This document shows positions 1 through 64,000 of a stretch of 64,000 nt of DNA, in pieces. Origin of the DNA: Malaciobacter mytili LMG 24559 (lineage in GTDB: Bacteria > Campylobacterota > Campylobacteria > Campylobacterales > Arcobacteraceae); assembly GCF_003346775.1 (NCBI RefSeq), contig NZ_CP031219.1:2170001-2234000 (forward strand), read 5' to 3'. A program made the translations under genes and the position numbers. The notes beneath the pieces are model-generated. The model saw only the letters and a program-made list of their open reading frames with translations, was not told the DNA's origin and ran no database searches. The stretch's first letter is position 1. The number at the start of each line of letters is the position of its first letter.

Positions 1-22
1 CCTAACATTATATATAAATCCT

Positions 23-1162
23 TTAAGATAATCTTGATTTATACTCATTATATCCAAAATTTTTTACAATTTGGTAACAATTATTGTCTTTTTTTATAAC
101 AATTGATGGTAACTTAATTCCATTAAAGGTAGTTGTCTTTACCATAGTATAATGAATCATATCTTCTAGAATGATTTTATCACCTACTTTTAAAGGTTCA
201 TCAAAAGAATAATCCCCGATAATATCCCCTGCTAAGCAAGTATTTCCACCAAATCTATAAGTATATTTTTTCTCATTTGCTAAGCCACTATTTCTAATTT
301 CTGCTCTATATGGCATAGCTAAAGTATCAGGCATATGTGCCTCAGCAGAGGTATCCAAAATCCCAATATTCATTCCATTATCAATAATATCCAGTACAGT
401 TGCCACTAAATATCCTGTCTTCCAACCTACTGCTTCACCTGGCTCTAAATATACTTCTAAGTGAGGGTATCTAGCTTTAAACTCTTTTAAAAGTTTAATT
501 AAACCTTCCACATCATAATCATCTCTTGTAATATGATGCCCTCCTCCAAAGTTTACCCACTTCATTTGAGGTAAAAATTCACCAAATTTTTCTTCGAAGT
601 TTTTAAGTGCCCCTTGTAATGCATCTACATTTTGCTCACATAAAGCATGAAAATGTAATCCATCAATTCCTTCAAGTTCATCTGCTTCAAAGTTTTTTCT
701 AGTAATCCCCAGCCTTGAAAAAGCTCCACAAGGATTATATAAATCAACTTCAACAGAAGAATACTCTGGATTTACTCTAAGCCCTAAAGAAGTCTTACCA
801 ATAGCTTTATGCTTAAACTGCTTTAGTTGAGAAAAAGAGTTAAATACCACATGATTTGATAGTGATACTATTTCATCAAACTCTTCTTCTTTAAAAGCAG
901 GTGAGTAAGTATGAACTTCTTTTCCAAACTCTTCTGAAGCTAAAATAGCCTCATGTAAACCAGAAGCACAACAACCTTTTAGATATTTTTTACATAATTC
1001 AAAAGTAGAAAAAAGTGCAAACCCTTTTAAGGCTAAAAGTATATTTACACCAGCTTCATCTTGTACTTTTTTTAGTAACTTTAAATTATTTTCTAATAAC
1101 TCTTCTTCACACACAAAACTTGGACTTGGCAAGTTTTCAAAATTATTTACTGTTTCAATCAT
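23..1162 (-). CDS. nspC: Carboxynorspermidine decarboxylase
   Basis: PLP-dependent fold-III decarboxylase that converts carboxynorspermidine (or carboxyspermidine) to the polyamine in the cytoplasm. The N-terminal LLALKGF segment carries the expected Schiff-base lysine (about residue 46). WVNFGGGHH and the EPGEAVGW stretch are family phosphate and PLP contacts, and the length (379 aa) is normal. I chose the ATG at 1162, which overlaps the rubredoxin stop by 8 bases and implies translational coupling. A TTG at 1174, four codons upstream and just after a GAGG, is a possible alternative. A saccharopine dehydrogenase-like gene for the preceding pathway step lies just upstream on the same strand. 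Confidence 0.93.
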
Positions 1163-1319
1163 CAAACGGTTCAAAATCCTCTTTTGTTACTCCACAGTCT
1201 GGACACTCCCAATCTTCTGGTAATTCCTCAAAAGGTGTACCAGGAGCTATCCCACTATCTGGGTCACCTAAACTTGGGTCATATATATAATCACAAACTG
1301 TACAGATATATTTTTGCAT
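1155..1319 (-). CDS. Rubredoxin
   Basis: A 54-residue rubredoxin, a small cytoplasmic one-electron carrier with a single Fe(Cys)4 site. The ligands are visible as C6-x2-C9 (YICTVC) and C39-x2-C42 (ECPDC), with the usual YDP and GIxPGTPF segments between them. A good AAGGAG Shine-Dalgarno precedes the ATG, and a TATAAT-like -10 lies about 30 bases further upstream. Its 3' end overlaps nspC, so the two are probably one transcript. In this lineage rubredoxin often serves oxidative-stress reductases, but no partner is adjacent, so that role is inference. Confidence 0.95.
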
Positions 1320-1347
1320 AATAAGTCTCCTTAAATTATTTAACTTA

Positions 1348-1353
1348 ATTATA
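1348..1353 (-). promoter_or_regulatory. -10 element for rubredoxin-nspC
   Basis: TATAAT read on the minus strand, 29 bases upstream of the rubredoxin ATG, with a T-rich upstream region as is usual for Campylobacterota sigma-70 promoters. No clear -35 is visible. Confidence 0.5.
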
Positions 1354-1465
1354 CACCTAAAATCAACTTAAAAACCCTTAAGCAAGAGATTAATATTTTA
1401 ATTTAACTAATAATTTCTTTTTTAAAAAGAATTTTTAAAATTATCCCTTGTCTAAAGCTTTTAAT

Positions 1466-1498
1466 AAAAAAGTATCAAGTAAGAAAGACTTACTTGAT
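1466..1498 (-). terminator. Rho-independent terminator after the saccharopine dehydrogenase-like gene
   Basis: On the minus strand ATCAAGTAAG and CTTACTTGAT form a perfect 10-bp stem (1489-1498 with 1474-1483) around a 5-base loop, followed by AC and a T6 tract. It lies about 20 bases after the stop codon of the upstream minus-strand gene. Confidence 0.85.
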
Positions 1499-1517
1499 AA
1501 ATAGGTAGTTGAAAGAA

Positions 1518-2720
1518 TTATTCTACTGGTAGTTCAATAATTTTCCAAGGTAAACCTTGTGTCATTAGCTCTTCCATAAATGGTGTTGCATCAAATTCTT
1601 CTATATTAAATACGCCTGTTCCATTCCATAACCCTTTATAGAACATCTTAGAACCAATCATCGCAGGAACTCCTGTCGTATAAGAAACAGCTTGAGCACC
1701 TGTTTCTTTATAACACTCTTGGTGGTCACAAATATTGTAAATATAAACTTTTTTCTTAACACCATCTTTTATACCTTCGATGATACATCCAATATTTGTA
1801 AGACCTACTGTTCTTGGCCCTAAGCTTGCTGGATCTGGTAATAGAGTTTTTAGAAACTCTATTGGAATAATCTTCATTCCTTGATGTTCTACTGGCTCAA
1901 TACCTAACATTCCAACATTTTGTAAACAATTCATATGCTGAATATAAGAATCTCCAAATGTCATAAAGAATCTAATTCTTTTTAGTCCTTTAATATTTTT
2001 TGCTAAAGATTCTAATTCTTCATGGTATAGTAAATATGAAGCTTTTACTCCCACTTCTGGATAATCATGATCAACTCTAATTTCAAGTGGTTTAGTCTCA
2101 ATCCACTCTCCATTTTCCCAATATCTACCATTTGCAGATACTTCTCTTAAGTTGATTTCAGGGTTAAAGTTTGTAGCAAAAGGGTATCCATGATCACCAG
2201 CATTACAATCCATAATATCTATAAAATGAATCTCATCAAAAAGATTTTGTTGAGCATATGCACAAAAAACTCCTGTAACACCTGGGTCAAAACCACTTCC
2301 TAATAGAGCTTTAATACCAGCTTCTTTAAACTGACCATCTCTAGCCCATTGTTCTTTGTATTCAAATTTAGCTTCATCTGGGTGCTCATAATTTGCTGTA
2401 TCTACATAATCTACACCGCATTGTGTACAAGCATCCATAATTGTTAAATCTTGGTATGGAAGTGCCACATTTAAAACTAATTTTGGATTAACTTTTTTAA
2501 TTAGTTCTACTAATTGTGGTATATCATCAGCATCAACTGATGCAGTATCAATCTCTACACCTTGATTTTCTTTAATATATTTTGCAATCTCATCACACTT
2601 AGATTTTGTTCTAGATGCTAATGTGATTTTTTCAAATGTATCAATATTCATAGCACATTTAACTGTTGCAACTCTACTTACACCACCTGCACCAATGATT
2701 AAAATACCTTTTTTATCCAT
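1518..2720 (-). CDS. Saccharopine dehydrogenase family protein, probable carboxynorspermidine dehydrogenase
   Basis: A 400-aa oxidoreductase with an N-terminal Rossmann fold (ILIIGAGGVSR, residues 5-15) and the C-terminal saccharopine dehydrogenase domain. In Campylobacterota this family, next to nspC, reductively joins aspartate semialdehyde with putrescine or diaminopropane to make carboxy(nor)spermidine. The nspC gene lies about 350 bp downstream, supporting that substrate over lysine metabolism. The start was set at the ATG at 2720, which has a GGAG 7 bases upstream; an in-frame ATG at 2732 overlaps that Shine-Dalgarno and is less likely. A strong terminator follows, so it is transcribed apart from rubredoxin-nspC. 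Confidence 0.85.
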   Translation of the reverse strand: MDKKGILIIGAGGVSRVATVKCAMNIDTFEKITLASRTKSKCDEIAKYIKENQGVEIDTASVDADDIPQLVELIKKVNPKLVLNVALPYQDLTIMDACTQCGVDYVDTANYEHPDEAKFEYKEQWARDGQFKEAGIKALLGSGFDPGVTGVFCAYAQQNLFDEIHFIDIMDCNAGDHGYPFATNFNPEINLREVSANGRYWENGEWIETKPLEIRVDHDYPEVGVKASYLLYHEELESLAKNIKGLKRIRFFMTFGDSYIQHMNCLQNVGMLGIEPVEHQGMKIIPIEFLKTLLPDPASLGPRTVGLTNIGCIIEGIKDGVKKKVYIYNICDHQECYKETGAQAVSYTTGVPAMIGSKMFYKGLWNGTGVFNIEEFDATPFMEELMTQGLPWKIIELPVE

Positions 2721-2882
2721 AAATAACTCCATTAAAAATATCCGTAATTATAGACTTTTTTTATTGAATAATAATTGAAAGTCTTTGGTATTGTACAAAC
2801 AAAGAGTAACAAAATAGAAACATTTTTTCAATTAAGCTATTTTTTAAACTTTTGCTTTATAGTAAGTTTAAGGATAATTGGA

Positions 2883-2888
2883 TAGAAT
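2883..2888 (+). promoter_or_regulatory. -10 element for ssrA
   Basis: TAGAAT, 15 bases before the mature tmRNA 5' end, so transcription would start a few bases upstream of the RNase P cleavage site. The -35 is not obvious. Confidence 0.4.
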
Positions 2889-2903
2889 TTCGAACTTATC
2901 AAT

Positions 2904-3301
2904 GGGGATGATTTGGCTTCGATTAGAGCAGTGAGGATTAGTTGCATGTCGGCCTGAGCATGCCGTTACGCGGCTCATTTTTTTTAGACGCAAACAATAC
3001 TAATTACGCTCCAGCTTACGCAAAAGCTGCGTAAGTTTATCTTATAATTTGTCTCGCCTAAGGGCTTGAGACTTGGAGGCTCGCACTACTGATTCTATCT
3101 AAGTAGATTTTCGCGGGTTCACTCAAGATAGATTATCTTTAAAGAGTTGATTTGGCTTTAAGGAGAAATTTTCAAATCTTAGCTTTTTGGTTGCCTTGCG
3201 GATTGAGTTGCTAAAAAGTGAAATTATTCAATCCTTCTAAGCATGTAGACGCTAATAGTAGCTGTTTTAAGACTCCGGTTCAATCCCGGACATCTCCACC
3301 A
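2904..3301 (+). ncRNA. ssrA: Transfer-messenger RNA (tmRNA)
   Basis: One-piece tmRNA of about 398 nt that rescues stalled ribosomes and tags nascent proteins. The 5' GGGGAUG pairs with the 3' CAUCUCC preceding ACCA (one G-U pair), forming the acceptor stem. The 3' part has the T-loop GGTTCAATCCC, and CCA is encoded at 3299-3301. The tag frame starts at GCA 2990 and ends at TAA 3032-3034: ANNTNYAPAYAKAA, close to Campylobacter and Arcobacter tags as I recall them. tmRNA 3' ends are common integration sites and the stretch downstream is decayed, but I found no second copy of the 3' end. Confidence 0.97.
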
Positions 3302-3490
3302 AGATTAATAATTATACTTTCTTATTTGTTCTAAAAAGTTCGATATAATCGGACTTTAATATTCTAAATCGTTCTATATTATTCTTATCATTTTTAATAC
3401 TTTCTAAGATTTTTAACGGTAATATAATCGGTAATAAATTTTAATAAATGGTTATTACCTTAAAATTGTAAAATCACTAAAGGATTTAAA

Positions 3491-3814
3491 ATAATACAAG
3501 TATATGATTATAAAGAATTTCAAAAAGAGATGAGAAGCAAAAAGAAAAGAACTGGAAAAAAAGAAACTTTTACTCCTATTGATTTTTTTACGCAAGAGGA
3601 AATAGATGAGTTTAATAGAAAAGGAATTAACAATTTAGAGCCATATTTGCCAATTCCTGATTATATAAGAAAGCATGATGAATTTGTTTTTAGGGTAAGG
3701 GATGAGTTGTTAAAGAAATTCCCAAATGATGAGTTTCTAAACTCTTTATATAAAGAAGAAAATATAGAGATATTTTTTACTTACACTTGGTATGAAAAAT
3801 ATGGAATTAAATAA
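3491..3814 (+). CDS. Hypothetical protein with no ordinary start codon at its best start
   Basis: Unrecognised small, charged, soluble protein; no signal peptide or membrane segment. The first ordinary start is ATG 3530 (94 aa), but that has only a GAG touching the ATG. Thirteen codons upstream the frame opens in good coding sequence (QVYDYKEFQKE) right after AAAGGATTTAAA, an ideally spaced Shine-Dalgarno followed by ATA ATA. An ancestral ATG that mutated to ATA would explain this, giving 107 aa. The C-terminal part has aromatic-rich FFTYTWYEKYG. It stands alone between ssrA and a minus-strand HIT gene in a decayed stretch, so it may itself be losing function. Confidence 0.55.
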   Translation: MIQVYDYKEFQKEMRSKKKRTGKKETFTPIDFFTQEEIDEFNRKGINNLEPYLPIPDYIRKHDEFVFRVRDELLKKFPNDEFLNSLYKEENIEIFFTYTWYEKYGIK

Positions 3815-3892
3815 TATTAATTTATATGAAAATTTATTTCAACTAAATCACATTATAATTTAATTCCTGTTGAAATATTAGTACATAAATTT

Positions 3893-4366
3893 CTATTTAT
3901 AGTTTTTATCTCGAATATTTTTTGCTATTTTAGATAAATCTTTATCATCAGCTCTAAATGAATCATGAGAGGATATATATCCCATATACTTTTTATAATA
4001 AATATTAATATTGGATTTTATTTCTTTCCAATTATTTTTATACTCTTTTGTACCATGTAAGGGAAAAAGTTTAACATGTACATGGTCAATTCCAAAACCT
4101 TCAAGTACAAGGCCTGTACGAGAAACATCATCGAAACTATTATCAAGCATTAGTGCTACTTTTTTAGCTGCTAAAATTAAATTTAGAAAAACATCTTCTT
4201 CAAGTTCAAAAGCATAACTTGAATAATGTTTTTTTGGTATAACTACTGTTACACCTTCACAATTCGGGAATATTGATAAAAATGCTAAATGTTTTTCATC
4301 TTCCCAAACTTTATGGCAAGTACTTTTATTTGCTACTATATCACAAAAAATACAATTATTTTTCAT
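3893..4366 (-). CDS. HIT family nucleotide-binding protein
   Basis: A 157-aa histidine-triad protein, probably a nucleotidyl hydrolase or transferase acting on dinucleoside polyphosphates or AMP conjugates. The N-terminal CIFCDIV and the VVIPKKHYSS segment are typical. The triad region reads DHVHVKLFPLHG: the first two histidines (including the expected nucleophile) are present, the third position is Lys with another His further on, a variant I recall in other HIT proteins. ATG 4366 was chosen because AAGGA lies 6 bases upstream; the longer frame to 4432 adds 22 unrelated residues. It lies alone in a gene-poor stretch downstream of ssrA. Confidence 0.8.
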   Translation of the reverse strand: MKNNCIFCDIVANKSTCHKVWEDEKHLAFLSIFPNCEGVTVVIPKKHYSSYAFELEEDVFLNLILAAKKVALMLDNSFDDVSRTGLVLEGFGIDHVHVKLFPLHGTKEYKNNWKEIKSNINIYYKKYMGYISSHDSFRADDKDLSKIAKNIRDKNYK

Positions 4367-4520
4367 TTGATTCCTTAAAATAATATTTTCGAGGATAAAG
4401 ACTTGAATCCCATACCATTTTAAAGTTATCAATTAAATTTAAATTAGATAATTTAAAAATAGCTAAAGAAGAAATTATTCCTGCTAATTCTACATTTGAT
4501 GGACCATATAAAATCATCAT
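4356..4520 (-). CDS. Possible small ORF upstream of the HIT gene
   Basis: A 54-codon frame starting ATGATG, overlapping the HIT start by 11 bases. The beginning (ILYGPSNVELAG) and the end (MVWDSSLYPRKYYF) look like coding sequence, but the ribosome site is poor (AAGG nearly touching the ATG). I recognise no family. It may be the tail of a broken gene rather than a working small protein. Confidence 0.3.
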   Translation of the reverse strand: MMILYGPSNVELAGIISSLAIFKLSNLNLIDNFKMVWDSSLYPRKYYFKESNEK

Positions 4521-4527
4521 GCCTTAC

Positions 4528-4706
4528 TCAATTAATATCTTCTTTTGTAGAATCTTTATTAATTAAAAATACTCCTTTAGTTCCTGAAAAATAATAATTT
4601 TTTCTGAATTACCAAATAGAACTGAAGGTTGCAAAATTCCTATTGCTAAATTATTAACATATATAATATTATTTTTTAATTTTATAGTTTTGCTATTAAA
4701 TATTAC
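4528..4706 (-). pseudogene. Frameshifted coding relic
   Basis: On the minus strand a frame without a start reads through NNIIYVNNLAIGILQPSVLF and GNSEKIIIF, then shifts by one base into GTKGVFLINKDSTKEDIN and stops at 4528. The two pieces join into protein-like sequence, so this looks like the 3' end of a gene that lost its 5' part and took an indel. The parent family is not recognised. Confidence 0.4.
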
Positions 4707-4853
4707 TTAAATTTAAAATTAAAACCATTGATTGATTTTATAAAAAACATTTGAAGAAAAATTAATTGAAGTTCTTTTTATAATGAATAAGTATCTTTTA
4801 AATTTCCTTATTTTTCATTATATAACTTTATATATTAGCATTAAAGAAAGGAG

Positions 4854-5037
4854 TTAAATAGATATTTCAACTATTTCATCAAGATAAACAAGCGTAAAAT
4901 CTACATATTTTAATACTTTTGTCTTATTAATCTAAAATTCTACATTAACCTTGTCACAATTGTATTATTTTCCAAATTTCTTTAAAATCTCTCCATATTA
5001 CAAACTCAAGTAAAAATTCAACCTTTTTCTTAATAAA
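4854..5037 (-). pseudogene. Second decayed coding relic with stop and frameshift
   Basis: On the minus strand KKKVEFLLEFVIWRDFKE continues to a stop, shifts by one base to DKVNVEF, meets an in-frame TAG, then continues INKTKVLKYVDFTLVYLDE and ends at 4854. Reading across one frameshift and one stop gives continuous protein-like sequence, so a real gene has degenerated here. The family is unknown. Apart from this relic and the one at 4528-4706 I see nothing coding between 4521 and 5164. Confidence 0.4.
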
Positions 5038-5164
5038 TTATTTATTATAATTGCCAAAGTTTATAAGATAAATTTGGGAAGAGAAAATTAGGCAAGAATA
5101 GGTCTTTACACTATTTAAACAAGTGACTTTTTAGTCTTTTATTTTTAGGATTTAGTAGTTTAAA

Positions 5165-6199
5165 ATGGAAGGGTTTTACGATATATTAAAACAGCTTATA
5201 AGAGTACCAAGTGTAGTAGGAGCTGAGCACTCTTTTTTTATGTTTTTAAAAAGAGAATTAGAAGATTTAAACATCAAAGTTGAGTACTATGATGGGTTAT
5301 TAGTAGCAAAAGGAGATAAACCAGAAAGCGGATATATCTCAGCACATGCAGATAGACACGGTCTTATTTGTACAGGACACAATGAGTTTCAATATGCAGC
5401 TTTTATCGCAAAAAACAAAGCTGATTTAAGAGGTAACTCAAACTCAGAACAGATGCTAAAAAACTTTGAGATGAGATTTATAAATCAAAAAGTTCAAGCA
5501 TATGAGCCTTGGTCAGGAAGTTACCTTGGAATTGGTACAATAAAAGATGCTTTTTTATGTGAAAGAAGAAACAATATTATCTTTAAAGTTGATAATTTAG
5601 GGCATTTATTACCTGGCACTCCTATTGCTTTTATGGATAGATTAAAAATAAATGACAATATGATTTCAGCTCAAATTGACAATACAATTTCAGTAGCAAT
5701 AATAGTATATCTATACCAACAAGGATACCAAGGAACAGCCTTTTTCACTGCAGCTGAAGAGGCTGGTAGAAGTTGGAGGTTTTTACTTGAATATTTTAGA
5801 AGATTTGATATTTGTACAAATGAACTTTTAGTTTTAGACACAAGTCCATATAAGAGTATAGAAGATATTAACCACTTAGATGTTATATTTAGAAATAGAG
5901 ATGAAAATGCTTATTTTAGGTCACCTCTAAAAAATAAGATTAAAAAAATTGCTTTAAAAAATAAAATAAAATACCATTATAAAGATGAGTACATTAAAAA
6001 TATTATGAAACAACAAAATATCAAAACTTCATTAGGAGTTACTGAACTTGGAAGAATAATAAATGCAAGTAAAAGCACAATCCAAGGTACAACATTACAA
6101 ATACCAACTATTGGTTATCATACTATTGAAGAAACAGCTTCTAAAAGTTCAGTTGAAGCAATGGTTGATATTTTAAGAAATATATATTTAATAGAATAA
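5165..6199 (+). CDS. Peptidase M42-like metallo-aminopeptidase
   Basis: A 344-aa cytoplasmic protein of the M42/M20 metallopeptidase type. Expected metal and catalytic residues are in order: H61-x-D63 (SAHADRHG), D172 in AQIDNTISVA, the E198-E199 pair in TAAEEAG, D225 in VLDTS and H319 in IGYHTIEE. It therefore looks like an active binuclear-metal aminopeptidase; the substrate is unknown. It is the first gene of a tight trio with mgtE (10-base gap) and a DUF155 protein, probably one operon. The ATG at 5165 follows AGGATTTAGTAGTTTAAA, so the ribosome site is weak to fair. Confidence 0.8.
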   Translation: MEGFYDILKQLIRVPSVVGAEHSFFMFLKRELEDLNIKVEYYDGLLVAKGDKPESGYISAHADRHGLICTGHNEFQYAAFIAKNKADLRGNSNSEQMLKNFEMRFINQKVQAYEPWSGSYLGIGTIKDAFLCERRNNIIFKVDNLGHLLPGTPIAFMDRLKINDNMISAQIDNTISVAIIVYLYQQGYQGTAFFTAAEEAGRSWRFLLEYFRRFDICTNELLVLDTSPYKSIEDINHLDVIFRNRDENAYFRSPLKNKIKKIALKNKIKYHYKDEYIKNIMKQQNIKTSLGVTELGRIINASKSTIQGTTLQIPTIGYHTIEETASKSSVEAMVDILRNIYLIE

Positions 6200-6209
6200 T
6201 AGGAAGATT

Positions 6210-7574
6210 ATGGAAGAGTTAAGAAATGCCCAAGAGATAAAAGATTTTTTATTACAAATTATCAACGACCATAAAAATAAAGAGAGTATTTTACACCCAT
6301 TTGATATTTCAAAGGAGCTTGAAGCTTTAAGAAAATTAGATGAAGAGTCATATAAATTTATCTGTAAAAAGATGCCAAGTGAACTTTTTGCTGAGATTTT
6401 ATGTGAAATGCCAACTTATATTCAAGAAGAGATACCAAGTATTATTAGTGATACAAAAATCGCAAATATTACTTCAAAAATGGATAGTGATGATGCTTCA
6501 ACACTTATTTATAATATCTCTCAAATAGATGAAGAAGTAGCAGAAAATATCCTTTCAAAACTTGATAAAGAAGACCAAAAAATCATTGAGCAACTTAACT
6601 CTTATGAAGATTATGAAGCCGGTTCATATATGCAAAGTGAACTTTTTTATGTTTCTATTGATGAAAATATAGGAAAAGCTTTAAAAAGATTAAAAAAACA
6701 AAAAGAAGAAAATATTTTAGATAATATTTTTCATGCGTATTTGATAGATAACAATAGAAAATTTTTAGGTGCAATTGGACTTGAAGAACTAATCTTATAC
6801 GAACACTCTCAAAAATTTGATGAAATAGCAAAAGATAAAATAACTGAATACAGTATAAACCACAAAGAAGATATTTCAGAAGTTGTTGAGATGTTTGCAC
6901 ACTATAACTTAAGTGCCTTAGCTGTTGTTGATGATGAAAACAGACTTATTGGAAGAATTACACATGATGATATTCATGATATAATTCAACAACAAGATAC
7001 AAAACAGCTATACTCACTTGCTGGGGTAAATGATGAAGCAGAACAAGAAGAAAGCCTTTATCTTATTGGTAAAAATAGAGCTTTTTGGTTAGGAATAAAC
7101 CTAATAACAGCTATTTTAGCCTCTATTGTTATAGGTTTATTTGATGCGACTATTCAATCTTTAGTTGCTTTAGCTGTTCTTATGCCAATAGTTGCTTCTA
7201 TGGGTGGAAATGCAGGTACACAAACTCTTACTGTTACGGTAAGACAGATGGCTTTAGGAGAGATTAGTTATACAGATGCAAAAAAAACCATCTATAAAGA
7301 AGTTATAATTTCACTGGTAAATGGATTTTTATTTGCATTGGTAATAGGAATAATTGCCTATTTTTGGTTTAAAATACCACTTTTAGGTTTAGTAATAGCT
7401 ATGTCTATGATAATAAACTTACTTAGTGCAGGTTTTTTTGGTGCTGTAATTCCTATAATTTTAGAAAAATTTGAAATTGACCCTGCTATTGGTTCAACAG
7501 TTATACTTACAACTGTTACAGATGTAGTTGGTTTTTTTAGTTTTTTAGGATTAGCAACTTTAATACTTTTATAA
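6210..7574 (+). CDS. mgtE: Magnesium transporter MgtE
   Basis: A 454-aa inner-membrane Mg2+ channel with the standard MgtE layout: an acidic superhelical N domain (about 1-130), two CBS domains (about 135-260) that sense cytosolic Mg2+, a connecting helix, and five membrane helices from about residue 285. The pore signature SMGGNAGTQTLTVTVRQMA is intact. It is flanked closely by the M42-like peptidase and the DUF155 gene on the same strand. Confidence 0.95.
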   Translation: MEELRNAQEIKDFLLQIINDHKNKESILHPFDISKELEALRKLDEESYKFICKKMPSELFAEILCEMPTYIQEEIPSIISDTKIANITSKMDSDDASTLIYNISQIDEEVAENILSKLDKEDQKIIEQLNSYEDYEAGSYMQSELFYVSIDENIGKALKRLKKQKEENILDNIFHAYLIDNNRKFLGAIGLEELILYEHSQKFDEIAKDKITEYSINHKEDISEVVEMFAHYNLSALAVVDDENRLIGRITHDDIHDIIQQQDTKQLYSLAGVNDEAEQEESLYLIGKNRAFWLGINLITAILASIVIGLFDATIQSLVALAVLMPIVASMGGNAGTQTLTVTVRQMALGEISYTDAKKTIYKEVIISLVNGFLFALVIGIIAYFWFKIPLLGLVIAMSMIINLLSAGFFGAVIPIILEKFEIDPAIGSTVILTTVTDVVGFFSFLGLATLILL

Positions 7575-7586
7575 TATTGAGGAAAT

Positions 7587-8393
7587 ATGTTAAATAATAT
7601 TCATTTTATTTCTGTTGAAATACCAAGTGTAATAACAAAAAAAGACTTAGAAAATGAATTTCCAGGTTTAGTTTTAACAACTATTGAAAAATCTTTTGTT
7701 GGTGAGATTTCAAATGATAAATATATCTTTGTAACAACATTTGGAATTATCACCTTTTGTAATTTTACAAATGATGAAATAAAATCTTTTCTTTCAAGAT
7801 TAAATATAAAAGAAGCAAATAGTTATACCACTGCTTTAATAAATCAAGACTACAAAATGATAATTGATAAAAGTTGTGAAAAACCAATAATTGATGACCA
7901 AATTATTAGATACAACGAATTTAATAAAGCAATAGCTTCTATTATTTCTTTAGCTTTATCTCAAAGTGTAGGCTTAGAAATTAGTGAAAAATCACTTGAA
8001 ATAAAAATGGAAGAGAGTGCTAAAATCTATGAAAAATTAGAAAAACTAAAAATAAAAGATAGAAAAAATCTTATGGGCTTTGCAGCTAAAATTGCAAAAG
8101 AGAGATTTCATATTTTAAATAAGCTTTATTTACTTGATAAACCAGATATTATTTGGGATGATGTGGAGTTAGAGTCTTTGTATAATCAGCTCTCTTTTCA
8201 ACTGGATTTAAAATCAAGATTTGAAGTAATTGAACATAAAATTTCATATTTAAAAGAATCTATTGATTTTGCTATAGATAAAGTAAATCAAAAATCTAGT
8301 GAATTTTTAGAGTGGATTATTATTTGGTTGATTGTTATTGAAGTAATATTTTCTATTTATGCTTATATTATTAAACCTGTATTTTTAGAGTAG
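7587..8393 (+). CDS. DUF155 (RMD1/YagE) family membrane-tethered protein
   Basis: A 268-aa protein matching the DUF155 pattern: an N-terminal mixed alpha/beta part with FVTTFGIITFCN, the ALSQSVGLEISEKSLE helix in the middle (family hallmark AxxQSVxLxxxE), a charged helical region, and one C-terminal membrane helix at about 243-263. Eukaryotic relatives (Rmd1, Rmnd1) are mitochondrial and linked to translation; the bacterial role is unknown. It lies 12 bases after mgtE and converges with a chemoreceptor gene 5 bases away. Confidence 0.75.
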   Translation: MLNNIHFISVEIPSVITKKDLENEFPGLVLTTIEKSFVGEISNDKYIFVTTFGIITFCNFTNDEIKSFLSRLNIKEANSYTTALINQDYKMIIDKSCEKPIIDDQIIRYNEFNKAIASIISLALSQSVGLEISEKSLEIKMEESAKIYEKLEKLKIKDRKNLMGFAAKIAKERFHILNKLYLLDKPDIIWDDVELESLYNQLSFQLDLKSRFEVIEHKISYLKESIDFAIDKVNQKSSEFLEWIIIWLIVIEVIFSIYAYIIKPVFLE

Positions 8394-8416
8394 GAAGCTT
8401 AAAAGCTTTCCCACTC
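8388..8416. other. Hairpin between convergent genes
   Basis: GAGTAGGAAGCTT (8388-8400) pairs with AAGCTTTCCCACTC (8403-8416) with one mismatch and one bulge, spanning the ends of the DUF155 and chemoreceptor genes. There is no T tract, so it is a weak terminator candidate. Confidence 0.35.
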
Positions 8417-10378
8417 ATCATCATCTTTTGTTTTAGACACAAATACTTCTTGTTTTTTTGGTTTGTTATCTATATAAATATCTTTTTCATATGAAGCTTC
8501 ATATTTAGCCTTTGGCTCTTCATATTTTTTTGTTTGTACTTTTTCAACTTTTGCTTCTTTTTTACCTAAAAACTCTTTTGCATTTGCATCACTTACTATC
8601 TCTTTTGCAATTGTATCAGTTTGAACTGCTATATCATGTGTTTGTGTTGCTATTGCTGCATTTTGTTGTGTTTGTTGGTCTAATTGTGTTACTGCATCAT
8701 TGATTTGTGTAATTCCTGCTTCTTGCTCTTTACTTGCACTTGCAATTTCACTTATCATTTGTGTAGATTTATCAATATTTTCAAGTAACTTATCATACCC
8801 ACTTATCATCTCAGCACTGATATTTTTACCTTCATTTGCTTTACTTGTTGCATTTTCAACTAGCTCTTTTATCTCTTTTGCTGCTTCTGCACTTCTTGAA
8901 GCAAGATTTCTCACCTCTTGTGCAACAACGGCAAACCCTTTACCAGCCTCACCTGCTGTTGCTGCTTCAACAGCAGCATTTAAACTTAAAATATTTGTTT
9001 GGAAAGCAATTTGATCAATTACAGTAATTGCTTCATTTATAGCTGTTACTTGAGTATTTATCTCATCCATTGCTACTGTTGTTTTACTTGCTAAACTTTG
9101 TCCATTTCTTGCTGAGCTACTTAACTCTTGTGCATAACTACTCATTTTTGATACATTTTCAGAGTTATTTACAATAGTACTTGTAATCTCTTCCAATGCC
9201 GCTGCTGTTTCTTCTAAAGAAGCTGCTGCTTCATTTGCACTTGTATTTAATTTATCAACATTTATAATTAATTGATCAGAAGCTTCATCTAATGTAAGAC
9301 CAATAGTTAAAGATTGTTTTAATAAACCAGAAATTTCATCTGTAAGAAAGTTCACACTATCAATTAAAGCTGCCATATCCCCTTGCATACCTTTATTATC
9401 AACTTTGCTTGTAAACTTATAATTACTAAACTCTTTTAATACAACAGAAATAGAATCAACATTTCCTTTTATATTTTTAATCATTGAGTTTAAAGCTTCA
9501 CTTAATTGAACCAATTGAGGATTATTTGGTTTTGCAGTTAATTGTAGATTTAAATATCCAAGTTTCGCTTTTTCAACTATTAATAAAGCCTCTTTTACAG
9601 CTTCATTATCTTTTTTTAAGCCTTCATTGATTTTAGTAATATTTTCATTTACTACTTTTGCCATTTGTGCAAATTCATCTTTACCATTTGCTTCTAAAGA
9701 TTTTACATTATCACTTTCTTTATTTAAAAAAGCAAAAAATGACAATAATCCATCTTTAAAATGATTTAATGTATTAACTATCATTGAAGATAAAGCGATA
9801 GAAAAAACAACAAATACAATTGCAGAAAAAATTGCAAGTACCAATAAAGCCCTATTTAAATTTGTATCTGCTTCATTTTTAAGAGCAATGGCATTTTTAT
9901 TTATTACTAAAAGTTTATCTTCTAAAACTAAACCTGTTTGAGCCATCTTTTTAACAATAGCTGATACCTCTGATGATTCTTTTTCAATTCCTAACTTAAG
10001 TTCATCAATTCTTTTTTGTGAAAAATTATCAAATAAAGCTATATAGTCACTTGATAGTCCTAAAATATCATCACAAAGTTTTTTATTTTCAGGAACTTCT
10101 AATGTTCCTTTTAAAGCTTTTACTTCATCATCAAGCTTTTTAAAATCCTCTCTTACTTTTTGAGCTGTATTATCATTGGGATTTCGTAAGAATTGATATA
10201 CAGAAATTCTTCCCTTTAATACATCTTGTATAAAAATCTCTGTTTCAAGTTCTGCTTGTGCAGTATGTTTTACTTTACCATTAAAATAAGAAAATAAGAA
10301 GCCAGCTACTATTATATTCACAATAAATAATACTGGAAAAAACATCAACTTCGTTCTTGTTGTTACATTATTTAACAT
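8399..10378 (-). CDS. Methyl-accepting chemotaxis protein
   Basis: A 659-aa inner-membrane chemoreceptor. One N-terminal membrane helix (about 12-32) is followed by a helical periplasmic domain of about 140 residues (four-helix-bundle-like), a second membrane helix (about 176-200), HAMP-like helices and a long cytoplasmic signalling domain. The hairpin tip [21 protein letters not shown] is intact except T where most receptors have R. The tail is rich in K and E and ends DDDEWESF, with no CheR/CheB pentapeptide. The ATG follows GGGAGACAT. A TATAAT -10 lies upstream, so it is probably a single-gene transcript; the ligand cannot be told. Confidence 0.93.
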
Positions 10379-10409
10379 ATGTCTCCCTGAGTAAAAATAT
10401 TAGTAGAAA

Positions 10410-10415
10410 ATTATA
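10410..10415 (-). promoter_or_regulatory. -10 element for the chemoreceptor
   Basis: TATAAT on the minus strand about 32 bases upstream of the chemoreceptor ATG. No flagellar sigma-28 or sigma-54 consensus was seen, so ordinary sigma-70 transcription is inferred. Confidence 0.4.
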
Positions 10416-10512
10416 TAAAAATTAGCCATAGTTTTTTATTATTTTTTTACTTTTTTACACAAAATGTGACTGTATTGTGGCTTTTTTACTCATTATGACA
10501 CTTTATTTTTAA

Positions 10513-10914
10513 TTATTTTTCTCTACATTTTTCTTTTATATCTTTAAAAACATACTCATCTTGAATCACTTGAACAAAAATATCATTTGCTTCACAAACA
10601 AACTCTTTATTATCTTTTTTAACTATATAAATAAATCTATAAAAGTATTCATTTAGGCTTAAATTCTTACCTTTATTTATAATATTTGAAGAAAGTTTAT
10701 CTATTTTATATCCAAATTCTTTTTTATATTTTGCTTTAAAAGCTTTATTTATTCCAACTTCATTATTATTTGAAATATATATACCCAACCAAATAATTCC
10801 AATTATAAAAAGTGTCCCAAAAGTTATAGTTTTTTTAGAATAGAATTGATTTAATTTATAAAAAATATAGCCTACTAATAATATAACTACCAATGAAAAA
10901 ATTAAAATTTGCAT
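10513..10914 (-). CDS. Hypothetical membrane protein with soluble C-terminal domain
   Basis: A 133-aa protein with two N-terminal hydrophobic helices (about 2-20 and 32-50) and a lysine-rich soluble domain containing two cysteines near the end (EFVCEAN and EKCREK). No family is recognised. It lies upstream of the chemoreceptor on the same strand, 134 bases away, with a separate promoter for the chemoreceptor, so there is no firm link in function. It is preceded by AAAAGGAGAAAA. Confidence 0.55.
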   Translation of the reverse strand: MQILIFSLVVILLVGYIFYKLNQFYSKKTITFGTLFIIGIIWLGIYISNNNEVGINKAFKAKYKKEFGYKIDKLSSNIINKGKNLSLNEYFYRFIYIVKKDNKEFVCEANDIFVQVIQDEYVFKDIKEKCREK

Positions 10915-11018
10915 TTTTTCTCCTTTTATCTTTTAATTTTATTATTAGATTTGTTAACTCTTTATTAACTTTTGATTTTCCTTTAGTTAATTTGTAGATG
11001 TCATAATTTCTTTATGAG

Positions 11019-11052
11019 TAAATAGAAACCGCGAACTTCTATTTATTTTTTT
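11019..11052 (+). terminator. Orphan terminator 1 (possible sRNA 3' end)
   Basis: TAAATAGAA (11019-11027) pairs with TTCTATTTA (11037-11045) around the loop ACCGCGAAC, followed by T7. No plus-strand gene precedes it: the genes before are all on the minus strand. The GC-rich loop stands out in this AT-rich context. Confidence 0.55.
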
Positions 11053-11064
11053 CATTGTTCTTCT

Positions 11065-11095
11065 AAAAGAGTAGAGTTTTCTACTCTTTTTTTTT
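11065..11095 (+). terminator. Orphan terminator 2
   Basis: AAAAGAGTAGA (11065-11075) and TCTACTCTTTT (11080-11090) form a perfect 11-bp stem with loop GTTT, followed by further T residues. It is directional (the minus-strand side lacks a T tract) and stands in the divergent gap between 10914 and the MscS gene, in tandem with the previous terminator. Confidence 0.65.
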
Positions 11096-11130
11096 ATCTA
11101 ATTATAACTTTCCAATAAATTAACTTTTAG

Positions 11131-11136
11131 TATAAT
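11131..11136 (+). promoter_or_regulatory. -10 element for the MscS gene
   Basis: TATAAT preceded by a T/A-rich stretch, about 30 bases before the proposed MscS start. Confidence 0.5.
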
Positions 11137-11165
11137 ATTAAAATAGATACTAGAAAGGATTTAAC

Positions 11166-13082
11166 ATCAAAACAAATATTTTAAAATTACTGTTTTTACT
11201 GATATTTGCAAGCTATGCTTTTGCAAATACTACACTAATTAAAGCAGCAACTGCACAACAAGATAATACAACACAAACAACAGAAGTAAAACAAGATGAT
11301 ATAACAAACCCTATAAAAGAAGATGATTTAAACTATTATGATATAGGGATTATTATCAAACTTATTCAAAGTAAAGATTTTAAAAACCATGTAACTAAAC
11401 AAATAGAAAAAGTTGAAAGTGAAATTAAAAAAATCACAAAAAATATAAATGATGAAGTTTTATATCCTTTTGATAATATTGAATTTCAAAAAGAGTTAAG
11501 ATTTTTAAATAGCAAAATTAATATTAACTCTAAATATGATAATAATTTAGCTATTTCAAGGGATATGCTAAAAGTAAAAATCTTAGAAAATAAAAAATAT
11601 TTTGCAGATACTATTAACTCTATAATTGATGGTAAAAATTCTTTTAAAGATAAAAAATATTTTATTCATCTTTTAGATGCACAATTAAAAAGATTAAAAA
11701 GAATTGATTTAAGTGGTTTTGAAAAAACATATAATGAAGTAATAACACAAGAAGACCCTATTGCAAGTGCTTTTAGAGACTCTTTTTTAGTATTATCAAA
11801 TCAAATTAAAGCAAATAAACTTATCTATAACTATTTAAAAACAAATATGAATGAATATAGACCAAGTAATTTTATACTTGATGAGTTAAGTTTAAAATAT
11901 GTTATTAAAAAAATAGATACAAATAAATATATAAAAAATCTATCAGAGAGTTTGGATTACTATTTTCATATCTCTATTGGAAAAATAGTAATTTTAATTG
12001 CTGTATTTTTTATTTTTATGTTAATAAATAAAAAAGTTCTTCCTTTTTTAGCAAAAATTTTAACTGAAAAATTATCTAAAAAAATAGAAGTTTTAAATAT
12101 AACTATTTTAGAGATTATTCCAAATAGTTTTAGATTTACAGTTTCTATTATAGTGTATCTTTTTGCACTGCAACTTTCACTATTTTTATTAATTGAAGAT
12201 GCAGAAAGAATCAATAACTTAGTACCTTGGTTTAATACAACATATTTAGCAATATTTAGTTTTATGTTTTATAGAATTCTTACAAACTATATAAATCAAT
12301 CTTCAGATAGGATATTTAGCCAATATCCAAATATGAGAAAAGAGATGGTTGATTTTATATTAAGAATTATAAAAATACTAATTCTTATTTTTGTTGCACT
12401 TTTCTTGTTGGTTCAATTAGGTTTTGATATAAAAGCTATTATTGCTTCTTTGGGAATAGGAGGTATTGCAGTAGCACTTGCAGCAAAAGATACTCTTTCT
12501 AACTTTTTTGGTTCATTAAATATTATTACAGATAACTCTTTTTCTCAAGGAGATTGGATACAAGCAGGAAATGTAGAAGGAACTGTTGTAGATATAAGAA
12601 TGAGAACTACAAGAATTAGAACTTTTGCAAATGGTATGATTACTATTCCTAATGCAGAATTGGCAAATATGGCAATTTTAAACTGGTCAAAAAGGGTAAT
12701 AGGAAGAAGAATTAAGATGTCTATTGGAGTTACTTATAATAGTAAAATGAGTGATATTGAAAATTTAGTTATTGATATTAGAAAAATGCTTCAAGAACAC
12801 CCTGCAATTGCATCAAATAAACTAAATATAGATAAAAAGCCATATTTACTTAAAAAAGAGGATTTAATGGGAATTAAAAATAATCTTTTAGTATATATAG
12901 ATGAATATGCAAGTAGTTCTATAAATATTTTAGTATATTGCTTTAGTAGAAGCCCAGTTTGGGAAGAGTGGTTAGAGACAAAACAAGATGTAATTGTAAA
13001 GATTTCACAATTAGTTGAAAAAAACAATTGTGCTTTTGCTTTCCCTACTCAAACTATTTATTTAGAAAAAGAAGAGAAATAA
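11166..13082 (+). CDS. MscS family mechanosensitive ion channel; apparent ATC start
   Basis: Inner-membrane osmotic-release channel. A signal peptide (LKLLFLLIFASYAFA) leads to a helical periplasmic domain, then membrane helices; the pore helix reads ASLGIGGIAVALAAKDTLSN, followed by the beta domain (GDWIQAGNVEGTVVDI) and the C-terminal domain. The first ordinary start is ATG 11565 (505 aa), which would cut off the signal peptide and periplasmic domain. The frame is open from the TAG at 11151, and an AAAGGA sits 6 bases before an ATC at 11166, giving 639 codons. I take ATC (or an in-frame ATT or CTG just downstream) as the start, or an ATG lost by mutation or sequence error. Confidence 0.85.
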   Translation: MKTNILKLLFLLIFASYAFANTTLIKAATAQQDNTTQTTEVKQDDITNPIKEDDLNYYDIGIIIKLIQSKDFKNHVTKQIEKVESEIKKITKNINDEVLYPFDNIEFQKELRFLNSKININSKYDNNLAISRDMLKVKILENKKYFADTINSIIDGKNSFKDKKYFIHLLDAQLKRLKRIDLSGFEKTYNEVITQEDPIASAFRDSFLVLSNQIKANKLIYNYLKTNMNEYRPSNFILDELSLKYVIKKIDTNKYIKNLSESLDYYFHISIGKIVILIAVFFIFMLINKKVLPFLAKILTEKLSKKIEVLNITILEIIPNSFRFTVSIIVYLFALQLSLFLLIEDAERINNLVPWFNTTYLAIFSFMFYRILTNYINQSSDRIFSQYPNMRKEMVDFILRIIKILILIFVALFLLVQLGFDIKAIIASLGIGGIAVALAAKDTLSNFFGSLNIITDNSFSQGDWIQAGNVEGTVVDIRMRTTRIRTFANGMITIPNAELANMAILNWSKRVIGRRIKMSIGVTYNSKMSDIENLVIDIRKMLQEHPAIASNKLNIDKKPYLLKKEDLMGIKNNLLVYIDEYASSSINILVYCFSRSPVWEEWLETKQDVIVKISQLVEKNNCAFAFPTQTIYLEKEEK

Positions 13083-13095
13083 TCTCTTCTTTTTT
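13066..13095. terminator. Bidirectional terminator between mscS and the nos regulator
   Basis: AAAAAGAAGAGA (13066-13077) pairs with TCTCTTCTTTTT (13083-13094) around AATAA. Because the outer stem is A-rich on one side and T-rich on the other, a T run follows on either strand. It separates convergent genes. Confidence 0.7.
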
Positions 13096-13750
13096 ACTTT
13101 ATTAAATAGCTTTTTAGCTTTTGTCTATTTAAAATTGATAAGGTATTGTATTCATCCATACTAATTAATTTTTGCTCTTTTAATTTTGTTAGAGTTCTTG
13201 ATAAACTTTCAGCAGATATACCCAAATCTTGTGCAACTTTCCAATGTTTTTTTTCATTTAATATAGAAATATCTTCCAAAATCAAACTTACAACTTGTTC
13301 TAAAATTGATAGTTTTCGAATAGGTCTAAAACTATTTAAATTTACATGATAATAAAGTTTTTTAGAAATTGAATCCATTAATACTTTTTGAGCTAAAAGC
13401 ATTTCCTCTTTATTTTCAAAAAGAGTAATATACTTTTTATAATCTATTATGATAACTTTAGATTCTTTTTCACATTTGCCAGTGGCTGGATATGGTATTT
13501 CATCTACATTGGCAAGTTCAGCTATTAAACATAAGGGTTTAAAATATCTTAAAACTTGCGTAGAACCATTTTCATTTGTTTTATAAACACAAATTTCTCC
13601 ATCAACTAATAAAAAAAGATTAAAAGCCTTATCCCCTTCATAAAAAACAATTTTATCTTTGGGATAAGTAATCATTTTGCAAATATTAAGAATCTCTTCT
13701 ATCATCTCATCAGTAAAAGTAGAAAAATACTCTTTTATATATTTTTTCAT
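13094..13750 (-). CDS. Crp/Fnr family transcriptional regulator at the end of the nos operon
   Basis: A 218-aa regulator with an N-terminal cyclic-nucleotide-binding-type beta roll (about 20-125; IVFYEGDKAFNLFLLVDGEI), a dimerisation helix, and a C-terminal helix-turn-helix (VAQDLGISAESLSRTLTKL). It lacks the N-terminal cysteine cluster of Fnr, so it is not an obvious oxygen sensor and is more like the NO- or nitrogen-oxide-responsive Nss/Dnr regulators of denitrifiers (inference). Its ATG overlaps the preceding NosL-like stop by one base (TAATG), so it is translated with the operon it may control. A candidate target site lies upstream of nosZ. Confidence 0.88.
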   Translation of the reverse strand: MKKYIKEYFSTFTDEMIEEILNICKMITYPKDKIVFYEGDKAFNLFLLVDGEICVYKTNENGSTQVLRYFKPLCLIAELANVDEIPYPATGKCEKESKVIIIDYKKYITLFENKEEMLLAQKVLMDSISKKLYYHVNLNSFRPIRKLSILEQVVSLILEDISILNEKKHWKVAQDLGISAESLSRTLTKLKEQKLISMDEYNTLSILNRQKLKSYLIK

Positions 13751-14214
13751 TATCTTAGTTCTAAATAATTAATAAAATTTGCAGTCATTCTATCAATGCT
13801 ATAAATTTTTTTACCACTTTGCTTTTCTAAAAAATCTTGTGCATCTACTTTTTTTGAAAAAGGAATAATATCATCTCCACCAACAGACATAATCTTACTT
13901 CCAAATACATAAAAAGCAGTTTGTGAATCAATAATTTTTCCAGTTTTATAATCAGTTATATAAACCTTATAAATATCCTCTTTTTTATTTTGTAAAGAGT
14001 AAGCAAAAGTATATTTAGGTGAACTTAGTGCAACAACTACTCCATTATTAAACTGTACATAGCCTAACCATAATTTATGTTTAGAAATAGATACTTTTTT
14101 TATAGGACAACTCTCTTGCTTAAGCTTTAAATCTTCATACTTTTTACCAACTAAAGAAATAGGTGTTGCAAAAACAAAATTTACAAAAAATAAACAATAT
14201 AAAAAAATTCTCAT
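13750..14214 (-). CDS. Second NosL-like periplasmic protein
   Basis: A 154-aa protein with a signal peptide (MRIFLYCLFFVNFVFA). The C-terminal half is NosL-like: YKVYITDYKTGKIIDSQTAFYVFGSKI parallels ISDATTGEWLNAKEAYWVYGA of the NosL lipoprotein encoded two genes upstream. It lacks the lipobox and the CxxCKM copper motif, having only one mature Cys (ESCPIKK). It is therefore a diverged NosL paralogue, perhaps holding copper differently or a structural partner. It overlaps nosY by 4 bases and the Crp/Fnr gene by 1. Confidence 0.7.
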   Translation of the reverse strand: MRIFLYCLFFVNFVFATPISLVGKKYEDLKLKQESCPIKKVSISKHKLWLGYVQFNNGVVVALSSPKYTFAYSLQNKKEDIYKVYITDYKTGKIIDSQTAFYVFGSKIMSVGGDDIIPFSKKVDAQDFLEKQSGKKIYSIDRMTANFINYLELR

Positions 14215-15038
14215 ACTAAATCCTTCTTTTTAAAAATTTTATATCCAATAAAACTAAAAATACATCCTAATAAGATTGGATAAACAAGACAATAAACCAT
14301 TAAAAAGTTTTTTCCAAATTCATCTAAAATAAAATAACTTGCAGGACCAATAACTGAAAGTTGAGGGTCAAATAAAACAATAGCTCCTATTCTAAAAACT
14401 TGTAGAGGATTTACTAAAGCTATACTATAAATTAGTTCTGCATTTGCAGTGGTTTTAATTAAAGCACCTATTAATAAAATATCTAAAAAAGCCAAGAAAA
14501 AAAGCCATAAAAAAAATGCAATTGCAAGGGCGATTTCTTGTGTTTTTACTAAACTTGAAATAAAAAAACTAAAACCTAAAAAACATATATTTACTGAAAT
14601 AATCAATAAAATAAAGTAAAAAAACACTTCCCAAGGAATTTGTACACTTTTAAAAATACTCCAAACTAAAGCAAGAGCTAATGCTCCTAAAATAGGAAGA
14701 GTAGTACTAAATAGCTTTCCTAAAATTTTCCCAAAAAAATACTCTTTTAAAGAAATAGGAAAAGATAAAAGATACTCTAATACATTACTATCTCTATCTG
14801 CTGCAATTGTTCTTACAGTATTTATTAAAATAAAAATTGGAACTATAACTATACAAATTTCTATAAAAATAAGTAAAACTCTACTTAGTCCACTAAAACC
14901 TTGTACCCTTGATTCAGTTACACCTGTAATAAAAAATAGGGCAATAATTCCTCCAAAAACTAAAGTATAAAATAAAAACCATTTAGAACGCAAAGACTCT
15001 TTTATATCAGTTGAAAAAACTAAAATTAAATTTTTCAT
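14211..15038 (-). CDS. nosY: ABC transporter permease NosY
   Basis: A 275-aa integral membrane protein with six predicted helices, of the ABC-2/NosY type (SDIKESLRSKWFLFYTLVFG at the start, then the RTIAADRDSNVLEYLLSFP loop typical of NosY). It forms the membrane part of the NosFY transporter needed to supply or mature the copper centres of nitrous oxide reductase. It overlaps nosL by 1 base and the second NosL-like gene by 4, within an unbroken nos operon. Confidence 0.92.
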   Translation of the reverse strand: MKNLILVFSTDIKESLRSKWFLFYTLVFGGIIALFFITGVTESRVQGFSGLSRVLLIFIEICIVIVPIFILINTVRTIAADRDSNVLEYLLSFPISLKEYFFGKILGKLFSTTLPILGALALALVWSIFKSVQIPWEVFFYFILLIISVNICFLGFSFFISSLVKTQEIALAIAFFLWLFFLAFLDILLIGALIKTTANAELIYSIALVNPLQVFRIGAIVLFDPQLSVIGPASYFILDEFGKNFLMVYCLVYPILLGCIFSFIGYKIFKKKDLV

Positions 15039-15472
15039 TATAAACTTCCTAATATTTTTTCTTTTACATATGAAAACTTATGATTAGTTTTTCCTTCAAC
15101 TTCAAACTTATAAGCACTAAATCCAAAAGCCATAGGAGTAATAGCTCCATATACCCAATAAGCCTCTTTTGCATTTAACCACTCTCCTGTTGTTGCATCA
15201 GAGATATAAATAATAGCTTCATTTTCCCAATTTAGTTTTTCTTCTTTAAACCATACTACCATACAACCAATATCATCAAAATAAAATCTTTCCCCATTTG
15301 TAGGATTGATAATTTGAACTGCATAATTTCTATTGCTTATTATCATCTTACATCTTTGGCAAATTTCCCTATCCCACTTTATCTCTTTTGCAGTAGTATC
15401 AACTTTTACTTCACAGCCCATACTAAAAAAAACTAAAAGTAATAATATTAAATAGTTATATTTTTTCATCAC
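15038..15472 (-). CDS. nosL: Copper chaperone lipoprotein NosL
   Basis: A 144-aa lipoprotein: signal peptide and lipobox (LLLLVFFSMGC), then the Cu(I)-binding CQRCKM motif, and the conserved FDDIGCMVVWF and ATTGEWLNAKEAYWVYG segments of NosL. It delivers copper to NosZ in the periplasm. Its position between nosF and nosY is a variation on the Wolinella order, where nosL follows nosY. It overlaps nosF by 17 bases. Confidence 0.93.
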   Translation of the reverse strand: MMKKYNYLILLLLVFFSMGCEVKVDTTAKEIKWDREICQRCKMIISNRNYAVQIINPTNGERFYFDDIGCMVVWFKEEKLNWENEAIIYISDATTGEWLNAKEAYWVYGAITPMAFGFSAYKFEVEGKTNHKFSYVKEKILGSL

Positions 15473-16094
15473 TAATTACCTTTCCTAAATCCATTTGTAT
15501 TTTTCTATTTACAATATGAGAAACCTCATCTATTCTATGACTTACAAAAATCATAAGTTTTTTTTCATTGTACTCTTCAAGTAAAGAGTAAAACATCTCT
15601 CTACCCTTTGGGTCTAAGTTTGCAGTTGGTTCATCAAATATAAAAATATCAGGATTTTTAGCAATAGCAATTGATATTAATAATTTTTGTTTCATTCCCC
15701 CTGAGAGTTTAAAAAAGACTTTTTTTAAATGACTTTGTAAATCCAAATCCATTTTTTTACAAAGTCTAAAAATATCATCTATATTTACATTGCTTGAAAC
15801 TTTAGCATATAAGATAAGTTCTTCTACTGTTAATCTAATAGGAGGAGGAAGCTGAGGAACAAAGCCTATAAGATTTAAAGTATTTACCCTATCTTTAAAA
15901 GGGTCTTTATTAGCTATTAAAATCTCTCCTTTAGTTGGTAAATATTGCCCTAAAATACTTCTTATAAGTGTGGTTTTACCTGCACCATTTTGCCCCATAA
16001 TAATTATGTTTTCACCTTTATTTAACTCTAAAGAGACATTATCTAAAGAGATTTGATTGGCAAATTTTTTTGTTAGATTATTTATTTTTATCAT
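15456..16094 (-). CDS. nosF: ABC transporter ATP-binding protein NosF
   Basis: A 212-aa ABC ATPase: Walker A GQNGAGKTT, signature LSGGMKQK, Walker B IFIFDEPTANLDPKG and the switch histidine in FVSHR. It is shorter than many NosF proteins (about 300 aa) but complete in its ATPase core. It works with NosY and the periplasmic NosD in maturation of the nitrous oxide reductase copper sites. It overlaps nosH by 4 bases. Confidence 0.92.
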   Translation of the reverse strand: MIKINNLTKKFANQISLDNVSLELNKGENIIIMGQNGAGKTTLIRSILGQYLPTKGEILIANKDPFKDRVNTLNLIGFVPQLPPPIRLTVEELILYAKVSSNVNIDDIFRLCKKMDLDLQSHLKKVFFKLSGGMKQKLLISIAIAKNPDIFIFDEPTANLDPKGREMFYSLLEEYNEKKLMIFVSHRIDEVSHIVNRKIQMDLGKVISDEKI

Positions 16095-16984
16095 ATTAAC
16101 TTCTTTAATTTAGTTTCATATCTTAAAGCATCTTGATGACATACTTCTATGCATCTTCCACACAAAGTACAATCACCACTTAAAATAAAGCTTTCTTTTT
16201 CATTTTTATTATTTGCATTTTTTTTAGTAATTTCAAGAACATGAGGTACTAAACATACATTACTACAAACCTGACAATGATCACATTTATCATCCCAAAC
16301 TATTTTAGTAGCACTAGGCCAACCAATTAAAGCATATGTAGTTCCAATAGGACAAATATATCTACACCAAGCCCTTTGTGAAAAAAACACTTCTACTAAA
16401 AAAACAGCTAAAACCAAAGATAAAGCTACACTATATCCATAAACAATAGCCCTACTTAAAATACCTACAATATTAAAAGTTTCAAAAACTAAATATCCAC
16501 TAATAAAACTAAGTAATAAAAAAATAAACCAAAAAATATATTTTATTTTTTCATTAAAACTATATGATTTTATAAGTTTTGCTTTTAAAAGTTTTCTATG
16601 TATTTTTTCAGCAATTTCTCCTATAATAGTATAAGGACATACCCAAGAACAGTAAGCTCTACCTCCAATTAGAAGGTAAACTATTACTATTGTTGCTGTA
16701 CCTATTATTAGATTTATTGGTATTTTATGATGAGCTAAAAAAACCTCTAAAGTTATAAAAGGATCAATTAAATGAAATCCTAAAAACCTAGAGCCACTTA
16801 AAGTTCCTTCTAAAACTTGTAAATCAATATTATAAGAAAGAAAAAAAATAAGGTGTATTAAAATTACACTAAGCCATCTATAAAATCTAATGCCCAATCT
16901 CTTTTTCCCATCTTTAGAAGTACTAATAAAAGTATCAAAAAAGGACACAGTTTCTATTGTAGCTCTTGTATTATATTTATTCAT
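16091..16984 (-). CDS. nosH: NosH, NapH-like membrane ferredoxin
   Basis: A 297-aa membrane iron-sulfur protein. Four to five helices are visible, with CSWVCPYT and CRYICPIG cysteine motifs at the membrane face, and two C-terminal 4Fe-4S clusters (CDHCQVCSNVC and CTLCGRCIEVC). By homology to NapH, and to NosH of Wolinella, it is thought to pass electrons from menaquinol with NosG to periplasmic cytochromes and NosZ, replacing the NosR route of Proteobacteria. The N-terminal part begins in the cytoplasm. Confidence 0.9.
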   Translation of the reverse strand: MNKYNTRATIETVSFFDTFISTSKDGKKRLGIRFYRWLSVILIHLIFFLSYNIDLQVLEGTLSGSRFLGFHLIDPFITLEVFLAHHKIPINLIIGTATIVIVYLLIGGRAYCSWVCPYTIIGEIAEKIHRKLLKAKLIKSYSFNEKIKYIFWFIFLLLSFISGYLVFETFNIVGILSRAIVYGYSVALSLVLAVFLVEVFFSQRAWCRYICPIGTTYALIGWPSATKIVWDDKCDHCQVCSNVCLVPHVLEITKKNANNKNEKESFILSGDCTLCGRCIEVCHQDALRYETKLKKLI

Positions 16985-16996
16985 AATTAGCCTTAA

Positions 16997-17425
16997 CTAT
17001 TTAAAATTTGAAATCTCTTTAGCAAGTTCTTCCAACTGTAAAGCAGTAGCATTATTTAATAATCCTTTCATTAAAGAATTAGAAACCCTATCATTTTTAT
17101 AATCATCAAGTTTTTTTAAAATATACTCTTGAGATTTTCCCATAATACTTGGAGCCACTCTTGTACCTTCACCTTTTTTCCCATGACATGAAGAACATCT
17201 AACTACATATAAATTACTTACTTTTAATGTAGAACCAGCTTGTTTTTTTAAATCCTCTAGCTTTTGCTCCTCTTCACTTTTTATAACTACTTTAGCTATA
17301 GGTTTTTCTTGTGATATTTGCTTTTTTTCAACAACTACATTTGTACTTTCTTGTGAAATTAAATATCCCATTAGTACAATAATAAGAGTTGCTAGTATTA
17401 GTGCAATTACTCTATTTATACTCAT
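16997..17425 (-). CDS. nosC2: Membrane-anchored monohaem cytochrome c NosC2
   Basis: A 142-aa protein with an N-terminal membrane anchor (VIALILATLIIVLMGYLI), a charged linker and a class I cytochrome c domain with haem motif CSSCH and a distal Met region (SIMGKS or NSLMKGL). It is the second of two small cytochromes in the nos operon, thought to carry electrons from the NosG/H complex to the cytochrome domain of NosZ. It overlaps nosC1 by 14 bases. Confidence 0.88.
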   Translation of the reverse strand: MSINRVIALILATLIIVLMGYLISQESTNVVVEKKQISQEKPIAKVVIKSEEEQKLEDLKKQAGSTLKVSNLYVVRCSSCHGKKGEGTRVAPSIMGKSQEYILKKLDDYKNDRVSNSLMKGLLNNATALQLEELAKEISNFK

Positions 17426-17960
17426 CTTTTTGCCTTTGTATCTCTTTATTTAAATTAGAAATCTCTTTTGCTAAAGATTCAATCTCTTTATCATCCATTT
17501 GAGAAACTAGATATTTCATTAGCTCATTAACTTTTGTTTTAGCTCTATATGCTTTTATCATATCACTTATCTCTTTTTCACTCTTTTCTATTAAAGAAGG
17601 ACCCACTACTCCATTTGCATAATCATCATGACATGCTGAACATTTAACAATATAGTTTTTACTTAAAGACTTTGACAAAATAGCTATATTTAACCTTTCA
17701 TAGTTATTTTTAATAGTTGCTAAAGCTGCTATTTCTTTTGTTAAGTTTGTTTCAACACCATCAGGAGAGATACTAACTTTTTTATTACCATCTAAATCAT
17801 AAGTAATAAAAGGATTTTCCTCTTTTATTTTTTCTCCCTCAATTATCTTAATTTTAGGAGTTTGTTCTACTGCTTGAGTAGTTGTTGTTTCTTTTGTTTG
17901 CTTCTCTTCACAACCACTAAATAAAAAAACTAATGTTATTAAAAATAGTAAATATTTCAT
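17412..17960 (-). CDS. nosC1: Lipoprotein monohaem cytochrome c NosC1
   Basis: A 182-aa lipoprotein cytochrome (signal peptide ending FLFSGC, lipidated Cys at about 17). A low-complexity Thr/Lys linker leads to one haem motif, CSACH, and a C-terminal helix that could give the Met ligand (ELMKYLVSQM). It matches NosC1 of the Wolinella nos cluster by position and size. Its ATG overlaps the nosG stop (ATGA), indicating coupled translation. Confidence 0.88.
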   Translation of the reverse strand: MKYLLFLITLVFLFSGCEEKQTKETTTTQAVEQTPKIKIIEGEKIKEENPFITYDLDGNKKVSISPDGVETNLTKEIAALATIKNNYERLNIAILSKSLSKNYIVKCSACHDDYANGVVGPSLIEKSEKEISDMIKAYRAKTKVNELMKYLVSQMDDKEIESLAKEISNLNKEIQRQKDEYK

Positions 17961-18670
17961 CCATATATCTCCTTATATTCTGCTCTTGGAACTATTACAA
18001 TAGCAGCTTCATCTTTTGAAGGACATAACTCCTCACATACACCACAACCTACACATTCACTTCTAACCTCAGGATACCAACGACCTTGTTTATCCTGCAT
18101 CATTTTTATAGCTTTTTCTTTTTCTAAATAAGGGCATAAATCAGCACATATCGTACAGGCTTTGCCCACATAACTTTGCACATCTTTTAAAACTTTTTCT
18201 TCTCTTTCATTTTTATTTGAATGAGTTAAAATCTCTTCTATATGCTCTTTAGTTACTTTTTCATTTAATAAAGCCAAACATTTATTTGGATTTTTTAAAA
18301 CTGCAACTCCCATTTTTACATCTTTTGCTTCTGTTATGGCATGGTTTAAAGAGCCACTTGGACAAGCTAATACACAAGGAAGTAGATCACATAAATAACA
18401 ACCTCTTTGTCTTGCATCAACATAAGGAGTTCCCGCACTACTTCCAGTATTTATATCAAGTAGTGATAAAGTATGATAAGGGCATACTTGAACACACTGC
18501 CCACATTTAATACAAGTAGATAAAAAATCTTTCTCATCTAATGCCCCAGGAGGTCTTAAAAAGTTTGTTTTTGCATTTAACTTAGGAAAAAGATATATTC
18601 CTGAAGAAAATACAGAACCAAAAAAAAGTGTTCCTACTCCTAATTTAACAAAATCTCTTCTATCTTTCAT
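17957..18670 (-). CDS. nosG: NosG, NapG-like periplasmic ferredoxin
   Basis: A 237-aa polyferredoxin with a twin-arginine signal (DRRDFVKLGVGTLFFGS), so probably exported folded. Four 4Fe-4S binding motifs are visible: CIKCGQCVQVCP, CYLCDLLPCVLACP, CTICADLCP and CVGCGVCEELCP. Homologous to NapG, it is proposed to pair with the membrane protein NosH in quinol-to-cytochrome electron transfer. It overlaps nosD by 11 bases. Confidence 0.92.
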   Translation of the reverse strand: MKDRRDFVKLGVGTLFFGSVFSSGIYLFPKLNAKTNFLRPPGALDEKDFLSTCIKCGQCVQVCPYHTLSLLDINTGSSAGTPYVDARQRGCYLCDLLPCVLACPSGSLNHAITEAKDVKMGVAVLKNPNKCLALLNEKVTKEHIEEILTHSNKNEREEKVLKDVQSYVGKACTICADLCPYLEKEKAIKMMQDKQGRWYPEVRSECVGCGVCEELCPSKDEAAIVIVPRAEYKEIYG

Positions 18671-19883
18671 CTTTTTGGCTCCATTGTATTAAAGGTTCAT
18701 TATCACTTGCTAATAAAGAAGGCTCTGAAAAAGGTGCAAATTTTGCTAAAAAATTCAATAAATCAATTACCACTGAACCATAAAAGAATTTAACATTTGG
18801 GTTATATAACCACAACTTATCTGCATAAATATAGTGATTAAAAGGAATATCTCCAACACCATCTTTATTTCTATCAAAGCCTTCATAATTATCCCAATAG
18901 TTCCTATGCCAAAGATTTAAACTTAAATTATTTCTTGGAGAATCATTTACTATAGGTTCCATATTCCCTTTGATAATATTTTCTTGAAAAATATTTTTTT
19001 CTCTTAAAGCTTGAAATTGAATTGCACTTGAATTATAAAGGATTTTATTATTCTTATAGATATTTGTAGTATTTGGTTGAAAAGGAGATTGGTCTATATA
19101 AATACCTCTTGCATTATAAATAATCTTATTATCTATTAAAGTAAAATTAGAACTATCCTTCATCCCTATTCCAACCCCAAAAGCACCAGTTGAATTTTTA
19201 ATAGTATTATTAATAGCAGTTGTTCCACTACTATACATAAAAAATATCCCAACTGAACTATGCTCAAAAAGATTGTTTTGAACTAAGTTTCTACCTGCAT
19301 ACATAAAGTGTAAAGAGTATCTATTATAACTTCCATGATTTTGTTCAATAACATTTCCACTTGAATACCAAATAACAAAATCTCTTGATTTATAAATTTT
19401 ATTACTAAGAAGTTGATTATCATGGCTATACCACAACCTAATAGCATCACCTCTTAAGCCCAAATCATAATTTTTAGAAGTAATAAAGTTATCAATAATT
19501 AAAGACCTATTTACTTTTTGAAAATTTATTCCAAATAAAGAGTCTTCAATATGATTATTTTTTATTTTAATATTATTTACATTTTGGGCCAAAATGGCAC
19601 TATCAATTTTTTCATGGCTACTACCACTTCCTTTAATTGTTAGATTTTTTAATGTAACATTTGAACTATTAATAGTAATAACTGTACCCTTACCATCTCC
19701 AACTATTTTTGCACTTTTATCTAAGCCATCTATTGTTAAGGGTTTATTTATTACTATATTTCCATAATATTCACCTTTTTGAAGTTGAATAATAGAACCC
19801 TCTGAAGCTTTATTTATAGCTTCTTGAAGTGGGGATGCAAAAGATGCTATAGTTAAACATATTACTAAAAGAAGTTGTTTCAT
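18660..19883 (-). CDS. nosD: Periplasmic maturation protein NosD
   Basis: A 407-aa periplasmic protein with a signal peptide (LLLVICLTIASFASP) and a right-handed parallel beta-helix made of repeated NosD/CASH units (for example NNHIEDSLFGINFQ, NIYKNNKILYNSSAIQF). It interacts with the NosFY transporter and is required for assembly of the NosZ copper-sulfide site. It starts 4 bases after nosB, and its end overlaps the nosG Tat signal coding region. Confidence 0.93.
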   Translation of the reverse strand: MKQLLLVICLTIASFASPLQEAINKASEGSIIQLQKGEYYGNIVINKPLTIDGLDKSAKIVGDGKGTVITINSSNVTLKNLTIKGSGSSHEKIDSAILAQNVNNIKIKNNHIEDSLFGINFQKVNRSLIIDNFITSKNYDLGLRGDAIRLWYSHDNQLLSNKIYKSRDFVIWYSSGNVIEQNHGSYNRYSLHFMYAGRNLVQNNLFEHSSVGIFFMYSSGTTAINNTIKNSTGAFGVGIGMKDSSNFTLIDNKIIYNARGIYIDQSPFQPNTTNIYKNNKILYNSSAIQFQALREKNIFQENIIKGNMEPIVNDSPRNNLSLNLWHRNYWDNYEGFDRNKDGVGDIPFNHYIYADKLWLYNPNVKFFYGSVVIDLLNFLAKFAPFSEPSLLASDNEPLIQWSQKDER

Positions 19884-19887
19884 AATA

Positions 19888-20649
19888 TTATTTTCTTTGC
19901 TCTTTTAATTTTGAAAAAACTGCTAATATACTTAAAATACTAACAATAACTAAAATATAATAACCAACTGTAGGGTATGAGTGAGTTGTAAATTGTGCAA
20001 CTTTCCCATCTCCAAAAACTGTAGGCATAAATGGTTTTATTGTAAAAGCACCCCACTCTTGCATATTATGCCCATACCAATATAACCAACCTGCATAATC
20101 AGCTAAAAAAGCAATTGGCAAGATAATAGGAACTACCATTAAAAGCCAAGAATACTTATTTTTTAAATATAAATATCCAAGCATCATCAAAGTTAAAAGT
20201 AAAAAGAAATAAGGTACTATTTTTCTTTCAAATTGCCCTCCGTGTTCCATAGGATACATACCTATATAGTGATTAATTGTATTCATTTCTTGTACATCTC
20301 CACTATATCCATCAAAATGAAAGAATACAGGTATTCCATCTGGAAAAGCCTCTTTTGGATAGTTTGGAGCTTCAAGAGATACTTTCCAAACAGGGATACT
20401 TGCAACCCCTATTTCTGCTCTTGCTTGCAACATATTTTCTAAAGAACCAATTGCTTTTTTAGGTGTATTAGGACTTTGATATTGAAATTTCTCATAAAAA
20501 TTCCAAATAGAATATGAATAAGAAGGAATTGCATCTGTATTATGATTTTTAATTTTATTCATAACTCCGTGAAAACCAATTATTGGTATTGTAAAACAAA
20601 AACTTATTAATAATAAAGCCAATACCGTAAAAACTTGGTATTTTTTCAT
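19888..20649 (-). CDS. nosB: NosB membrane protein of the nos cluster
   Basis: A 253-aa membrane protein: one N-terminal helix, a periplasmic domain of about 110 residues, then a cluster of three helices (about 146-205) and one C-terminal helix (about 226-245). It matches NosB, which follows nosZ in clade II nos clusters, in position and layout. Its biochemical role is not settled; it is associated with N2O reduction in Campylobacterota and other clade II organisms. A long hairpin lies in the 58 bases between nosZ and this gene. Confidence 0.85.
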   Translation of the reverse strand: MKKYQVFTVLALLLISFCFTIPIIGFHGVMNKIKNHNTDAIPSYSYSIWNFYEKFQYQSPNTPKKAIGSLENMLQARAEIGVASIPVWKVSLEAPNYPKEAFPDGIPVFFHFDGYSGDVQEMNTINHYIGMYPMEHGGQFERKIVPYFFLLLTLMMLGYLYLKNKYSWLLMVVPIILPIAFLADYAGWLYWYGHNMQEWGAFTIKPFMPTVFGDGKVAQFTTHSYPTVGYYILVIVSILSILAVFSKLKEQRK

Positions 20650-20670
20650 TTAATTTCTCCTAAAGGGTAT

Positions 20671-20704
20671 ATAATCAGTAAGAAAAAACTTTCTTACTGA
20701 TTAT
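20671..20704 (-). other. 15-bp hairpin in the nosZ-nosB gap
   Basis: ATAATCAGTAAGAAA (20671-20685) is perfectly complementary to TTTCTTACTGATTAT (20690-20704), with a 4-base loop. Neither strand has a T tract after it. It therefore looks like an RNA-stabilising or processing hairpin that would favour nosZ mRNA over the downstream genes, rather than a full terminator. Confidence 0.6.
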
Positions 20705-20707
20705 TAT

Positions 20708-23302
20708 TTATTGATTTAAATGTGCGTTTTCGTCAATCCATTTCATATATTCAATAATATTTTTAACCTCATCTGGTTTCATATTTTGATTTGGCATTCT
20801 TAGATTAAATGCTTTAATCATTGCATCAATATAAGGATGGTCATAATATTTTTCTGGATTTAAAATAAAGTTATATAAGAATTTTTCTGCATTCTCATGT
20901 CTTAAAAGTGCACCCGTTAAATCAGGACCTGAACTTACTTTTCCAATAACATGGCAGCCATTACATCCACCTCTTAAGTAAGCTTCTTCACCTTTTCTAG
21001 CTTTTTCACTCATAGGAGTTGATAACTCTTTTGCTAAAAGATTTTTAGCTCTTAATCCAACATCTGCTGTTTTAACCATATATTGCCATACTTGGTTTTC
21101 CCATAAAATTGCAGTATTTAAATCACCCTCTTTATAAGCTTTATTTGCTTTTTCTTTTTCCGCAGGAATTTTTCCATATTGGTCTAAAGCATCAGTAACT
21201 AAGGCTTTAACTTGAGGATATTTTTCAAAACCTTTCTCTTTTAAGAATTTAACAACAGTTTGAATAACAGCATCTGTTGCTTTATTTGTAGCTACTATTT
21301 TTTTATACTCTTTTTGTAACTCTTCAGGAGACATTTTTGCTACTTTTGCAGCTTTATAGTTTGGATATTTTTTATTATCATCTTTAATTGTTAAATATCC
21401 CATCATCTCTAAGTGTAAGGCAGAACAAAATTCTGTACAATAGTAAGGGAATACTCCCTCTTGGTCAGCTTTAAATGTAACAGAAGCTGTTTTTCCAGGC
21501 TCAACAGAAGCGTGTACATTTAATCCTGAAACACCAAAAGCATGAGTTTCATCTGTTGCTCTTTCTAAGTTTGTAATATAAATAGTAACTTCATCACCTT
21601 TTTTAACAGTGATATTTTCTGGATTTAAGTGACTTCTAATAGCAGTCATATAAACTTTAACTTTATTACCATCTCTTTCTATTCTTTCTTGTCCAGCAAG
21701 TGTAGCACCTTCGTGAACTTCTCCTGTTCTACTATTTGTACCCATTTTGTCATAAGTTTTTTTAGGTTTAATTTTACTTGCATGAATAGATACAACATCA
21801 TGAGGCTCTCCTAAAGGTAAAGGCATATCATAAATTAATTCCATCTTATCACTTTGTAAATCAATTAATTGATGATTTTGAGGATGAAGTGGTCCCACAG
21901 GTAAAAATCTATCAATTGATAGTTTATTTAAAGCAATACCGTATTCACCCCTTGGTTTTGTAGATTTACCTTCCATTGTATCTAGGTGTCCAATATTATA
22001 ATGAACATTTACCCTATCAAGAATTTTTAGATTTTTATAATCCCATTTTACAATTTGAGAATCCACATAAAGTGAAGTATAAAGAATCCCATCTTCTTTA
22101 TCAAATGAAGTATGTAAAGGCCCAAGTCCCAACTCAAGCTGACCATGTAAACTTTTTTTCATATCTAAAATTGGAATACCAAAAGGGTCTTTTCCAATAA
22201 AATCTTTAGTATCAATTAAATTTTTAATCTTTTTAAAGTCATAAATAGAAACATGCGTATCTAATTTTCCACCAACAATTAAATATCTTCCATCAGGAGA
22301 TACATCAACCCCATGGGGAGATTTTGCTTCAGGAATTAAAAATAAAGCTCCAGCTTTTACAGCTGCATCAATAGTTACAACTTTATGATTATTAATAACC
22401 TTTACATTTTTAGGATCTTTTGCAAGTTTTTCTAAAATTTGCCAGTTATAAATATGCATATAGTCTGTATCATTTCTACTCATACCAGCTTCAAAAGGAG
22501 GTAAGCCTTTTTCAATACCACCAGTATACATCTCTGAGTTAAAACTATTTGTAAAAGCCCATCCCATTGAAACACCCTTACCAGCATCACTTAAATCTTG
22601 CATATAAGGTGGAAGTTCTAAAGTAAAAGACTCTTTTTCATTAATCTTTCCTTTTTCATAATCAAACTTCCATAAAGTTACTCCTCCTCTATATTTTTCT
22701 TCATATGCTTCAATTGGAACCCATTCATTTTCAAAAGGAGCAGCATATTGTGCAGCATCAACTATATATTCAGTATTTGGAGTAACAAAACTACCTCCAT
22801 GAGTACTTCTTAATACTGGGTTTACCACTATTTGAGTTGTTTCAAAATCATGAAGATTAATAACTGCAACTCTTGGGTTTGCCTTATCATTAATAAATAG
22901 ATAATCTCCTACATATTCTCCATTTTTTTCACTAAAATTAGGATGGTGTGTATCTCCCCATTCTATTTTTTGTCCTCTAATATAACCACTTTCAAGAATT
23001 TTTCTTGATTCATTATCAAAACCATATCCTTGCCAAGGTTCAGGTGTAAAAACTCCAATATATTTTAGAATTCTCATAGAAGGAACACCATATACTAATA
23101 CTTGTCCAGATTGTCCTCCTGAACTAAATACATAGTATTCATCTTTCATACCTGTTGGAGTATATGTCTTTGCTGCTGATAAAATATCTCTTTCAGTTAA
23201 ACCTCTATTTTTCATGATTGTTTGCAAATCAGAAGAAGCAAAACTAGAAGAGACAAATAACGCAGAAAGTAACACTATACTTTTACGAAAATTAGATAGC
23301 AT
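20708..23302 (-). CDS. nosZ: Nitrous-oxide reductase, clade II, with C-terminal cytochrome c domain
   Basis: Periplasmic copper enzyme reducing N2O to N2, 864 aa. It has a Sec-type signal peptide (KSIVLLSALFVSSSFA) with no twin arginines, a seven-bladed propeller for the CuZ site, a cupredoxin domain with the CuA motif C622-TEF-C626-SAL-H630-LE-M633, and an extra C-terminal class I cytochrome c domain (haem motif CNGCH from residue 780). That haem domain and Sec export define the Wolinella-type cNosZ. The ATG follows AGGAGACGAG. It heads a ten-gene nos set plus a second NosL-like gene and a Crp/Fnr gene, all on one strand, with an Fnr-type box 112 bases upstream. Confidence 0.97.
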   Translation of the reverse strand: MLSNFRKSIVLLSALFVSSSFASSDLQTIMKNRGLTERDILSAAKTYTPTGMKDEYYVFSSGGQSGQVLVYGVPSMRILKYIGVFTPEPWQGYGFDNESRKILESGYIRGQKIEWGDTHHPNFSEKNGEYVGDYLFINDKANPRVAVINLHDFETTQIVVNPVLRSTHGGSFVTPNTEYIVDAAQYAAPFENEWVPIEAYEEKYRGGVTLWKFDYEKGKINEKESFTLELPPYMQDLSDAGKGVSMGWAFTNSFNSEMYTGGIEKGLPPFEAGMSRNDTDYMHIYNWQILEKLAKDPKNVKVINNHKVVTIDAAVKAGALFLIPEAKSPHGVDVSPDGRYLIVGGKLDTHVSIYDFKKIKNLIDTKDFIGKDPFGIPILDMKKSLHGQLELGLGPLHTSFDKEDGILYTSLYVDSQIVKWDYKNLKILDRVNVHYNIGHLDTMEGKSTKPRGEYGIALNKLSIDRFLPVGPLHPQNHQLIDLQSDKMELIYDMPLPLGEPHDVVSIHASKIKPKKTYDKMGTNSRTGEVHEGATLAGQERIERDGNKVKVYMTAIRSHLNPENITVKKGDEVTIYITNLERATDETHAFGVSGLNVHASVEPGKTASVTFKADQEGVFPYYCTEFCSALHLEMMGYLTIKDDNKKYPNYKAAKVAKMSPEELQKEYKKIVATNKATDAVIQTVVKFLKEKGFEKYPQVKALVTDALDQYGKIPAEKEKANKAYKEGDLNTAILWENQVWQYMVKTADVGLRAKNLLAKELSTPMSEKARKGEEAYLRGGCNGCHVIGKVSSGPDLTGALLRHENAEKFLYNFILNPEKYYDHPYIDAMIKAFNLRMPNQNMKPDEVKNIIEYMKWIDENAHLNQ

Positions 23303-23385
23303 CTCGTCTCCTTAACTTTAAATTTATTAAAGTTTTAAATTTTAATTTTTAAAATTAACATTTAATTAACTTTAATATGATTGTA

Positions 23386-23391
23386 ATTCTA
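23386..23391 (-). promoter_or_regulatory. -10 element of the nosZ promoter
   Basis: TAGAAT on the minus strand. If transcription starts about 7 bases downstream (near 23379), the Fnr-type box is centred at about -41.5, exactly the class II activator position. Confidence 0.5.
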
Positions 23392-23413
23392 ACCCTTAAA
23401 GGAAAATTTTTCA

Positions 23414-23427
23414 TTGATATATATCAT
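23414..23427 (-). promoter_or_regulatory. Fnr/Crp-type operator upstream of nosZ
   Basis: TTGATATATATCAT on the plus strand, ATGATATATATCAA on the minus: a 5-4-5 palindrome matching the TTGAT-N4-ATCAA Fnr/Dnr consensus at 9 of 10 positions. A Crp/Fnr regulator is encoded at the far end of the same operon and is the natural candidate to bind here. The rest of the 495-base gap 23303-23797 is AT-rich and I see no other gene in it. Confidence 0.6.
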
Positions 23428-23797
23428 TAAAATTTTCTTAAAAAAAATAGTTTGTTATAAGTTCTATTTATAAAAAAATTATTAAATATCTATTTGATGG
23501 TATCTTGTAAAGCATTTAGTTTTTAATAATATTTAAATTAGTAATTTATATTATAAGATATAATTATTTTTAATTTTTCAAATAAATTATAATTCTAAAA
23601 AAAAAGCCATAAAATAGGAGTTTTGTGTTTTATTTTAATTTAATAATCAGTTTATATTTTACTAAATCAAAATATTTATCTTTTTAAAAAAATTTATTGT
23701 TTTTTTGTAATATTTATACTAAATAAAAAAGAAATAATTAGTAAAAATAAGTTATGCTAAAATAAAAATAATATTTTATATAAGAATAGGAAAAAAC

Positions 23798-24232
23798 TTG
23801 CAAAGCTTTAAACATAAACTAAAAACTCCTTTTTTAGCAACAGATGGAATTATAAAAATTTATACTAAAGAAGAGAAATTAAAAGGCATTGTTTTAATAC
23901 AAAGAAAAAATCCTCCATTAGGATTTGCCCTACCTGGTGGCTTTGTTGATGTGGGAGAAAAAGTAGAAGAGGCTTTAAAAAGAGAGATGAAAGAAGAGGT
24001 AAACTTAGAAGTAAGTATTGAAAAATTATTAGGAGTATATTCAGACCCTAAAAGAGATAAAAGATTTCATTGTGTATCTTGTGTATATATTTGTAAGGCA
24101 TATGATGACCCAATTGCAGCAGATGACGCTAAAAGCGCACACATTTATAGTTTAAATGAAATCCCTTTTGATAAACTTACATTTGACCATGAAGAGATAA
24201 TTAAAGATTTTTTAAAAGATGAGGGTTTATAA
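23798..24232 (+). CDS. Nudix hydrolase
   Basis: A 144-aa Nudix hydrolase with the box GGFVDVGEKVEEALKREMK followed by EEVNLEV, fitting GX5EX7REUXEEXGU except that the second Gly is Asn. Members remove phosphates from nucleoside diphosphate derivatives; the substrate cannot be read from the sequence (ADP-ribose or oxidised nucleotides are possible). The start is TTG at 23798, with AGGA 7 bases upstream; no ATG precedes the conserved core. The next gene, a histidine kinase, begins 3 bases after the stop. Confidence 0.88.
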   Translation: MQSFKHKLKTPFLATDGIIKIYTKEEKLKGIVLIQRKNPPLGFALPGGFVDVGEKVEEALKREMKEEVNLEVSIEKLLGVYSDPKRDKRFHCVSCVYICKAYDDPIAADDAKSAHIYSLNEIPFDKLTFDHEEIIKDFLKDEGL

Positions 24233-24235
24233 AAA

Positions 24236-25759
24236 ATGACTAAAAAAGGTTTCTCTATAATAGAAGAACTTCTATTTAATGCAAATGATATTGTATTTAT
24301 AACAGATATAGAAAACTCAACAATATTCTATGCAAATAAAATGTTTTTAGATAAATTTGAATATTCAAAAGAGGAACTTTTTAAAATTGATATAGAAAAA
24401 ATAAGAAAACCCTTAGAAAATGAAGCTTTTCCAAAACTTATAAAACAAATAAATAAAACTCAAGAAAGCACAACATATTCTAAATATTTTTCTAAAAGTG
24501 GAAAAAAATACTATTTAGAATCAAATAATAAATTACAAATAATTAATAATAAAAAATATGTTATTACTATTGCAAGAGATATTACACAAAAAATAGAAAA
24601 AGAAATTGTATTAGAAGATAAAATAAAAGAAAAAATAAAAGAGATTGAAAATCAAAAACTATTTTTGCATACTTTATTGAAAAATAATCCAACTTCAATT
24701 TTTTATAAAAATATAGAAGGTAAATATCTTGGTTGCAATAAAGCATGGGAAAAATTAACAGGAATAAATGCAGATGAAATTTTAGGTAAATCTGTATATG
24801 ATATAGCCCCAAAAGATATTGCACAAATCTATCATTTACAAGATGAAAAAGTATTTAAGCTAGAAGAAAACCCTCAAATTTATCAATCTGAAGTTTTTAA
24901 TAAAAGTGAAAATAAAAGATTTAATGTTGTTTTTTATAAATCTGCATTTTTTGATTCAAATCATAAGGTAGCTGGTCTTATTGGTGTAGTTATTGATATT
25001 ACAGATATAACAATTCTTGAAAAAGAAAAAGAAAAAAAAGAAAAGCTTTTATATCAACAATCAAAAATGGCAGCAATGGGAGAAATGATAGAAAACATTG
25101 CCCATCAATGGAGACAACCCTTATCTACTATGACAGCAAGTGCTAGTGGTATAAAAATGCAAAAAGAGTTTGGTATTTTAGATGAAACTAATTTAAATGA
25201 ATTTTTAGATGCAATTTTAGAATCAGCAAAACATCTATCTCAAACAATTGATGATTTTAGAAACTTTTTTAAGTATTCTAAAAATGAAGAAAACTTTAAT
25301 ATAAAAATTGTTTTTGATAAGACTTTATCTTTACTTTCGTCAAAACTTAAAAATAGAAATATTAAAATAATAAAACAAATAGAAGAGATAAATATTTTAG
25401 CCTTACAAAATGAACTAATTCATGTAGTTTTAAATATTTTAAATAATGCAAATGATGCTCTTGAAAAAATAAATGAAGAAGAAAAATATATTTTTATTTC
25501 TTGTTATAAAGAAAATAATCAAGCCATAATTGAGATAAAAGATAATGCAAAAGGCATAGAAGAAAAGATTTTTAATAAAATTTTTGAGCCTTACTTTACA
25601 ACAAAACATCAGACAAATGGAACAGGGATTGGGTTATATATGAGTAAAGAAATAGTACAAAAGCATCTATATGGAACAATTGATGTTCAAAACTCTACAT
25701 ATACATATAAGAATAAAACTTACACAGGAGCAAAGTTTATTATAAAACTTCCTTTATAA
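24236..25759 (+). CDS. PAS-domain sensor histidine kinase
   Basis: A 507-aa soluble kinase with no membrane helices: two PAS domains (about 10-120 and 140-260), a short coiled coil, then a dimerisation domain with the H box ENIAHQWRQPLS and a catalytic domain (N box NILNNANDAL, FEPYFTTKHQTNGTGIGLYMSKEI). The first glycine of the DxGxG (G1) box is Ala (DNAKG), which may lower activity. The Cache kinase at 53888-55879 has the same kinase-domain type. No response regulator is adjacent. It is likely cotranscribed with the Nudix gene, 3 bases upstream. Confidence 0.9.
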   Translation: MTKKGFSIIEELLFNANDIVFITDIENSTIFYANKMFLDKFEYSKEELFKIDIEKIRKPLENEAFPKLIKQINKTQESTTYSKYFSKSGKKYYLESNNKLQIINNKKYVITIARDITQKIEKEIVLEDKIKEKIKEIENQKLFLHTLLKNNPTSIFYKNIEGKYLGCNKAWEKLTGINADEILGKSVYDIAPKDIAQIYHLQDEKVFKLEENPQIYQSEVFNKSENKRFNVVFYKSAFFDSNHKVAGLIGVVIDITDITILEKEKEKKEKLLYQQSKMAAMGEMIENIAHQWRQPLSTMTASASGIKMQKEFGILDETNLNEFLDAILESAKHLSQTIDDFRNFFKYSKNEENFNIKIVFDKTLSLLSSKLKNRNIKIIKQIEEINILALQNELIHVVLNILNNANDALEKINEEEKYIFISCYKENNQAIIEIKDNAKGIEEKIFNKIFEPYFTTKHQTNGTGIGLYMSKEIVQKHLYGTIDVQNSTYTYKNKTYTGAKFIIKLPL

Positions 25760-25817
25760 TAAGTTCTATTTAAGAACAGAATACATAAAATAGTAAACTT
25801 TAATAAAGAGGAGTGTT

Positions 25818-26114
25818 ATGCAAAATTTTGATCAAATTATAGTTTTAGTTATTGTTTTTACAGCTGCATTTGTAACTTGGAAGATGGTAAAAGATTTCTA
25901 TATTACAAAGATGAATATGGTTTTTGCACATATTATAGCCATTGCAACTTCATCATTTATGCTTCTTTCTACAATGTTTTTATTTGTGCCTAAAAACTAC
26001 CAAAGAGGACAAACAGCAGAAGTAGAGCTATCATTTTTATCTGTTGGAATAGTTATAATTATGGTAGGTATTTTATATTTATTTTTTAAATATATTCCTT
26101 CTAAAGATAAATAA
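25818..26114 (+). CDS. Hypothetical three-helix membrane protein
   Basis: A 98-aa protein, almost wholly hydrophobic, with three predicted membrane helices (about 5-23, 35-56, 73-92) and a lysine-rich C-terminus. No family is recognised. It has its own Shine-Dalgarno (GAGGAG 6 bases before the ATG) and follows the histidine kinase by 58 bases on the same strand, so it may be on that transcript. Confidence 0.6.
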   Translation: MQNFDQIIVLVIVFTAAFVTWKMVKDFYITKMNMVFAHIIAIATSSFMLLSTMFLFVPKNYQRGQTAEVELSFLSVGIVIIMVGILYLFFKYIPSKDK

Positions 26115-26217
26115 TTTTATCTTTAGAAACTTTTTTTATCTTTCATCTATAAATTCTAAAATAAGAATTATTAATTTATATCAATGATACTTACTATTAT
26201 TTCTGACACTATTCTAA

Positions 26218-26376
26218 AAATTAGAATTTAAACTTTGGAAAAATTCAGATAAATTAAGTATAAACTATAAAATATCAAAAAATGGTGATTTTTTTATTGG
26301 AATTGCTAATATTTTTGATAAAAAAGTAGAAGAGGTATTAGAAACTAATATTAGAATATTTTTTACACGGAAGTAA
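26218..26376 (+). pseudogene. Start-less coding relic
   Basis: A frame of about 52 codons with no ATG, GTG or TTG near its beginning, bounded upstream by TAA and ending at TAA 26374. It reads KNGDFFIGIANIFDKKVEEV and ends NIRIFFTRK, which looks like the tail of a real protein. The parent family is unknown. It sits just before a Fur-box promoter. Nothing else is coding in the gap 26115-26449. Confidence 0.3.
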
Positions 26377-26412
26377 AATTTAAATTCTAATTAATTTTTT
26401 TATAAGTTCAGA

Positions 26413-26429
26413 TTGATAATAATTATCAA
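26413..26429. promoter_or_regulatory. Fur box upstream of the 75-aa protein
   Basis: TTGATAATAATTATCAA, a perfect 17-base palindrome containing the 7-1-7 Fur core (TGATAAT-A-ATTATCA), 21 bases before the ATG at 26450. Confidence 0.8.
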
Positions 26430-26449
26430 AATTTATTATAAGGGCTTAG

Positions 26450-26677
26450 ATGGAAGATTTTTTTCTTATTGAACTTGGAGAAGATGAATATAGTCATCAA
26501 CTAGAATATGAAGAAATGGTTATTGAGTATTGTATTGATGTACTTGATATTCCAGAAGAAAAAATTGAATGTGTAAATATCTTAAACAACCAGTATATTG
26601 AACTTACACTTCAAAATTTACAAAAAGAGGATGTAAGTGAAGATTGGTATGTAAATTTACATAAAATTTCAAGGTAA
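26450..26677 (+). CDS. Small acidic protein, probably iron-regulated
   Basis: A 75-aa strongly acidic soluble protein of unknown family (many Glu and Asp; two Cys in the middle, YCIDVL and IECVNIL). A perfect Fur palindrome lies 21 bases upstream and the ATG follows AAGGGCTTAG, so expression in iron limitation is likely. It precedes the porin gene by 160 bases with a separate Fur-like site between them. Function unknown; a small electron-transfer or chaperone-like adaptor is only a guess. Confidence 0.65.
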   Translation: MEDFFLIELGEDEYSHQLEYEEMVIEYCIDVLDIPEEKIECVNILNNQYIELTLQNLQKEDVSEDWYVNLHKISR

Positions 26678-26737
26678 ATGCAACTAAGTTGCATTTAATC
26701 TCTTTTAAGATAATATTTTTATAAAAGTTTTTGGTAT

Positions 26738-26760
26738 GATATTAATAACAACTATCATTA
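26738..26760. promoter_or_regulatory. Fur-like box upstream of the porin
   Basis: TGATATTAATAAC followed by AACTATCATTA: two TGAT/ATCA half-sites in the usual Fur spacing range, weaker than its neighbours, about 80 bases before the porin ATG. Confidence 0.45.
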
Positions 26761-26837
26761 TAAGCTTTTTTTAATGTTTATTTTTTTATTATTGCATCAC
26801 AAAAAAGATTCTTCTAAAAAATACACAAAGGAAATAT

Positions 26838-27989
26838 ATGAAAAAGAATTTAAGTTTATTTGCAAGCGCGGCAATTTTATGCACTACTTCTTTATTTGCT
26901 GACTCAACTTCTATTGATGAAGCGTTTAAAAATGGTAAAGTAAGTGGAGATATTTCTGTTCATTATGAAACATGGAATAAAAAAGGTGGTGAGGAAGATA
27001 GTGGTTTTTCTACACCTTCAGTTGGATTAAAATTTGAAACAGATACATATAAAGGTTTCCAAGCAGGAGTTGCATTTAGAGGTAATACAGAATTATCAGA
27101 AGAAAATCACGATGATTACGAAGCTACAATGCAAAAAGATGGTTCAGTTACAGAAGCATATGTACAATATGAAAATGATACTTTTTTAGTAAAAGCGGGG
27201 AGACAAGAGATTGATTTAGAGTGGTTAGGAGATTATAATGATGGTGTTGTTGCTGTATTAAAAGCAATCCCATATACAACTTTAACTGCTGGATACACAA
27301 ATAGACAAGCGGAAATTACACTAGATACACATGACAAATTTGAAAGATTTGAAAATAAAAAAGGTGATAACTCTGCTGGATATGTAATTGATGCAAAAGT
27401 TGAGCCATTAAAAGGTTTAGTATTTAATCCATATTTTTATACTGCAAAAGATATTGCTGATTATTATGGATTAAAAACTACTTTTGATACTGATGTTTAT
27501 GGATTAACTGCACACTACGCACAAACAAACGAAGATAATGTAAATGGTTCAAATGATGAAGATGGAAGCATTTTAAATTTAGAAGCAAGATTAAATATTG
27601 CTGATTTTACTTTTACAGCTGGATATATAAAAACAGATAGTAAAGGAGGAATTGGTTCAATGGATGCATTAGGTGATAATATTGATCCAACAGAAGAATT
27701 AGGTGATGCAGTTTATGCAACTGATTCAAAATCTTACTATTTAGGTGCAGGATATACATTTAAAGATTTAGAAATTTCTGCACTATATACTCAATCAAAA
27801 TATGAAAATACTGATAATAATGAAAACAATGTAAAAGATAAAGAATTAACTTTTGCAGCAGCATACAGTATCACTGAACAACTAGGTGTAGAAGTAATCT
27901 ATACTGATGTAGATGCAGATAAAGACTCTGTATTAAATGATGGACATGATTTTAATAAATTTGTAGCAAATGTTACATATAGTTTTTAA
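26838..27989 (+). CDS. Outer-membrane porin (Opr/OprD-like beta-barrel)
   Basis: A 383-aa outer-membrane protein: signal peptide (LSLFASAAILCTTSLFA), then alternating amphipathic strands typical of a porin barrel, and the terminal aromatic sequence ANVTYSF that directs barrel assembly. Motifs such as VKAGRQEIDLEWLGDYNDGV resemble the Opr-type porins of Campylobacterota. Acidic loops are frequent. It is preceded by a Fur-like site and followed by a strong terminator, so it is a single-gene, possibly iron-responsive unit. The substrate is not known. Confidence 0.82.
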   Translation: MKKNLSLFASAAILCTTSLFADSTSIDEAFKNGKVSGDISVHYETWNKKGGEEDSGFSTPSVGLKFETDTYKGFQAGVAFRGNTELSEENHDDYEATMQKDGSVTEAYVQYENDTFLVKAGRQEIDLEWLGDYNDGVVAVLKAIPYTTLTAGYTNRQAEITLDTHDKFERFENKKGDNSAGYVIDAKVEPLKGLVFNPYFYTAKDIADYYGLKTTFDTDVYGLTAHYAQTNEDNVNGSNDEDGSILNLEARLNIADFTFTAGYIKTDSKGGIGSMDALGDNIDPTEELGDAVYATDSKSYYLGAGYTFKDLEISALYTQSKYENTDNNENNVKDKELTFAAAYSITEQLGVEVIYTDVDADKDSVLNDGHDFNKFVANVTYSF

Positions 27990-28012
27990 AATATTTTCTC
28001 TTTTATTAAGAT

Positions 28013-28045
28013 AAAAGGTCAAGATTAACTCTTGGCCTTTTTTTA
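28013..28045 (+). terminator. Terminator after the porin
   Basis: AAAAGGTCAAG (28013-28023) pairs with CTTGGCCTTTT (28031-28041), loop ATTAACT, followed by more T. It separates the porin from the next iron-regulated unit. Confidence 0.85.
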
Positions 28046-28112
28046 TTTTCAATCTTTTTGATAACAAGTATCAATATTAATCTTACTTTAAGAAAACTTT
28101 CTATATTATTTT

Positions 28113-28131
28113 AATAATGATTATCATTTAA
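28113..28131. promoter_or_regulatory. Fur box upstream of the 21-aa microprotein
   Basis: AATAATGATTATCATTTAA, closely matching the Fur consensus, 10 bases before the microprotein start region. A second weaker TGATA...TATCA pair lies at 28059-28073. Confidence 0.7.
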
Positions 28132-28141
28132 AGGATAGAAA

Positions 28142-28207
28142 ATGGCTTCTTTATTTATTTGTAATAACAAAGATGAACTAATTAAACCAACAGGTTGTAC
28201 TTGCTAA
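28142..28207 (+). CDS. 21-residue cysteine-ending microprotein
   Basis: A 21-codon ORF starting ATG 28142 with AAGGA 6 bases upstream: it begins MASLFICNN and ends KPTGCTC. Three cysteines in 21 residues, two of them at the extreme C-terminus, suggest metal or thiol chemistry. A Fur box lies directly upstream and the DUF2325 gene starts 13 bases downstream, so it leads a Fur-controlled unit with DUF2325, an unknown protein and flavodoxin. Too short for most gene finders; family unknown. It could also be a leader peptide that controls the operon. Confidence 0.6.
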   Translation: MASLFICNNKDELIKPTGCTC

Positions 28208-28220
28208 AAGGGGAAATAAA

Positions 28221-28547
28221 ATGAGCGTTTTAATTATTGGAGGAGATAAGATCTCTCAAATATCAACAATGTTAGAAGATTTAGGTGCAAAAACAATCAA
28301 TCATTGGGATGCAAGAAAAAAATCATCTGCTCCCAAGAAAAAAATACCACAAGATACAGATTGCATTATAATGCTTACTTCTTTTTTAAACCATAATACT
28401 ATGCTTAAGTATAAAAGTGAAGCAAAAAGAAAAGAGATACCTTTTATTTGTGCTAAAAGAAGTGTAAATTGTGTTTATGATGAATATGTAAAAGTTATGG
28501 GTATCAAAAATTGCAATGACTGCTATGCAAATTGTGGAAATAAATAA
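28221..28547 (+). CDS. DUF2325 family protein
   Basis: A 108-aa DUF2325 protein: N-terminal VLIIGGDK, the central CIIMLTSFLNHN, and PFICAKRSVN. DUF2325 proteins are small Rossmann-like proteins of unknown function. A cysteine-rich tail, CNDCYANCGN, might bind a metal. Preceded by AAGGGG, it follows the microprotein and overlaps the next gene by one base (TAATG), and is presumably iron-regulated from the upstream Fur box. Confidence 0.8.
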   Translation: MSVLIIGGDKISQISTMLEDLGAKTINHWDARKKSSAPKKKIPQDTDCIIMLTSFLNHNTMLKYKSEAKRKEIPFICAKRSVNCVYDEYVKVMGIKNCNDCYANCGNK

Positions 28548-29311
28548 TGATATTAAATACTATTGATTTTCATAAAAATTTTTTAGGTTTTATTGATAGT
28601 AATGAGTTCTTGCCGGAAGATTTTGATCAATTCAACTCTAGTTTTAGATTAAGACAGCTTTTTTTAAACTTAAGTAATAATATATTAAAAGACACATGTA
28701 CTTTTAATAAATTTGAGCAAAAAAAACTGGCAAGATACCCATTAAAAAATGCTTTTAAATATAAAATTGATTCATTATTACCTATTAGTTATATAAAAAC
28801 TTTTAAGCTTTCTTCATCTTTTAATTTCTGTAAAAATTCTACATTAATAATTAATGCTTATAAAAATAGAAAATCTACTTTTATAAGTAGTTCTCAAAAG
28901 ATGTTAAAAATAGCAAAGCTTATTAATTTATGCTATGTAAATAATCAACTTCAATTAATGCTAGATAAAGATTTACTATTTCATGAGTTTGTTTTTCAAA
29001 AAATTAAAAAATTACATAAAGATAAAAAAGTTCAAGATTTGGGTGATTCTATTTCCATAAAAGGAAAAGATATTGATTCACTTAAAATTTACACTTCTTG
29101 GAAAAATATAGAAGTTAAAAAACCAAATATTAAAAATGAATTAGAAAATGCAATCAAAAGTATCAAAAATGAAAACTATACGCAAGTATATTTAGTCTAT
29201 CCAAAAGCAAATGATTTTAAAAGACATATACCTGTTTTTGTAGATGAATTAAAACATAAACCTTATGTAATAAAAGCAATTCCATATTCATTAAGGTCAA
29301 TAATTAGATAA
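28547..29311 (+). CDS. Hypothetical protein in the Fur-regulated flavodoxin unit
   Basis: A 254-aa basic soluble protein with no signal peptide or membrane helix and no family I recognise. Cysteines are scattered (DTCTF, NFCKN, NLCYV) and do not form a cluster motif. The C-terminal third (YTQVYLVYPKANDFKRHIPV) looks like a folded alpha/beta unit. The start overlaps the DUF2325 stop and the end is 17 bases before the first flavodoxin, so these probably act together in the iron-limitation response. Confidence 0.65.
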   Translation: MILNTIDFHKNFLGFIDSNEFLPEDFDQFNSSFRLRQLFLNLSNNILKDTCTFNKFEQKKLARYPLKNAFKYKIDSLLPISYIKTFKLSSSFNFCKNSTLIINAYKNRKSTFISSSQKMLKIAKLINLCYVNNQLQLMLDKDLLFHEFVFQKIKKLHKDKKVQDLGDSISIKGKDIDSLKIYTSWKNIEVKKPNIKNELENAIKSIKNENYTQVYLVYPKANDFKRHIPVFVDELKHKPYVIKAIPYSLRSIIR

Positions 29312-29328
29312 AAGGAGAATAATAAAAT

Positions 29329-29826
29329 ATGGCAACAGCACTTTTTTTTGCTAGTAGCACAGGAAATACTGAAGAAGTTGCAAATAAAATTGCAAAATCT
29401 TTAGGGGATATTAAAATATATAATATATGTGATAGCGATGTAAATGATATATTAAACTATGATAAGATAATCCTAGGTACTTCAACTTGGGGAGAAGGTG
29501 AACTTCAAGATGATTGGGATGAGATTTGGGAAGAGTTTTGCTCACTAGATTTTTCAAATAAAACAGTAGCACTATTTGGACTAGGGGATCAAGATGGTTA
29601 TGGTGATGAGTTTTGTGATGCTTTAGGAATAATGTATGAACAAGTTAAAAAAGCAAATGCAAATATTATAGGATTTACTTCAACTGATGGTTATGAGTAT
29701 GAATATTCTAAAGCACAAATTGGTGATGAATTTGCAGGTTTAGTTATAGATGAAGATAACCAAGATGACCTAACTGATGAAAGAATTGCTTCTTGGATTG
29801 AGAAAATAAAAAACAAGATTCTATAA
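29329..29826 (+). CDS. fldA: Flavodoxin (first of three)
   Basis: A 165-aa long-chain flavodoxin, an FMN-binding electron carrier that replaces ferredoxin when iron is scarce. The phosphate loop SSTGNT (residues 9-14), the Trp loop TSTWGEGELQDDW and the GLGDQDGYGDEF loop are all canonical. It is the last gene of the microprotein-DUF2325 unit and is followed by a hairpin. The third paralogue is closer to this one than the second is. Confidence 0.92.
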   Translation: MATALFFASSTGNTEEVANKIAKSLGDIKIYNICDSDVNDILNYDKIILGTSTWGEGELQDDWDEIWEEFCSLDFSNKTVALFGLGDQDGYGDEFCDALGIMYEQVKKANANIIGFTSTDGYEYEYSKAQIGDEFAGLVIDEDNQDDLTDERIASWIEKIKNKIL

Positions 29827-29852
29827 AAAGTCAAGATTTACTCTTGACTTTC
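29827..29852 (+). terminator. Hairpin after flavodoxin 1
   Basis: AAAGTCAAGA (29827-29836) pairs with TCTTGACTTT (29842-29851), 10 bp, loop TTTAC. Only a short T run follows, so termination may be partial. Confidence 0.55.
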
Positions 29853-29950
29853 TTAAATAAAACTTATTATACTATCTAAACAAAAATTTATACCTTATTT
29901 AAAAATAATTGTTTTACTATATTAATAAAGATTAAAGCAAAGGAGTTACT

Positions 29951-30460
29951 ATGACTTGTGCAATATTTTATGCTAGTAAGAGTGGACACGCAAAAGAGGT
30001 AGCAAATAAAATATCTTTTGCTTTAGATGAAATTAGAGTTTTTGATATAGCTGTTACAGGAAGTGAATATATCAATGACTACAAGCATCTAGTTTTTGGT
30101 ATTTCAACTTGGAATCATGGTCAAATGCAACAGGACTGGCAAAAGATTTGGAAAGATTTTTCACATATTGATTTTAAAGGTAAAAAAGTTGCAATTTTTG
30201 GTCTAGGAGATCAAAAAAAATACCCTGATGAATTTGCAGATGCAATGAGATATGTTTATGATGATTTAATATCTCATGGAGCAACTGTTGTTGGTTTTAC
30301 TTCAACTAAAGGATATGAATTTAACTCTTCAAAAGCAGTGATTGATGGTAAATTTGTAGGTTTAGTTTTAGATGAAGATAACCAAAGTCATTTAACAGAT
30401 GAAAGAATAAAAAAGTGGGCAGAAGAGATAAAAAGTGAAATCTTATATGCAACTTCTTAA
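29951..30460 (+). CDS. Flavodoxin-like protein with altered FMN phosphate loop
   Basis: A 169-aa flavodoxin paralogue, but the FMN phosphate loop is SKSGHA instead of S-x-TGNT, and the Trp loop is TWNHGQMQQDW instead of TWGEGELQDDW, with acidic residues replaced by His and Gln. The GLGDQKKYPDEF loop is retained. It may bind FMN weakly, bind another ligand, or prefer different partners. It has its own ribosome site (AAAGGAG) and a 124-base upstream gap in which I see no Fur palindrome, so it is likely regulated apart from its neighbours. Confidence 0.82.
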   Translation: MTCAIFYASKSGHAKEVANKISFALDEIRVFDIAVTGSEYINDYKHLVFGISTWNHGQMQQDWQKIWKDFSHIDFKGKKVAIFGLGDQKKYPDEFADAMRYVYDDLISHGATVVGFTSTKGYEFNSSKAVIDGKFVGLVLDEDNQSHLTDERIKKWAEEIKSEILYATS

Positions 30461-30552
30461 AAATAAATTAACAAAATAGATACTTAATTTAAATAAGACA
30501 TTTTTTATCCTATTTATATAAAATTATAAAAAATTTTATATAAAGGATTAAA

Positions 30553-31056
30553 ATGTCAAGTGCCATATTCTATGCAAGTAGTACAGGAAATACTGAAGAA
30601 ATAGCAAATAAAATTATAGAAAAATTAGGAAATATTGATTCATATAATATAAGTAATAATCAAGAAGATGTAAAAAAAATTGCTACTTATGATAAACTAA
30701 TCTTAGCCACTTCAACATGGGGTGATGGGGATTTACAAGATGATTGGGATGAATCTTGGGATAATTTTAAAGAAATTGATTTTTCAAATAAAATTGTAGC
30801 ACTAGTTGGATTAGGAGATCAAGAAAGCTATGATGATACTTTTGTAAATTCACTAGGAACAATGTATGAACAAGTTATTTCTCAAGGTGGGAAAGTTATT
30901 GGTTTTACTTCTAAAGAAGGTTATGAGTTTGAAGAATCAACGGCACTAAAAGATAACCAATTTGTAGGTTTAGTTATAGATGAAGATAACCAAAGTGATT
31001 TAACTGATGAAAGAATAGATAATTGGATAGAGAAAATTAAAGAGGAAATCTTATAA
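30553..31056 (+). CDS. Flavodoxin (third of three)
   Basis: A 167-aa flavodoxin with intact FMN motifs: SSTGNT at residues 9-14, STWGDGDLQDDW, and GLGDQESYDDTF. It is similar to the first paralogue along its whole length, including the C-terminal VGLVIDEDNQSDLTDERI segment, so the tandem set arose by duplication. It converges with the fur gene, with a short perfect hairpin (31060-31079) between them. Confidence 0.9.
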   Translation: MSSAIFYASSTGNTEEIANKIIEKLGNIDSYNISNNQEDVKKIATYDKLILATSTWGDGDLQDDWDESWDNFKEIDFSNKIVALVGLGDQESYDDTFVNSLGTMYEQVISQGGKVIGFTSKEGYEFEESTALKDNQFVGLVIDEDNQSDLTDERIDNWIEKIKEEIL

Positions 31057-31079
31057 GTGTTAAGGAGTTTACTCCTTAA

Positions 31080-31523
31080 TTACTTATCTTGGCACTCTTT
31101 ACAAGTTCCATACAATTGCATAGAATGACTTGTAATTTTAAAGTTATTCTTTTTAGCAATTCTATCTTGTCTTTTTTCAATCTCATCATCTATAAATTCA
31201 ATAATTTTTCCACAAGTTGTACAAATCAAGTGGTCATGATGTGATTTTGCATTACTTTCATATTTTTTACCTTCAGTTCCAAAAGCAATTGATGTAATTA
31301 AATCAACTTCTTCTAAAAAACCCAAAGCTCTATAAACTGTTGCAATTCCTATATTTGAGTCTGAATATTTATTTTTAATCTCATTATAAACATCTTCAGC
31401 ACTTAAATGTCCCTTAGCATTTATAAGAATATCTAAAACAATTTCCCTTTGTTCTGTATATTTTAGACCTTTTTGTTTTACTATTCTTTTAAGTTCTTCT
31501 ATTACTTCTTCATTATTTGTCAT
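31080..31523 (-). CDS. fur: Fur family ferric uptake regulator
   Basis: A 147-aa Fur-family repressor: winged helix (LSAEDVYNEI...IGIATVYRAL), the regulatory motif HHDHLICTTCGK, and a second Cys pair CKEC near the end, the structural zinc site. It is the prime candidate to bind the Fur boxes across this region. The ATG at 31523 was chosen, with GAAGGG upstream; a TTG at 31553 gives 10 unlikely extra residues. It is the last minus-strand gene after the ferrosome-like cluster. A PerR identity cannot be excluded from sequence alone. Confidence 0.88.
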   Translation of the reverse strand: MTNNEEVIEELKRIVKQKGLKYTEQREIVLDILINAKGHLSAEDVYNEIKNKYSDSNIGIATVYRALGFLEEVDLITSIAFGTEGKKYESNAKSHHDHLICTTCGKIIEFIDDEIEKRQDRIAKKNNFKITSHSMQLYGTCKECQDK

Positions 31524-31608
31524 AAAAATACGCCCTTCAAATTTTATACACAATTATAGTATATCTAAAGTTAGCAAAAATTTCAACATAAATATATATA
31601 AGTAAAAT

Positions 31609-31818
31609 TTATTTGTTTTTCAGTTTTTTACTCTTTTTTTCAGGTTGGTAAAGCATATGATGCCATAAAGCAAAACCACAAAATGCGGCACCGGCAACTA
31701 TGTGAGTTTTTTTAGCAATACTATTTTTCATAAACATAGAAGTTACAACCGTTGCTCCTAAAGTAGCAGTCATTCCTATTTTTGCAACTTCTTTTTTTAT
31801 TTCATTATCGACTTTCAT
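31609..31818 (-). CDS. Small membrane protein next to the ferrosome-like cluster
   Basis: A 69-aa protein: a charged N-terminus, one hydrophobic Gly/Ala/Thr-rich segment (IGMTATLGATVVTSMFM), a second hydrophobic segment (IVAGAAFCGFALWHHMLY) and a lysine-rich tail. Glycine-zipper style helices recall the other small proteins of the neighbouring cluster. It overlaps the preceding 40-aa ORF by 14 bases, and both lie downstream of two Fur boxes. No family is recognised; a component or accessory of the iron organelle is inferred from context. Confidence 0.65.
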   Translation of the reverse strand: MKVDNEIKKEVAKIGMTATLGATVVTSMFMKNSIAKKTHIVAGAAFCGFALWHHMLYQPEKKSKKLKNK

Positions 31819-31927
31819 TCCTTTGTTTCCTTCTTTGTCTTCTTTGAATAGTCTTTTTTGTCCCTTTTATAGTCTCATAAGTTAATGCTGCTGTTAATAT
31901 AGTAGCAATAGGTAAAATGAAAGGCAT
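31805..31927 (-). CDS. 40-residue membrane microprotein
   Basis: A 40-codon ORF with ATG 31927, AGGAG 9 bases upstream. It has one membrane helix (MPFILPIATILTAALTYETI) and a very basic tail (KKTIQRRQRRKQRN). A near-perfect Fur box is immediately upstream (31943-31957), and its end overlaps the start of the 69-aa gene, so both are likely translated together under iron control. Not a known family to me. The positive tail would lie at the cytoplasmic face and could bind phosphate-rich or iron-phosphate surfaces; that is speculation. Confidence 0.6.
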   Translation of the reverse strand: MPFILPIATILTAALTYETIKGTKKTIQRRQRRKQRNESR

Positions 31928-31942
31928 AAATTTATCTCCTAA

Positions 31943-31957
31943 TGATAATAGTTATCA
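31943..31957. promoter_or_regulatory. Fur box upstream of the 40-aa and 69-aa genes
   Basis: TGATAATAGTTATCA: the 7-1-7 Fur core with one mismatch, just upstream of the 40-aa ORF Shine-Dalgarno. Confidence 0.75.
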
Positions 31958-31988
31958 TAATTTTATCCTTTTAAAGTTTAAATAAAAC

Positions 31989-32003
31989 TGATACTAATTA
32001 TCA
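31989..32003. promoter_or_regulatory. Second Fur box in the same gap
   Basis: TGATACTAATTATCA: another 7-1-7 core with one mismatch, 32 bases from the first, so Fur could bind as two dimers in this short promoter. Confidence 0.7.
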
Positions 32004-32014
32004 TAATAAATTTA

Positions 32015-34120
32015 TTAAGCCTTTACTCCTTTTATAGAGTTTAAAAGTAAACCAATTGTTGTTCCATTATGTAAAACTGCAGTAACAATAGGAGAAAAAG
32101 CTCCAAAAGTTGCACCTGCTAAAATTGCTGAATTTACCCCAACTGTTGCTTTAAAGTTTGTATTTATAAGTCTCATAGTTTTATTTGCTAACTCTTTTGC
32201 TTCAACAACAGCTTGTATATCATCTTTTAATAAACTAACATCTGCTGTTGCTTTAGCAATATCAGCCCCTTTACTCATAGAAATACCAACACTAGCACTA
32301 ATTAAGGCAGGTGCATCATTTATCCCATCACCAACAAAAGCAACTTTTCTACCTTCATCCATCATTTTTTTAACAATTGCTGCTTTATCAGTAGGAAGTA
32401 ATTCAGAAAAAACCTCATCAATACCTAATTCTTCAGCAACCATTTGGGCTTTTTTATCAACATCTCCTGTTAGCATAACTAGATGTTTTACACCCAATTG
32501 TCTTAATCTTAATAAAGATTCTTTTGCATTATCTCTAATCTTATCACTTAAAGCAATTGTTCCTAATAGTTTCCCATTAAATCCAATATAAAGTAGAGTT
32601 TTACCCTCATCTAAACTTTTATTTATTTTCTCTTTATGTGAAGAAAAATCTATTTTTTCATCATCCTCTAGAAAATGTCTACTTCCAATTATAACTGATT
32701 TACCATCAACTTCTGTTTTTACACCATGAGCAACAATAAATTCTACTTCTTCATGGTGCATATGTACAAAGCCCCTTTGTTTAGCAGCTTTAACAACCGC
32801 TTCTGCAACTGGATGAAAGTAGTGTTCTTCTGTACTTGCTGTTAGATTTAAAACCTCTTCTTCTGTCCATTGTTCATCAAAAGATTGAACTTCTATTACT
32901 TCTAAATCACCTTTAGTTAAAGTTCCTGTTTTATCAAAAATAAAAGTATCCACATTTGATAACGATTCAATTGATTTTGCACCTTTTATCATAATTCCAT
33001 TATGACCTGCTTTTGAAATAGTTGATTTAAAAGCAACTGGAGTAGCAAGTTTTAAAGCACAAGAATAATCAGCTTGTAAAATAGAAGCTACCCTTTCAAA
33101 ATCTTTAGTTATCAAATAAGAAAAACCTGCTAAACCTAAAGTTACAGGAACTAATTTATCGGCTAATTTTGTTGCTTTTAGTTGTACTGAAGATTTTTCA
33201 TTTAATGAACTTTCAATATAGTGTTTAATTCTTTGTGTGGCAGTATTTGCCCCCACATGTTCAGCCCAGATTTTTAACCTACCCTCTTCTAAAACAGTTC
33301 CAGAAATAACCCTATCTCCCCTTTGTTTTTTTATAGGTTCAGCTTCACCTGTCATAGATACTTGATTTACACTTGCATCTCCAAATACAATATGTCCATC
33401 AACAGGGATTGTACTACCAGCACTAACTACTACTATATCTCCAACATCAATCTCTTCTGTTTTAACTAAAACTTCAACTTTTTTACCATCTTGAAGCTTT
33501 TCAATCCATGCCTCTTTTACATTTGGTTTAGCTAACTCTTTTAATAAATCATCACTTTTATGAACAGTAGTCTCTTCAATATACTCACCAAGAGCTAGCA
33601 TTGTATTTGTTGAATTTGCTGCTAAATAATCTTTTCTATAAACAGAAATACCAACGGCTGCACTTTCTAAAACCTTTGAAGTTAAACCTTCATTAAAAAG
33701 TTCTTTTGTTCCTTCAATTAATAAAGGAGTTGCAGCTGTTGTAGTAAGTAAAGCTTTAGCTAAATTATTAGAAATAAACCTTTCAGCAACTAAAGCACCA
33801 CCTGCTCTTACAACTCCTTCTAAAGAAGGCTTTTCATTTTTTATACAACTAACACAAACAGCATTATCTTCACAATTTGTTGAAAGAAGATCTTCTAAAG
33901 TAAGAGTTTTTAAACTCTCTTCAATAGTTTTTTTAATATCAATATTTTCAATATTAAAAATAATACTATATGCTTTTTTATTTACACGAACACTATTGAC
34001 ACCTTGTATATTCTCAAGATATGCTTTTAAAATATTTTCATCAATAAACTCTTCTTTTAAAAGTTCAAATTTATATCTTAATCTTGTTAAGGTTTCATGT
34101 ACTTTTATAAATTTATTCAT
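32015..34120 (-). CDS. P1B-type ATPase, ferrosome FezB/P1B-6-like
   Basis: A 701-aa heavy-metal P-type ATPase. The N-terminal 75 residues form an HMA-like fold without the CxxC metal site (LTRLRYKFELL). Then come membrane helices, the actuator loop SMTGEAEP, the phosphorylation site DKTGTLTKG, the HP locus (EEHYFHPVAEA) and GDGINDAPAL. The intramembrane CPC motif is replaced by YSCALKLATP, a mark I associate with the iron-organelle P1B-6 group. It is the last gene of a six-gene operon with an HMA2 protein, a ferritin-like protein and small membrane proteins, and would pump iron into the organelle lumen. Copper or zinc export is less likely. Confidence 0.8.
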   Translation of the reverse strand: MNKFIKVHETLTRLRYKFELLKEEFIDENILKAYLENIQGVNSVRVNKKAYSIIFNIENIDIKKTIEESLKTLTLEDLLSTNCEDNAVCVSCIKNEKPSLEGVVRAGGALVAERFISNNLAKALLTTTAATPLLIEGTKELFNEGLTSKVLESAAVGISVYRKDYLAANSTNTMLALGEYIEETTVHKSDDLLKELAKPNVKEAWIEKLQDGKKVEVLVKTEEIDVGDIVVVSAGSTIPVDGHIVFGDASVNQVSMTGEAEPIKKQRGDRVISGTVLEEGRLKIWAEHVGANTATQRIKHYIESSLNEKSSVQLKATKLADKLVPVTLGLAGFSYLITKDFERVASILQADYSCALKLATPVAFKSTISKAGHNGIMIKGAKSIESLSNVDTFIFDKTGTLTKGDLEVIEVQSFDEQWTEEEVLNLTASTEEHYFHPVAEAVVKAAKQRGFVHMHHEEVEFIVAHGVKTEVDGKSVIIGSRHFLEDDEKIDFSSHKEKINKSLDEGKTLLYIGFNGKLLGTIALSDKIRDNAKESLLRLRQLGVKHLVMLTGDVDKKAQMVAEELGIDEVFSELLPTDKAAIVKKMMDEGRKVAFVGDGINDAPALISASVGISMSKGADIAKATADVSLLKDDIQAVVEAKELANKTMRLINTNFKATVGVNSAILAGATFGAFSPIVTAVLHNGTTIGLLLNSIKGVKA

Positions 34121-34123
34121 AAA

Positions 34124-34453
34124 CTACTCTTGATTTGCTTCCATAGCAGCTTTAGCATCTTCCATTCTCTCTTTTAACTCTTCCATTCCAGCTTGAAAAA
34201 GTTCAGTACCTTTTGATACAGCTTTCATTATATTTTCTTGCGCACCTTTATTTGTAAGAAGATAAGTAACAGCTGCACCAATTAATGCACCTTTTATAAA
34301 ATCACCACTATTAAATCCACTATTTTGCCCATTTTGCATATTTTGTACATTTGTTGGTGATTGATTTATATAAGGATTTTGATTTAAAGTATTATTTTGA
34401 ATAGCTCTACTATTTTCAATATTTATATCATACATATTTGTATTCTTATTCAT
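34124..34453 (-). CDS. Small YtxH-like membrane protein of the ferrosome-like operon
   Basis: A 109-aa protein with an Asn/Gln-rich N-terminal 45 residues (repeated NMQNGQNSG type), one glycine-rich membrane helix (GDFIKGALIGAAVTYLLT) and an amphipathic Glu/Lys helix at the C-terminus (FQAGMEELKERMEDAKAAME). The helix-plus-coiled-coil layout resembles YtxH/gas-vesicle-like proteins and the small membrane proteins of ferrosome loci. It starts 8 bases inside the previous gene and ends 3 bases before the ATPase, so it belongs to the same transcript. Confidence 0.7.
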   Translation of the reverse strand: MNKNTNMYDINIENSRAIQNNTLNQNPYINQSPTNVQNMQNGQNSGFNSGDFIKGALIGAAVTYLLTNKGAQENIMKAVSKGTELFQAGMEELKERMEDAKAAMEANQE

Positions 34454-34823
34454 AATCTTCCTCTTTTAAAGTTTTAATTTCATCTTCTTCATAAGCCAAA
34501 GTTTCATATTTTTCATTTAATTTATCATCAATAACTTCAACAGCATAAATTCCAGCCATCCCAATACTTAAAGCAGTCATAGCTTTTAAAAAGCCACCTT
34601 GTTGCCCTAAATAATTTGCAGTAGCAATTGCAGTTCCTGTTGCAATCGCACCTTGTGTTGTTTTTTTAACTGTATCTTTTATAGCTTCATTTGAAGAAAT
34701 TTTAGCCTCTTTTGCTTTTTTATAATTAATTGTTCCTGAAACTACCGCACTTGCTATTGCACCACTTATTACATGTCCTAAGACATTTCTTGGTGTTCCT
34801 GTATCAATTACGCCTTTTTGCAT
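34446..34823 (-). CDS. MamC-like two-helix membrane protein
   Basis: A 125-aa protein with two glycine/alanine-rich membrane helices (about 14-32 and 76-94) separated by a charged loop, and an acidic tail. The loop and second helix (AKEAKISSNEAIKDTVKKTT then GAIATGTAIATANYLG) resemble, from memory, magnetosome MamC (Mms13), whose loop between two helices binds magnetite. Helix-loop-helix order and spacing fit. It overlaps its neighbours by 16 and 8 bases in the operon. The resemblance was not computed; a generic glycine-zipper protein is the alternative. Confidence 0.65.
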   Translation of the reverse strand: MQKGVIDTGTPRNVLGHVISGAIASAVVSGTINYKKAKEAKISSNEAIKDTVKKTTQGAIATGTAIATANYLGQQGGFLKAMTALSIGMAGIYAVEVIDDKLNEKYETLAYEEDEIKTLKEEDYE

Positions 34824-35095
34824 TCTTCATCTTCCTTTATCTCTTCGATTTTTTCAATTACATCTTCTTTTATTTCTTTTAAAGACTCTTTTTTCTCTTT
34901 AATGCACTCTTTTGTTGCATTTATAGTATCTTTAACATCACTTGCTAAATCTTTACTTTTTTCTAATTTAGATGAAGCAAAATCTTTTGATTTACAAAAC
35001 AACTCTTTTGATTTTTCTTTTAAAGTTTTACTTTTAGTAAAAGCAATAACTGCCCCTGCTCCAATTGCCAATCCAGCTATAAATGGTAATGCCAT
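34808..35095 (-). CDS. Small membrane and coiled-coil protein of the ferrosome-like operon
   Basis: A 95-aa protein: an N-terminal glycine-rich membrane helix (LPFIAGLAIGAGAVIAFT) then a long amphipathic Lys/Glu helix with repeating KSKD-like units and a cysteine pair region (LFCKSKD, KECIKEKK). The layout fits a membrane-shaping or scaffold protein, like other short Fez proteins. It overlaps the MamC-like gene by 16 bases and starts 3 bases after the ferritin-like gene. No family was identified. Confidence 0.7.
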   Translation of the reverse strand: MALPFIAGLAIGAGAVIAFTKSKTLKEKSKELFCKSKDFASSKLEKSKDLASDVKDTINATKECIKEKKESLKEIKEDVIEKIEEIKEDEECKKA

Positions 35096-35098
35096 AAT

Positions 35099-35770
35099 TT
35101 ACTCCTTTTCTTGAGAATAACTATTTAAAAAAGCAACTAATGCTGCACCAAGTCCTGCACCACTTAACATAGAGATATTTAATTTTGATAAAAGTAAAGA
35201 GATTTTATCTTGATTAATATTCCCATTTGCAATATCTTCTAAAAGCATTTGATACTCATTTGCTTTTCCCATCATCTCTTCAATACTATTTAAGCTAGTT
35301 GAATTACTTACGCCATTATAATGGTTTAGCACAGCTTTTCTAAAAGCTGGAAGATGGTTGTTATATGAAGCTGCTTGAAGCTTGAAAAGCATATCTTTAA
35401 TATCCTGCTGTTTTGTATTTGCTATTAAATTATCATACATTGCAATATTATTAATCTCACTTGCAACACCCAATTCACAACATTCTATATAAGTATTTGG
35501 TACTTTTATTTTTTCTGCCCAATCATTAATTGGAACTTCAACATTATATTTTTGTAAAAGGGGAATTAATGCACTATAATGTATTGCTTCAGCCTCTTTT
35601 ATATTAATAAAAGGAGTTATTGCTCCAAATTTTTCTATTATTTTTGTATAAGTTTCATAAGCTTTAAATTCATCATAAACAGCAATTCTTAAAACTTGTG
35701 AAACAACAGGTTGTTCATTATTTAAATCAACTCTTTGAGAAAGTAAAATATTCTCATCTAAATTTACCAC
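35099..35770 (-). CDS. Ferritin-like (DUF2202-type) protein with C-terminal membrane anchor
   Basis: A 223-aa protein with a ferritin-like four-helix domain: YDEFKAYETY, EAEAIHYSAL (ExxH), ELGVASEINNIAMYD and a fourth helix with NNHLPAFRKAV, the layout of DUF2202. The Glu/His ligands for a di-iron site are mostly present, though the fourth-helix Glu is Asn. Unusually a glycine-rich membrane segment follows (SMLSGAGLGAALVAFLNS, about 198-215). In this operon it could oxidise or nucleate iron at the organelle membrane; that is inference. Its ATG overlaps the preceding HMA2 gene stop by one base. Confidence 0.7.
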   Translation of the reverse strand: MVNLDENILLSQRVDLNNEQPVVSQVLRIAVYDEFKAYETYTKIIEKFGAITPFINIKEAEAIHYSALIPLLQKYNVEVPINDWAEKIKVPNTYIECCELGVASEINNIAMYDNLIANTKQQDIKDMLFKLQAASYNNHLPAFRKAVLNHYNGVSNSTSLNSIEEMMGKANEYQMLLEDIANGNINQDKISLLLSKLNISMLSGAGLGAALVAFLNSYSQEKE

Positions 35771-36084
35771 TACATTACCTCCTTTGCAAGATTATTTATA
35801 ATTTCTGTAATCTCTTCTAAATTTCTTTTATTTATTAAATCTTCCCAAATTTGAGGTTTAAAAATAGTAGCATCATAAGTTATTGTAACAGAAGCAATAA
35901 TCTTATTTATCTTAATATCTTTTATTCCATTTATTTTCTTAGGTAAATTTTCAATATCCAAAATTGAAATATTTGAGCTTTCATTTTTTATTTTTGGATT
36001 TACTCTTACTCTTAATCTACCTGGAGTATGGGCAATTATTGAAAAATAACTAGCAATTTTAATAATATCTTCTGTTTTTATCAA
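35770..36084 (-). CDS. HMA2-type domain protein, first gene of the ferrosome-like operon
   Basis: A 104-aa protein with the HMA2 layout: HTPGRLRVRVNPKI, then a beta-alpha-beta fold (INGIKDIKINKIIASVTITYD) without a CxxC, so it is not a classical copper-binding HMA. Such proteins occur beside P1B-6 ATPases in ferrosome loci. The start is TTG at 36084, after AAAGGA and a T8 tract; no ATG lies near. A Fur-like site is upstream, so the whole operon is probably induced when iron is low. Confidence 0.75.
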   Translation of the reverse strand: MIKTEDIIKIASYFSIIAHTPGRLRVRVNPKIKNESSNISILDIENLPKKINGIKDIKINKIIASVTITYDATIFKPQIWEDLINKRNLEEITEIINNLAKEVM

Positions 36085-36147
36085 AAAAAATCCTTTAATT
36101 TCTTTAATCTTTCCTAAATCTTTTTTAAGTCTGACTTAATATAAATT

Positions 36148-36165
36148 TACACTCATTATCAAAAA
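36148..36165. promoter_or_regulatory. Fur-like site upstream of the ferrosome-like operon
   Basis: The minus strand reads TTTTGATAATGAGTGTAA: one excellent half (TGATAATGA) and a degenerate second half, about 70 bases before the TTG start, with a TATATT (36138-36143) that could serve as -10 next to it. Confidence 0.5.
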
Positions 36166-36184
36166 AGAGCAAAATTATGAATAA

Positions 36185-38020
36185 TTAATTATAACATACT
36201 TTATTTCTTCCACTTCTTTTTGCTTCATATAAAGCTTCATCTGCTCTTTTATATACAACTTCATACTTTTCATTTCTTTTACAAAAAGTTGCACCTAAAC
36301 TAATTGTTACATTTATTTTGTGATTTTCATATACAAAATTATAATCTTCCACAACTTGTTTTAATCTAGTAGCTATATTTATTATATTTTCATTACTATT
36401 ATCATCAACCAAAACAATAAACTCTTCTCCACCAAATCTTCCAATAATATCCTCTTTATGTAAAAAACTTTTAATTAATTTTGATAAATCTCTTAAAATA
36501 CAATCTCCAATATAATGTCCATAAGTATCATTGATTTTTTTAAAATAATCAATATCAAAAATAATTAAACAAAAATCTTTTACTTCTAACCAACAATTTA
36601 AAAGTGAAGTTATAGTATTTTTATTATAAATAGAAGTTAGCTCATCAATTGTTGCTTTTTGTTCTAAATGACAAAGCTTTTCATTGTAAGAGGAAATATC
36701 ATTCATACATATTAAATATTTTTTCATATCAAGTTTTTGAACATCAAAAATAAAATATTTATGATTATCATCCTGTACTTTTAATTTTGCAGGATTTTCA
36801 TAGGATTCATATTTTTTAGCAAAATTAACTAAATTTGCTTGTGTTTGATTATCTAATAGTGCAATATTTGTCATAAAATGATCTTTTGATTTAAAAATAT
36901 CCACAAATTTTTTATTTGTACTTTCTATATCTTTTCCATCAGTAATTAATATAATATTTTTTTGAGAATCTAAAACTGATTGTAAAAAATCTCTTTCTTT
37001 TTTTAACTCTTCATGTTGTTTATTATTAATAGAAATAAACATTTCATTAATTTTTTTTGAAAGATAACTAATCTCATCATCATAATCTATTTTAATTTTT
37101 AATTCTAAACTATTACTTTTAGATACTTTTTTAATAATATTTGTAATATTTTTAATTCTTTTTGCAAAAAGTTTATCAATAAAAAAGTAAATGCACATAA
37201 TTAATAATATAAAAGTAGTTATAAAAATGTAAAATAAAAACTCATTATTTTTAGATATTTGTATAAAAAAATCCCTATTAATTTTCATACTTATAAAAAA
37301 AGAGCTATTATCAAACTCATCAAATAATTCAATAAAAGAAAAAAGATTTTTTTCATCTACTCTATTTATATCATAATTTATCAAACTATTTTTTATTTTT
37401 AATTCATTTTTATTTTTTAAAGAGTATGAAGGTAAAAATGAAATATAACTATGAGTAATTTTTGTAAGATTGGATAAAAAAGAAGAATCCAAGGTTCTTC
37501 CTATAAAAATATAGCCTAAAAGCTTATTTGCTTTTTTTACTTCTTCAATTGTAAAAAGAACTTTTTCATAATCAAGGGTAATAAAATGTATCTCCTCTTT
37601 ATTTTTTAAATACTTATTTAAATTTTTTGATTTAAAAAAGTTTTTTATCTCATTTGGAGTAGAGATAAATTCATCTGAATTTATATCATATACATCACCA
37701 GAAACAAACTGTTTATTTTTATCAAATAGTATAAAATGAGTATATTTATCTTTGATAAAATATCTTTTTTTATCCTTTTTAATGTGTTCTTCTAAACTAT
37801 TAATGATTTTTTCATTTGAAGAGTACTCATAGGCTATATTATTTAATAAATCAACTTTTGAATATAAAGCTTCAAAAAAAATCTTGATATTCTTTTCCAC
37901 TTGAATATTTTCAAAACTTAAAGTTTTTTTTTCACTATCTTTTAAAATTGCAAAGATACATATTACTAAAAAAACTAAAATAGAACTAAAAAATAATGAT
38001 ATTTTAGTGGTAATATTCAT
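36185..38020 (-). CDS. Membrane diguanylate cyclase with sensor domain
   Basis: A 611-aa protein: membrane helix (about 7-25), a periplasmic sensor domain of about 230 residues (Cache-like), a second membrane helix (about 258-281), a HAMP-like helix, a PAS-like domain (about 340-430) and a C-terminal GGDEF domain with GGEEF in GRFGGEEFIVL, so c-di-GMP synthesis is expected. No EAL domain. It lies divergent to feoA, with a perfect Fur palindrome 57 bases upstream of its ATG, so c-di-GMP output may respond to iron. Confidence 0.88.
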   Translation of the reverse strand: MNITTKISLFFSSILVFLVICIFAILKDSEKKTLSFENIQVEKNIKIFFEALYSKVDLLNNIAYEYSSNEKIINSLEEHIKKDKKRYFIKDKYTHFILFDKNKQFVSGDVYDINSDEFISTPNEIKNFFKSKNLNKYLKNKEEIHFITLDYEKVLFTIEEVKKANKLLGYIFIGRTLDSSFLSNLTKITHSYISFLPSYSLKNKNELKIKNSLINYDINRVDEKNLFSFIELFDEFDNSSFFISMKINRDFFIQISKNNEFLFYIFITTFILLIMCIYFFIDKLFAKRIKNITNIIKKVSKSNSLELKIKIDYDDEISYLSKKINEMFISINNKQHEELKKERDFLQSVLDSQKNIILITDGKDIESTNKKFVDIFKSKDHFMTNIALLDNQTQANLVNFAKKYESYENPAKLKVQDDNHKYFIFDVQKLDMKKYLICMNDISSYNEKLCHLEQKATIDELTSIYNKNTITSLLNCWLEVKDFCLIIFDIDYFKKINDTYGHYIGDCILRDLSKLIKSFLHKEDIIGRFGGEEFIVLVDDNSNENIINIATRLKQVVEDYNFVYENHKINVTISLGATFCKRNEKYEVVYKRADEALYEAKRSGRNKVCYN

Positions 38021-38076
38021 AGCATTATACCTTTTTATAATTTTTCAGAAGTATAGTCTTATTTTCTTTAAATTTT

Positions 38077-38095
38077 AATGATAATTATTATCATT
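38077..38095. promoter_or_regulatory. Perfect Fur box between the GGDEF gene and feoA
   Basis: AATGATAATTATTATCATT, a perfect 19-base palindrome equal to the ideal 9-1-9 Fur site. It lies in the 177-base divergent gap and could control both genes. Confidence 0.85.
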
Positions 38096-38120
38096 TTAAT
38101 ATTTTAATAAAATATTTGAA

Positions 38121-38139
38121 AATTATTATCATTATTAAG
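38121..38139. promoter_or_regulatory. Second Fur-like box upstream of feoA
   Basis: AATTATTATCATTATTAAG, partially palindromic and similar to the right half of the first box, 59 bases before the feoA start. Confidence 0.55.
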
Positions 38140-38197
38140 TAATATTAAATTTTAAGTTGAATATAATTTTATTTTTAAATTCATATAAGGATGTATT

Positions 38198-38425
38198 ATG
38201 AAATTAAGTGAACTAAATAAAGGAGATAAAGCAATAATTGTATATATTAATTGTGAGAATACATTAAAAAATAGATTCTATTCTTTTGGTATTACTAAAA
38301 ATAGTATTATTACTGTAGAAGAAGTAACTCTTACTAAAAGTACAATAGAAATAAAAATCAAAAATACAAAAGTTGCTTTAAGACTAAGTGAAGCTTCACA
38401 AATTGAGGTGAACTATGCAAACTAA
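38198..38425 (+). CDS. feoA: Ferrous iron transport protein FeoA
   Basis: A 75-aa SH3-like cytoplasmic protein of the FeoA type (LSELNKGDKAIIVYI, then LKNRFYSFGIT and VALRLSEASQIEV), which works with FeoB in ferrous iron uptake. AAGGATGTATT precedes the ATG, and two Fur boxes lie upstream. It overlaps feoB by 11 bases. Confidence 0.93.
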   Translation: MKLSELNKGDKAIIVYINCENTLKNRFYSFGITKNSIITVEEVTLTKSTIEIKIKNTKVALRLSEASQIEVNYAN

Positions 38426-40523
38426 TATAATTAAAATTGCATTAGTTGGACAACCAAATGTTGGAAAGAGTATGCTTATTAACTCTATTTCAAATGCAAA
38501 ATTAAAAGTTGGAAATTTTTCTGGTGTTACTGTTGCAAAAGAAGAGGTATTTGTAAAATATAAAAACTATAAAATTCAAATTGTAGATTTACCTGGTTCA
38601 TACTCTTTAAATGATTATACACTAGAAGAAAAAGTTACAAAAAGTTTTTTAAATAATGAATATTATGACATTATTTTAAATGTAGTTGATTCTACTAATT
38701 TAGAAAGAAACCTGTTTTTAACTTCTGAATTGCTTGCTTTAGATAAAAAAATGATAATAGCTTTAAATATGAATGATGAAGCAATAAAAGAAGAGATTCA
38801 AATAGATGAAAAACAATTAACTAAAATTTTAGGGAAACCTTGTATAAAAACAAGTGCAGCAAATAAAGAAGGTATTGATTTACTTCTTGAAGAGATTGTA
38901 AAAAAATTTGAAAGTGAAAAACTTCCTACAAAACTTATCTTTTCTGATGTTATAGAAGAAGAGATTTCAAATATAAGTAAATTTTTTGAAGCAATAAATT
39001 TTAAAGCAAATGTTACATATAGAGAAATTGCTATAAAACTTTTAAAAGAAGATAAACAAACTTATAAATTTTTCCATGATGAACCAATATGGACAAAACT
39101 ACAACCTTTATTAAATGAAGCTTTTGAACATATTTCATTACACTATAATACAAAAAATATAGAAGATATTTTTAATGAAGAAAAATTTGCCTTTGCAAGA
39201 GGTGCAGTTACAGAAACTGTTAAAGAAAAAGGATATAAAGAGAAAACTTTAACAGAAAAAATTGACTCAATTTTAATACATAAAATTTTTGGATTACCTA
39301 TTTTTCTTTTTTTAATGTGGGGATTATTTCAATTGACATTTGAAATTGGAAATATTCCAATGGATATAATTGATACTTTTTTTGCAAATTTAATTGATAA
39401 TACAAAAGAAGTTTTAGGAGATAATCAAATCTCATCAATTATAGCTGATGGGGCTATTGCTGGAGTTGGTGCTGTTATTTTATTTGTACCTAATATTGTA
39501 ATACTATTTTTTGGAATTGCTTTACTTGAAACAACAGGATATATGAGTAGAGTTGCTTTTTTATTAGATGGTTTTTTTCATAAATTTGGACTTCATGGAA
39601 AATCATTTATTCCTTTAGTTACTGGATTTGGTTGCTCTGTTCCAGCCTATATGGCAGCAAGAACATTAAAAAATGAAAAAGATAGATTACTTACTTTATT
39701 TATTATTGGTTTTATGTCTTGTGGAGCAAGACTTCCTATTTATGTACTTTTTACAGGTGCATTTTTTAGTGAAAAAAATGCTGGAAATGTTTTATTTTTA
39801 ATCTATATTGGTGGAGCAATTTTAGGTTTAATTGCAGCAAAAGTTTTAAAAATTGTAGTATTTAAAAGTGAAGATGAACCTTTTGTTATGGAAATGCCAA
39901 AATATAGAATGCCTTCATTTAAACTTATTTGGCATACAGTTTCAAATCAAGCTTTAATGTACTTAAAAAAAGCAGGAACATATATCTTAGCTGCTTCACT
40001 TTTAATTTGGGTGGCAAGTAATTATCCAAAACATTTGCAAGTAGAAGAAGCCTTTAATCAAAAAATTGAATTAGCCCTTACAGATGAAGAAAAAACCTCT
40101 TTAAAAAATGAATTGGCTTTATATAATTTAGAAAATTCATATTTAGGATATGTAGGTAAATTTTCAGAACCATTATTTGCCCCTTTAGGATTTGATTGGA
40201 GAATGTCAGTTGCGCTTGAAACAGGTCTTGCCGCAAAAGAGATTGTTGTATCAACTTTAGGTATTTTATATGGATTAGGAGAAGAAAATGATGAAAGTTC
40301 AAAAGGACTTATAGATAAAATCAAGGCAAATATTCCTTTTGCTTCAGCAATTGCATTTATTGTATTTGTAATGATTTATCTTCCTTGTTTAGCTGCTTCA
40401 ATGGTATTTACAAAAGAAGCAGGTGGTTGGAAATATTTAGCATATTTATTTGTTTTTACAACTACAACAGCGTGGGTACTTTCATTTATAGCTTATAATG
40501 TAGTCTCATTTTTAGTAGCATAA
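38415..40523 (+). CDS. feoB: Ferrous iron transporter FeoB
   Basis: A 702-aa inner-membrane Fe2+ transporter: N-terminal G domain (G1 GQPNVGKS, G3 DLPGSYS, G4 NMND), a GDI-like helical domain, then a membrane domain with gate motifs (TGFGCSVPAYMAARTL and the symmetric LPCLAASMVFTKEAGG). Nothing is missing. It is probably the iron supply for the neighbouring ferrosome-like system. A perfect 11-bp hairpin at the 3' end separates it from the convergent Fur-family gene. Confidence 0.96.
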   Translation: MQTNIIKIALVGQPNVGKSMLINSISNAKLKVGNFSGVTVAKEEVFVKYKNYKIQIVDLPGSYSLNDYTLEEKVTKSFLNNEYYDIILNVVDSTNLERNLFLTSELLALDKKMIIALNMNDEAIKEEIQIDEKQLTKILGKPCIKTSAANKEGIDLLLEEIVKKFESEKLPTKLIFSDVIEEEISNISKFFEAINFKANVTYREIAIKLLKEDKQTYKFFHDEPIWTKLQPLLNEAFEHISLHYNTKNIEDIFNEEKFAFARGAVTETVKEKGYKEKTLTEKIDSILIHKIFGLPIFLFLMWGLFQLTFEIGNIPMDIIDTFFANLIDNTKEVLGDNQISSIIADGAIAGVGAVILFVPNIVILFFGIALLETTGYMSRVAFLLDGFFHKFGLHGKSFIPLVTGFGCSVPAYMAARTLKNEKDRLLTLFIIGFMSCGARLPIYVLFTGAFFSEKNAGNVLFLIYIGGAILGLIAAKVLKIVVFKSEDEPFVMEMPKYRMPSFKLIWHTVSNQALMYLKKAGTYILAASLLIWVASNYPKHLQVEEAFNQKIELALTDEEKTSLKNELALYNLENSYLGYVGKFSEPLFAPLGFDWRMSVALETGLAAKEIVVSTLGILYGLGEENDESSKGLIDKIKANIPFASAIAFIVFVMIYLPCLAASMVFTKEAGGWKYLAYLFVFTTTTAWVLSFIAYNVVSFLVA

Positions 40524-40540
40524 GAGTTTTCTTATGCTAC
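40515..40540. terminator. Hairpin between feoB and the second Fur gene
   Basis: GTAGCATAAGA (40515-40525) pairs perfectly with TCTTATGCTAC (40530-40540), loop GTTT, overlapping the feoB stop. There is no T tract, so it is a stability hairpin or a weak bidirectional terminator. Confidence 0.5.
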
Positions 40541-40543
40541 AAC

Positions 40544-40990
40544 TTATTGGCAATCTTTACATAGACCATATATTGTCATAATATGATCTTTTAAAATAAA
40601 GTTACTATTTTTTGCAACTTTTTTTTGTTGTTCTTCAATTACATCATCATGAAATTCTATAATCTTATTGCATAAAGTACAAATCATATGGTCATGATGT
40701 AAAGATAAATTTAACTCATATCTTTTTACCCCATCTCCCACATCTAAAGAGTTTACTATATTTAACTCTTCAAAAAATTTTACAGTTCTATATACAGTTG
40801 CTATTCCCATATCTACTTTATAATTAGTTTTAGCAATTGCTACAATTTGTTCTGCACTTAAATGATCATCATTAAAATATAAAATTTTTAAAATATAATC
40901 TTTTTGAATAGAGTTTTTATACCCTAGTTTTGAAACTGTATTTTTAAAATTTTCTAAAAATGATTCAAAATTATCTTCATACTTTTCCAC
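40544..40990 (-). CDS. Fur family regulator, second paralogue
   Basis: A 148-aa Fur-family protein: winged helix (LSAEQIVAIAK...MGIATVYRTV), regulatory HHDHMICTLCNK, and CKDC at the C-terminus. It is clearly diverged from the Fur gene at 31080-31523, so two Fur-family repressors flank the iron region. It might be a PerR, Zur or specialised Fur. The start is GTG 40990, with AAAGGA 8 bases upstream, and it overlaps the stop of a 43-aa ORF by one base (TAGTG). Confidence 0.88.
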   Translation of the reverse strand: MEKYEDNFESFLENFKNTVSKLGYKNSIQKDYILKILYFNDDHLSAEQIVAIAKTNYKVDMGIATVYRTVKFFEELNIVNSLDVGDGVKRYELNLSLHHDHMICTLCNKIIEFHDDVIEEQQKKVAKNSNFILKDHIMTIYGLCKDCQ

Positions 40991-41121
40991 TAGCTTATTC
41001 CTTTTGTTGCAATTATTACTATACTAATTATCAAAGCTAGGGTATAAGGTATCCATAAATTTTTATGAATTTTCACATTGTGTTTATATAAAAAACCTTC
41101 ACTTTGGCATTTTCTTTTCAT
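40990..41121 (-). CDS. 43-residue membrane microprotein ahead of the Fur paralogue
   Basis: A 43-codon ORF (ATG 41121) with AAGG 6 bases upstream: a basic N-terminus (MKRKCQSEGFLYKHNVKIHK) and one membrane helix (LWIPYTLALIISIVIIA). Its stop overlaps the GTG of the Fur-family gene, so translation of the regulator is probably coupled to it. A Fur box lies directly upstream. It could be a small membrane protein, or a leader whose translation sets the regulator level. No family was identified. Confidence 0.6.
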   Translation of the reverse strand: MKRKCQSEGFLYKHNVKIHKNLWIPYTLALIISIVIIATKGIS

Positions 41122-41130
41122 TTTAAACCT

Positions 41131-41145
41131 TAATAATTAGTATCA
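41131..41145. promoter_or_regulatory. Fur box upstream of the 43-aa ORF and Fur paralogue
   Basis: TAATAATTAGTATCA, the complement of TGATACTAATTATTA: a 7-1-7 Fur core with two mismatches, 9 bases before the 43-aa ATG, suggesting autoregulation or cross-regulation. Confidence 0.6.
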
Positions 41146-41186
41146 TTAGTATAATATTACACTATCCTTTCTTAACCATTTATTAA

Positions 41187-41201
41187 TGATAATAATTATC
41201 G
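41187..41201. promoter_or_regulatory. Fur box upstream of the 138-aa gene
   Basis: TGATAATAATTATCG inside AATGATAATAATTATCGTT, a 7-1-7 core with one mismatch, 60 bases before the ATG at 41261. Confidence 0.75.
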
Positions 41202-41260
41202 TTTTAATATACAATTAAGTTTATTTTATATAAGATTTCTAAATTATTTAAGGAGCAACT

Positions 41261-41677
41261 ATGTTTAATATTAGTTTATCTTTAGTGGGGCAAGTTGCAA
41301 AAACTGCTGCTTTTGGTGCAATTGCAACTAAGGTTATTGATACTTTTATACTTTCAAAAGTAAATAATAAAATAGATCAAAAAAGATGGCTTAGACAATC
41401 TAAACTTGAAGCCTTTACAAAACTATCTCAAGAGATTTTATCAATTGATTTAAATAATCCTAAAGAAGAGTCATTAAGAAGTATTAAAGAGTATAGTGCA
41501 AAAACTATTTTATTACTTGAAGATAGAGTTTTAATTAATACAATTGAAGATTATTTAACTTATTTAGTAAATTTAAATAAAACTTGCCATGATAGCAGTA
41601 AAAATATGTTAAGTGTTGTAGATAAAAAAGGAATTAATTTAGTTATGGCTTTAAATAAAAATTTGAAAAAAGTATAA
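41261..41677 (+). CDS. Hypothetical Fur-box-controlled protein
   Basis: A 138-aa protein: a Gly/Ala-rich hydrophobic N-terminal segment (LVGQVAKTAAFGAIATKVID) and a helical, charged remainder with one Cys (LNKTCHDSS). The N-terminus recalls the glycine-zipper small proteins of the nearby cluster. No family is recognised. AAGGAGCAACT gives a good start, and a Fur box lies 60 bases upstream, so it belongs to the iron response. It converges with a minus-strand gene with no gap. Confidence 0.62.
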   Translation: MFNISLSLVGQVAKTAAFGAIATKVIDTFILSKVNNKIDQKRWLRQSKLEAFTKLSQEILSIDLNNPKEESLRSIKEYSAKTILLLEDRVLINTIEDYLTYLVNLNKTCHDSSKNMLSVVDKKGINLVMALNKNLKKV

Positions 41678-42010
41678 CTACTTTAATTCAAATTTTGCTT
41701 CGTAAGCTTTATCTTGATCTATAACTTTAAAAGTCCAAATACCTTTTTTTCTTCCATCAATATATCTAAAATCATAAACTGAACCATGACCTGCTGGTAT
41801 AAGCATCTCTCTACTTCTTGAAAGTTCATTTTCAGGATCAATCCACTGTATTGTTACTTTTTTTTCAAAATCAACTCTATCTTGTACATATTTACAAATT
41901 ATTGAATTTTCATCTTCTAATATAACACAATCTACACTTTCCACTTCTACTTGTTCACTAGCAAATAGTGAAAATAAACTAAAAACAATTAAAAAAACTA
42001 TTTTCTTCAT
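41678..42010 (-). CDS. Hypothetical periplasmic protein
   Basis: A 110-aa protein with a signal peptide (KKIVFLIVFSLFSLFA) and a beta-rich mature domain with a probable Cys pair (VDCVILED, IICKYV) and tryptophans (IQWIDPEN, GIWTFKV). Probably an exported beta-sandwich; family unknown. It is the last gene of a minus-strand operon, trpA-bpt-71aa-this, with 2-base gaps or overlaps. Confidence 0.65.
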   Translation of the reverse strand: MKKIVFLIVFSLFSLFASEQVEVESVDCVILEDENSIICKYVQDRVDFEKKVTIQWIDPENELSRSREMLIPAGHGSVYDFRYIDGRKKGIWTFKVIDQDKAYEAKFELK

Positions 42011-42012
42011 AA

Positions 42013-42228
42013 CTATTCCTTCTCTTCTTCAACACCCATTTTTTTAATTAGATAATATTTTATAGGTGCGTAAAATGTTGTCATTGTAACAATAGCAATT
42101 ATTAATTGAACAATTTTAAATAAAGAATGTTCTTCTTCAAAAAACATTAATGTAAAATAATGACTTGCTAAAAGTGCAATAACAGCTGTAATTGCAATTG
42201 CAATAACTGAAACCATATTATAACTCAT
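42013..42228 (-). CDS. Hypothetical two-helix membrane protein
   Basis: A 71-aa inner-membrane protein: helix one (MVSVIAIAITAVIALLASHY), a short loop (MFFEEEHS), helix two (IVQLIIAIVTMTTFYAPI) and an acidic tail. It overlaps bpt by 11 bases and precedes the exported 110-aa protein by 2, so it is cotranscribed with both. Function not recognised. Confidence 0.65.
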   Translation of the reverse strand: MSYNMVSVIAIAITAVIALLASHYFTLMFFEEEHSLFKIVQLIIAIVTMTTFYAPIKYYLIKKMGVEEEKE

Positions 42229-42955
42229 ATTTTTCCCAAATTGTGTCTTCTTCTAAAGAAGGCCTATTTTTAAGTACTTCAAAGGGTTGATAAGAAACCT
42301 TATAACCCATTGAAAAATGATCTTTTATCCAATATCCCAAATAAATATATGGAATTTTTAACTCTTTAGCAATTTTTATTTGTGCTAAAATTGAAAATTT
42401 ACCAATTGATAAATCTTGATAATCATGGTCATAAAAACAATAAATTGCAGAGATAGATTTTGGCAATATATCTACAAGTGCAACTGCTATTAGCTTATCA
42501 TTTCTAAAATATAAAAACTCTTTTGCATACTTTTCTTTTCCTTGAACATATGAACGAATATATTCATCAGGAGTTATTTGATGATAAGGCCAATCTTTCT
42601 TATCACTCATAAACTTATGATATTTATCATAAAGTTGCAAATGGTCCATACTAATACTTGGAGGTTGAATAAAAAGTTTTGTATTTTTATTTTTAGCAAT
42701 TACTCTTTTTTCAGATTTAGAAAAGTTATAATTTAGTGCATCTATTCTCATACTTACACACTTTGTACAATTTGCACACTCAGGTACAAAGTGCATTTTA
42801 CCAAATCTTCTCCAACCATGCTCTAACATATTTTGATAATCTTCAATGCCACATTTATTTATATATCTATATCGCATATCTGATATTTCATTGCTAAAGT
42901 AAGAACATTCCCTATTCTCTTCTACAAACTCTAAGTCTTCATTTATAATTTGCAT
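42218..42955 (-). CDS. bpt: Aspartate/glutamate leucyltransferase
   Basis: A 245-aa aminoacyl-tRNA protein transferase of the Bpt/Ate type, which adds Leu to proteins with N-terminal Asp or Glu and marks them for ClpAP. The N-terminal Cys cluster (ECSYFSN, then CANCTKCVSMR) and the GNAT-like part (GKFSILAQIKIAKELKIPYIYLGYWI) are typical. With aat, clpS and clpA in this window the N-degron pathway is complete. It starts 2 bases after trpA. Confidence 0.9.
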   Translation of the reverse strand: MQIINEDLEFVEENRECSYFSNEISDMRYRYINKCGIEDYQNMLEHGWRRFGKMHFVPECANCTKCVSMRIDALNYNFSKSEKRVIAKNKNTKLFIQPPSISMDHLQLYDKYHKFMSDKKDWPYHQITPDEYIRSYVQGKEKYAKEFLYFRNDKLIAVALVDILPKSISAIYCFYDHDYQDLSIGKFSILAQIKIAKELKIPYIYLGYWIKDHFSMGYKVSYQPFEVLKNRPSLEEDTIWEKYEL

Positions 42956-42957
42956 AT

Positions 42958-43698
42958 TTATTCGTTAATTTTCCCTTTAATCTCTTTTGCAATTAAACAA
43001 ATTTTATTTATTTTTTCATTGTATGATAAGGAATCATCAATTAAATATTTAACAAAAGCACTTCCTACAATTACTCCATCAACACCAATAGCTTTCTCTT
43101 TACAAGTTTTTTCATCCACTCCAAAACCTATGTATAAAGGTGTTTTAGTATTTTCTTTTACTGTTTTTATAATTTCAGTTAAATCTTCACTTTTCCCACT
43201 TCCTGTAATACCTGCATATGCCACCATATAAATAAATTTTTTTGCATCTTTTACAATTTGTGCAATTCTTTCTTTTGTATGAGTAGGTGCTACAAAAGCA
43301 ATAAGTGCTTGTTCATATTTGGCAGCTAACTTTTGATAAGCTAAAGCCTCTTCAAAAGGTAAATCAGGAATAATCTCTCCACTTATTCCAAACTCTTTAG
43401 CCTTTTGCATAAAATTTTCCATTCCATAATGATAAAAAGGATTTAAATATCCCATCCATAAAGTATCTATATTTGGTGCAATTTTTGATGATACTTCAAA
43501 TAAATCTTTTAATTTAAATCCTTTTTGTAAAGCTAATAAATTTGCCTTTTCAATTACTGGTCCATCAGCAACTGGATCTGAAAAAGGAATACCCAATTCT
43601 AATATATCTACACCTGCTTCTTTCATATTAAGTGCTAAATCTACTGTAAAACTGTTTTCAGGATAGCTAGCTGTAATATACCCTACAAGTTTTTTCAA
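42958..43698 (-). CDS. trpA: Tryptophan synthase alpha subunit
   Basis: A 246-aa TIM-barrel enzyme that cleaves indole-3-glycerol phosphate to indole. The signature LELGIPFSDPVADGPVI includes the catalytic Glu; the Asp is in EIIPDLPFEEA; VGSAFVKYL forms the phosphate site. trpB is not adjacent, so the trp genes are at least partly scattered. It shares a divergent 99-base gap with panB. Confidence 0.95.
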   Translation of the reverse strand: MKKLVGYITASYPENSFTVDLALNMKEAGVDILELGIPFSDPVADGPVIEKANLLALQKGFKLKDLFEVSSKIAPNIDTLWMGYLNPFYHYGMENFMQKAKEFGISGEIIPDLPFEEALAYQKLAAKYEQALIAFVAPTHTKERIAQIVKDAKKFIYMVAYAGITGSGKSEDLTEIIKTVKENTKTPLYIGFGVDEKTCKEKAIGVDGVIVGSAFVKYLIDDSLSYNEKINKICLIAKEIKGKINE

Positions 43699-43727
43699 AA
43701 TAAAATCCTATATTTAATTAATTTGGC

Positions 43728-43733
43728 TATAAT
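43728..43733 (+). promoter_or_regulatory. -10 element for panB
   Basis: TATAAT within GGCTATAATAG, 64 bases before the panB ATG. Confidence 0.5.
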
Positions 43734-43797
43734 AGTACCATAATATAACAAGGTTATAGATTAATACTACTAAAATTTAATTTAAGGAACTATTACT

Positions 43798-44643
43798 ATG
43801 AGTATTATTAAAAATGATTTTCAAGAGAAGTTGGCTTCTAATGATATTACAAACTTTGAAAAGATGAATATAACTAAAATTAAAAAAGCAAAAAATATAA
43901 AAAAACTTACAATGATTACTGCTTATGATGCACTTTTTGCTAAATTATTTGAAAAAATTGCAGATATGATATTAGTAGGAGATAGTTTAAATATGAGTTT
44001 TGCAGGGAAACCTGACACACTTTCTGCTACTCTTGAACAAATGATTTACCATACAAACGCTGTTTGTGCAGGTGCACCACAAGCTTTTGTAATTCTTGAT
44101 ATGCCTTTTGGAACATATATAAACAAAGATGAAGCTTTAAAAAATGCCGTTGAAGTTTATGCAAAAACAAATGCTGCTGCTATTAAAATTGAAGGTGGAG
44201 AAGATAAAGCTGAGATTATAAAACATTTAACTTCAAACTCAATTGCAGTTATGGGACATATTGGTCTTATGCCTCAATATGTTAGAAGTGAAGGTGGATA
44301 TAAAGTAAGAGGAAAAACAAAAGAAGATGAAGAACAACTAATAAAAGATGCCCTTGCTGTACAAAATGCAGGTGCTTTTGCCATAGTTGTAGAAGGTGTT
44401 TTAAGCAGTGTTGCTAAAAAAATCACTGAAGCAGTAAAAATACCTGTAATTGGAATTGGTGCAGGTAATGTAACAGATGGGCAAGTTTTAGTTTGGTCTG
44501 ATATGTTAGGTTTCTTTGAAGAGTTTAAACCTAAATTTGTAAGAAAATATTTAGAAGGTGCAACTTTAGTAAAACAAGCAGTAGAGCAATATAAAAGTGA
44601 TGTTCAATCTCAAGCTTTTCCTGCAAAAGATGAAGAGTATTAA
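43798..44643 (+). CDS. panB: 3-methyl-2-oxobutanoate hydroxymethyltransferase
   Basis: A 281-aa TIM-barrel enzyme making ketopantoate for pantothenate and CoA synthesis. Metal and substrate motifs are intact: MILVGDSLNMSFAG, IKIEGGEDK, MGHIGLMPQ and VIGIGAGNVTDGQVLVWSDMLG. The first 30 residues are an extra N-terminal stretch before the family core (KKLTMITAYD), but the ATG with AAGGAAC upstream supports the longer start. It is followed by ruvB after 13 bases. Confidence 0.95.
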   Translation: MSIIKNDFQEKLASNDITNFEKMNITKIKKAKNIKKLTMITAYDALFAKLFEKIADMILVGDSLNMSFAGKPDTLSATLEQMIYHTNAVCAGAPQAFVILDMPFGTYINKDEALKNAVEVYAKTNAAAIKIEGGEDKAEIIKHLTSNSIAVMGHIGLMPQYVRSEGGYKVRGKTKEDEEQLIKDALAVQNAGAFAIVVEGVLSSVAKKITEAVKIPVIGIGAGNVTDGQVLVWSDMLGFFEEFKPKFVRKYLEGATLVKQAVEQYKSDVQSQAFPAKDEEY

Positions 44644-44656
44644 TTTGGAGTAAAAT

Positions 44657-45682
44657 GTGGAAAGACTTGTTGAAGTAGAGCAAATCTCTTTTGAAGAAGA
44701 TAATAATGAAATAAGCTTAAGACCTTCTTCTTGGGATGATTATATTGGTCAAGAAAAAATCAAAAAAAATTTAAGAGTATTTATAGATGCTTCTAGAAAA
44801 AGAAATGAAGCATTGGATCATATTTTATTTTATGGACCTCCAGGTCTTGGGAAAACTACACTTTCATATCTAATTTCAAATGAGATGAATTCAAATATAA
44901 AAATCACTGCTGGGCCAATGATTGAAAAAAGTGGTGATTTAGCAGCTATTTTAACTAATCTTGAAGAGGGGGATATTTTATTTATTGATGAAATTCATAG
45001 ATTAAGCCCTGCGGTTGAAGAGATACTATATCCAGCAATGGAAGATTATCGACTTGATATTATTATTGGAAGTGGACCAGCAGCACAAACAGTAAAAATT
45101 GATCTTCCAAGGTTTACTCTTATTGGAGCAACAACAAGAGCTGGAATGTTATCAAATCCTTTAAGAGAAAGATTTGGTATGCACTTTAGAATGCAATTTT
45201 ACACTTATGAAGAGTTAGCAAAAATTATTCAAAAAGCCTCTTTAAAATTAAATAAATTTTGTGAAGATGATGCAGCTTTGGAAATTTCAAGAAGAAGTAG
45301 AGGAACACCAAGGGTTGCTTTAAGACTTTTAAGAAGAGTTAGAGATTTTGCTGAAGTTGAAAATGAAACAAAAATAATAAAACAAAGATGTGCTTATGCT
45401 TTAGATGAGCTAGGAGTAAATGAAAGTGGTTTTGATGAAATGGATATTAATCTACTTGAATTACTTGTATCAAATAAAGGTAAACCTATGGGGCTTTCAA
45501 CAATAGCAGCTGCCTTAAGTGAAGATGAGGGAACAATTGAAGATGCAATTGAACCATATCTTTTAGCAAATGGCTTTATTGAAAGAACAGCAAGGGGTAG
45601 AGTTGCAAGTGTAAAAACTTATGAAATGTTTAGATTATCACACCCAAGTAGTTCAAAAATTCAAGAGGAAACCCTATTTTGA
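44657..45682 (+). CDS. ruvB: Holliday junction helicase RuvB
   Basis: A 341-aa AAA+ motor for branch migration with RuvA. Walker [10 protein letters not shown], Walker [10 protein letters not shown], sensor [18 protein letters not shown], the arginine finger in that last segment, and the C-terminal winged helix ([18 protein letters not shown]). The start follows TTTGGAGTAAA; the codon at 44657 is GTG in ATGTGGAA, so the frame starts GTG. The stop overlaps the next gene start (TTGA). Confidence 0.95.
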
Positions 45683-46713
45683 AACCACAACATTTTTTAA
45701 TAGCTATTGCAGTAGCTGTTTTATTTTTTTTATTTGAACTTTTTAATCCTTTTATAAAAGCTATATTTGTAGCATTTTTATTATCTGTTGCTACAAATTC
45801 TTTAGATATTTTTATTACAAATAGAGTAAAAAGCCAAACCCTATCAGCCATACTTATGACAATAGTTCTTGCTGTCATCTTTTTTGTGCCAGTGATGTAC
45901 TGTATTTTTTCTTTTGCAAATTTTATTAATAAACTTGACCAGCAAGCAATTATAAAAAACTTTGAAAATATTCAAAATTGGGTAGAGAATATACCAAGTG
46001 ATTTTCAATTTTTAAAACACCAATTAAATTTAATCTTAGATAAAATTGATGTGGCAGAGGCTGTAAAAAATGTACTTTCTATTGGGGCATATTTAGGTAA
46101 AAATTCTGCTTCATTTATGATAGATATGGTTATGATTCTTATTTTTTATTTTTTCTTTACTCTTTATGGGACAGGATTATCTCACTATATAAAAGATATT
46201 TTGCCTTTAAAAAAAGAGGATGCAAACGCACTTTTTTATGAATCATCAAATGTTATGAGTATTGTTTTATATTCTATTTTAGTTACTGCTATTTTAGAAG
46301 GAATGTTATTTGGATTTTTTATCTCAATATATGGTTATAATGGTTTCTTACTTGGAGTTTTATATGGATTTGCTTCATTGGTTCCTGTTGTAGGAGGCTT
46401 AATAATGTGGCTTCCTATTGCCATATATGAAATATTTAAAGGTAATTTATATGATGCAATAGTAATAATTAGTTACTCAATTATTGTAATTTCAATAATA
46501 GCTGATACTTTTGTAAAACCAATTATAATTAAATATATAAATCAAAGAATAGTGAGAACTCCTTCAAAAATCAATGAATTATTAATCTTCTTCTCAATTA
46601 TTGCAGGGTTATCAACTTTTGGTTTTTGGGGGATGATTATAGGGCCTGCAATGGTTACATTTTTTATCTCTATTGTACAATTATTAAAAAAGTATAGTAA
46701 TGATATGATATAA
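45679..46713 (+). CDS. AI-2E family transporter
   Basis: A 344-aa multi-pass membrane protein of the PerM/AI-2E exporter family, with about seven or eight helices and the conserved [20 protein letters not shown] block. Members export small molecules or ions in exchange for sodium; the substrate here is unknown, and no autoinducer gene is adjacent. The start is TTG 45679, overlapping the ruvB stop as TTGA, with AAGAGG upstream. Confidence 0.88.
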
Positions 46714-46738
46714 TGAGAAAAATTTGGGGAAAATATAA

Positions 46739-47581
46739 ATGCAAATAGATTTAAAAGAGTTAAAAAAGATTACAATTTTATATGTGGAAGATGATGATAT
46801 TATAAGAACTCAAACTCTAAGCCTATTTGAAAAAATTTTTAAAAAAGTATATAGTGCTTCAAATGGAGAAGAAGGTATTAATTTATTTAATGAACATATG
46901 CAAACTCTTGATGTTATAGTAACTGATTTAAATATGCCTAAAATGTCTGGTATGGAGATGGCAGAGGAGATTCATAAAGTATCAAAATATATACCTGTGA
47001 TTTTTACAACTGCTTATACAGATGAAGAGTTTTTATTAAAAGCTATTTCATTAAATATTGATAGCTATGTAACTAAACCTCTAAAAATTAAAGAACTAAC
47101 TGCAACTATTTTAACAAGTGTTAAAAAATATAAAGAAAGTAGAAGTTTATATAAAACAACAAAAGCTCTAGCAAATGAAATGCTAACAACAAGAAAAGAT
47201 TATGATGAGTTAAAAGAAGAATATGATTTTTTGCAAAAAGAAGTTAATTTTTACAAATTTTTAGCTGAACATTTTATTGCTTCAGTAAAACTTGATAAAT
47301 TTGGAATGATTGAAAAAATTTCAAATCAATTTTCAAATATCTATAAATATACAATTATTGAATTAAAAAATAAACCTCTTAGTGCAATTACAAGCAATCA
47401 TGCAAATTTACAAAAAAAGATGCTTGAAGCAATAAAGAAAAAAGAAGCAGTTGGATTTAATGAGAAGTTTATAACTGCTGATAACCAAGAATTAAATTTT
47501 CATAATATTTTATATCCCCTATATGAAAATAAAGATGAATATGCAAGTGGATATATGTTGTATCAATCTTTAGAGAGATGA
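46739..47581 (+). CDS. Response regulator with coiled coil and PAS-like output domain
   Basis: A 280-aa protein: an N-terminal receiver domain (ILYVEDDDI, phospho-Asp in VIVTDLNMPKMSGM, Thr in IFTTAYTDE, Lys in YVTKPLK), a coiled coil (about 125-175) and a C-terminal PAS-like domain (about 180-280). There is no DNA-binding or enzymatic domain, so it probably relays signals to a partner protein. The nearest upstream gene is the transporter; no kinase is adjacent. Confidence 0.9.
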   Translation: MQIDLKELKKITILYVEDDDIIRTQTLSLFEKIFKKVYSASNGEEGINLFNEHMQTLDVIVTDLNMPKMSGMEMAEEIHKVSKYIPVIFTTAYTDEEFLLKAISLNIDSYVTKPLKIKELTATILTSVKKYKESRSLYKTTKALANEMLTTRKDYDELKEEYDFLQKEVNFYKFLAEHFIASVKLDKFGMIEKISNQFSNIYKYTIIELKNKPLSAITSNHANLQKKMLEAIKKKEAVGFNEKFITADNQELNFHNILYPLYENKDEYASGYMLYQSLER

Positions 47582-47583
47582 GA

Positions 47584-48330
47584 TTACTCATCACCTCTTA
47601 GTATTTCACCTTTATAAGTCATAATTCCATAATTTAAGTTTGAAACAGATTTAAACCCTAAGTCTTTCATAATTTTTTGACAATAAGCACTTCTACTACC
47701 ACTTAAACAATATACAATAACAGGCTTTTCTTTTTGATTTATTATTTGCTCTAAACTTTGATAAAAAGAAGTTGTAGGAATTAAGTAATCGCACCCTTTT
47801 ATTCTTTGTCCTACCCACTCCATCCACTCTCTTGTATCAACTAAATTAAAATCTACATATTTTAACTCTCTTGCTTCTAAAAGTGATTCTAACTCATAAG
47901 CATCTATTTGTTCTTTTTTTAATAATACTTCACACTCTAGCTTAGTTAAACCTCTTGAGTGAGTATGAGTTGCTTCATTTATCTCTTCTTCAACCATTAA
48001 GCTTTTTGCATATTCAGGTGTACAAAAAATTCCACAATGACATTTTCCATCTTTTGGAATTTCAACTTCTAAAGCAGGTTTACAAGGACATAATCTATTA
48101 TCTTCTTTTTCTTGTTCTTCTTTTGTTTGTCCAACTACCATAAAACAGGGACAAAACCTTTTATCATATATAAGTTTATTTCTTGTAAGACCTTGTTGGA
48201 TTGATTCGTTTATCTCTTCTTGTGGATTATAAACAAAATTATATTTTTTTAAAACATCATTCGTAAACTCTTTTGTAAGTTCAAATTCCACTTGAAATTC
48301 ATCTGAATTCATATCAATTTTTTTTATCAT
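47584..48330 (-). CDS. Ferredoxin-thioredoxin reductase catalytic-type domain fused to rhodanese
   Basis: A 248-aa two-domain protein. The N-terminal part has the ferredoxin-thioredoxin reductase catalytic cysteines: C60-P-C62, C81-P-C83, and KCHCGIFC (C97, C99, C103), fitting a 4Fe-4S plus disulfide site. The C-terminal part is a rhodanese (VDTREWMEWVG; active-site C208 in VYCLSGSRS). A link between redox and sulfur transfer is suggested. It is a single-gene unit, convergent with the response regulator. Confidence 0.82.
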   Translation of the reverse strand: MIKKIDMNSDEFQVEFELTKEFTNDVLKKYNFVYNPQEEINESIQQGLTRNKLIYDKRFCPCFMVVGQTKEEQEKEDNRLCPCKPALEVEIPKDGKCHCGIFCTPEYAKSLMVEEEINEATHTHSRGLTKLECEVLLKKEQIDAYELESLLEARELKYVDFNLVDTREWMEWVGQRIKGCDYLIPTTSFYQSLEQIINQKEKPVIVYCLSGSRSAYCQKIMKDLGFKSVSNLNYGIMTYKGEILRGDE

Positions 48331-48427
48331 AATATACCTTGAGTTTATTTATTTTTGGTATTATAGAAAATTGTTCTTTATCTTTTTTGAACTATTTTAT
48401 TATAAGTTTTTCTTAATTTACTTTTTA

Positions 48428-49099
48428 TTAATTAAAACTTGGAAAGTTTTGTATTGAATGTGAGAGTCTATCTAAAAAATCATCCCTACTTATACATTTT
48501 GCACCTAAAGATTGAAGATGTTCTGTGGGAGTTTGGCAATCAAGTAAAGAAAAACCTTTTTCTTTTAATCTTTGAACTAAATAATATAAAGCTACTTTTG
48601 AAGCATCACTTTTTTTAGCAAACATAGACTCACCACAAAACATATCTCCTATTGATAAGCCATATCCTCCCCCTACAAGCTCCCCATTATAGTAACTTTC
48701 AAAAGAGTGGGCATAACCTAAATTATGTAAAGTAGTATAAGCATCAATTAATTCATCTTGTAACCAAGTTCCATCTTGCTTTGGTCTATATATATTTTTA
48801 CATTCAATCATTACTTGCGTAAAATTTGTATTAAATCTTATTTCAAATTTATTACTTTTTATTACTTTTAATAAAGATTTTGAAACTTTAAATTCTTCCA
48901 ATTCCATAATAAGCCTAGGATTTGGACTCCACCATAAAATTGGTTCATCACTATTGTACCAAGGAAAAATTCCATTTGCATATGCAGAAATAAGTCTTGT
49001 GGGAGTTAAATCTCCTCCATAGGCTAAAATTCCTTCATCACAAGCAAACCTTGGATTAGGGAAAGTATAAACATCATCAGTTAAAGAATAAATTTCCAA
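48428..49099 (-). CDS. aat: Leucyl/phenylalanyl-tRNA--protein transferase
   Basis: A 223-aa GNAT-fold transferase that adds Leu or Phe to N-terminal Lys or Arg of proteins, making ClpS/ClpA substrates. Signatures: FPNPRFACDEGILAYGGDL, GIFPWYNSDEPILWWSPNPR, GYAHSFESYYNGELVGGGYG and FCGESMFA. It lies 34 bases after the flagellin gene on the same strand and is likely part of the clpS-clpA-...-aat transcript. Confidence 0.95.
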   Translation of the reverse strand: MEIYSLTDDVYTFPNPRFACDEGILAYGGDLTPTRLISAYANGIFPWYNSDEPILWWSPNPRLIMELEEFKVSKSLLKVIKSNKFEIRFNTNFTQVMIECKNIYRPKQDGTWLQDELIDAYTTLHNLGYAHSFESYYNGELVGGGYGLSIGDMFCGESMFAKKSDASKVALYYLVQRLKEKGFSLLDCQTPTEHLQSLGAKCISRDDFLDRLSHSIQNFPSFN

Positions 49100-49133
49100 A
49101 AGTCACCTTAAAAGTTTTAAAATATTATCAAAT

Positions 49134-49982
49134 TTATCTAAATAGATATTTTATCATGGTTTCTTGTACTTTAGAAGCTTGTGCCATTGCAAACATTCCA
49201 GCTTGAACTAATATATTTAATCTACTAAATTCTGCAGCTTCTTGAGCATAATCCACATCTCTTATTACAGACTCACTTGCTTTTAAATTAGTTTTTAATG
49301 TAATCATATATCTAACAGAAGATTCTAACTGATTTTGAGTAGAACCAAATTGGGCTCTAAATGTATTTAAAGAAGTTAAAGCATTATCTAAAGTCTCTAA
49401 AGAATTAGCAGCCACATCAGCTGTTAGAGCATCTTGTGCCAAAGCTTTCAAAGAATCAAGTCCTAAACCTATAGTATTTGATTGAACTGCTTGCATAGTA
49501 ATAATATTATGAGCGTTTTCACCTACTTGAAACTCTTTTTTAGTAGAAATAGCACTATCTAATTGGCCTTTTTGTAAAAGATATACTCCATTATAATTAG
49601 TTTGAGAAGCAATATTATCAAGTTGAGAAAGAAGTTTTACAATATCTTTTCTTATTGCTTCTCGTCCCTCTTGTGTAGTTGTACTTGTTCGTGCTTGAAT
49701 AAGCCTTACTTTAACCATATCAATAATATTTGATTGTTCAGCCATAGCCTTATCAGCAATTTGAGTTAAAGCTATAGCAGAGTTTGCATTTTCAATGCTT
49801 TGTTGTATTCCACTTGCTTGAGTTCTTAATTTATCAGCAATTGCTAAGCCAGAAGGATCATCACTAGCACTATTAATTTTAAGTCCTGTTGATAATCTTA
49901 GTAAAGATTTTGATAGAAGTCTACTATTGTAACTATAATTTTCATATGCCATTAATGCAGAAACATTTGTAAATAGTACCAT
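49134..49982 (-). CDS. Divergent flagellin
   Basis: A 282-aa flagellin with conserved D0/D1 ends (LLRLSTGLKINSASDDPSGL at the start and SRLNILVQAGMFAMAQASKV at the end), but with an unusual N-terminus (MVLFTNVSALMAYENYSYN instead of the common MRINTNVSS form) and ending YLFR rather than LLR. The variable domain is short. It follows a lipoprotein cytochrome gene by 17 bases, with AAGGAG 6 bases before the ATG, and I see no sigma-28 or sigma-54 promoter upstream. It is probably a minor or specialised flagellin, expressed with its neighbours. Confidence 0.88.
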   Translation of the reverse strand: MVLFTNVSALMAYENYSYNSRLLSKSLLRLSTGLKINSASDDPSGLAIADKLRTQASGIQQSIENANSAIALTQIADKAMAEQSNIIDMVKVRLIQARTSTTTQEGREAIRKDIVKLLSQLDNIASQTNYNGVYLLQKGQLDSAISTKKEFQVGENAHNIITMQAVQSNTIGLGLDSLKALAQDALTADVAANSLETLDNALTSLNTFRAQFGSTQNQLESSVRYMITLKTNLKASESVIRDVDYAQEAAEFSRLNILVQAGMFAMAQASKVQETMIKYLFR

Positions 49983-49999
49983 AGTAAACTCCTTAAAGT

Positions 50000-50620
50000 T
50001 TATTTTAAAGTAGAAATATACTCAGCTAAAGCTTCTATCTCTGAATCATTTAAAGATAAAACTTGGCTTTTCATTACACCTTTCATTACAGATCCATAAG
50101 TATCATTTTTATAACCATTTAAAGCATCAATAGTTTTTTGTTTATCCCAACCTTGAATTACTAAAGATTTTCCTAAGGCTGGTTTTTCTCCATTTTGTCC
50201 ATGGCAACCCGCACATTTTAAAAATAGTTGTTTCCCTTCACTAGAAGAATCACTATTTTTCATAATATTGTCTATTGTTTCTTCAATTTTATCTGCTGAT
50301 TTTTTAACTTCAGTTGTAACTTGTTTTGTTATATCGTCACTTTTATCAACTATTTGTGATGCAACAGTTGAAGCTTCAGAACTTATTTCTTTTGAAGTAT
50401 CAGCTACAATTTTACCTATTTCTTTCGAAGCTTCTGTTACTTTTGTAGTAATATTAGAGCTTGATTCTTTTATTTTATTTAATAAATCTTCTTTTGCATT
50501 AGATGACTGCTCACTACTTGATAAAGAAGAAGTTGTATTAGAACTCTCTTTAGTTTTTTCTTCCAAACACCCTGTTAGAAATAAAACAGCAACAAATGAA
50601 CTTATCAAAATATTTCTCAT
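50000..50620 (-). CDS. Lipoprotein cytochrome c
   Basis: A 206-aa lipoprotein: signal peptide with lipobox VLFLTGC, a Ser/Thr/Lys-rich helical spacer of about 100 residues (ITTKVTEASKEIGKIVADTS type), and a C-terminal class I cytochrome c domain with haem motif CAGCH and Met region (VMKGVMKSQVLSL). The ATG at 50620 was chosen, since a ribosome site (AAGG) and the signal peptide both fit; a frame to 50650 adds 10 residues. It lies between clpA and the flagellin gene, an odd place for a cytochrome. Confidence 0.85.
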   Translation of the reverse strand: MRNILISSFVAVLFLTGCLEEKTKESSNTTSSLSSSEQSSNAKEDLLNKIKESSSNITTKVTEASKEIGKIVADTSKEISSEASTVASQIVDKSDDITKQVTTEVKKSADKIEETIDNIMKNSDSSSEGKQLFLKCAGCHGQNGEKPALGKSLVIQGWDKQKTIDALNGYKNDTYGSVMKGVMKSQVLSLNDSEIEALAEYISTLK

Positions 50621-50719
50621 AAACTTACCTTTTAGTAAATAATTATTCATATTATCTCATATTTCTTTTAAAATAAGATTAAACTACATTTCTAAATATT
50701 AACTTAAAGCTAATACTTT

Positions 50720-52924
50720 TTACTTATTTATTTCATACTCAAATACGAATTTGTCATTTGTAAAATCAATTTTTACTTCACCGCCTTTTTTAAGCTTACC
50801 AAATAAAATCTCATCTGTTATTTCATCTTTTATTTTATCACTTATTACTCTATTTAAAGGTCTTGCACCCATTGCTTTATCATAACCTAAAAGTGCAAGT
50901 TGTTTTTTTGCTTTTGTACTAATAGAAATTTTAATTTTTTTATCACTTAATTGTTCTTCTAAATCTTCTATAAATTTACCTACTACTTTTACAACAATAT
51001 CCATATTTAAAGAGCTAAAGCTAACAATACTATCTAATCTATTTCTAAATTCTGGTGCAAAAAATTTATTTATTGCTTTATTTTCATTTAATGTTTCATC
51101 TTTTGCAAAGCCCATTACATTTGCTTCACTAGCCCCTAAATTTGAAGTCATAATTAAAATTACATTTTGAAAATCTGCTTTATTTCCACTATTATCTGTT
51201 AATTGGGCATTATCCATAACTTGCAATAAAATTGACATTAAATCAGGATGAGCTTTTTCAATTTCATCAAGTAATAATACACAATGAGGATGCTTTCTAA
51301 TAGCTTCTGTTAAAAGACCACCTTTTTCAAAACCAACATACCCAGCAGGTGCTCCAATTAGTCTTGAAACTGTATGAGCTTCCATATACTCACTCATATC
51401 AAATCTTTCAAAATGAATTCCCAATTGCAAAGATAATTCTTTAGCAACTTCTGTTTTACCAACACCTGTTGGTCCAGAGAAAAGAAAAGTTCCTATAGGT
51501 TTTTTATCAAGTCCCAATCCAGCTTTATTTCTTTTTATTGATTTAACAATTGTACAAATAGCATCATCTTGTCCAAAAACTCTTTTTTGCATATTTTTTT
51601 CTAAATTTTTTAGTAAAGTCAAATCAGATTTCGTTGCTGATTTTGGAGGAATATGTGCCATTTTAGCAATAACTTCTTCAATATCATTTTTTGTAATTAC
51701 TACAGCTTTTTTTGATTTTGTTTCTATTTTTTTAGAAGCTCCAACTTCATCAATAACATCAATTGCACTATCAGGTAAAAATCTATCATTAATAAATTTT
51801 TTACTTAATTCAACAGCAAGTTCAATGGCATTTTTATTATATTTTACATTATGAAACTCTTCATATTTAGATTTTAGCCCTTCTAAAATCTCTATAGTAT
51901 CTTCAATTGAAGGTTCATTTATATCTACTTTTGCAAATCTTCTACTTAAAGCCTTGTCTTTAGAAAAATCATTTCTAAATTCACTAAAAGTAGTTGCTCC
52001 AATACATCTTAATTTTCCATTTGAAAGCATTGGTTTTAAAATATTTGAAGCATCCATTGCACTTCCACCAACACTTCCAGCACCAACTATTGTATGAATT
52101 TCATCTATAAATAAAATAGCATTTTTAACTTCTGTTATCTCTTTTAAAAGTGCTTTTAATTTTTTTTCAAAATCTCCTCGATATTTTGTTCCAGCTAATA
52201 AAGAACCCATATCTAAAGAGAATAATTTTGCATCTTTTAAACTTTCAGGTACATTATTATTTGCAATTTCTAAAGCTAAACCTTCTGCAATTGCAGTTTT
52301 TCCAACACCTGGTTCACCTACTAAAATAGGATTGTTTTTCTTTCTTCTACTTAAAATTTGAATTACACGGTGTATTTCTCTTTGTCTTCCAATAACAGGA
52401 TCAATTTCACCATTTTTTGCTAAGGCTACTAATTCAGTTGCATTTTTTTCTAATACATTTGAAGATTTATCTTCACTTGAAGAATCTTCTATCTCATCAT
52501 TTTGATTATGAGAAATCTCTTCTAAAATATCAACTTTTTGAATTCCATGGGATTTTAATAAATATGAAGCATAAGAGTTTTCATCTTTTATAATAGCCAC
52601 AAACATATCTTCAACGCCAGCATCTCTTTTTCCACTTGATTGAGTATGAGCAACCATATATTCAATAGTTTTAGTTAAAGTAATACTTTCAATAGGTTCA
52701 TCTTCAATACTTTCAGGTAAAAGTGGTGTATTTTCATCTATATATTTTTTTGTTTTTTCAAAAAGATCATCACTATTTAAACCTAAATTTAAAAGAAGAT
52801 TCTCTATTACCTCATCATGTAAAGTCATTAAAAAAATATGTTCTATTGTTAAATATTCATGCTTACTTGTTTTTGCATAACTTACAGCTTGTGCAAAAAT
52901 ACTTCTTAATTCATTGCTTATCAT
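50720..52924 (-). CDS. clpA: ATP-dependent Clp protease ATP-binding subunit ClpA
   Basis: A 734-aa Hsp100 unfoldase: Clp N domain (about 1-140), an acidic linker, first AAA domain (GEPGVGKT and FIDEIHTIVGAG), second AAA domain (GPTGVGKTE and LLLDEIEKAHPD) and no ClpB middle domain, so it is ClpA. With ClpP it degrades proteins delivered by ClpS. It begins 3 bases after clpS. Confidence 0.95.
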   Translation of the reverse strand: MISNELRSIFAQAVSYAKTSKHEYLTIEHIFLMTLHDEVIENLLLNLGLNSDDLFEKTKKYIDENTPLLPESIEDEPIESITLTKTIEYMVAHTQSSGKRDAGVEDMFVAIIKDENSYASYLLKSHGIQKVDILEEISHNQNDEIEDSSSEDKSSNVLEKNATELVALAKNGEIDPVIGRQREIHRVIQILSRRKKNNPILVGEPGVGKTAIAEGLALEIANNNVPESLKDAKLFSLDMGSLLAGTKYRGDFEKKLKALLKEITEVKNAILFIDEIHTIVGAGSVGGSAMDASNILKPMLSNGKLRCIGATTFSEFRNDFSKDKALSRRFAKVDINEPSIEDTIEILEGLKSKYEEFHNVKYNKNAIELAVELSKKFINDRFLPDSAIDVIDEVGASKKIETKSKKAVVITKNDIEEVIAKMAHIPPKSATKSDLTLLKNLEKNMQKRVFGQDDAICTIVKSIKRNKAGLGLDKKPIGTFLFSGPTGVGKTEVAKELSLQLGIHFERFDMSEYMEAHTVSRLIGAPAGYVGFEKGGLLTEAIRKHPHCVLLLDEIEKAHPDLMSILLQVMDNAQLTDNSGNKADFQNVILIMTSNLGASEANVMGFAKDETLNENKAINKFFAPEFRNRLDSIVSFSSLNMDIVVKVVGKFIEDLEEQLSDKKIKISISTKAKKQLALLGYDKAMGARPLNRVISDKIKDEITDEILFGKLKKGGEVKIDFTNDKFVFEYEINK

Positions 52925-52927
52925 AAC

Positions 52928-53227
52928 TTACTCTTCTTCCATTACAGCTTTTAAAGGAAAGCCTTTTTCTCTTGCTAATACTTTTACTTGTGCTACTTTT
53001 GTTGAAGCAATTTCATGAGTATATACTCCACATAATTCTTTACCTTTATTATGTATATTTAACATTATTTTTGTTGCTTCATCTTGACTTTTTCTAAAAA
53101 CTTTTATTAAAACATCTATTACAAAATCCATTGTTGAATAATCATCATTTAATAAAAACACTTTATATTTCTTTGGTTCTTCCAATTTTATGTCATTATC
53201 CAATTCTACTTCAAATTCATTAGCCAC
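52928..53227 (-). CDS. clpS: ClpS adaptor protein
   Basis: A 99-aa N-degron adaptor: the substrate pocket motifs [12 protein letters not shown] and [16 protein letters not shown] are conserved. It binds N-terminal Leu, Phe, Tyr or Trp and loads such proteins on ClpA. Directly upstream of clpA; divergent from bioD by 59 bases. Confidence 0.95.
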
Positions 53228-53286
53228 TTCAAACCTTTTTTTGATAAAATATAAGTCTATAATATTATACCAAAAAAGAAATTACA

Positions 53287-53919
53287 ATGATAAAAGATAA
53301 AAATTACTATTTAAATAAAAGCTTATTTATAAGTGCTACAAATACAGATGTGGGTAAAACTTATGCTTGTAAAAGATTTGCTAAAGCTTTAGCTAGTTTA
53401 GGTTTAAAAGTAGGATATTTTAAACCCTTTGAAACGGGAGTTATAAATAAACCTATAGATGGTTCAAATATGTTAGAATTGGTAAAACAGTTAAATCCTA
53501 GTTTTGATTTTAATATAAATGATGTTGTTCCTTATCAGTTTACTCTTCCTGCTGCACCCTATGTTGCCAAAAAACAAACACAAATAGATTTTGATTTTCT
53601 ATTAGAAAAGAAAAAAAAGTTAATGCAAAAGTGCGATGTTCTTATAATTGAAGGGGCTGGAGGTCTTATGGTTCCCATACTAAAAGATATTTTTATTATT
53701 GATTTAATTAAAATGTTTGATGCTAAAGCTATTTTAATTACCCCTAGTAAATTAGGATGTATAAATGATACTTTACTTAGTATTCAAGCTTTAAAAGCTA
53801 AAAATATTGATTTTGAATTTTATATAAATTTATATGAAGATAAAGATAGTTTTGAAGAAGTTTCATTACCTTTTTTAAAAGATTATTTTACACAGCTTCA
53901 ATATTTACAGGAAGTTTAA
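53287..53919 (+). CDS. bioD: Dethiobiotin synthetase
   Basis: A 210-aa P-loop enzyme that closes the ureido ring of dethiobiotin with CO2 and ATP. P-loop ATNTDVGKTYACK, the Lys and Thr of YFKPFETG, and IIEGAGGLMVP are intact. The 3' 32 bases overlap the end of the convergent histidine kinase gene on the other strand. Other bio genes are not in the window. Confidence 0.93.
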   Translation: MIKDKNYYLNKSLFISATNTDVGKTYACKRFAKALASLGLKVGYFKPFETGVINKPIDGSNMLELVKQLNPSFDFNINDVVPYQFTLPAAPYVAKKQTQIDFDFLLEKKKKLMQKCDVLIIEGAGGLMVPILKDIFIIDLIKMFDAKAILITPSKLGCINDTLLSIQALKAKNIDFEFYINLYEDKDSFEEVSLPFLKDYFTQLQYLQEV

Positions 53920-55879
53920 TCTCAAAACAAGCGCCTAGGTATTTAATACCTTCGTGCTCAAAACTTCTATTTTCTACTTTAATTTCACCTTTCATATGTT
54001 TTATAATTATCTCTCTTGTCATATAAAGCCCTATTCCTGTACCTTGAGATTTATGTTTTGTTGTAAAGTATGGTTCAAAAATTTTATCAATTATCTCTTT
54101 TTTTATACCCTTCCCATTATCTTGAATATAAATATATACAAAATCATTTATAGCTTTTGTTTGAATTTTTACAATTCTTCTTTCTTCAAGATGATTTATT
54201 TTTTCTATTAATACATCTTTTGCATTTGTTAAAATATTTAAAATTGCTTGAGTTAATTCATTTTGAATACTAAACATAGTTATATCTTCTAATGAAGTTA
54301 TTAATTCAATATGATTATTTTTAAATGAAGAGTTTATTATATTTATATCTTTTTTAATTGAATCTACTAAATTAAAACTCTCTTTATGTTTATTTTCAAT
54401 AAAAAAGTTTCTAAAATCTTCAATAGTTTGAGATAAATATTTAGTAGTATCCACTATTGATTTTAAATCATTTTTTGTCTCTTTTTCATTATACATTTTA
54501 AAATCAATATTTAAAGAAATTCCACTTGCAATAGTGCTAATCATACTTAAAGGTTGTCTCCATTGATGGGCAATATTTTCTATCATCTCTCCCATTGCTG
54601 CCATTTTGGATTGGTTATATAAAATTTGGTCTTTTTCTCTATTTTTACAAACCTCTTCTTTTATCTTATCTTTTAACTTTTTATTAAATTCTTTTAATTC
54701 TTTTGTTTTTTCTTTTACTCTATGCTCTAAAGTTGCATTAATATTTTTAAGTGCATTTTTTTGGCTTTCTATACTATTTTTATAACTTTTAAAAATACTT
54801 TCTATTTTTTTTGAAATTAGAAAAGTTAATAAAGTTCCAAAAATTATCACCATAAAAGCAATTTTAATACTCTCTTTTATAAATTTATCTTCTTCTTGTT
54901 GCTTTGAACCTAATATGTCAAGAATAATATCTTCTAAACTTTTTAAATTTATACTTGTAATAATTATCCAATCCCACTCTTTGATAAATTTATAAGCAAA
55001 TAATTTTTCATAATTTTTAGTCCAATAAAAATTTGTTTTATCAAACTCTTTATTTTCTATACTTTTATCAATATAAGAATACAACTCCTTATATAAAAAG
55101 TTTTTATCTTCTACTCCATGAATAAACTCTTTTTTAAAATTTATTGTATAAATTAAGTTATTATCTTCAAAGTTTATTGAGTTTAGTCTAGCAAGAATGT
55201 CTTGTTTTGTTAGATTATCAATATCAAGTAAATACTCTCCATAGCCTATAATCCAATTAAAAGGTTCAAATTTTTTAATATATGAGATTTTTTCAAAACT
55301 ATTTAAAGTATTGATTTTTTTTAAAGAATAAGTAATAAAACCAGCTTTTTTATCTTTTAAAAGCTCTTTACATCTATTTAAAAAATCTTTATGTTCTTTA
55401 TCTTCTATATTTGTAATATCTTTATTTTCATATAAAATATATGAGGGATAAATTCTTGCAAAAATTTTATCTTCTTTTATTTCTTTTAAAAAAAGATATC
55501 CATTATTATCATATTTTACTTCTTTTAAAATATGAATTAATTCCTCTTTTATTTTATCTTGTTTTATAATTCCTGCATCTTTATTATATTTATTTGAAAT
55601 AATATTATAAGCTAAATCAACTCTTTTTTTAATTCTATTTTTTAAAATTTTATTATTTTTAGATTTTTTATAGTTTATATAATTGCTAATTGAAGTTAGT
55701 TTTTGAGAAAGTTTATTTTTTTCTTCTTCTATAAGTTTTTGTTTAATCTTTTCTCTATCACTTAAAAACTTTTTTTCTAAATGGCTAATTTGAGAGAAAG
55801 TTACTAAAGTAGTAACTAAAATAATAAGAATAATTGGTGTAAAAATTATTAATTTAGAAAGATTTTTTTCTAAAAACAT
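53888..55879 (-). CDS. Cache-domain sensor histidine kinase
   Basis: A 663-aa membrane kinase: helix one (about 10-30), a periplasmic sensor of about 300 residues with Cache motifs (GYLFLKEIKEDKIFARIYP, PFNWIIGYGEYLLDI), helix two (about 338-358), a coiled coil, H box ENIAHQWRQPLSM, N box NILTNAKDVL, G1 DNGKGI and G2 GTGIGLYMTREI. Likely ligands are small carboxylates or amino acids (family knowledge). No response regulator is adjacent. Its first codons lie in the repeated segment of the tandem duplication upstream. Confidence 0.92.
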   Translation of the reverse strand: MFLEKNLSKLIIFTPIILIILVTTLVTFSQISHLEKKFLSDREKIKQKLIEEEKNKLSQKLTSISNYINYKKSKNNKILKNRIKKRVDLAYNIISNKYNKDAGIIKQDKIKEELIHILKEVKYDNNGYLFLKEIKEDKIFARIYPSYILYENKDITNIEDKEHKDFLNRCKELLKDKKAGFITYSLKKINTLNSFEKISYIKKFEPFNWIIGYGEYLLDIDNLTKQDILARLNSINFEDNNLIYTINFKKEFIHGVEDKNFLYKELYSYIDKSIENKEFDKTNFYWTKNYEKLFAYKFIKEWDWIIITSINLKSLEDIILDILGSKQQEEDKFIKESIKIAFMVIIFGTLLTFLISKKIESIFKSYKNSIESQKNALKNINATLEHRVKEKTKELKEFNKKLKDKIKEEVCKNREKDQILYNQSKMAAMGEMIENIAHQWRQPLSMISTIASGISLNIDFKMYNEKETKNDLKSIVDTTKYLSQTIEDFRNFFIENKHKESFNLVDSIKKDINIINSSFKNNHIELITSLEDITMFSIQNELTQAILNILTNAKDVLIEKINHLEERRIVKIQTKAINDFVYIYIQDNGKGIKKEIIDKIFEPYFTTKHKSQGTGIGLYMTREIIIKHMKGEIKVENRSFEHEGIKYLGACFEIKLPVNIEAV

Positions 55880-55952
55880 TTCATTTTAACCACTTTTTTA
55901 CAACCACAGTAAAACCTTTCTATAATAAAAAAATAATATAAATTATTATATT
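55842..55952. repeat. Tandem duplication, copy A
   Basis: Matches 55988-56121 at an offset of 146 bases with few substitutions over about 90 bases, then a roughly 23-base gap, after which similarity resumes. It covers the first codons of the Cache kinase and a relic of the MFS transporter tail (reading FYYRKVLLWL and a stop). Confidence 0.8.
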
Positions 55953-55987
55953 TAGAAAAGTTTTAAAATATCCTTAAAATAATATTT

Positions 55988-56121
55988 AAAATTATTATTT
56001 TAGAAAGATTTTTTTCTAAAATCATTTCATTTCAACCACTTTTTTATAGCCATAGTAAAACCTTTCTATAATAAAAAGCAAATATAAAGAAACCAAAAGA
56101 AATAATATAAGTTATTATATC
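55988..56121. repeat. Tandem duplication, copy B
   Basis: Holds the genuine end of the MFS transporter gene and, after it on the minus strand, a relic of the kinase start (ATG, MILEKNLSKIIIL) that stops after about 20 codons. The two copies show that the MFS-kinase junction was duplicated in tandem. Confidence 0.8.
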
Positions 56122-57225
56122 AAGTGAAGTTAAACTTGCCATTAAACCAATAAAAATTGTTGTAGCAACATTTGCTAACATAAAAATCATATCATTATAT
56201 GAAATAACTCTACCCAAATACTTTTCTTCACAATTTTCTTGTAATAAAGCATAAGTATATGACCATATAATAGTAGTAAAAAATCCTGTAATAAATAAAC
56301 CTATTAAAGCTAAATAGAAGTTAAATTGTAAAGAAGCCCAAATAGAAATCCCTACTCCTTGCAAAATTAAAAGATAAAAAAAGTTTTCTTTATTTGCAAA
56401 TTTTCCTAAATAGTATGGACCTATCATAAGTGCTAAAGCTCTAACTGCATTTGAAATACCAATAGATAAAGGAACTGAAATTACATATTTATACTCATTT
56501 TTAGCAAGTAGTGTAACTAAAGTATCAAAAGAGGTTAAACCTACACTTGAATGTAAAATTATTAGATGTATTATAATTTTATTGTTTTTAATATAAACAA
56601 AACCATCTTTTATAATTCTAAATATTTTATCTTGAACTTCAGATTCTTTTACTACAAAATTAATATTTATAAATACAATTAGTGCAATTAAAAATAATAA
56701 AGCATCTAAAATAAAAGCTATTTTAACTCCCACATAATTAACTACAACCCCACTAATAGCCATACCAAAAGCATAACAAAAAGACCATAGAATTGAGTGA
56801 ATTTCATTTGCTTTTTGTAAAGCAGGCCCTTTAAGTAACCTAGGAAGAAGTGACATTTCTGTTGAAAAAAACATAGAAGCACTACTCATTCTAATAAAAA
56901 TTAAAATAAGCAATAACCACATATCTTCACTACTATCAATTAATAAAAAACCTAAAGTCATTAAAAATTCTGTAAATAATAAGCTTAGCATTAATGGTTT
57001 TATTTTAAATCTATCAATAATCGCCCCAGAAAAAGGAGCAATTACTATTGCAGGAATAAAGTGCATTGCAGTAACTACAGAAATAGCAAAAGCAGTAGAT
57101 TGAAATTGTACTAGCATTGTATAAATTGCTACATTTGAAAACCAAGCACCAAAATAAGAAATAAACTGCACAAGGGATAAGTCTCTAATTACCTTGTGCT
57201 CTTTAAATAATTTACGATAGTTCAA
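56044..57225 (-). CDS. Major facilitator superfamily transporter
   Basis: A 393-aa inner-membrane permease with 12 predicted helices of the MFS_3/enterobactin-exporter-like type (LVQFISYFGAWFSNVAIYTM at the start; APFSGAIIDRFKIKPLM as the loop 2-3 motif). The substrate is unknown. It overlaps the molybdopterin oxidoreductase gene by 14 bases, so both are likely cotranscribed. The end lies in a tandem duplication. Confidence 0.85.
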   Translation of the reverse strand: MNYRKLFKEHKVIRDLSLVQFISYFGAWFSNVAIYTMLVQFQSTAFAISVVTAMHFIPAIVIAPFSGAIIDRFKIKPLMLSLLFTEFLMTLGFLLIDSSEDMWLLLILIFIRMSSASMFFSTEMSLLPRLLKGPALQKANEIHSILWSFCYAFGMAISGVVVNYVGVKIAFILDALLFLIALIVFININFVVKESEVQDKIFRIIKDGFVYIKNNKIIIHLIILHSSVGLTSFDTLVTLLAKNEYKYVISVPLSIGISNAVRALALMIGPYYLGKFANKENFFYLLILQGVGISIWASLQFNFYLALIGLFITGFFTTIIWSYTYALLQENCEEKYLGRVISYNDMIFMLANVATTIFIGLMASLTSLDIITYIISFGFFIFAFYYRKVLLWL

Positions 57226-58919
57226 TATTAACTAAAACCTCTTGATACATAGCGCTGTGAGAAGATTCATCGCTTTGATAAGGAGTTAAATAATTTGCAT
57301 TTTTATTACCAGCATAACATAAAACACAATTTTCTTTAACATCAAATGTTGTTTTTACTTCAAATTTAGCATTACCATATTTTGAAGATAAAGTTACAAT
57401 ATCACCATCTTTATAACCAGTTTGAGGATTTAAATATAAATAGTTGTCAATTTTAAAAGAAGAATTTAAATTTTTCTTTTTCTTTGCAGTTATAAAATAA
57501 TATTGTTCTTTTAGTTTTTTTTCATATAGATGTTCTACTTCTATATCATCTATAAATTCAAACTTTTCAAACTCATATGCTTTAGGCTGATATTTTATAT
57601 AATAATCCAATATCTCTTTTTCTTTTTTTAAACCATCAAATTTAAAAGTATCAAATAAATATTTTGTTAAATTATATTCGCTTATAGTCTCACTTAAAGG
57701 TTCTTGTACTTTATTTGAAATAGCTTTATATTCATGACCATAAGAAAGTCTTACATCATCTTTTTGTAAAAAAGAACAAGCAGGAATTATTAAATCAGCA
57801 TATTCACAAGTATCATTTATATTTATCCCCAAATAAACTACAAAACTATTTTTTAATCCTTCAATAACTCTTTTTGTATTTGGAGCACTTACAACAGGAT
57901 TTGCTCCTTGTATAAAAACAAGTTCATATTTTGAAAAATCAACTTCACTAACATTGATTTTTTGATGTTTAGTTGAAAAATTAAATTGTTCTTCATAACC
58001 ATATTTTGAATTACTTAAATACCAAACCCCACAATGCTTTAAAGGATTATGCAATCCTAAAAAAAGCTGCAAAAGAGTCTATACATCTAGTAATATTTGC
58101 ACCTTCATAATATTTTTGTACACCAAGTCCTAAAACAAGTGCTACTTTTTTATTTTCAATTATTTCAAAAAATCTATTTATATCCTCTAAGCTAACACCT
58201 GTTGCCTCTTCATAAGAAAGGATTGGTCTACTTTTAGCCAACTCAAAAAACTCTTCACTTGTTTCAAATTTATTACAAAACTCTTCATCTTCCAAATCTT
58301 GCATATATGCAAATCTTGTAAGTAGTAAAGCTAACTCATAATCTGTTTTTGGATTTAAAGCTAAATGTAACTCTGAATTCTTTGCTATATGAGTTTTTAT
58401 TGGATCAATTGTAATAAAACTTTTATTTTTTACCAATTCATACATATGAGAAGAAGTAACAGAGAAATTTCTTCCCCATACAATTATCACATCAGCTTGT
58501 AATAGTTTTTCTAAAGGAGGGTTTACAACTTCTCCACGAGTAGCCTTAATCCCTTCTCCTCCTCCACCATCACATAAACTACCTTGTGTTAAAATAGAAC
58601 CATATTTTGCAAAAAAACTTTTTAAGCTACTTTGCATTACTCCTAAATTACCACTACCTTTATAAAATAAAGAGTTTTCTGGTTTAACTTCTTTTAATTT
58701 TTCAACTAAAATATTTAATGCTTTATTTAATGTTATTTCAGCATTATTATAAATAGGAGTTTTTAAATATTCTTGTTTAATACAAGATATAAAATTAGCA
58801 CACATATTTCCATTTGTAGGATAATGCTTTTTATTTCCTTTTATTTTTCCATTTTCAAAAACTGCTTCACAAGCATCATAACAATCTAAAGGACAAGCAA
58901 TTTTATTATTTAAACTCAA
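57212..58919 (-). pseudogene. Molybdopterin oxidoreductase split by a frameshift in a T7 tract
   Basis: Two frames together encode one molybdopterin-dependent oxidoreductase of about 565 residues. The first (58919 to 58047) has a 4Fe-4S motif C9-x3-C13-x3-C17-x22-C40 and the molybdopterin domain (GSLCDGGGGEGIK); it ends DSFAAFFRIA. The second (58072 to 57212) continues LGLHNPLKHCGVWY and ends in the guanine-dinucleotide-binding domain. Removing one T from the T7 at 58059-58065 restores AAFLGLHN, so the break is a one-base change in a homopolymer: phase variation, slippage or a sequencing error. The substrate is unknown. It is cotranscribed with MFS (14-base overlap) and follows the HlyD-like gene. 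Confidence 0.8.
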
Positions 58920-59613
58920 TTTTAATTAACCTTGAAAATTTTTTTGGATTTTTTATATGTATTTCCACTTTATATGAAGAGATATGTTCACTATCAGCCA
59001 CATCATATATTTTTGTAATTTTTATATCTGATTTTTTATCATCAATATAAATATTTTTTGTTTTAATATCTTCAATATCTGCAATTGGAATAAAAATTTC
59101 TAATTTTCCTTTAGATAAATCTTTTGCTTCATAAAGTAAAGTTCCAGGAGTTACATAGTCTCCCTCTTTTACATTTATATTATAAATATAATTACTCTTC
59201 TCAACTAATTTTTTATTTTTAATACTATCTTCAAGATTTGCTATTTTTATTAAAGTATCAGCTTTTGAAGTCTCCAAATTTATAACTTTTATTTTTTGAG
59301 TATCTTTTTCAAACTCAGATTTTGAAGAGACTTTTGTTAATCTTTCAAAATTTCTTTGCTCAATAGAAATCATATTATTTATAGATTTTAATTTATTTTT
59401 AGTTTGTTCTAAATCAACTCTATCAACATATGAATCAAGTTCTATTACAGTGGAATTATTTGCAAGTTTTCCTTCTAATTCATCATTTGAAAAAATAACT
59501 TTACCACTTACACTTGCTTTTATTTGATAACTATTAATTGGTTCAAGTTTTGCATAATAAACAGATGCAAAAGCTAAATTCATAGTAAAGAAAAATATAA
59601 CTAAAAGCCTCAT
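58906..59613 (-). CDS. HlyD-like periplasmic adaptor protein
   Basis: A 235-aa exported protein: signal peptide (LLVIFFFTMNLAFA), a short lipoyl-like half (ASVSGKVIFSNDELEG), a coiled-coil hairpin (about 70-140, KNKLKSINNMISIEQRNFER) and a second half (YIYNINVKEGDYVTPGTLL), the order of membrane-fusion proteins. No outer-membrane channel or pump is adjacent, so it may serve another role. It overlaps the BatD-like gene and the molybdopterin gene, forming one transcript. Confidence 0.75.
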   Translation of the reverse strand: MRLLVIFFFTMNLAFASVYYAKLEPINSYQIKASVSGKVIFSNDELEGKLANNSTVIELDSYVDRVDLEQTKNKLKSINNMISIEQRNFERLTKVSSKSEFEKDTQKIKVINLETSKADTLIKIANLEDSIKNKKLVEKSNYIYNINVKEGDYVTPGTLLYEAKDLSKGKLEIFIPIADIEDIKTKNIYIDDKKSDIKITKIYDVADSEHISSYKVEIHIKNPKKFSRLIKIEFK

Positions 59614-61076
59614 TTTTTTATCCCTTTTTCATTTTTAATAATTGTGTAAATCTCTTTTTTTAAAGTTTTAAAATCTTTTTCATCACTTATATCTTGAAGT
59701 TGAAAAATCTTTTTGTCTAAAGTTTCATTAACTTTAAGAAAAACAATAATAATTTTTATTAATTCATTTTTATTTTTACTATTTTTTATTTTAGCTAGAA
59801 GATTACTCTCTTTTTGCTTTTTAAACTTTAAATTTATAGCGTATTTATATAAATAAATTATAAATAAAGTAAATATTACTCCTAAAAGGAAAAATAAAAT
59901 TGAATTTTTATATGAGAATTTTTCTACTATTACCTTATTTACAACTTCTTGCTTTTTAGAAGGTAATAAAAGCTGTTCTTCTTTTTTATTTTGTTTAATT
60001 ACTTTTATTTTATATAAAGGTGTACTTTTTTCTACAACTTTTTGTAAGTTTTTATCAAAATATTTTATTGTAATTGGTTTAATTAACATATCTTTATTTG
60101 GAATAATAGAAAATACCTTTTCATAAGTTCCAAAATATCTATTTTGTACAATATTAGTATTTATTGTTGGTTTATTTTCATAAATAGTTGCTTCAGTAAT
60201 ATCTAATTTTATATCATCTATATCATCTATATTTCCAAACCCATCAATTTTTACTTTAAATGAAACTGCATCTCCTTGAGTAACCTCAGTTTTAGATAAA
60301 GAACTATCAATATTAAACTCACCTACTAATTTAATACTTTGTGGTAATTCTTTTACTTCTAAAGTAAGTTTATTTGAATATATTGATTTATAAATATAAT
60401 TATTAAAAAGCATAAAATCATTTGAGCTATTATCAACTAATTTCATAACCATTTCAAAAGGTTCAATATTTAAAGTTCCACTTTTTTGAGCAAATACTAA
60501 AAACTCCATTTCATGGACATAATACTCACCTTGTTTATATTCCTTTTGATTTTTTGTTTGTTTATACCAAAAGTTATCAAAATTTACTTGGGCTAAATTT
60601 AAGCCTTTTATATTTAAAGTATCTAAATATTTAAACTTTAATTTTAATCTAAACTCTTCTGAAACATATACACTAGCTTTTGAAACTGATAACTCAAAAT
60701 CTGCATATTTACTAAAAGTTTTTGAAACTTCTTGTTTTTTTACTTCTACTTTTGTAGTTAAAATTTCTTTATTATCAATTACAAATTTAAAAGAGGGAAT
60801 TGTAAAATCAGTTGTAGGAATAAAACTATATTTTCTTATAAAGTTTCTAGTAACTTTTGAATTTATTACATTTAAGCCATTTACAGAAGAGATTAACTCA
60901 ACTTTATTACCTTGTATTTCTTCTATTTTGGGAAAATTTACTTCATTTCCACTTGCTATTATTTCAAAAACATAAGGCTTATTTACTATAAATGTTAAAG
61001 GTGCATTTATTTTTACCTCAGCATTTAAAAAGTTAAAAAAAAGTAATAAAATAATTAGAGTTTTTAAAGCTTTCAT
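59610..61076 (-). CDS. BatD-like (oxygen tolerance) protein
   Basis: A 488-aa protein with a signal peptide (LKTLIILLLFFNFLNA), several beta-sandwich domains (about 20-380) typical of BatD, one membrane helix (about 393-413; ILFFLLGVIFTLFIIYLYKY) and a lysine-rich cytoplasmic tail. BatD proteins accompany von Willebrand/MoxR (Bat) complexes in aerotolerance; no batA or batB is in the window. It lies between flhA (1 base) and the HlyD-like gene. Confidence 0.75.
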   Translation of the reverse strand: MKALKTLIILLLFFNFLNAEVKINAPLTFIVNKPYVFEIIASGNEVNFPKIEEIQGNKVELISSVNGLNVINSKVTRNFIRKYSFIPTTDFTIPSFKFVIDNKEILTTKVEVKKQEVSKTFSKYADFELSVSKASVYVSEEFRLKLKFKYLDTLNIKGLNLAQVNFDNFWYKQTKNQKEYKQGEYYVHEMEFLVFAQKSGTLNIEPFEMVMKLVDNSSNDFMLFNNYIYKSIYSNKLTLEVKELPQSIKLVGEFNIDSSLSKTEVTQGDAVSFKVKIDGFGNIDDIDDIKLDITEATIYENKPTINTNIVQNRYFGTYEKVFSIIPNKDMLIKPITIKYFDKNLQKVVEKSTPLYKIKVIKQNKKEEQLLLPSKKQEVVNKVIVEKFSYKNSILFFLLGVIFTLFIIYLYKYAINLKFKKQKESNLLAKIKNSKNKNELIKIIIVFLKVNETLDKKIFQLQDISDEKDFKTLKKEIYTIIKNEKGIKK

Positions 61077-61077
61077 C

Positions 61078-63192
61078 TTAGAACTCTACTGTTCCTTCAA
61101 TTGCAAAGTTTGCTCTTGAATCAAGTTCTGCATGGGATAATACAGCTACTTGTAAACCAAACTTTTCATATATTTCTGAAATTCTTTTTCTTAAAAGAGG
61201 ATCAACAACCATAGCAACTTTACTATAGCCTTTTAGTTCAACCTCTTCCATTACAGCTTTTGTTTTTGTTACAAGATTATTAATTTCAGCAATTGATAAC
61301 ATAAGTTGTGAAACTCCATGATGTTCTTGTAATTTTCCAATAAATTGTTGTTCAATTTCTGGTTTTATTGTAATTATATGTAAAACCCCGTCTGTATCTT
61401 TAAATCTTTGTGTAATTAGTCTATATAACTTACTTCTTACATGTTCTAATAATACATCCGGTGCTTTAGTAAACTCTGCAATATCTGCAATTGCTTCAAC
61501 TATTGTTAGCATATCAACAATTGGGATTTTCTCATGTAAAAGGTCTCTACAAACTTTTAATAGTGAGCCATAAGAAGTAACTTTCATAGCCTCTTCTACA
61601 ACAATTGGGAAATCTTTTTTTAAACCATCAATTATATCAACAATATCTTGTCTTGTTATAATATCTTCTGCATGTTTTTTTATAACTTCTGAAATATGAG
61701 TTGAAATAATTGTTGGAGCATCAACTACTGTAAAACCTTTCATTAATGCTTCTTCTTTTAAATCCATATTAATCCAAGTTGCTTCAAGGTTAAAAACAGG
61801 TTCTTTTACATGTAAACCTTTTAGTTTTTCATTTCCTATACCACCCATTGCAAGAAGCTTATCTGTTTCAACTTTTCCTTTTACAATTGGAATTCTTTTT
61901 AAATACAATTGATACTCATTTTGCATAAGTGAGGCATCATCTGAAATTCTAATTTGAGGTATTATAAAACCTAAATCAGCCGCAATTGTTTTTCTTATAC
62001 CTTTAATTTTATCTAATAATTCAGAATTTCCTTGCACTAATTGTAAAAGCCTAAAGCCCAGCTTTAATTCTAAAACTTCTAGTTTCATAATATTTTCAAT
62101 TACTTGTCCCTCATCTTGAGTTTTTTGTTTTTTCATCTCTTTTAACTCTTCAGGACTTTTTGTAATTTTTTTAGATTTTTCACTAATTTGAGGTTTAAAA
62201 AATCTTGTTAATGCATTATCTTGATTATCTTCTATCATATAAATCGTATAACCAATAAACATCATTAAAATTCCCATAATCATTAAAATTCCCGTAGGGA
62301 ACCCTGGAACAAAACCAAATAAAATCATCCCTATACCAACAAGGATTAAAGATTTACTATCTTTTACTAATTGTAAAACCGATTGATTTGCAAATCTATC
62401 TTCATCCATATTTGATCTAGTAATAATAATTGCCGTTGCAGTTGATAAAATTAAAGCTGGAATTTGGGCTACAAGACCATCTCCAATAGTTAAAATAGTA
62501 TAAATTCTTCCACTTTCAGAAACAGTTAAATCATGTTGGAAAAGACCTATTAATAATCCTCCAATTAAGTTTACTAAAGTAATAATAATACCAGCAACAG
62601 CATCACCTTTAACAAACTTCGAAGACCCATCCATTGCCCCATAAAAATTTGCTTCAGAGATTAAAGATTTTCTTCTTATTTGAGCTTCTTTATCATCTAT
62701 AAATCCAGCATTTAAATCAGCATCAATTGCCATTTGTTTACCTGGCATAGAATCAAGTGTAAATCTTGCAGTAACCTCTGCTACCCTTGTAGCACCCTTA
62801 GTTACAACCATAAAGTTAATAAGCACTAATATGATAAATACAATAACCCCAATTACCATATTACCACCTACAACAAACTCACCAAAAGCTGAAATTATGG
62901 AACTTACTGCATCAGGACCATTATGTCCTTCACTTAAAATTGATCTAGTAGTTGCAATATTTAAAGATAGCCTAAATAGTGCTAAAATTAAAATTAAAGT
63001 TGGGAAAGTTGTAAGATCTGATGGTTTTTGAATATATAAAGAAATTAATAAAATAAGTAGCGATAAAGATAAAGATACCACCAAAAAGAAATCCAAAATC
63101 CCTTTTGATAAAGGAACAATGATAATCATTAAAATAGCAACAAAAAGTGCTACAACAACTAAGTCTTTTGACAGTATCTTTTTTATATTCAT
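61078..63192 (-). CDS. flhA: Flagellar biosynthesis protein FlhA
   Basis: A 704-aa export-gate protein of the flagellar type III secretion system: eight membrane helices in the first 330 residues, the FHIPEP motif region (TARFTLDSMPGKQMAIDADL), and a large cytoplasmic domain (LEVLELKLGFRLLQLVQG) that binds chaperone-substrate pairs. It follows flgL by 12 bases on the same strand. The downstream genes are not flagellar, so the flagellar operon ends here or changes. Confidence 0.96.
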   Translation of the reverse strand: MNIKKILSKDLVVVALFVAILMIIIVPLSKGILDFFLVVSLSLSLLILLISLYIQKPSDLTTFPTLILILALFRLSLNIATTRSILSEGHNGPDAVSSIISAFGEFVVGGNMVIGVIVFIILVLINFMVVTKGATRVAEVTARFTLDSMPGKQMAIDADLNAGFIDDKEAQIRRKSLISEANFYGAMDGSSKFVKGDAVAGIIITLVNLIGGLLIGLFQHDLTVSESGRIYTILTIGDGLVAQIPALILSTATAIIITRSNMDEDRFANQSVLQLVKDSKSLILVGIGMILFGFVPGFPTGILMIMGILMMFIGYTIYMIEDNQDNALTRFFKPQISEKSKKITKSPEELKEMKKQKTQDEGQVIENIMKLEVLELKLGFRLLQLVQGNSELLDKIKGIRKTIAADLGFIIPQIRISDDASLMQNEYQLYLKRIPIVKGKVETDKLLAMGGIGNEKLKGLHVKEPVFNLEATWINMDLKEEALMKGFTVVDAPTIISTHISEVIKKHAEDIITRQDIVDIIDGLKKDFPIVVEEAMKVTSYGSLLKVCRDLLHEKIPIVDMLTIVEAIADIAEFTKAPDVLLEHVRSKLYRLITQRFKDTDGVLHIITIKPEIEQQFIGKLQEHHGVSQLMLSIAEINNLVTKTKAVMEEVELKGYSKVAMVVDPLLRKRISEIYEKFGLQVAVLSHAELDSRANFAIEGTVEF

Positions 63193-63204
63193 TTATACCT
63201 AAAA

Positions 63205-64000
63205 TTAGTTAATATAATTTACTAACGACAATTGATTCATTTTATTTACAGTTGAATAAAGTGCTGTAAATGTTAATTCCAAAGCTTTTGCCTCCATAGC
63301 AACTTTTCCTAAATCTACACCAGCAGTCTCTCTAAATAAAATATTAAAGTGAGTTATCTTTGCTGAAACTTTCTCAGAAGAAACTTCAAATATCTTATTT
63401 CTTACTCCCAAGGCACTATGTGCAGCATTAATTGAATCAAAGGCTTGATTTACTTTACCTAAGCCATCTTTTAATTGAGCTTTAGCTTGATCCTCAGTAA
63501 TTGGGGCACCTGTTGAATCAACTTGATTTAAAGCATTTACAAGATTATCAATAACATCAAAAATATTCTCTTTTGATTTTAATACTTGACCTGGAGTTGA
63601 AATTGGATTTGTTGTTTCATATTTTGCAGGAACAGTTGCTGGTAAAATCTCTGTTAAAGGCATAGTTTCTGTTGATGCACCTATTTCAGTATGTTTTACA
63701 AGCTGCGGAACACCTGCATCTAAAACCCATTCATTTCCTGAATTATCAACTACTCTTTCATTTGCAGTAAATGTAAGTTTTTCTCCATAATAAGCTGTGT
63801 CATTAGTATTCATCATCATATCAAAACCAGTAACACCCCTATCCCTATAAGAGCCTTCATCTACAGCAACTTTTTTTAAGTAGCCATTACCTACATATGT
63901 TACATCTCCTGTAACTGGGTCTTGTTCAAAAGGAGGTTTAGTACCTTCTGTTCCAGAAAATAAATATTCTCCATTTGATTGTTCATTTGAGAATAAAAAT
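63205..64000 (-). CDS. flgL: Flagellar hook-associated protein FlgL (5' end outside window)
   Basis: Open frame continuing to the window edge; 264 codons are visible plus a stop at 63205. At the N-terminal side it reads GEYLFSGTEGTKPPF, the common FlgL motif, and its C-terminal helix (LTFTALYSTVNKMNQLSLVNYI) is flagellin-like, as in hook-filament junction proteins. The true start lies beyond 64000. It is followed by flhA 12 bases on. Confidence 0.9.
   Translation of the reverse strand, partial: FLFSNEQSNGEYLFSGTEGTKPPFEQDPVTGDVTYVGNGYLKKVAVDEGSYRDRGVTGFDMMMNTNDTAYYGEKLTFTANERVVDNSGNEWVLDAGVPQLVKHTEIGASTETMPLTEILPATVPAKYETTNPISTPGQVLKSKENIFDVIDNLVNALNQVDSTGAPITEDQAKAQLKDGLGKVNQAFDSINAAHSALGVRNKIFEVSSEKVSAKITHFNILFRETAGVDLGKVAMEAKALELTFTALYSTVNKMNQLSLVNYIN

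Follow-up and report, generated by a model that had tools for sequence, protein, structure and literature searches.

The minus strand of Malaciobacter mytili LMG 24559 carries a tight set of small membrane-protein genes together with genes for a P1B ATPase and a ferritin-like protein, which raises the question of whether the set specifies a ferrosome, an iron store enclosed by a membrane, and what a ferritin-like protein would do there. The window analysed here is a stretch of 64,000 nt (GCF_003346775.1 NZ_CP031219.1:2170001-2234000). A sequence-only reading of it had proposed a ferrosome-like fez cluster, and this proposal is supported by the ATPase clade (support 100/98), by profile matches of two small proteins to Desulfovibrio magneticus RS-1 proteins (p69, E 1.1e-7; p95, E 4e-4) and by an empty reversed-sequence control. 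Judged from these comparisons, the locus is very probably a Fur-controlled ferrosome (fez) cluster, namely the Campylobacterota form of the six-gene type.

Gene order and iron context

Six minus-strand genes extend from 36084 to 32015 with spacings of -1, +3, -16, -8 and +3 bases (Table 1), as close-set as the sequence-only reading had described. Its gene calls also stood: an HMA2-type first gene, a membrane-anchored ferritin-like protein (hereafter FTN), three small membrane proteins (p95, p125 and p109) and a P1B ATPase with SCA in place of CPC (hereafter FezB). An 87-base gap 3' of the operon is followed by ORFs of 40 and 69 aa (p40 and p69), which overlap by 14 bases and lie, as proposed, behind two Fur-type boxes; the Fur gene is 85 bases beyond this pair. 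Pfam searches confirmed the expected surroundings, with FeoA/FeoB, Fur and three tandem flavodoxins, along with a second Fur-family gene.

Table 1. Features of the M. mytili locus (positions counted from the first base of the window).
Feature	Position	Strand	Evidence or remark
HMA2-domain protein, 104 aa, TTG start, operon gene 1	35770..36084	-	Pfam HMA_2 E 6.9e-9
FTN (ferritin-like protein), 223 aa, GTG start, operon gene 2	35099..35770	-	DUF2202 E 2.6e-5
p95, Gly-rich N-terminal TM helix and coiled coil, fezA-like	34808..35095	-	E 4e-4 to D. magneticus 86-aa ORF
p125, two-TM, MamC-like family	34446..34823	-	NCBIfam MamC E 2.6e-5, below equivalog cut-off
p109, YtxH-like, single-TM	34124..34453	-	fez-type matches E 1e-14 to 2e-21
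FezB-type P1B ATPase, 701 aa	32015..34120	-	SCA in TM4; clade with RS-1 ATPase 100/98
Fur-type box TGATACTAATTATCA	31989..32003	.	13/14
Fur-type box TGATAATAGTTATCA	31943..31957	.	13/14
p40, single-TM, 40 aa	31805..31927	-	position kept in relatives
p69, FezC-type (DUF4405-like), two-TM	31609..31818	-	E 1.1e-7 to D. magneticus FezC
Weak Fur-type box upstream of six-gene operon	36147..36161	.	11/14
Fur	31080..31523	-	Pfam FUR E 1.2e-42
Second Fur-family gene	40544..40990	-	nearest counterpart, in many relatives, upstream of HMA2 gene

Boxes with at least 13/14 matches are expected 0.2 times per 64 kb in dinucleotide-model sequence. Besides the two boxes before p40, a perfect Fur-type box and a 13/14 box, at 38079 and 38117, precede feoAB. 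The box upstream of the HMA2 gene is weak in M. mytili, which counts against the ferrosome reading; 17 of 59 relatives have a box with at least 12 matches there, compared with 1.4% of random windows. In many relatives the HMA2 gene is also preceded, at a distance of 60-160 bases and in the same orientation, by a Fur-family paralogue whose nearest counterpart in the window is mostly the gene at 40544. From the boxes, Fur control is predicted for both the p40/p69 pair and the operon.

FezB-like ATPases (called at an E value of at most 1e-120) were found in 101 of 298 sampled Campylobacterota genomes, about a third. In about 55 of the 60 loci read, spanning several families of the phylum, the order was HMA2, FTN, p95, p125, p109, FezB, then p40 and p69 or p69 alone. 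The place of p40 is conserved in most Arcobacteraceae and in other relatives, and p69 lies further along in some genomes. The cluster also occurs on a plasmid of Arcobacter sp. DSM 115972. FTN was present in 96 of the 101 FezB-bearing genomes and in no genome of the 298 that lacked FezB. Since it occurs in these 96 genomes as a single copy and always near fezB (815 to 2100 bases away), FTN is a dedicated part of the fez cluster. A chance gene neighbourhood was rejected on the basis of the conserved order and the 96/96 linkage of FTN to FezB.

The ATPase and the small membrane proteins

Ferrosomes were reportedly defined in D. magneticus RS-1 by Grant and co-workers in 2022. The RS-1 genome was recognised via its plasmid pDMC1, at 100% identity and identical coordinates, and the strongest FezB match in it, at 3.19 Mb, belongs to a trio of genes. 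These encode an 86-aa small membrane protein, an SCA-type ATPase and a 146-aa protein that combines an HMA2 domain with a DUF4405-like tail. The last fits the published description of FezC, and from this content we infer that the trio is the published fezABC.

FezB of M. mytili matches the heavy-metal P-type family at E 1.8e-148, with motifs DKTGT, TGE, HP and GDGxND all intact. Its TM4 motif reads DYSCALKLATP, and copper and zinc pumps have CPC where FezB has SCA. The N terminus holds a degenerate HMA2 domain (HMA_2 match of 23 bits against a cut-off of 30). When 52 P1B ATPases were placed in a careful tree, the 26 SCA-type rows, two of which read ACP, formed one clade that was recovered in all 200 bootstrap trees checked and includes both the window's FezB and the RS-1 ATPase. 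CopA (3j08, 3rfu), a P1B-4 pump (7qbz) and other CPC and CPG types fell outside, and a 75-row quick tree agreed. The same clade holds ATPases from Lachnospiraceae and Ruminococcus MAGs (L052 and L079). By its clade, apart from CopA, CPC-type and P1B-4 pumps, the window ATPase is assigned to P1B-6, a number taken over from RS-1 FezB, which the literature calls P1B-6, and it would transport Fe(II). The tree placement led us to reject a copper, zinc or cobalt exporter.

Profiles built from Campylobacterota members only were searched against 2806 ORFs from other classes, taken from fez-type loci and loci related to them; no small-protein profile matched the reversed sequences of this set. The p69 profile recovered the C-terminal half of RS-1 FezC and, at E 1.2e-3, an Azospirillum HMA2 fusion protein. 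DUF4405 was matched by 27 of 31 p69 relatives (best 2.9e-5), and H39 and H53 are invariant in all 31 aligned relatives, as would be expected for heme ligands in the FezC/DUF4405 group. FezC as published is a heme protein related to DUF4405 (PMC10979944). Because p69 is 69 aa long and has no HMA2 domain in its chain, the operon having a separate 104-aa HMA2 gene, we classify p69 by sequence as a FezC-type heme domain and not a full FezC. The p95 profile matched the RS-1 86-aa protein upstream of fezB as well as a protein at another fez-type or related locus (L047; E 2.7e-8), and p95 has a hydrophobic stretch at 1-19. A point against the ferrosome reading is that p95 and p40 are both short and under weak constraint.

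The remaining profiles (p125, p109 and HMA2) found counterparts in Azospirillum, Vibrio harveyi and others at E 1e-8 to 1e-22. For HMA2 these were a 120-aa gene of Azospirillum (E 1.1e-17) and a V. harveyi gene (E 1.1e-18), and for p109, with its hydrophobic stretch at 49-67, fez-type genes of Azospirillum, V. harveyi and Rhodomicrobium. The MamC model was matched by 18 of 27 p125-family members (best 8.8e-9), none coming near the curated cut-off; since p125 itself scores 24.4 bits against an equivalog cut-off of 100, it is classed as a MamC relative, not MamC. The sequence-only reading had named two outcomes that would speak against a ferrosome cluster, an ATPase grouping with copper or zinc exporters and small proteins devoid of Fez similarity; we found instead an ATPase in the RS-1 clade, and Fez matches for p69 and p95.

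A ferritin-like protein on a Fez membrane module

FTN consists of a four-helix ferritin-like domain (approximately 1-155), a linker and a C-terminal membrane module with the protein's only hydrophobic stretch (197-215). Its DUF2202 match is above the Pfam cut-off, and among 51 FTN members rubrerythrin was matched by 26 and DUF2202 by 22. AlphaFold2, run with 50 sequences, gave a confident four-helix bundle (pLDDT >90 for approximately 1-150) and an unsure tail. With this model, Foldseek ranked MJ0754, a DUF2202 structure, first (E 2.5e-5), and VIA-align gave Z values of 16-17 to bacterioferritins and MJ0754. Z values of up to about 13 among helical bundles can reflect a common arrangement alone; equal weight therefore goes to the similarity in sequence to DUF2202 and MJ0754 (FTN profile, E 1.9e-7). 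The predicted fold places FTN in the ferritin-like superfamily.

The putative ligands are E34, E61xxH64, E105 and H139, i.e., five of the six positions of the canonical E, ExxH, E, ExxH set, the last Glu (helix 4) being replaced by Tyr136; MJ0754 likewise has no such Glu in the alignment. The five are intact in 16/16 Arcobacteraceae, in five f10-family copies, in f13 and in the beta- and gammaproteobacterial copies, the two from outside Campylobacterota. In nearly all copies of the f3 family (putatively Campylobacter-type), both helix-2 ligands (Glu and His) and the His of helix 4 are gone, while E34, E105 and the membrane module remain. Losses also occur in several putative Helicobacter-type copies, and part of the f2 copies are without some helix-1 or helix-2 ligands. 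The missing helix-4 Glu and the further losses in Campylobacter- and Helicobacter-type copies count against the ferrosome reading. Where ligands are lost, catalysis is probably gone, and these losses suggest that the domain may be structural at least in those copies.

The last 60 residues of FTN are a separate module, its profile matching otherwise different proteins. These include low-complexity Fez proteins of Desulfarculaceae (E 3.5e-7) and Cereibacter (E 8e-6), whose N-terminal parts are Gly/Pro/Met-rich chains. The module profile had no match among reversed sequences, nor to the His/Met/Pro-rich Vibrio protein that holds FTN's place. Two FTN hits with the look of ferritins (in L036 and L046) were rejected, being low-complexity proteins with only the C-terminal module in common with FTN. 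A stray free-standing ferritin was also rejected as the identity of FTN: no other protein of the genome matches DUF2202, and its two ordinary ferritin-family genes are at other sites. The ferritin-like member that the sequence-only reading called unusual is indeed so, and it is at the same time the rule in Campylobacterota fez clusters, with a tail shared with other Fez proteins.

If the ferrosome reading holds, the FTN domain could be a scaffold or membrane-shaping part that does not handle iron. The Campylobacter-type copies that keep the module, E34 and E105 with the helix-2 and helix-4 ligands gone fit this, as do the related proteins elsewhere in which a low-complexity region replaces the ferritin-like domain. 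We nevertheless consider it less likely than not, given that the full set of five residues is kept in all the Arcobacteraceae, in the five f10 copies and in the beta- and gammaproteobacterial copies.

Proposed role and comparison with known systems

In the following scheme, we infer organelle formation, iron as the cargo, electron transfer, topology and ferritin-like activity. At low iron, Fur would release the operon, as the boxes suggest; p95, p125, p109 and p40 would build or shape inner-membrane vesicles, into which FezB would pump ferrous iron. The FezC-type heme protein p69 would move electrons across the vesicle membrane, allowing storage as a ferric mineral and later release. FTN would be held in the vesicle membrane by its C-terminal module, with the four-helix domain most likely on the cytosolic face because the protein has no N-terminal hydrophobic segment and a single C-terminal one. 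Its part there may be to bind ferrous iron and oxidise it, or to clear peroxide, during iron entry or exit.

Many P1B ATPases are exporters, and the ATPase might instead export excess Fe(II) at the plasma membrane, with the small proteins as accessory subunits and no organelle. Efflux should be induced by excess iron, so Fur boxes before p40/p69 and before the operons of many relatives would be odd for such a pump; the small membrane proteins, moreover, are retained across classes together with the genes found in ferrosome makers, and we regard this explanation as very improbable. That a vesicle is made for another metal or purpose, with FTN as an enzyme, for example a peroxidase, that uses a diiron or di-metal site, would agree with FTN being as near to rubrerythrin as to DUF2202 and with the zinc-bound structure of MJ0754 (3q4r), but is hardly credible with feoAB, two Fur genes and Fur-type boxes surrounding the operon.

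Returning to the ferrosome reading, ferrosomes and six-gene operons are already known, and the locus is no new kind of system. By our sequence comparisons, the features that appear new are FTN, with its membrane module shared among Fez proteins, and a FezC divided between genes; Campylobacterota clusters or FTN may nevertheless have been noticed earlier. A literature search of limited coverage did not find DUF2202 together with ferritin, and gave two papers that mention both ferrosomes and Campylobacter, one being a general review. To our knowledge, ferrosomes have been shown in only a few species, and membrane-bound and ferritin-type iron storage have been treated as separate until now. The Campylobacterota cluster suggests that these two classical bacterial ways of storing iron are combined. 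We tentatively propose, as a possibility somewhat short of an even chance, that Campylobacterota ferrosomes are hybrid stores in which a diiron ferritin-like enzyme, tethered to the membrane, acts at the vesicle surface to oxidise or sort iron; the two modes of storage would then be one machine. The fusion offers a testable idea for iron oxidation or handover at the ferrosome, on a tethering module that other ferrosome makers put on a low-complexity, often His/Met/Pro-rich chain. Finding ferrosomes in other bacteria was named an open task in a 2025 review (PMC12574912).

Compared with RS-1 fez, the M. mytili cluster has an SCA-type ATPase of the same clade, a Gly-rich/coiled-coil small protein upstream and a FezC-type heme domain. 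The RS-1 cluster has three genes and no adjoining ferritin-like, MamC-like or YtxH-like gene, and its FezC is an HMA2-DUF4405 fusion, whereas the two parts are separate genes in M. mytili. A tested six-gene fez operon has been published for S. putrefaciens. Another is that of R. palustris (RPA2333-2338; PMC12016538). The sequence comparison with six-gene operons covered Azospirillum brasilense p3 and V. harveyi. Azospirillum has six genes in matching order, including a p95-like gene, and the Azospirillum and V. harveyi operons correspond to that of M. mytili largely gene for gene, with HMA2, p125, p109 and FezB counterparts in conserved order. Unlike M. mytili, neither has a ferritin-like domain; Vibrio has the His/Met/Pro-rich protein in place of FTN, and Azospirillum has the FezC-type domain and HMA2 in one chain. 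In C. difficile, FezA and FezB are Fur-repressed (Pi et al. 2023, cited in PMC12574912); as far as that description goes, its cluster is alike in Fur control and in pairing an ATPase with a small membrane protein, and is smaller than that of M. mytili.

p125 and its relatives match the magnetosome MamC model over nearly its full length, unlike MamC in scoring 23-36 bits against the equivalog cut-off; no magnetosome genes were seen near the cluster, and the MamC-like p125 would be a sequence link between ferrosomes and magnetosomes. FTN resembles MJ0754/DUF2202 and rubrerythrin-like proteins in its four-helix fold and ligand positions, but carries a C-terminal Fez membrane module where its solved relatives have no such tail, and in the sampled Campylobacterota it occurs only in fez operons.

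Genes linked to the fez operon

A second Fur-family gene, represented in the window and by relatives elsewhere, is recurrently linked to the fez operon. In the relatives, this paralogue is often located 60-160 bases upstream of the operon and in the same orientation, and it may be a dedicated regulator of the operon.

In Campylobacterota loci L137, L138, L140-L142, L153, L160, L164 and L165, the Fur paralogue and the HMA2 gene flank an additional P1B ATPase with an HMA2-like N-terminal start and an SCPCAT, SCPCST or ACPCAT motif. A Desulfovibrionaceae genome (L206) also encodes an additional ATPase of this kind, beside its FezB-type ATPase, which the P1B ATPase tree placed near an Actinomycetota CPC-type pair and not within the SCA clade of FezB-type ATPases.

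Features of the window (window positions) and of loci from other genomes (locus-internal positions)
Feature	Location	Position	Context
864-aa protein	window	20708-23302	
Fur-type boxes (predicted)	window	28059, 28112	ahead of 254-aa gene
254-aa gene, uncharacterised	window	28547-29311	preceded by both boxes
Three tandem flavodoxin genes	window	29329-31056	adjoining Fur
Fur paralogue	window	40544-40990 (-)	
Campylobacterota-type fez cluster	L048	4460-10015	MAG labelled Gammaproteobacteria
Additional P1B ATPase	L206	9556-11784	adjoins FezB-type ATPase
His/Met/Pro-rich protein	L035	4658-5383	gammaproteobacterial fez-type operon
His/Met/Pro-rich protein	L204	4311-5078	gammaproteobacterial fez-type operon
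His/Met/Pro-rich protein	L040	5668-6204	gammaproteobacterial fez-type operon

Elsewhere in the window, the 864-aa protein, judged by eye, resembles nitrous oxide reductases that carry a cytochrome c domain at the C terminus.

Mobility of the cluster

A chicken-meat Arcobacter sp. carries a full fez cluster, including the ferritin-like gene, on a 133-kb plasmid (L037, CP129951.1), and the cluster can therefore move. The ATPase of the L048 cluster is nested inside Campylobacterota, reflecting either horizontal transfer or a misbinned contig.

Gammaproteobacterial operons

The Vibrio harveyi type strain NBRC 15634 (L204) has a fez-type operon in which five genes share a strand and an HMA2 gene lies on the opposite one. 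The low-complexity His/Met/Pro-rich proteins of L204, L035 and L040 share a C-terminal membrane segment (FWKG..GAA) and look like metal-binding chains. In their operons they occupy the position that the ferritin-like protein has in the window.

Follow-up and report, generated by a model that had tools for sequence, protein, structure and literature searches.

Results and Discussion

Gene content of the locus

The window (the whole stretch of 64,000 nucleotides from Malaciobacter mytili LMG 24559 that was analyzed) carries on its minus strand an operon with the gene order HMA_2, DUF2202, 95-aa protein, MamC-like protein (the fourth gene), YtxH-like protein and FezB-like ATPase; a DUF4405/FezC-like ORF comes after a further ~200 bases. 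The operon is compact, with adjacent genes either overlapping or having a few bases between them. MamC is a magnetosome membrane protein by which magnetic bacteria control the size and shape of their magnetite crystals, FezB is an ATPase of the P1B-6 subclass, and FezC is a DUF4405-like cytochrome. The genes, and the parts of the MamC-like protein considered below, are as follows.

35770..36084, minus strand: HMA_2 domain protein, 104 aa (PF19991, E=6.9e-9)
35099..35770, minus strand: DUF2202 ferritin-like protein, 223 aa (PF09968, 24.5 bits against a cut-off of 22)
34808..35095, minus strand: small protein, 95 aa, with a Gly/Ala-rich start and then a Lys/Glu-rich helix (conserved in this slot)
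34446-34823, minus strand: MamC-like protein, 125 aa (NCBIfam MamC model, reciprocal profiles and hhalign, fixed operon slot)
34722..34790, minus strand: its first hydrophobic segment, residues 12-34 (hydropathy; helix 11-39 in a low-confidence model)
34656..34724, minus strand: its charged loop, residues 34-56 (charge count; alignment of Glu46 and Asp50 with the acidic pair of MamC)
34527..34598, minus strand: its last hydrophobic segment, residues 76-99 (hydropathy; helix 77-121 in a low-confidence model)
34124..34453, minus strand: YtxH-like protein, 109 aa (Pfam YtxH only at E=0.17; the counterpart on an Arcobacter plasmid is annotated YtxH)
32015..34120, minus strand: FezB-like heavy-metal P1B-type ATPase, 701 aa (TIGR01525, E=1.8e-148; weak N-terminal HMA_2)
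31609..31818, minus strand: putative FezC-like small protein, 69 aa (Pfam DUF4405, E=0.013, below cut-off)

We infer the names FezB and FezC for these genes from their context and from one article (PMC11334425), where FezC is given as DUF4405-like. No family above cut-off was returned for the 95-aa protein by Pfam and NCBIfam. Ferrosome (fez) operons have reportedly been found in D. magneticus, R. palustris, S. putrefaciens and C. difficile; the window operon resembles them in having a P1B-type ATPase, an HMA_2 protein, several small membrane proteins and a putative FezC-like DUF4405 ORF (E=0.013, a value below the cut-off), and differs in having a DUF2202 ferritin-like gene. The initial annotation had placed the fourth gene within an iron-organelle operon, and the ATPase, HMA_2 protein and several small membrane proteins around it are indeed those of a ferrosome-type operon.

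FeoAB and two Fur-family genes are located nearby in the window. Three tandem flavodoxin genes (29329-31056, plus strand; Flavodoxin_1, E 1.9e-27, 4.4e-20 and 4.6e-25) end immediately next to a Fur-family gene and the ferrosome-type operon, to which the trio may be linked through iron sparing or redox function. The operon is preceded at a distance of 100 bases, in the same orientation, by a gene for a GGDEF protein (diguanylate cyclase; 36185-38020, minus strand), and a GGDEF gene recurs upstream of the operon in loci L027, L035, L042, L045 and L046. A DUF2325 gene (28221-28547, plus strand) is found near the window operon, and another precedes the operon of the Arcobacter plasmid.

Features of the 125-aa protein

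The MamC-like ORF starts with ATG and overlaps its neighbors on both sides (34808-35095 and 34124-34453). It is a genuine gene rather than a chance frame: intact relatives occupy the same operon slot in 40/40 of the Campylobacterota regions first read, and one is present in 63 of the family's 101 genomes. Two strings quoted from the protein in the initial annotation, ISSNEAIKDTVKKTT and GAIATG, occur in it letter for letter. Its description as two glycine-zipper helices flanking a charged loop holds in part: a charged stretch (residues 34-56, with 7 K/R and 3 D/E) does lie between a hydrophobic segment and helices rich in small residues, but a low-confidence model shows three helices, not two, and strict GxxxG motifs are not enriched (1 copy, equalled in 693/1000 shuffles). 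What is enriched is the looser small-xxx-small pattern, with 18 copies, a number equalled in 0/1000 shuffles. For this protein Pfam returned no family, and the PDB sequence searches gave no real match (best E 0.64 and 0.39). A scan of viral contigs found no relative, and promoter motifs were matched about as often as expected by chance (58 observed versus 50.6 expected).

Folded alone, the protein was modelled with helices at 11-39, 45-71 and 77-121 (mean pLDDT 60.5); a MamC (L062), modelled together with two relatives, gave predicted helices at 6-37, 43-69 and 74-121 (mean pLDDT 54.4). The comparison of predicted structures proposed in the initial annotation yields helix borders that agree across independent models, both of low confidence.

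Homology to MamC

The NCBIfam MamC model (NF038051) matches the window protein with E=2.6e-5 and 24.4 bits, residues 13-95 falling on model positions 13-89 of 97. The equivalog cut-off of this model is 100 bits and the window protein does not reach it, whereas the MamCs from the 13 magnetotactic-type loci scanned, and a reference MamC sequence, score 116-150 bits; the reference sequence itself scores 146.7 bits. When the model was run across 150 related genomes, 63 matches were obtained at E<=0.01 (in 60 genomes) and none reached the cut-off. The 44 matches with E<1e-3 are all frames of 105-152 aa, and in 43 of them the FezB-like gene adjoins on the same contig; the exception is G088, where the two genes are on separate contigs, each <=270 bases from the contig start. 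In the range of E from 0.0016 to 0.01, 15 of the 19 matches are in ORFs of >=860 aa and were rejected as false positives; the match in genome G697 (locus L109), a 497-aa frame, was likewise dismissed. Among 14 control genomes none matches at E<=0.01 and 8 match at E<=1, and in the window's own genome the runner-up locus is at E 0.062.

The reciprocal comparisons lead to the same gene. A profile of 41 operon proteins (profile A1 was built from 30 of the 41 sequences) matches the reference MamC along its length with 39.3 bits, and hhalign aligns the operon family with MamC at a probability of 96.3 over 93 columns with 29% identity. When the 1633 ORFs from 46 loci were ranked with a profile built on four MamCs (the reference sequence and three others), the top 42 were all operon proteins (E 1.4e-10 to 2.1e-5), derived from the 40 Campylobacterota regions, the Arcobacter plasmid and a Vibrio plasmid; the next ORF has E=0.094, and the four Azospirillum and Cereibacter relatives are missed.

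A concern with proteins of this kind is that small, Gly/Ala-rich membrane hairpins of unrelated origin could resemble each other through composition and layout. The scores of shuffled sequences (2000 of each type) lend this concern some substance: the window protein scores 30.6 bits with the MamC profile, and its shuffles reach 13.2 bits when complete, 26.7 bits in 10-residue blocks and 29.3 bits in 5-residue blocks; the corresponding values for MamC with the operon profile are 39.3 (real), 12.2, 34.8 and 32.1 bits. Since the block shuffles fall only 1-4 bits short of the real score of the window protein, much of that score is explained by how its small and charged residues are arranged, and the homology therefore rests jointly on score, operon slot and intermediate sequences. 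ORFs of the size of AcrB also match the MamC model weakly. Nonetheless, full shuffles peak at only 13.2 bits, the MamC model selects the operon gene again and again (43/44 of the strong matches being beside a FezB-like gene), the remaining small Gly-rich proteins from the same loci stay at E>=0.094, the similarity is colinear over the 93 hhalign columns, and intermediates exist in Vibrio and Rhodospirillales. An origin of the resemblance without common descent is in our judgment quite improbable.

Overall, the profile search against MamC that the initial annotation had set as a check gave a match (E=2.6e-5; hhalign 96.3) rather than none. Its name for the protein needs to be read with care: there is colinear, full-length profile similarity and homology to MamC, but by the curated cut-off the protein is not a MamC; it is a homolog within the MamC family, encoded by a ferrosome-type operon. 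It shares with MamC/Mms13 (NF038051) its size, the succession of hydrophobic segments and a charged turn, a Glu/Asp pair four residues apart, an acidic tail and, in low-confidence models, the predicted borders of three helices, with an identity to the reference MamC of ~28% across 96 aligned columns (9/20 in the loop). It differs in its score (24.4 bits against 100), in a Val in place of the Gly of the Fe2+-affine pair, in a more basic loop, and in the location of its gene, which is in a ferrosome-type operon and not in a mamGFDC-type cluster. A further reading would be that the bacterium is, or once was, magnetotactic, the gene being a remnant of a magnetosome island. Beyond the MamC homology nothing points that way: the neighbors are ferrosome-type genes, and MamD and MamG are unmatched in the window's genome (the MamD model matches 2/2 MamC-bearing genomes; the MamG result is without a positive control). 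We consider such an origin extremely improbable.

Conservation of the operon slot among genomes

The order HMA_2, DUF2202, 95-aa, MamC-like, YtxH-like, FezB-like is kept in 39 of the 40 Campylobacterota regions fetched, and the remaining region (L025) agrees up to the contig end. In one region (L034, 7101-9200) the FezB-like ATPase is split into two ORFs of 308 and 324 aa, the remaining operon genes being intact. A second P1B-type ATPase (~703-775 aa), distinct from the FezB-like one, adjoins the operon in L016, L017, L018, L019, L024, L036, L037, L071, L072, L077, L079 and L087. Within the window's family the MamC-like and FezB-like profiles each match 63/101 genomes, and the two sets of genomes are identical; phylum-wide, the MamC-like profile matches 96/298.

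The entire operon is also found on a 133-kb Arcobacter plasmid (CP129951; L061, 4037-8513), with a FezB-like ATPase 72.5% identical to that of the window; this presence on a plasmid suggests that the operon may move between strains. In operons of Azospirillum, Cereibacter and Vibrio plasmids the MamC-like gene again comes immediately before the YtxH-like and FezB-like genes, as it does in the window. The MamC model detects the Vibrio form (E=8.8e-9) and leaves the Azospirillum (L056) and Cereibacter (L058) forms undetected, as it does most of the alphaproteobacterial ferrosome forms tested. In gammaproteobacterial operons (L057, 5658-6383; L128, 3478-4272; L130, 5361-6080) the place of the DUF2202 and 95-aa genes is taken by one for a long, Pro/His-rich and partly YtxH-like protein.

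Of 337 genomes from the class of Magnetospirillum, 3 match, one of them probably falsely; in its order 38/199 match, with 43 sequences of two kinds: MamC, in mam clusters wherever markers were found, and a ferrosome-type form. The MamC kind comprises 23 sequences, of which 20 were read in their gene context (all but those in G911, G820 and G878). At the ferrosome-type loci of this order (L070 and L090-L108) the gene series continues to the FezB-like gene in 18 of the 20 loci read, and the contigs of the other two (L097, L108) show none. Three genomes (G859, G884 and G828) each hold a mam-cluster MamC together with the relative in a ferrosome operon.

We have considered whether every FezB-like operon carries a MamC-like gene, and dropped the idea. 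Among 398 Pseudomonadota genomes there are at least 7 FezB-like loci, a lower bound obtained by scoring the two best candidates per genome; the MamC-like gene is present in 2 of these, absent from 4, and 1 locus is cut by a contig end, so that 4 of the 6 readable loci are without it.

Phylogeny of the family

Two trees were calculated: the first with 86 sequences, from which fragments of <75 aa and identical sequences had been removed and in which the Arcobacteraceae-type sequences had been thinned, and the second with 71, from which ten long-branch or divergent loci had been removed in addition. In the first tree the MamCs form one side of a branch with support 94/99, and they group with one alphaproteobacterial ferrosome set and the gammaproteobacterial proteins (98/96); the Campylobacterota, with the exception of one long-branch sequence, and the other alphaproteobacterial set fall outside this group. 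The same grouping is retained in the second tree (97/99), with MamC alone at 97/97. Given the midpoint root and the small number of columns, it is plausible, but no more than that, for MamC to have descended from proteins of ferrosomes.

The charged loop

According to two studies (PMC6584501, PMC7604359), the loop of MamC acts on magnetite in vitro, its acidic pair Glu66/Asp70 (AMB-1 numbering) is credited with magnetite templating, and the Fe2+-affine residues of the MamC peptide are Asp and Gly. In the alignment this pair corresponds to Glu46 and Asp50 of the window protein, where the Fe2+-affine Asp is retained and the Gly two residues after it is replaced by Val52. Both positions are acidic in 32 of 42 close Arcobacteraceae-type sequences (a group that includes L032, from another family of the same order) and in 20 of 22 MamCs. 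Among the remaining ferrosome-type sequences both are acidic in 3/44 (1/19 of the other Campylobacterota, 2/20 of the alphaproteobacterial and 0/5 of the plasmid-borne ones, so that the Azospirillum, Cereibacter and Vibrio plasmid relatives differ in this respect from the window protein). The acidic pair was accordingly dropped as a general ferrosome feature, and the mineral-contacting role put forward in the initial annotation is unsupported in the form in which it was stated: the window protein has the pair, but its ferrosome-type relatives outside the close group mostly do not. The loop has a median net charge of +4 in one Campylobacterota group and +3.5 in the other, of +1 among the alphaproteobacterial and plasmid-borne ferrosome sequences, and of +0.5 in MamC; an idea based on loop charge is weak, as the alphaproteobacterial and plasmid value is close to that of MamC.

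These results can also be read in a way that dispenses with the mineral. The protein would still be a MamC homolog, acting purely in membrane assembly or as a partner of the FezB-like pump, with a loop that is turned to the cytosol or to protein partners and has no contact with the iron phase. The basic loop of both Campylobacterota groups, which by the positive-inside rule would be cytosolic, the lack of conservation of the acidic pair over the ferrosome-type group and the constant position beside the FezB-like gene are all consistent with it; retention of the pair in the close sequences and in most MamCs, and the in vitro action of the MamC loop on magnetite (PMC6584501 and PMC7604359), argue against it. 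We regard it as a serious contender, with somewhat less than an even chance of being correct.

Proposed role and significance

The reading that we prefer is that the gene product is a small, Gly/Ala/Ser-rich, helical membrane protein, a distant homolog of MamC and a constant member of the ferrosome-type operons of one large class, and that it acts in the membrane of the iron vesicle as proposed here; we hold this to be likely. We infer its membrane site, topology and target as follows. The protein would be co-produced with the YtxH-like proteins and the FezB-like pump; the small-residue faces of its helices would pack a membrane hairpin into the iron-vesicle membrane; and the charged turn might contact the iron filling, probably iron-phosphate-like rather than magnetite, or else partner proteins. 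The Fe-P granules of D. magneticus RS-1 are described in one article as polyphosphate-like, apparently mainly ferrous polyphosphate (PMC5134017), so that the natural target would be an iron-phosphate surface rather than magnetite.

Extending this reading to MamC, the magnetosome protein would be a branch of the ferrosome family adopted by magnetosomes. It could have been recruited, in Rhodospirillales-type bacteria, from an older family of ferrosome membrane proteins present in at least Campylobacterota, Alpha- and Gammaproteobacteria, its loop shifting from an amorphous iron-phosphate filling to magnetite; we put this forward tentatively, as a proposal with a little under an even chance.

The initial annotation had anticipated that the protein would link magnetosome and ferrosome components, and in this respect it is borne out, since the protein combines homology to MamC with a location in a ferrosome-type operon. 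No statement of a link between MamC and ferrosomes was found in the literature searched, a coverage that did not extend to the founding ferrosome papers (Grant 2022, Pi 2023). Although magnetosomes and ferrosomes are regarded as distinct organelles, a common family of membrane proteins connects them in concrete molecular terms and suggests that these two kinds of iron organelle have a building block in common. With both versions occurring within the same genomes of the Magnetospirillum order, the family is a candidate source of MamC, and the old question of the origin of magnetosome-specific proteins becomes open to simple tests.
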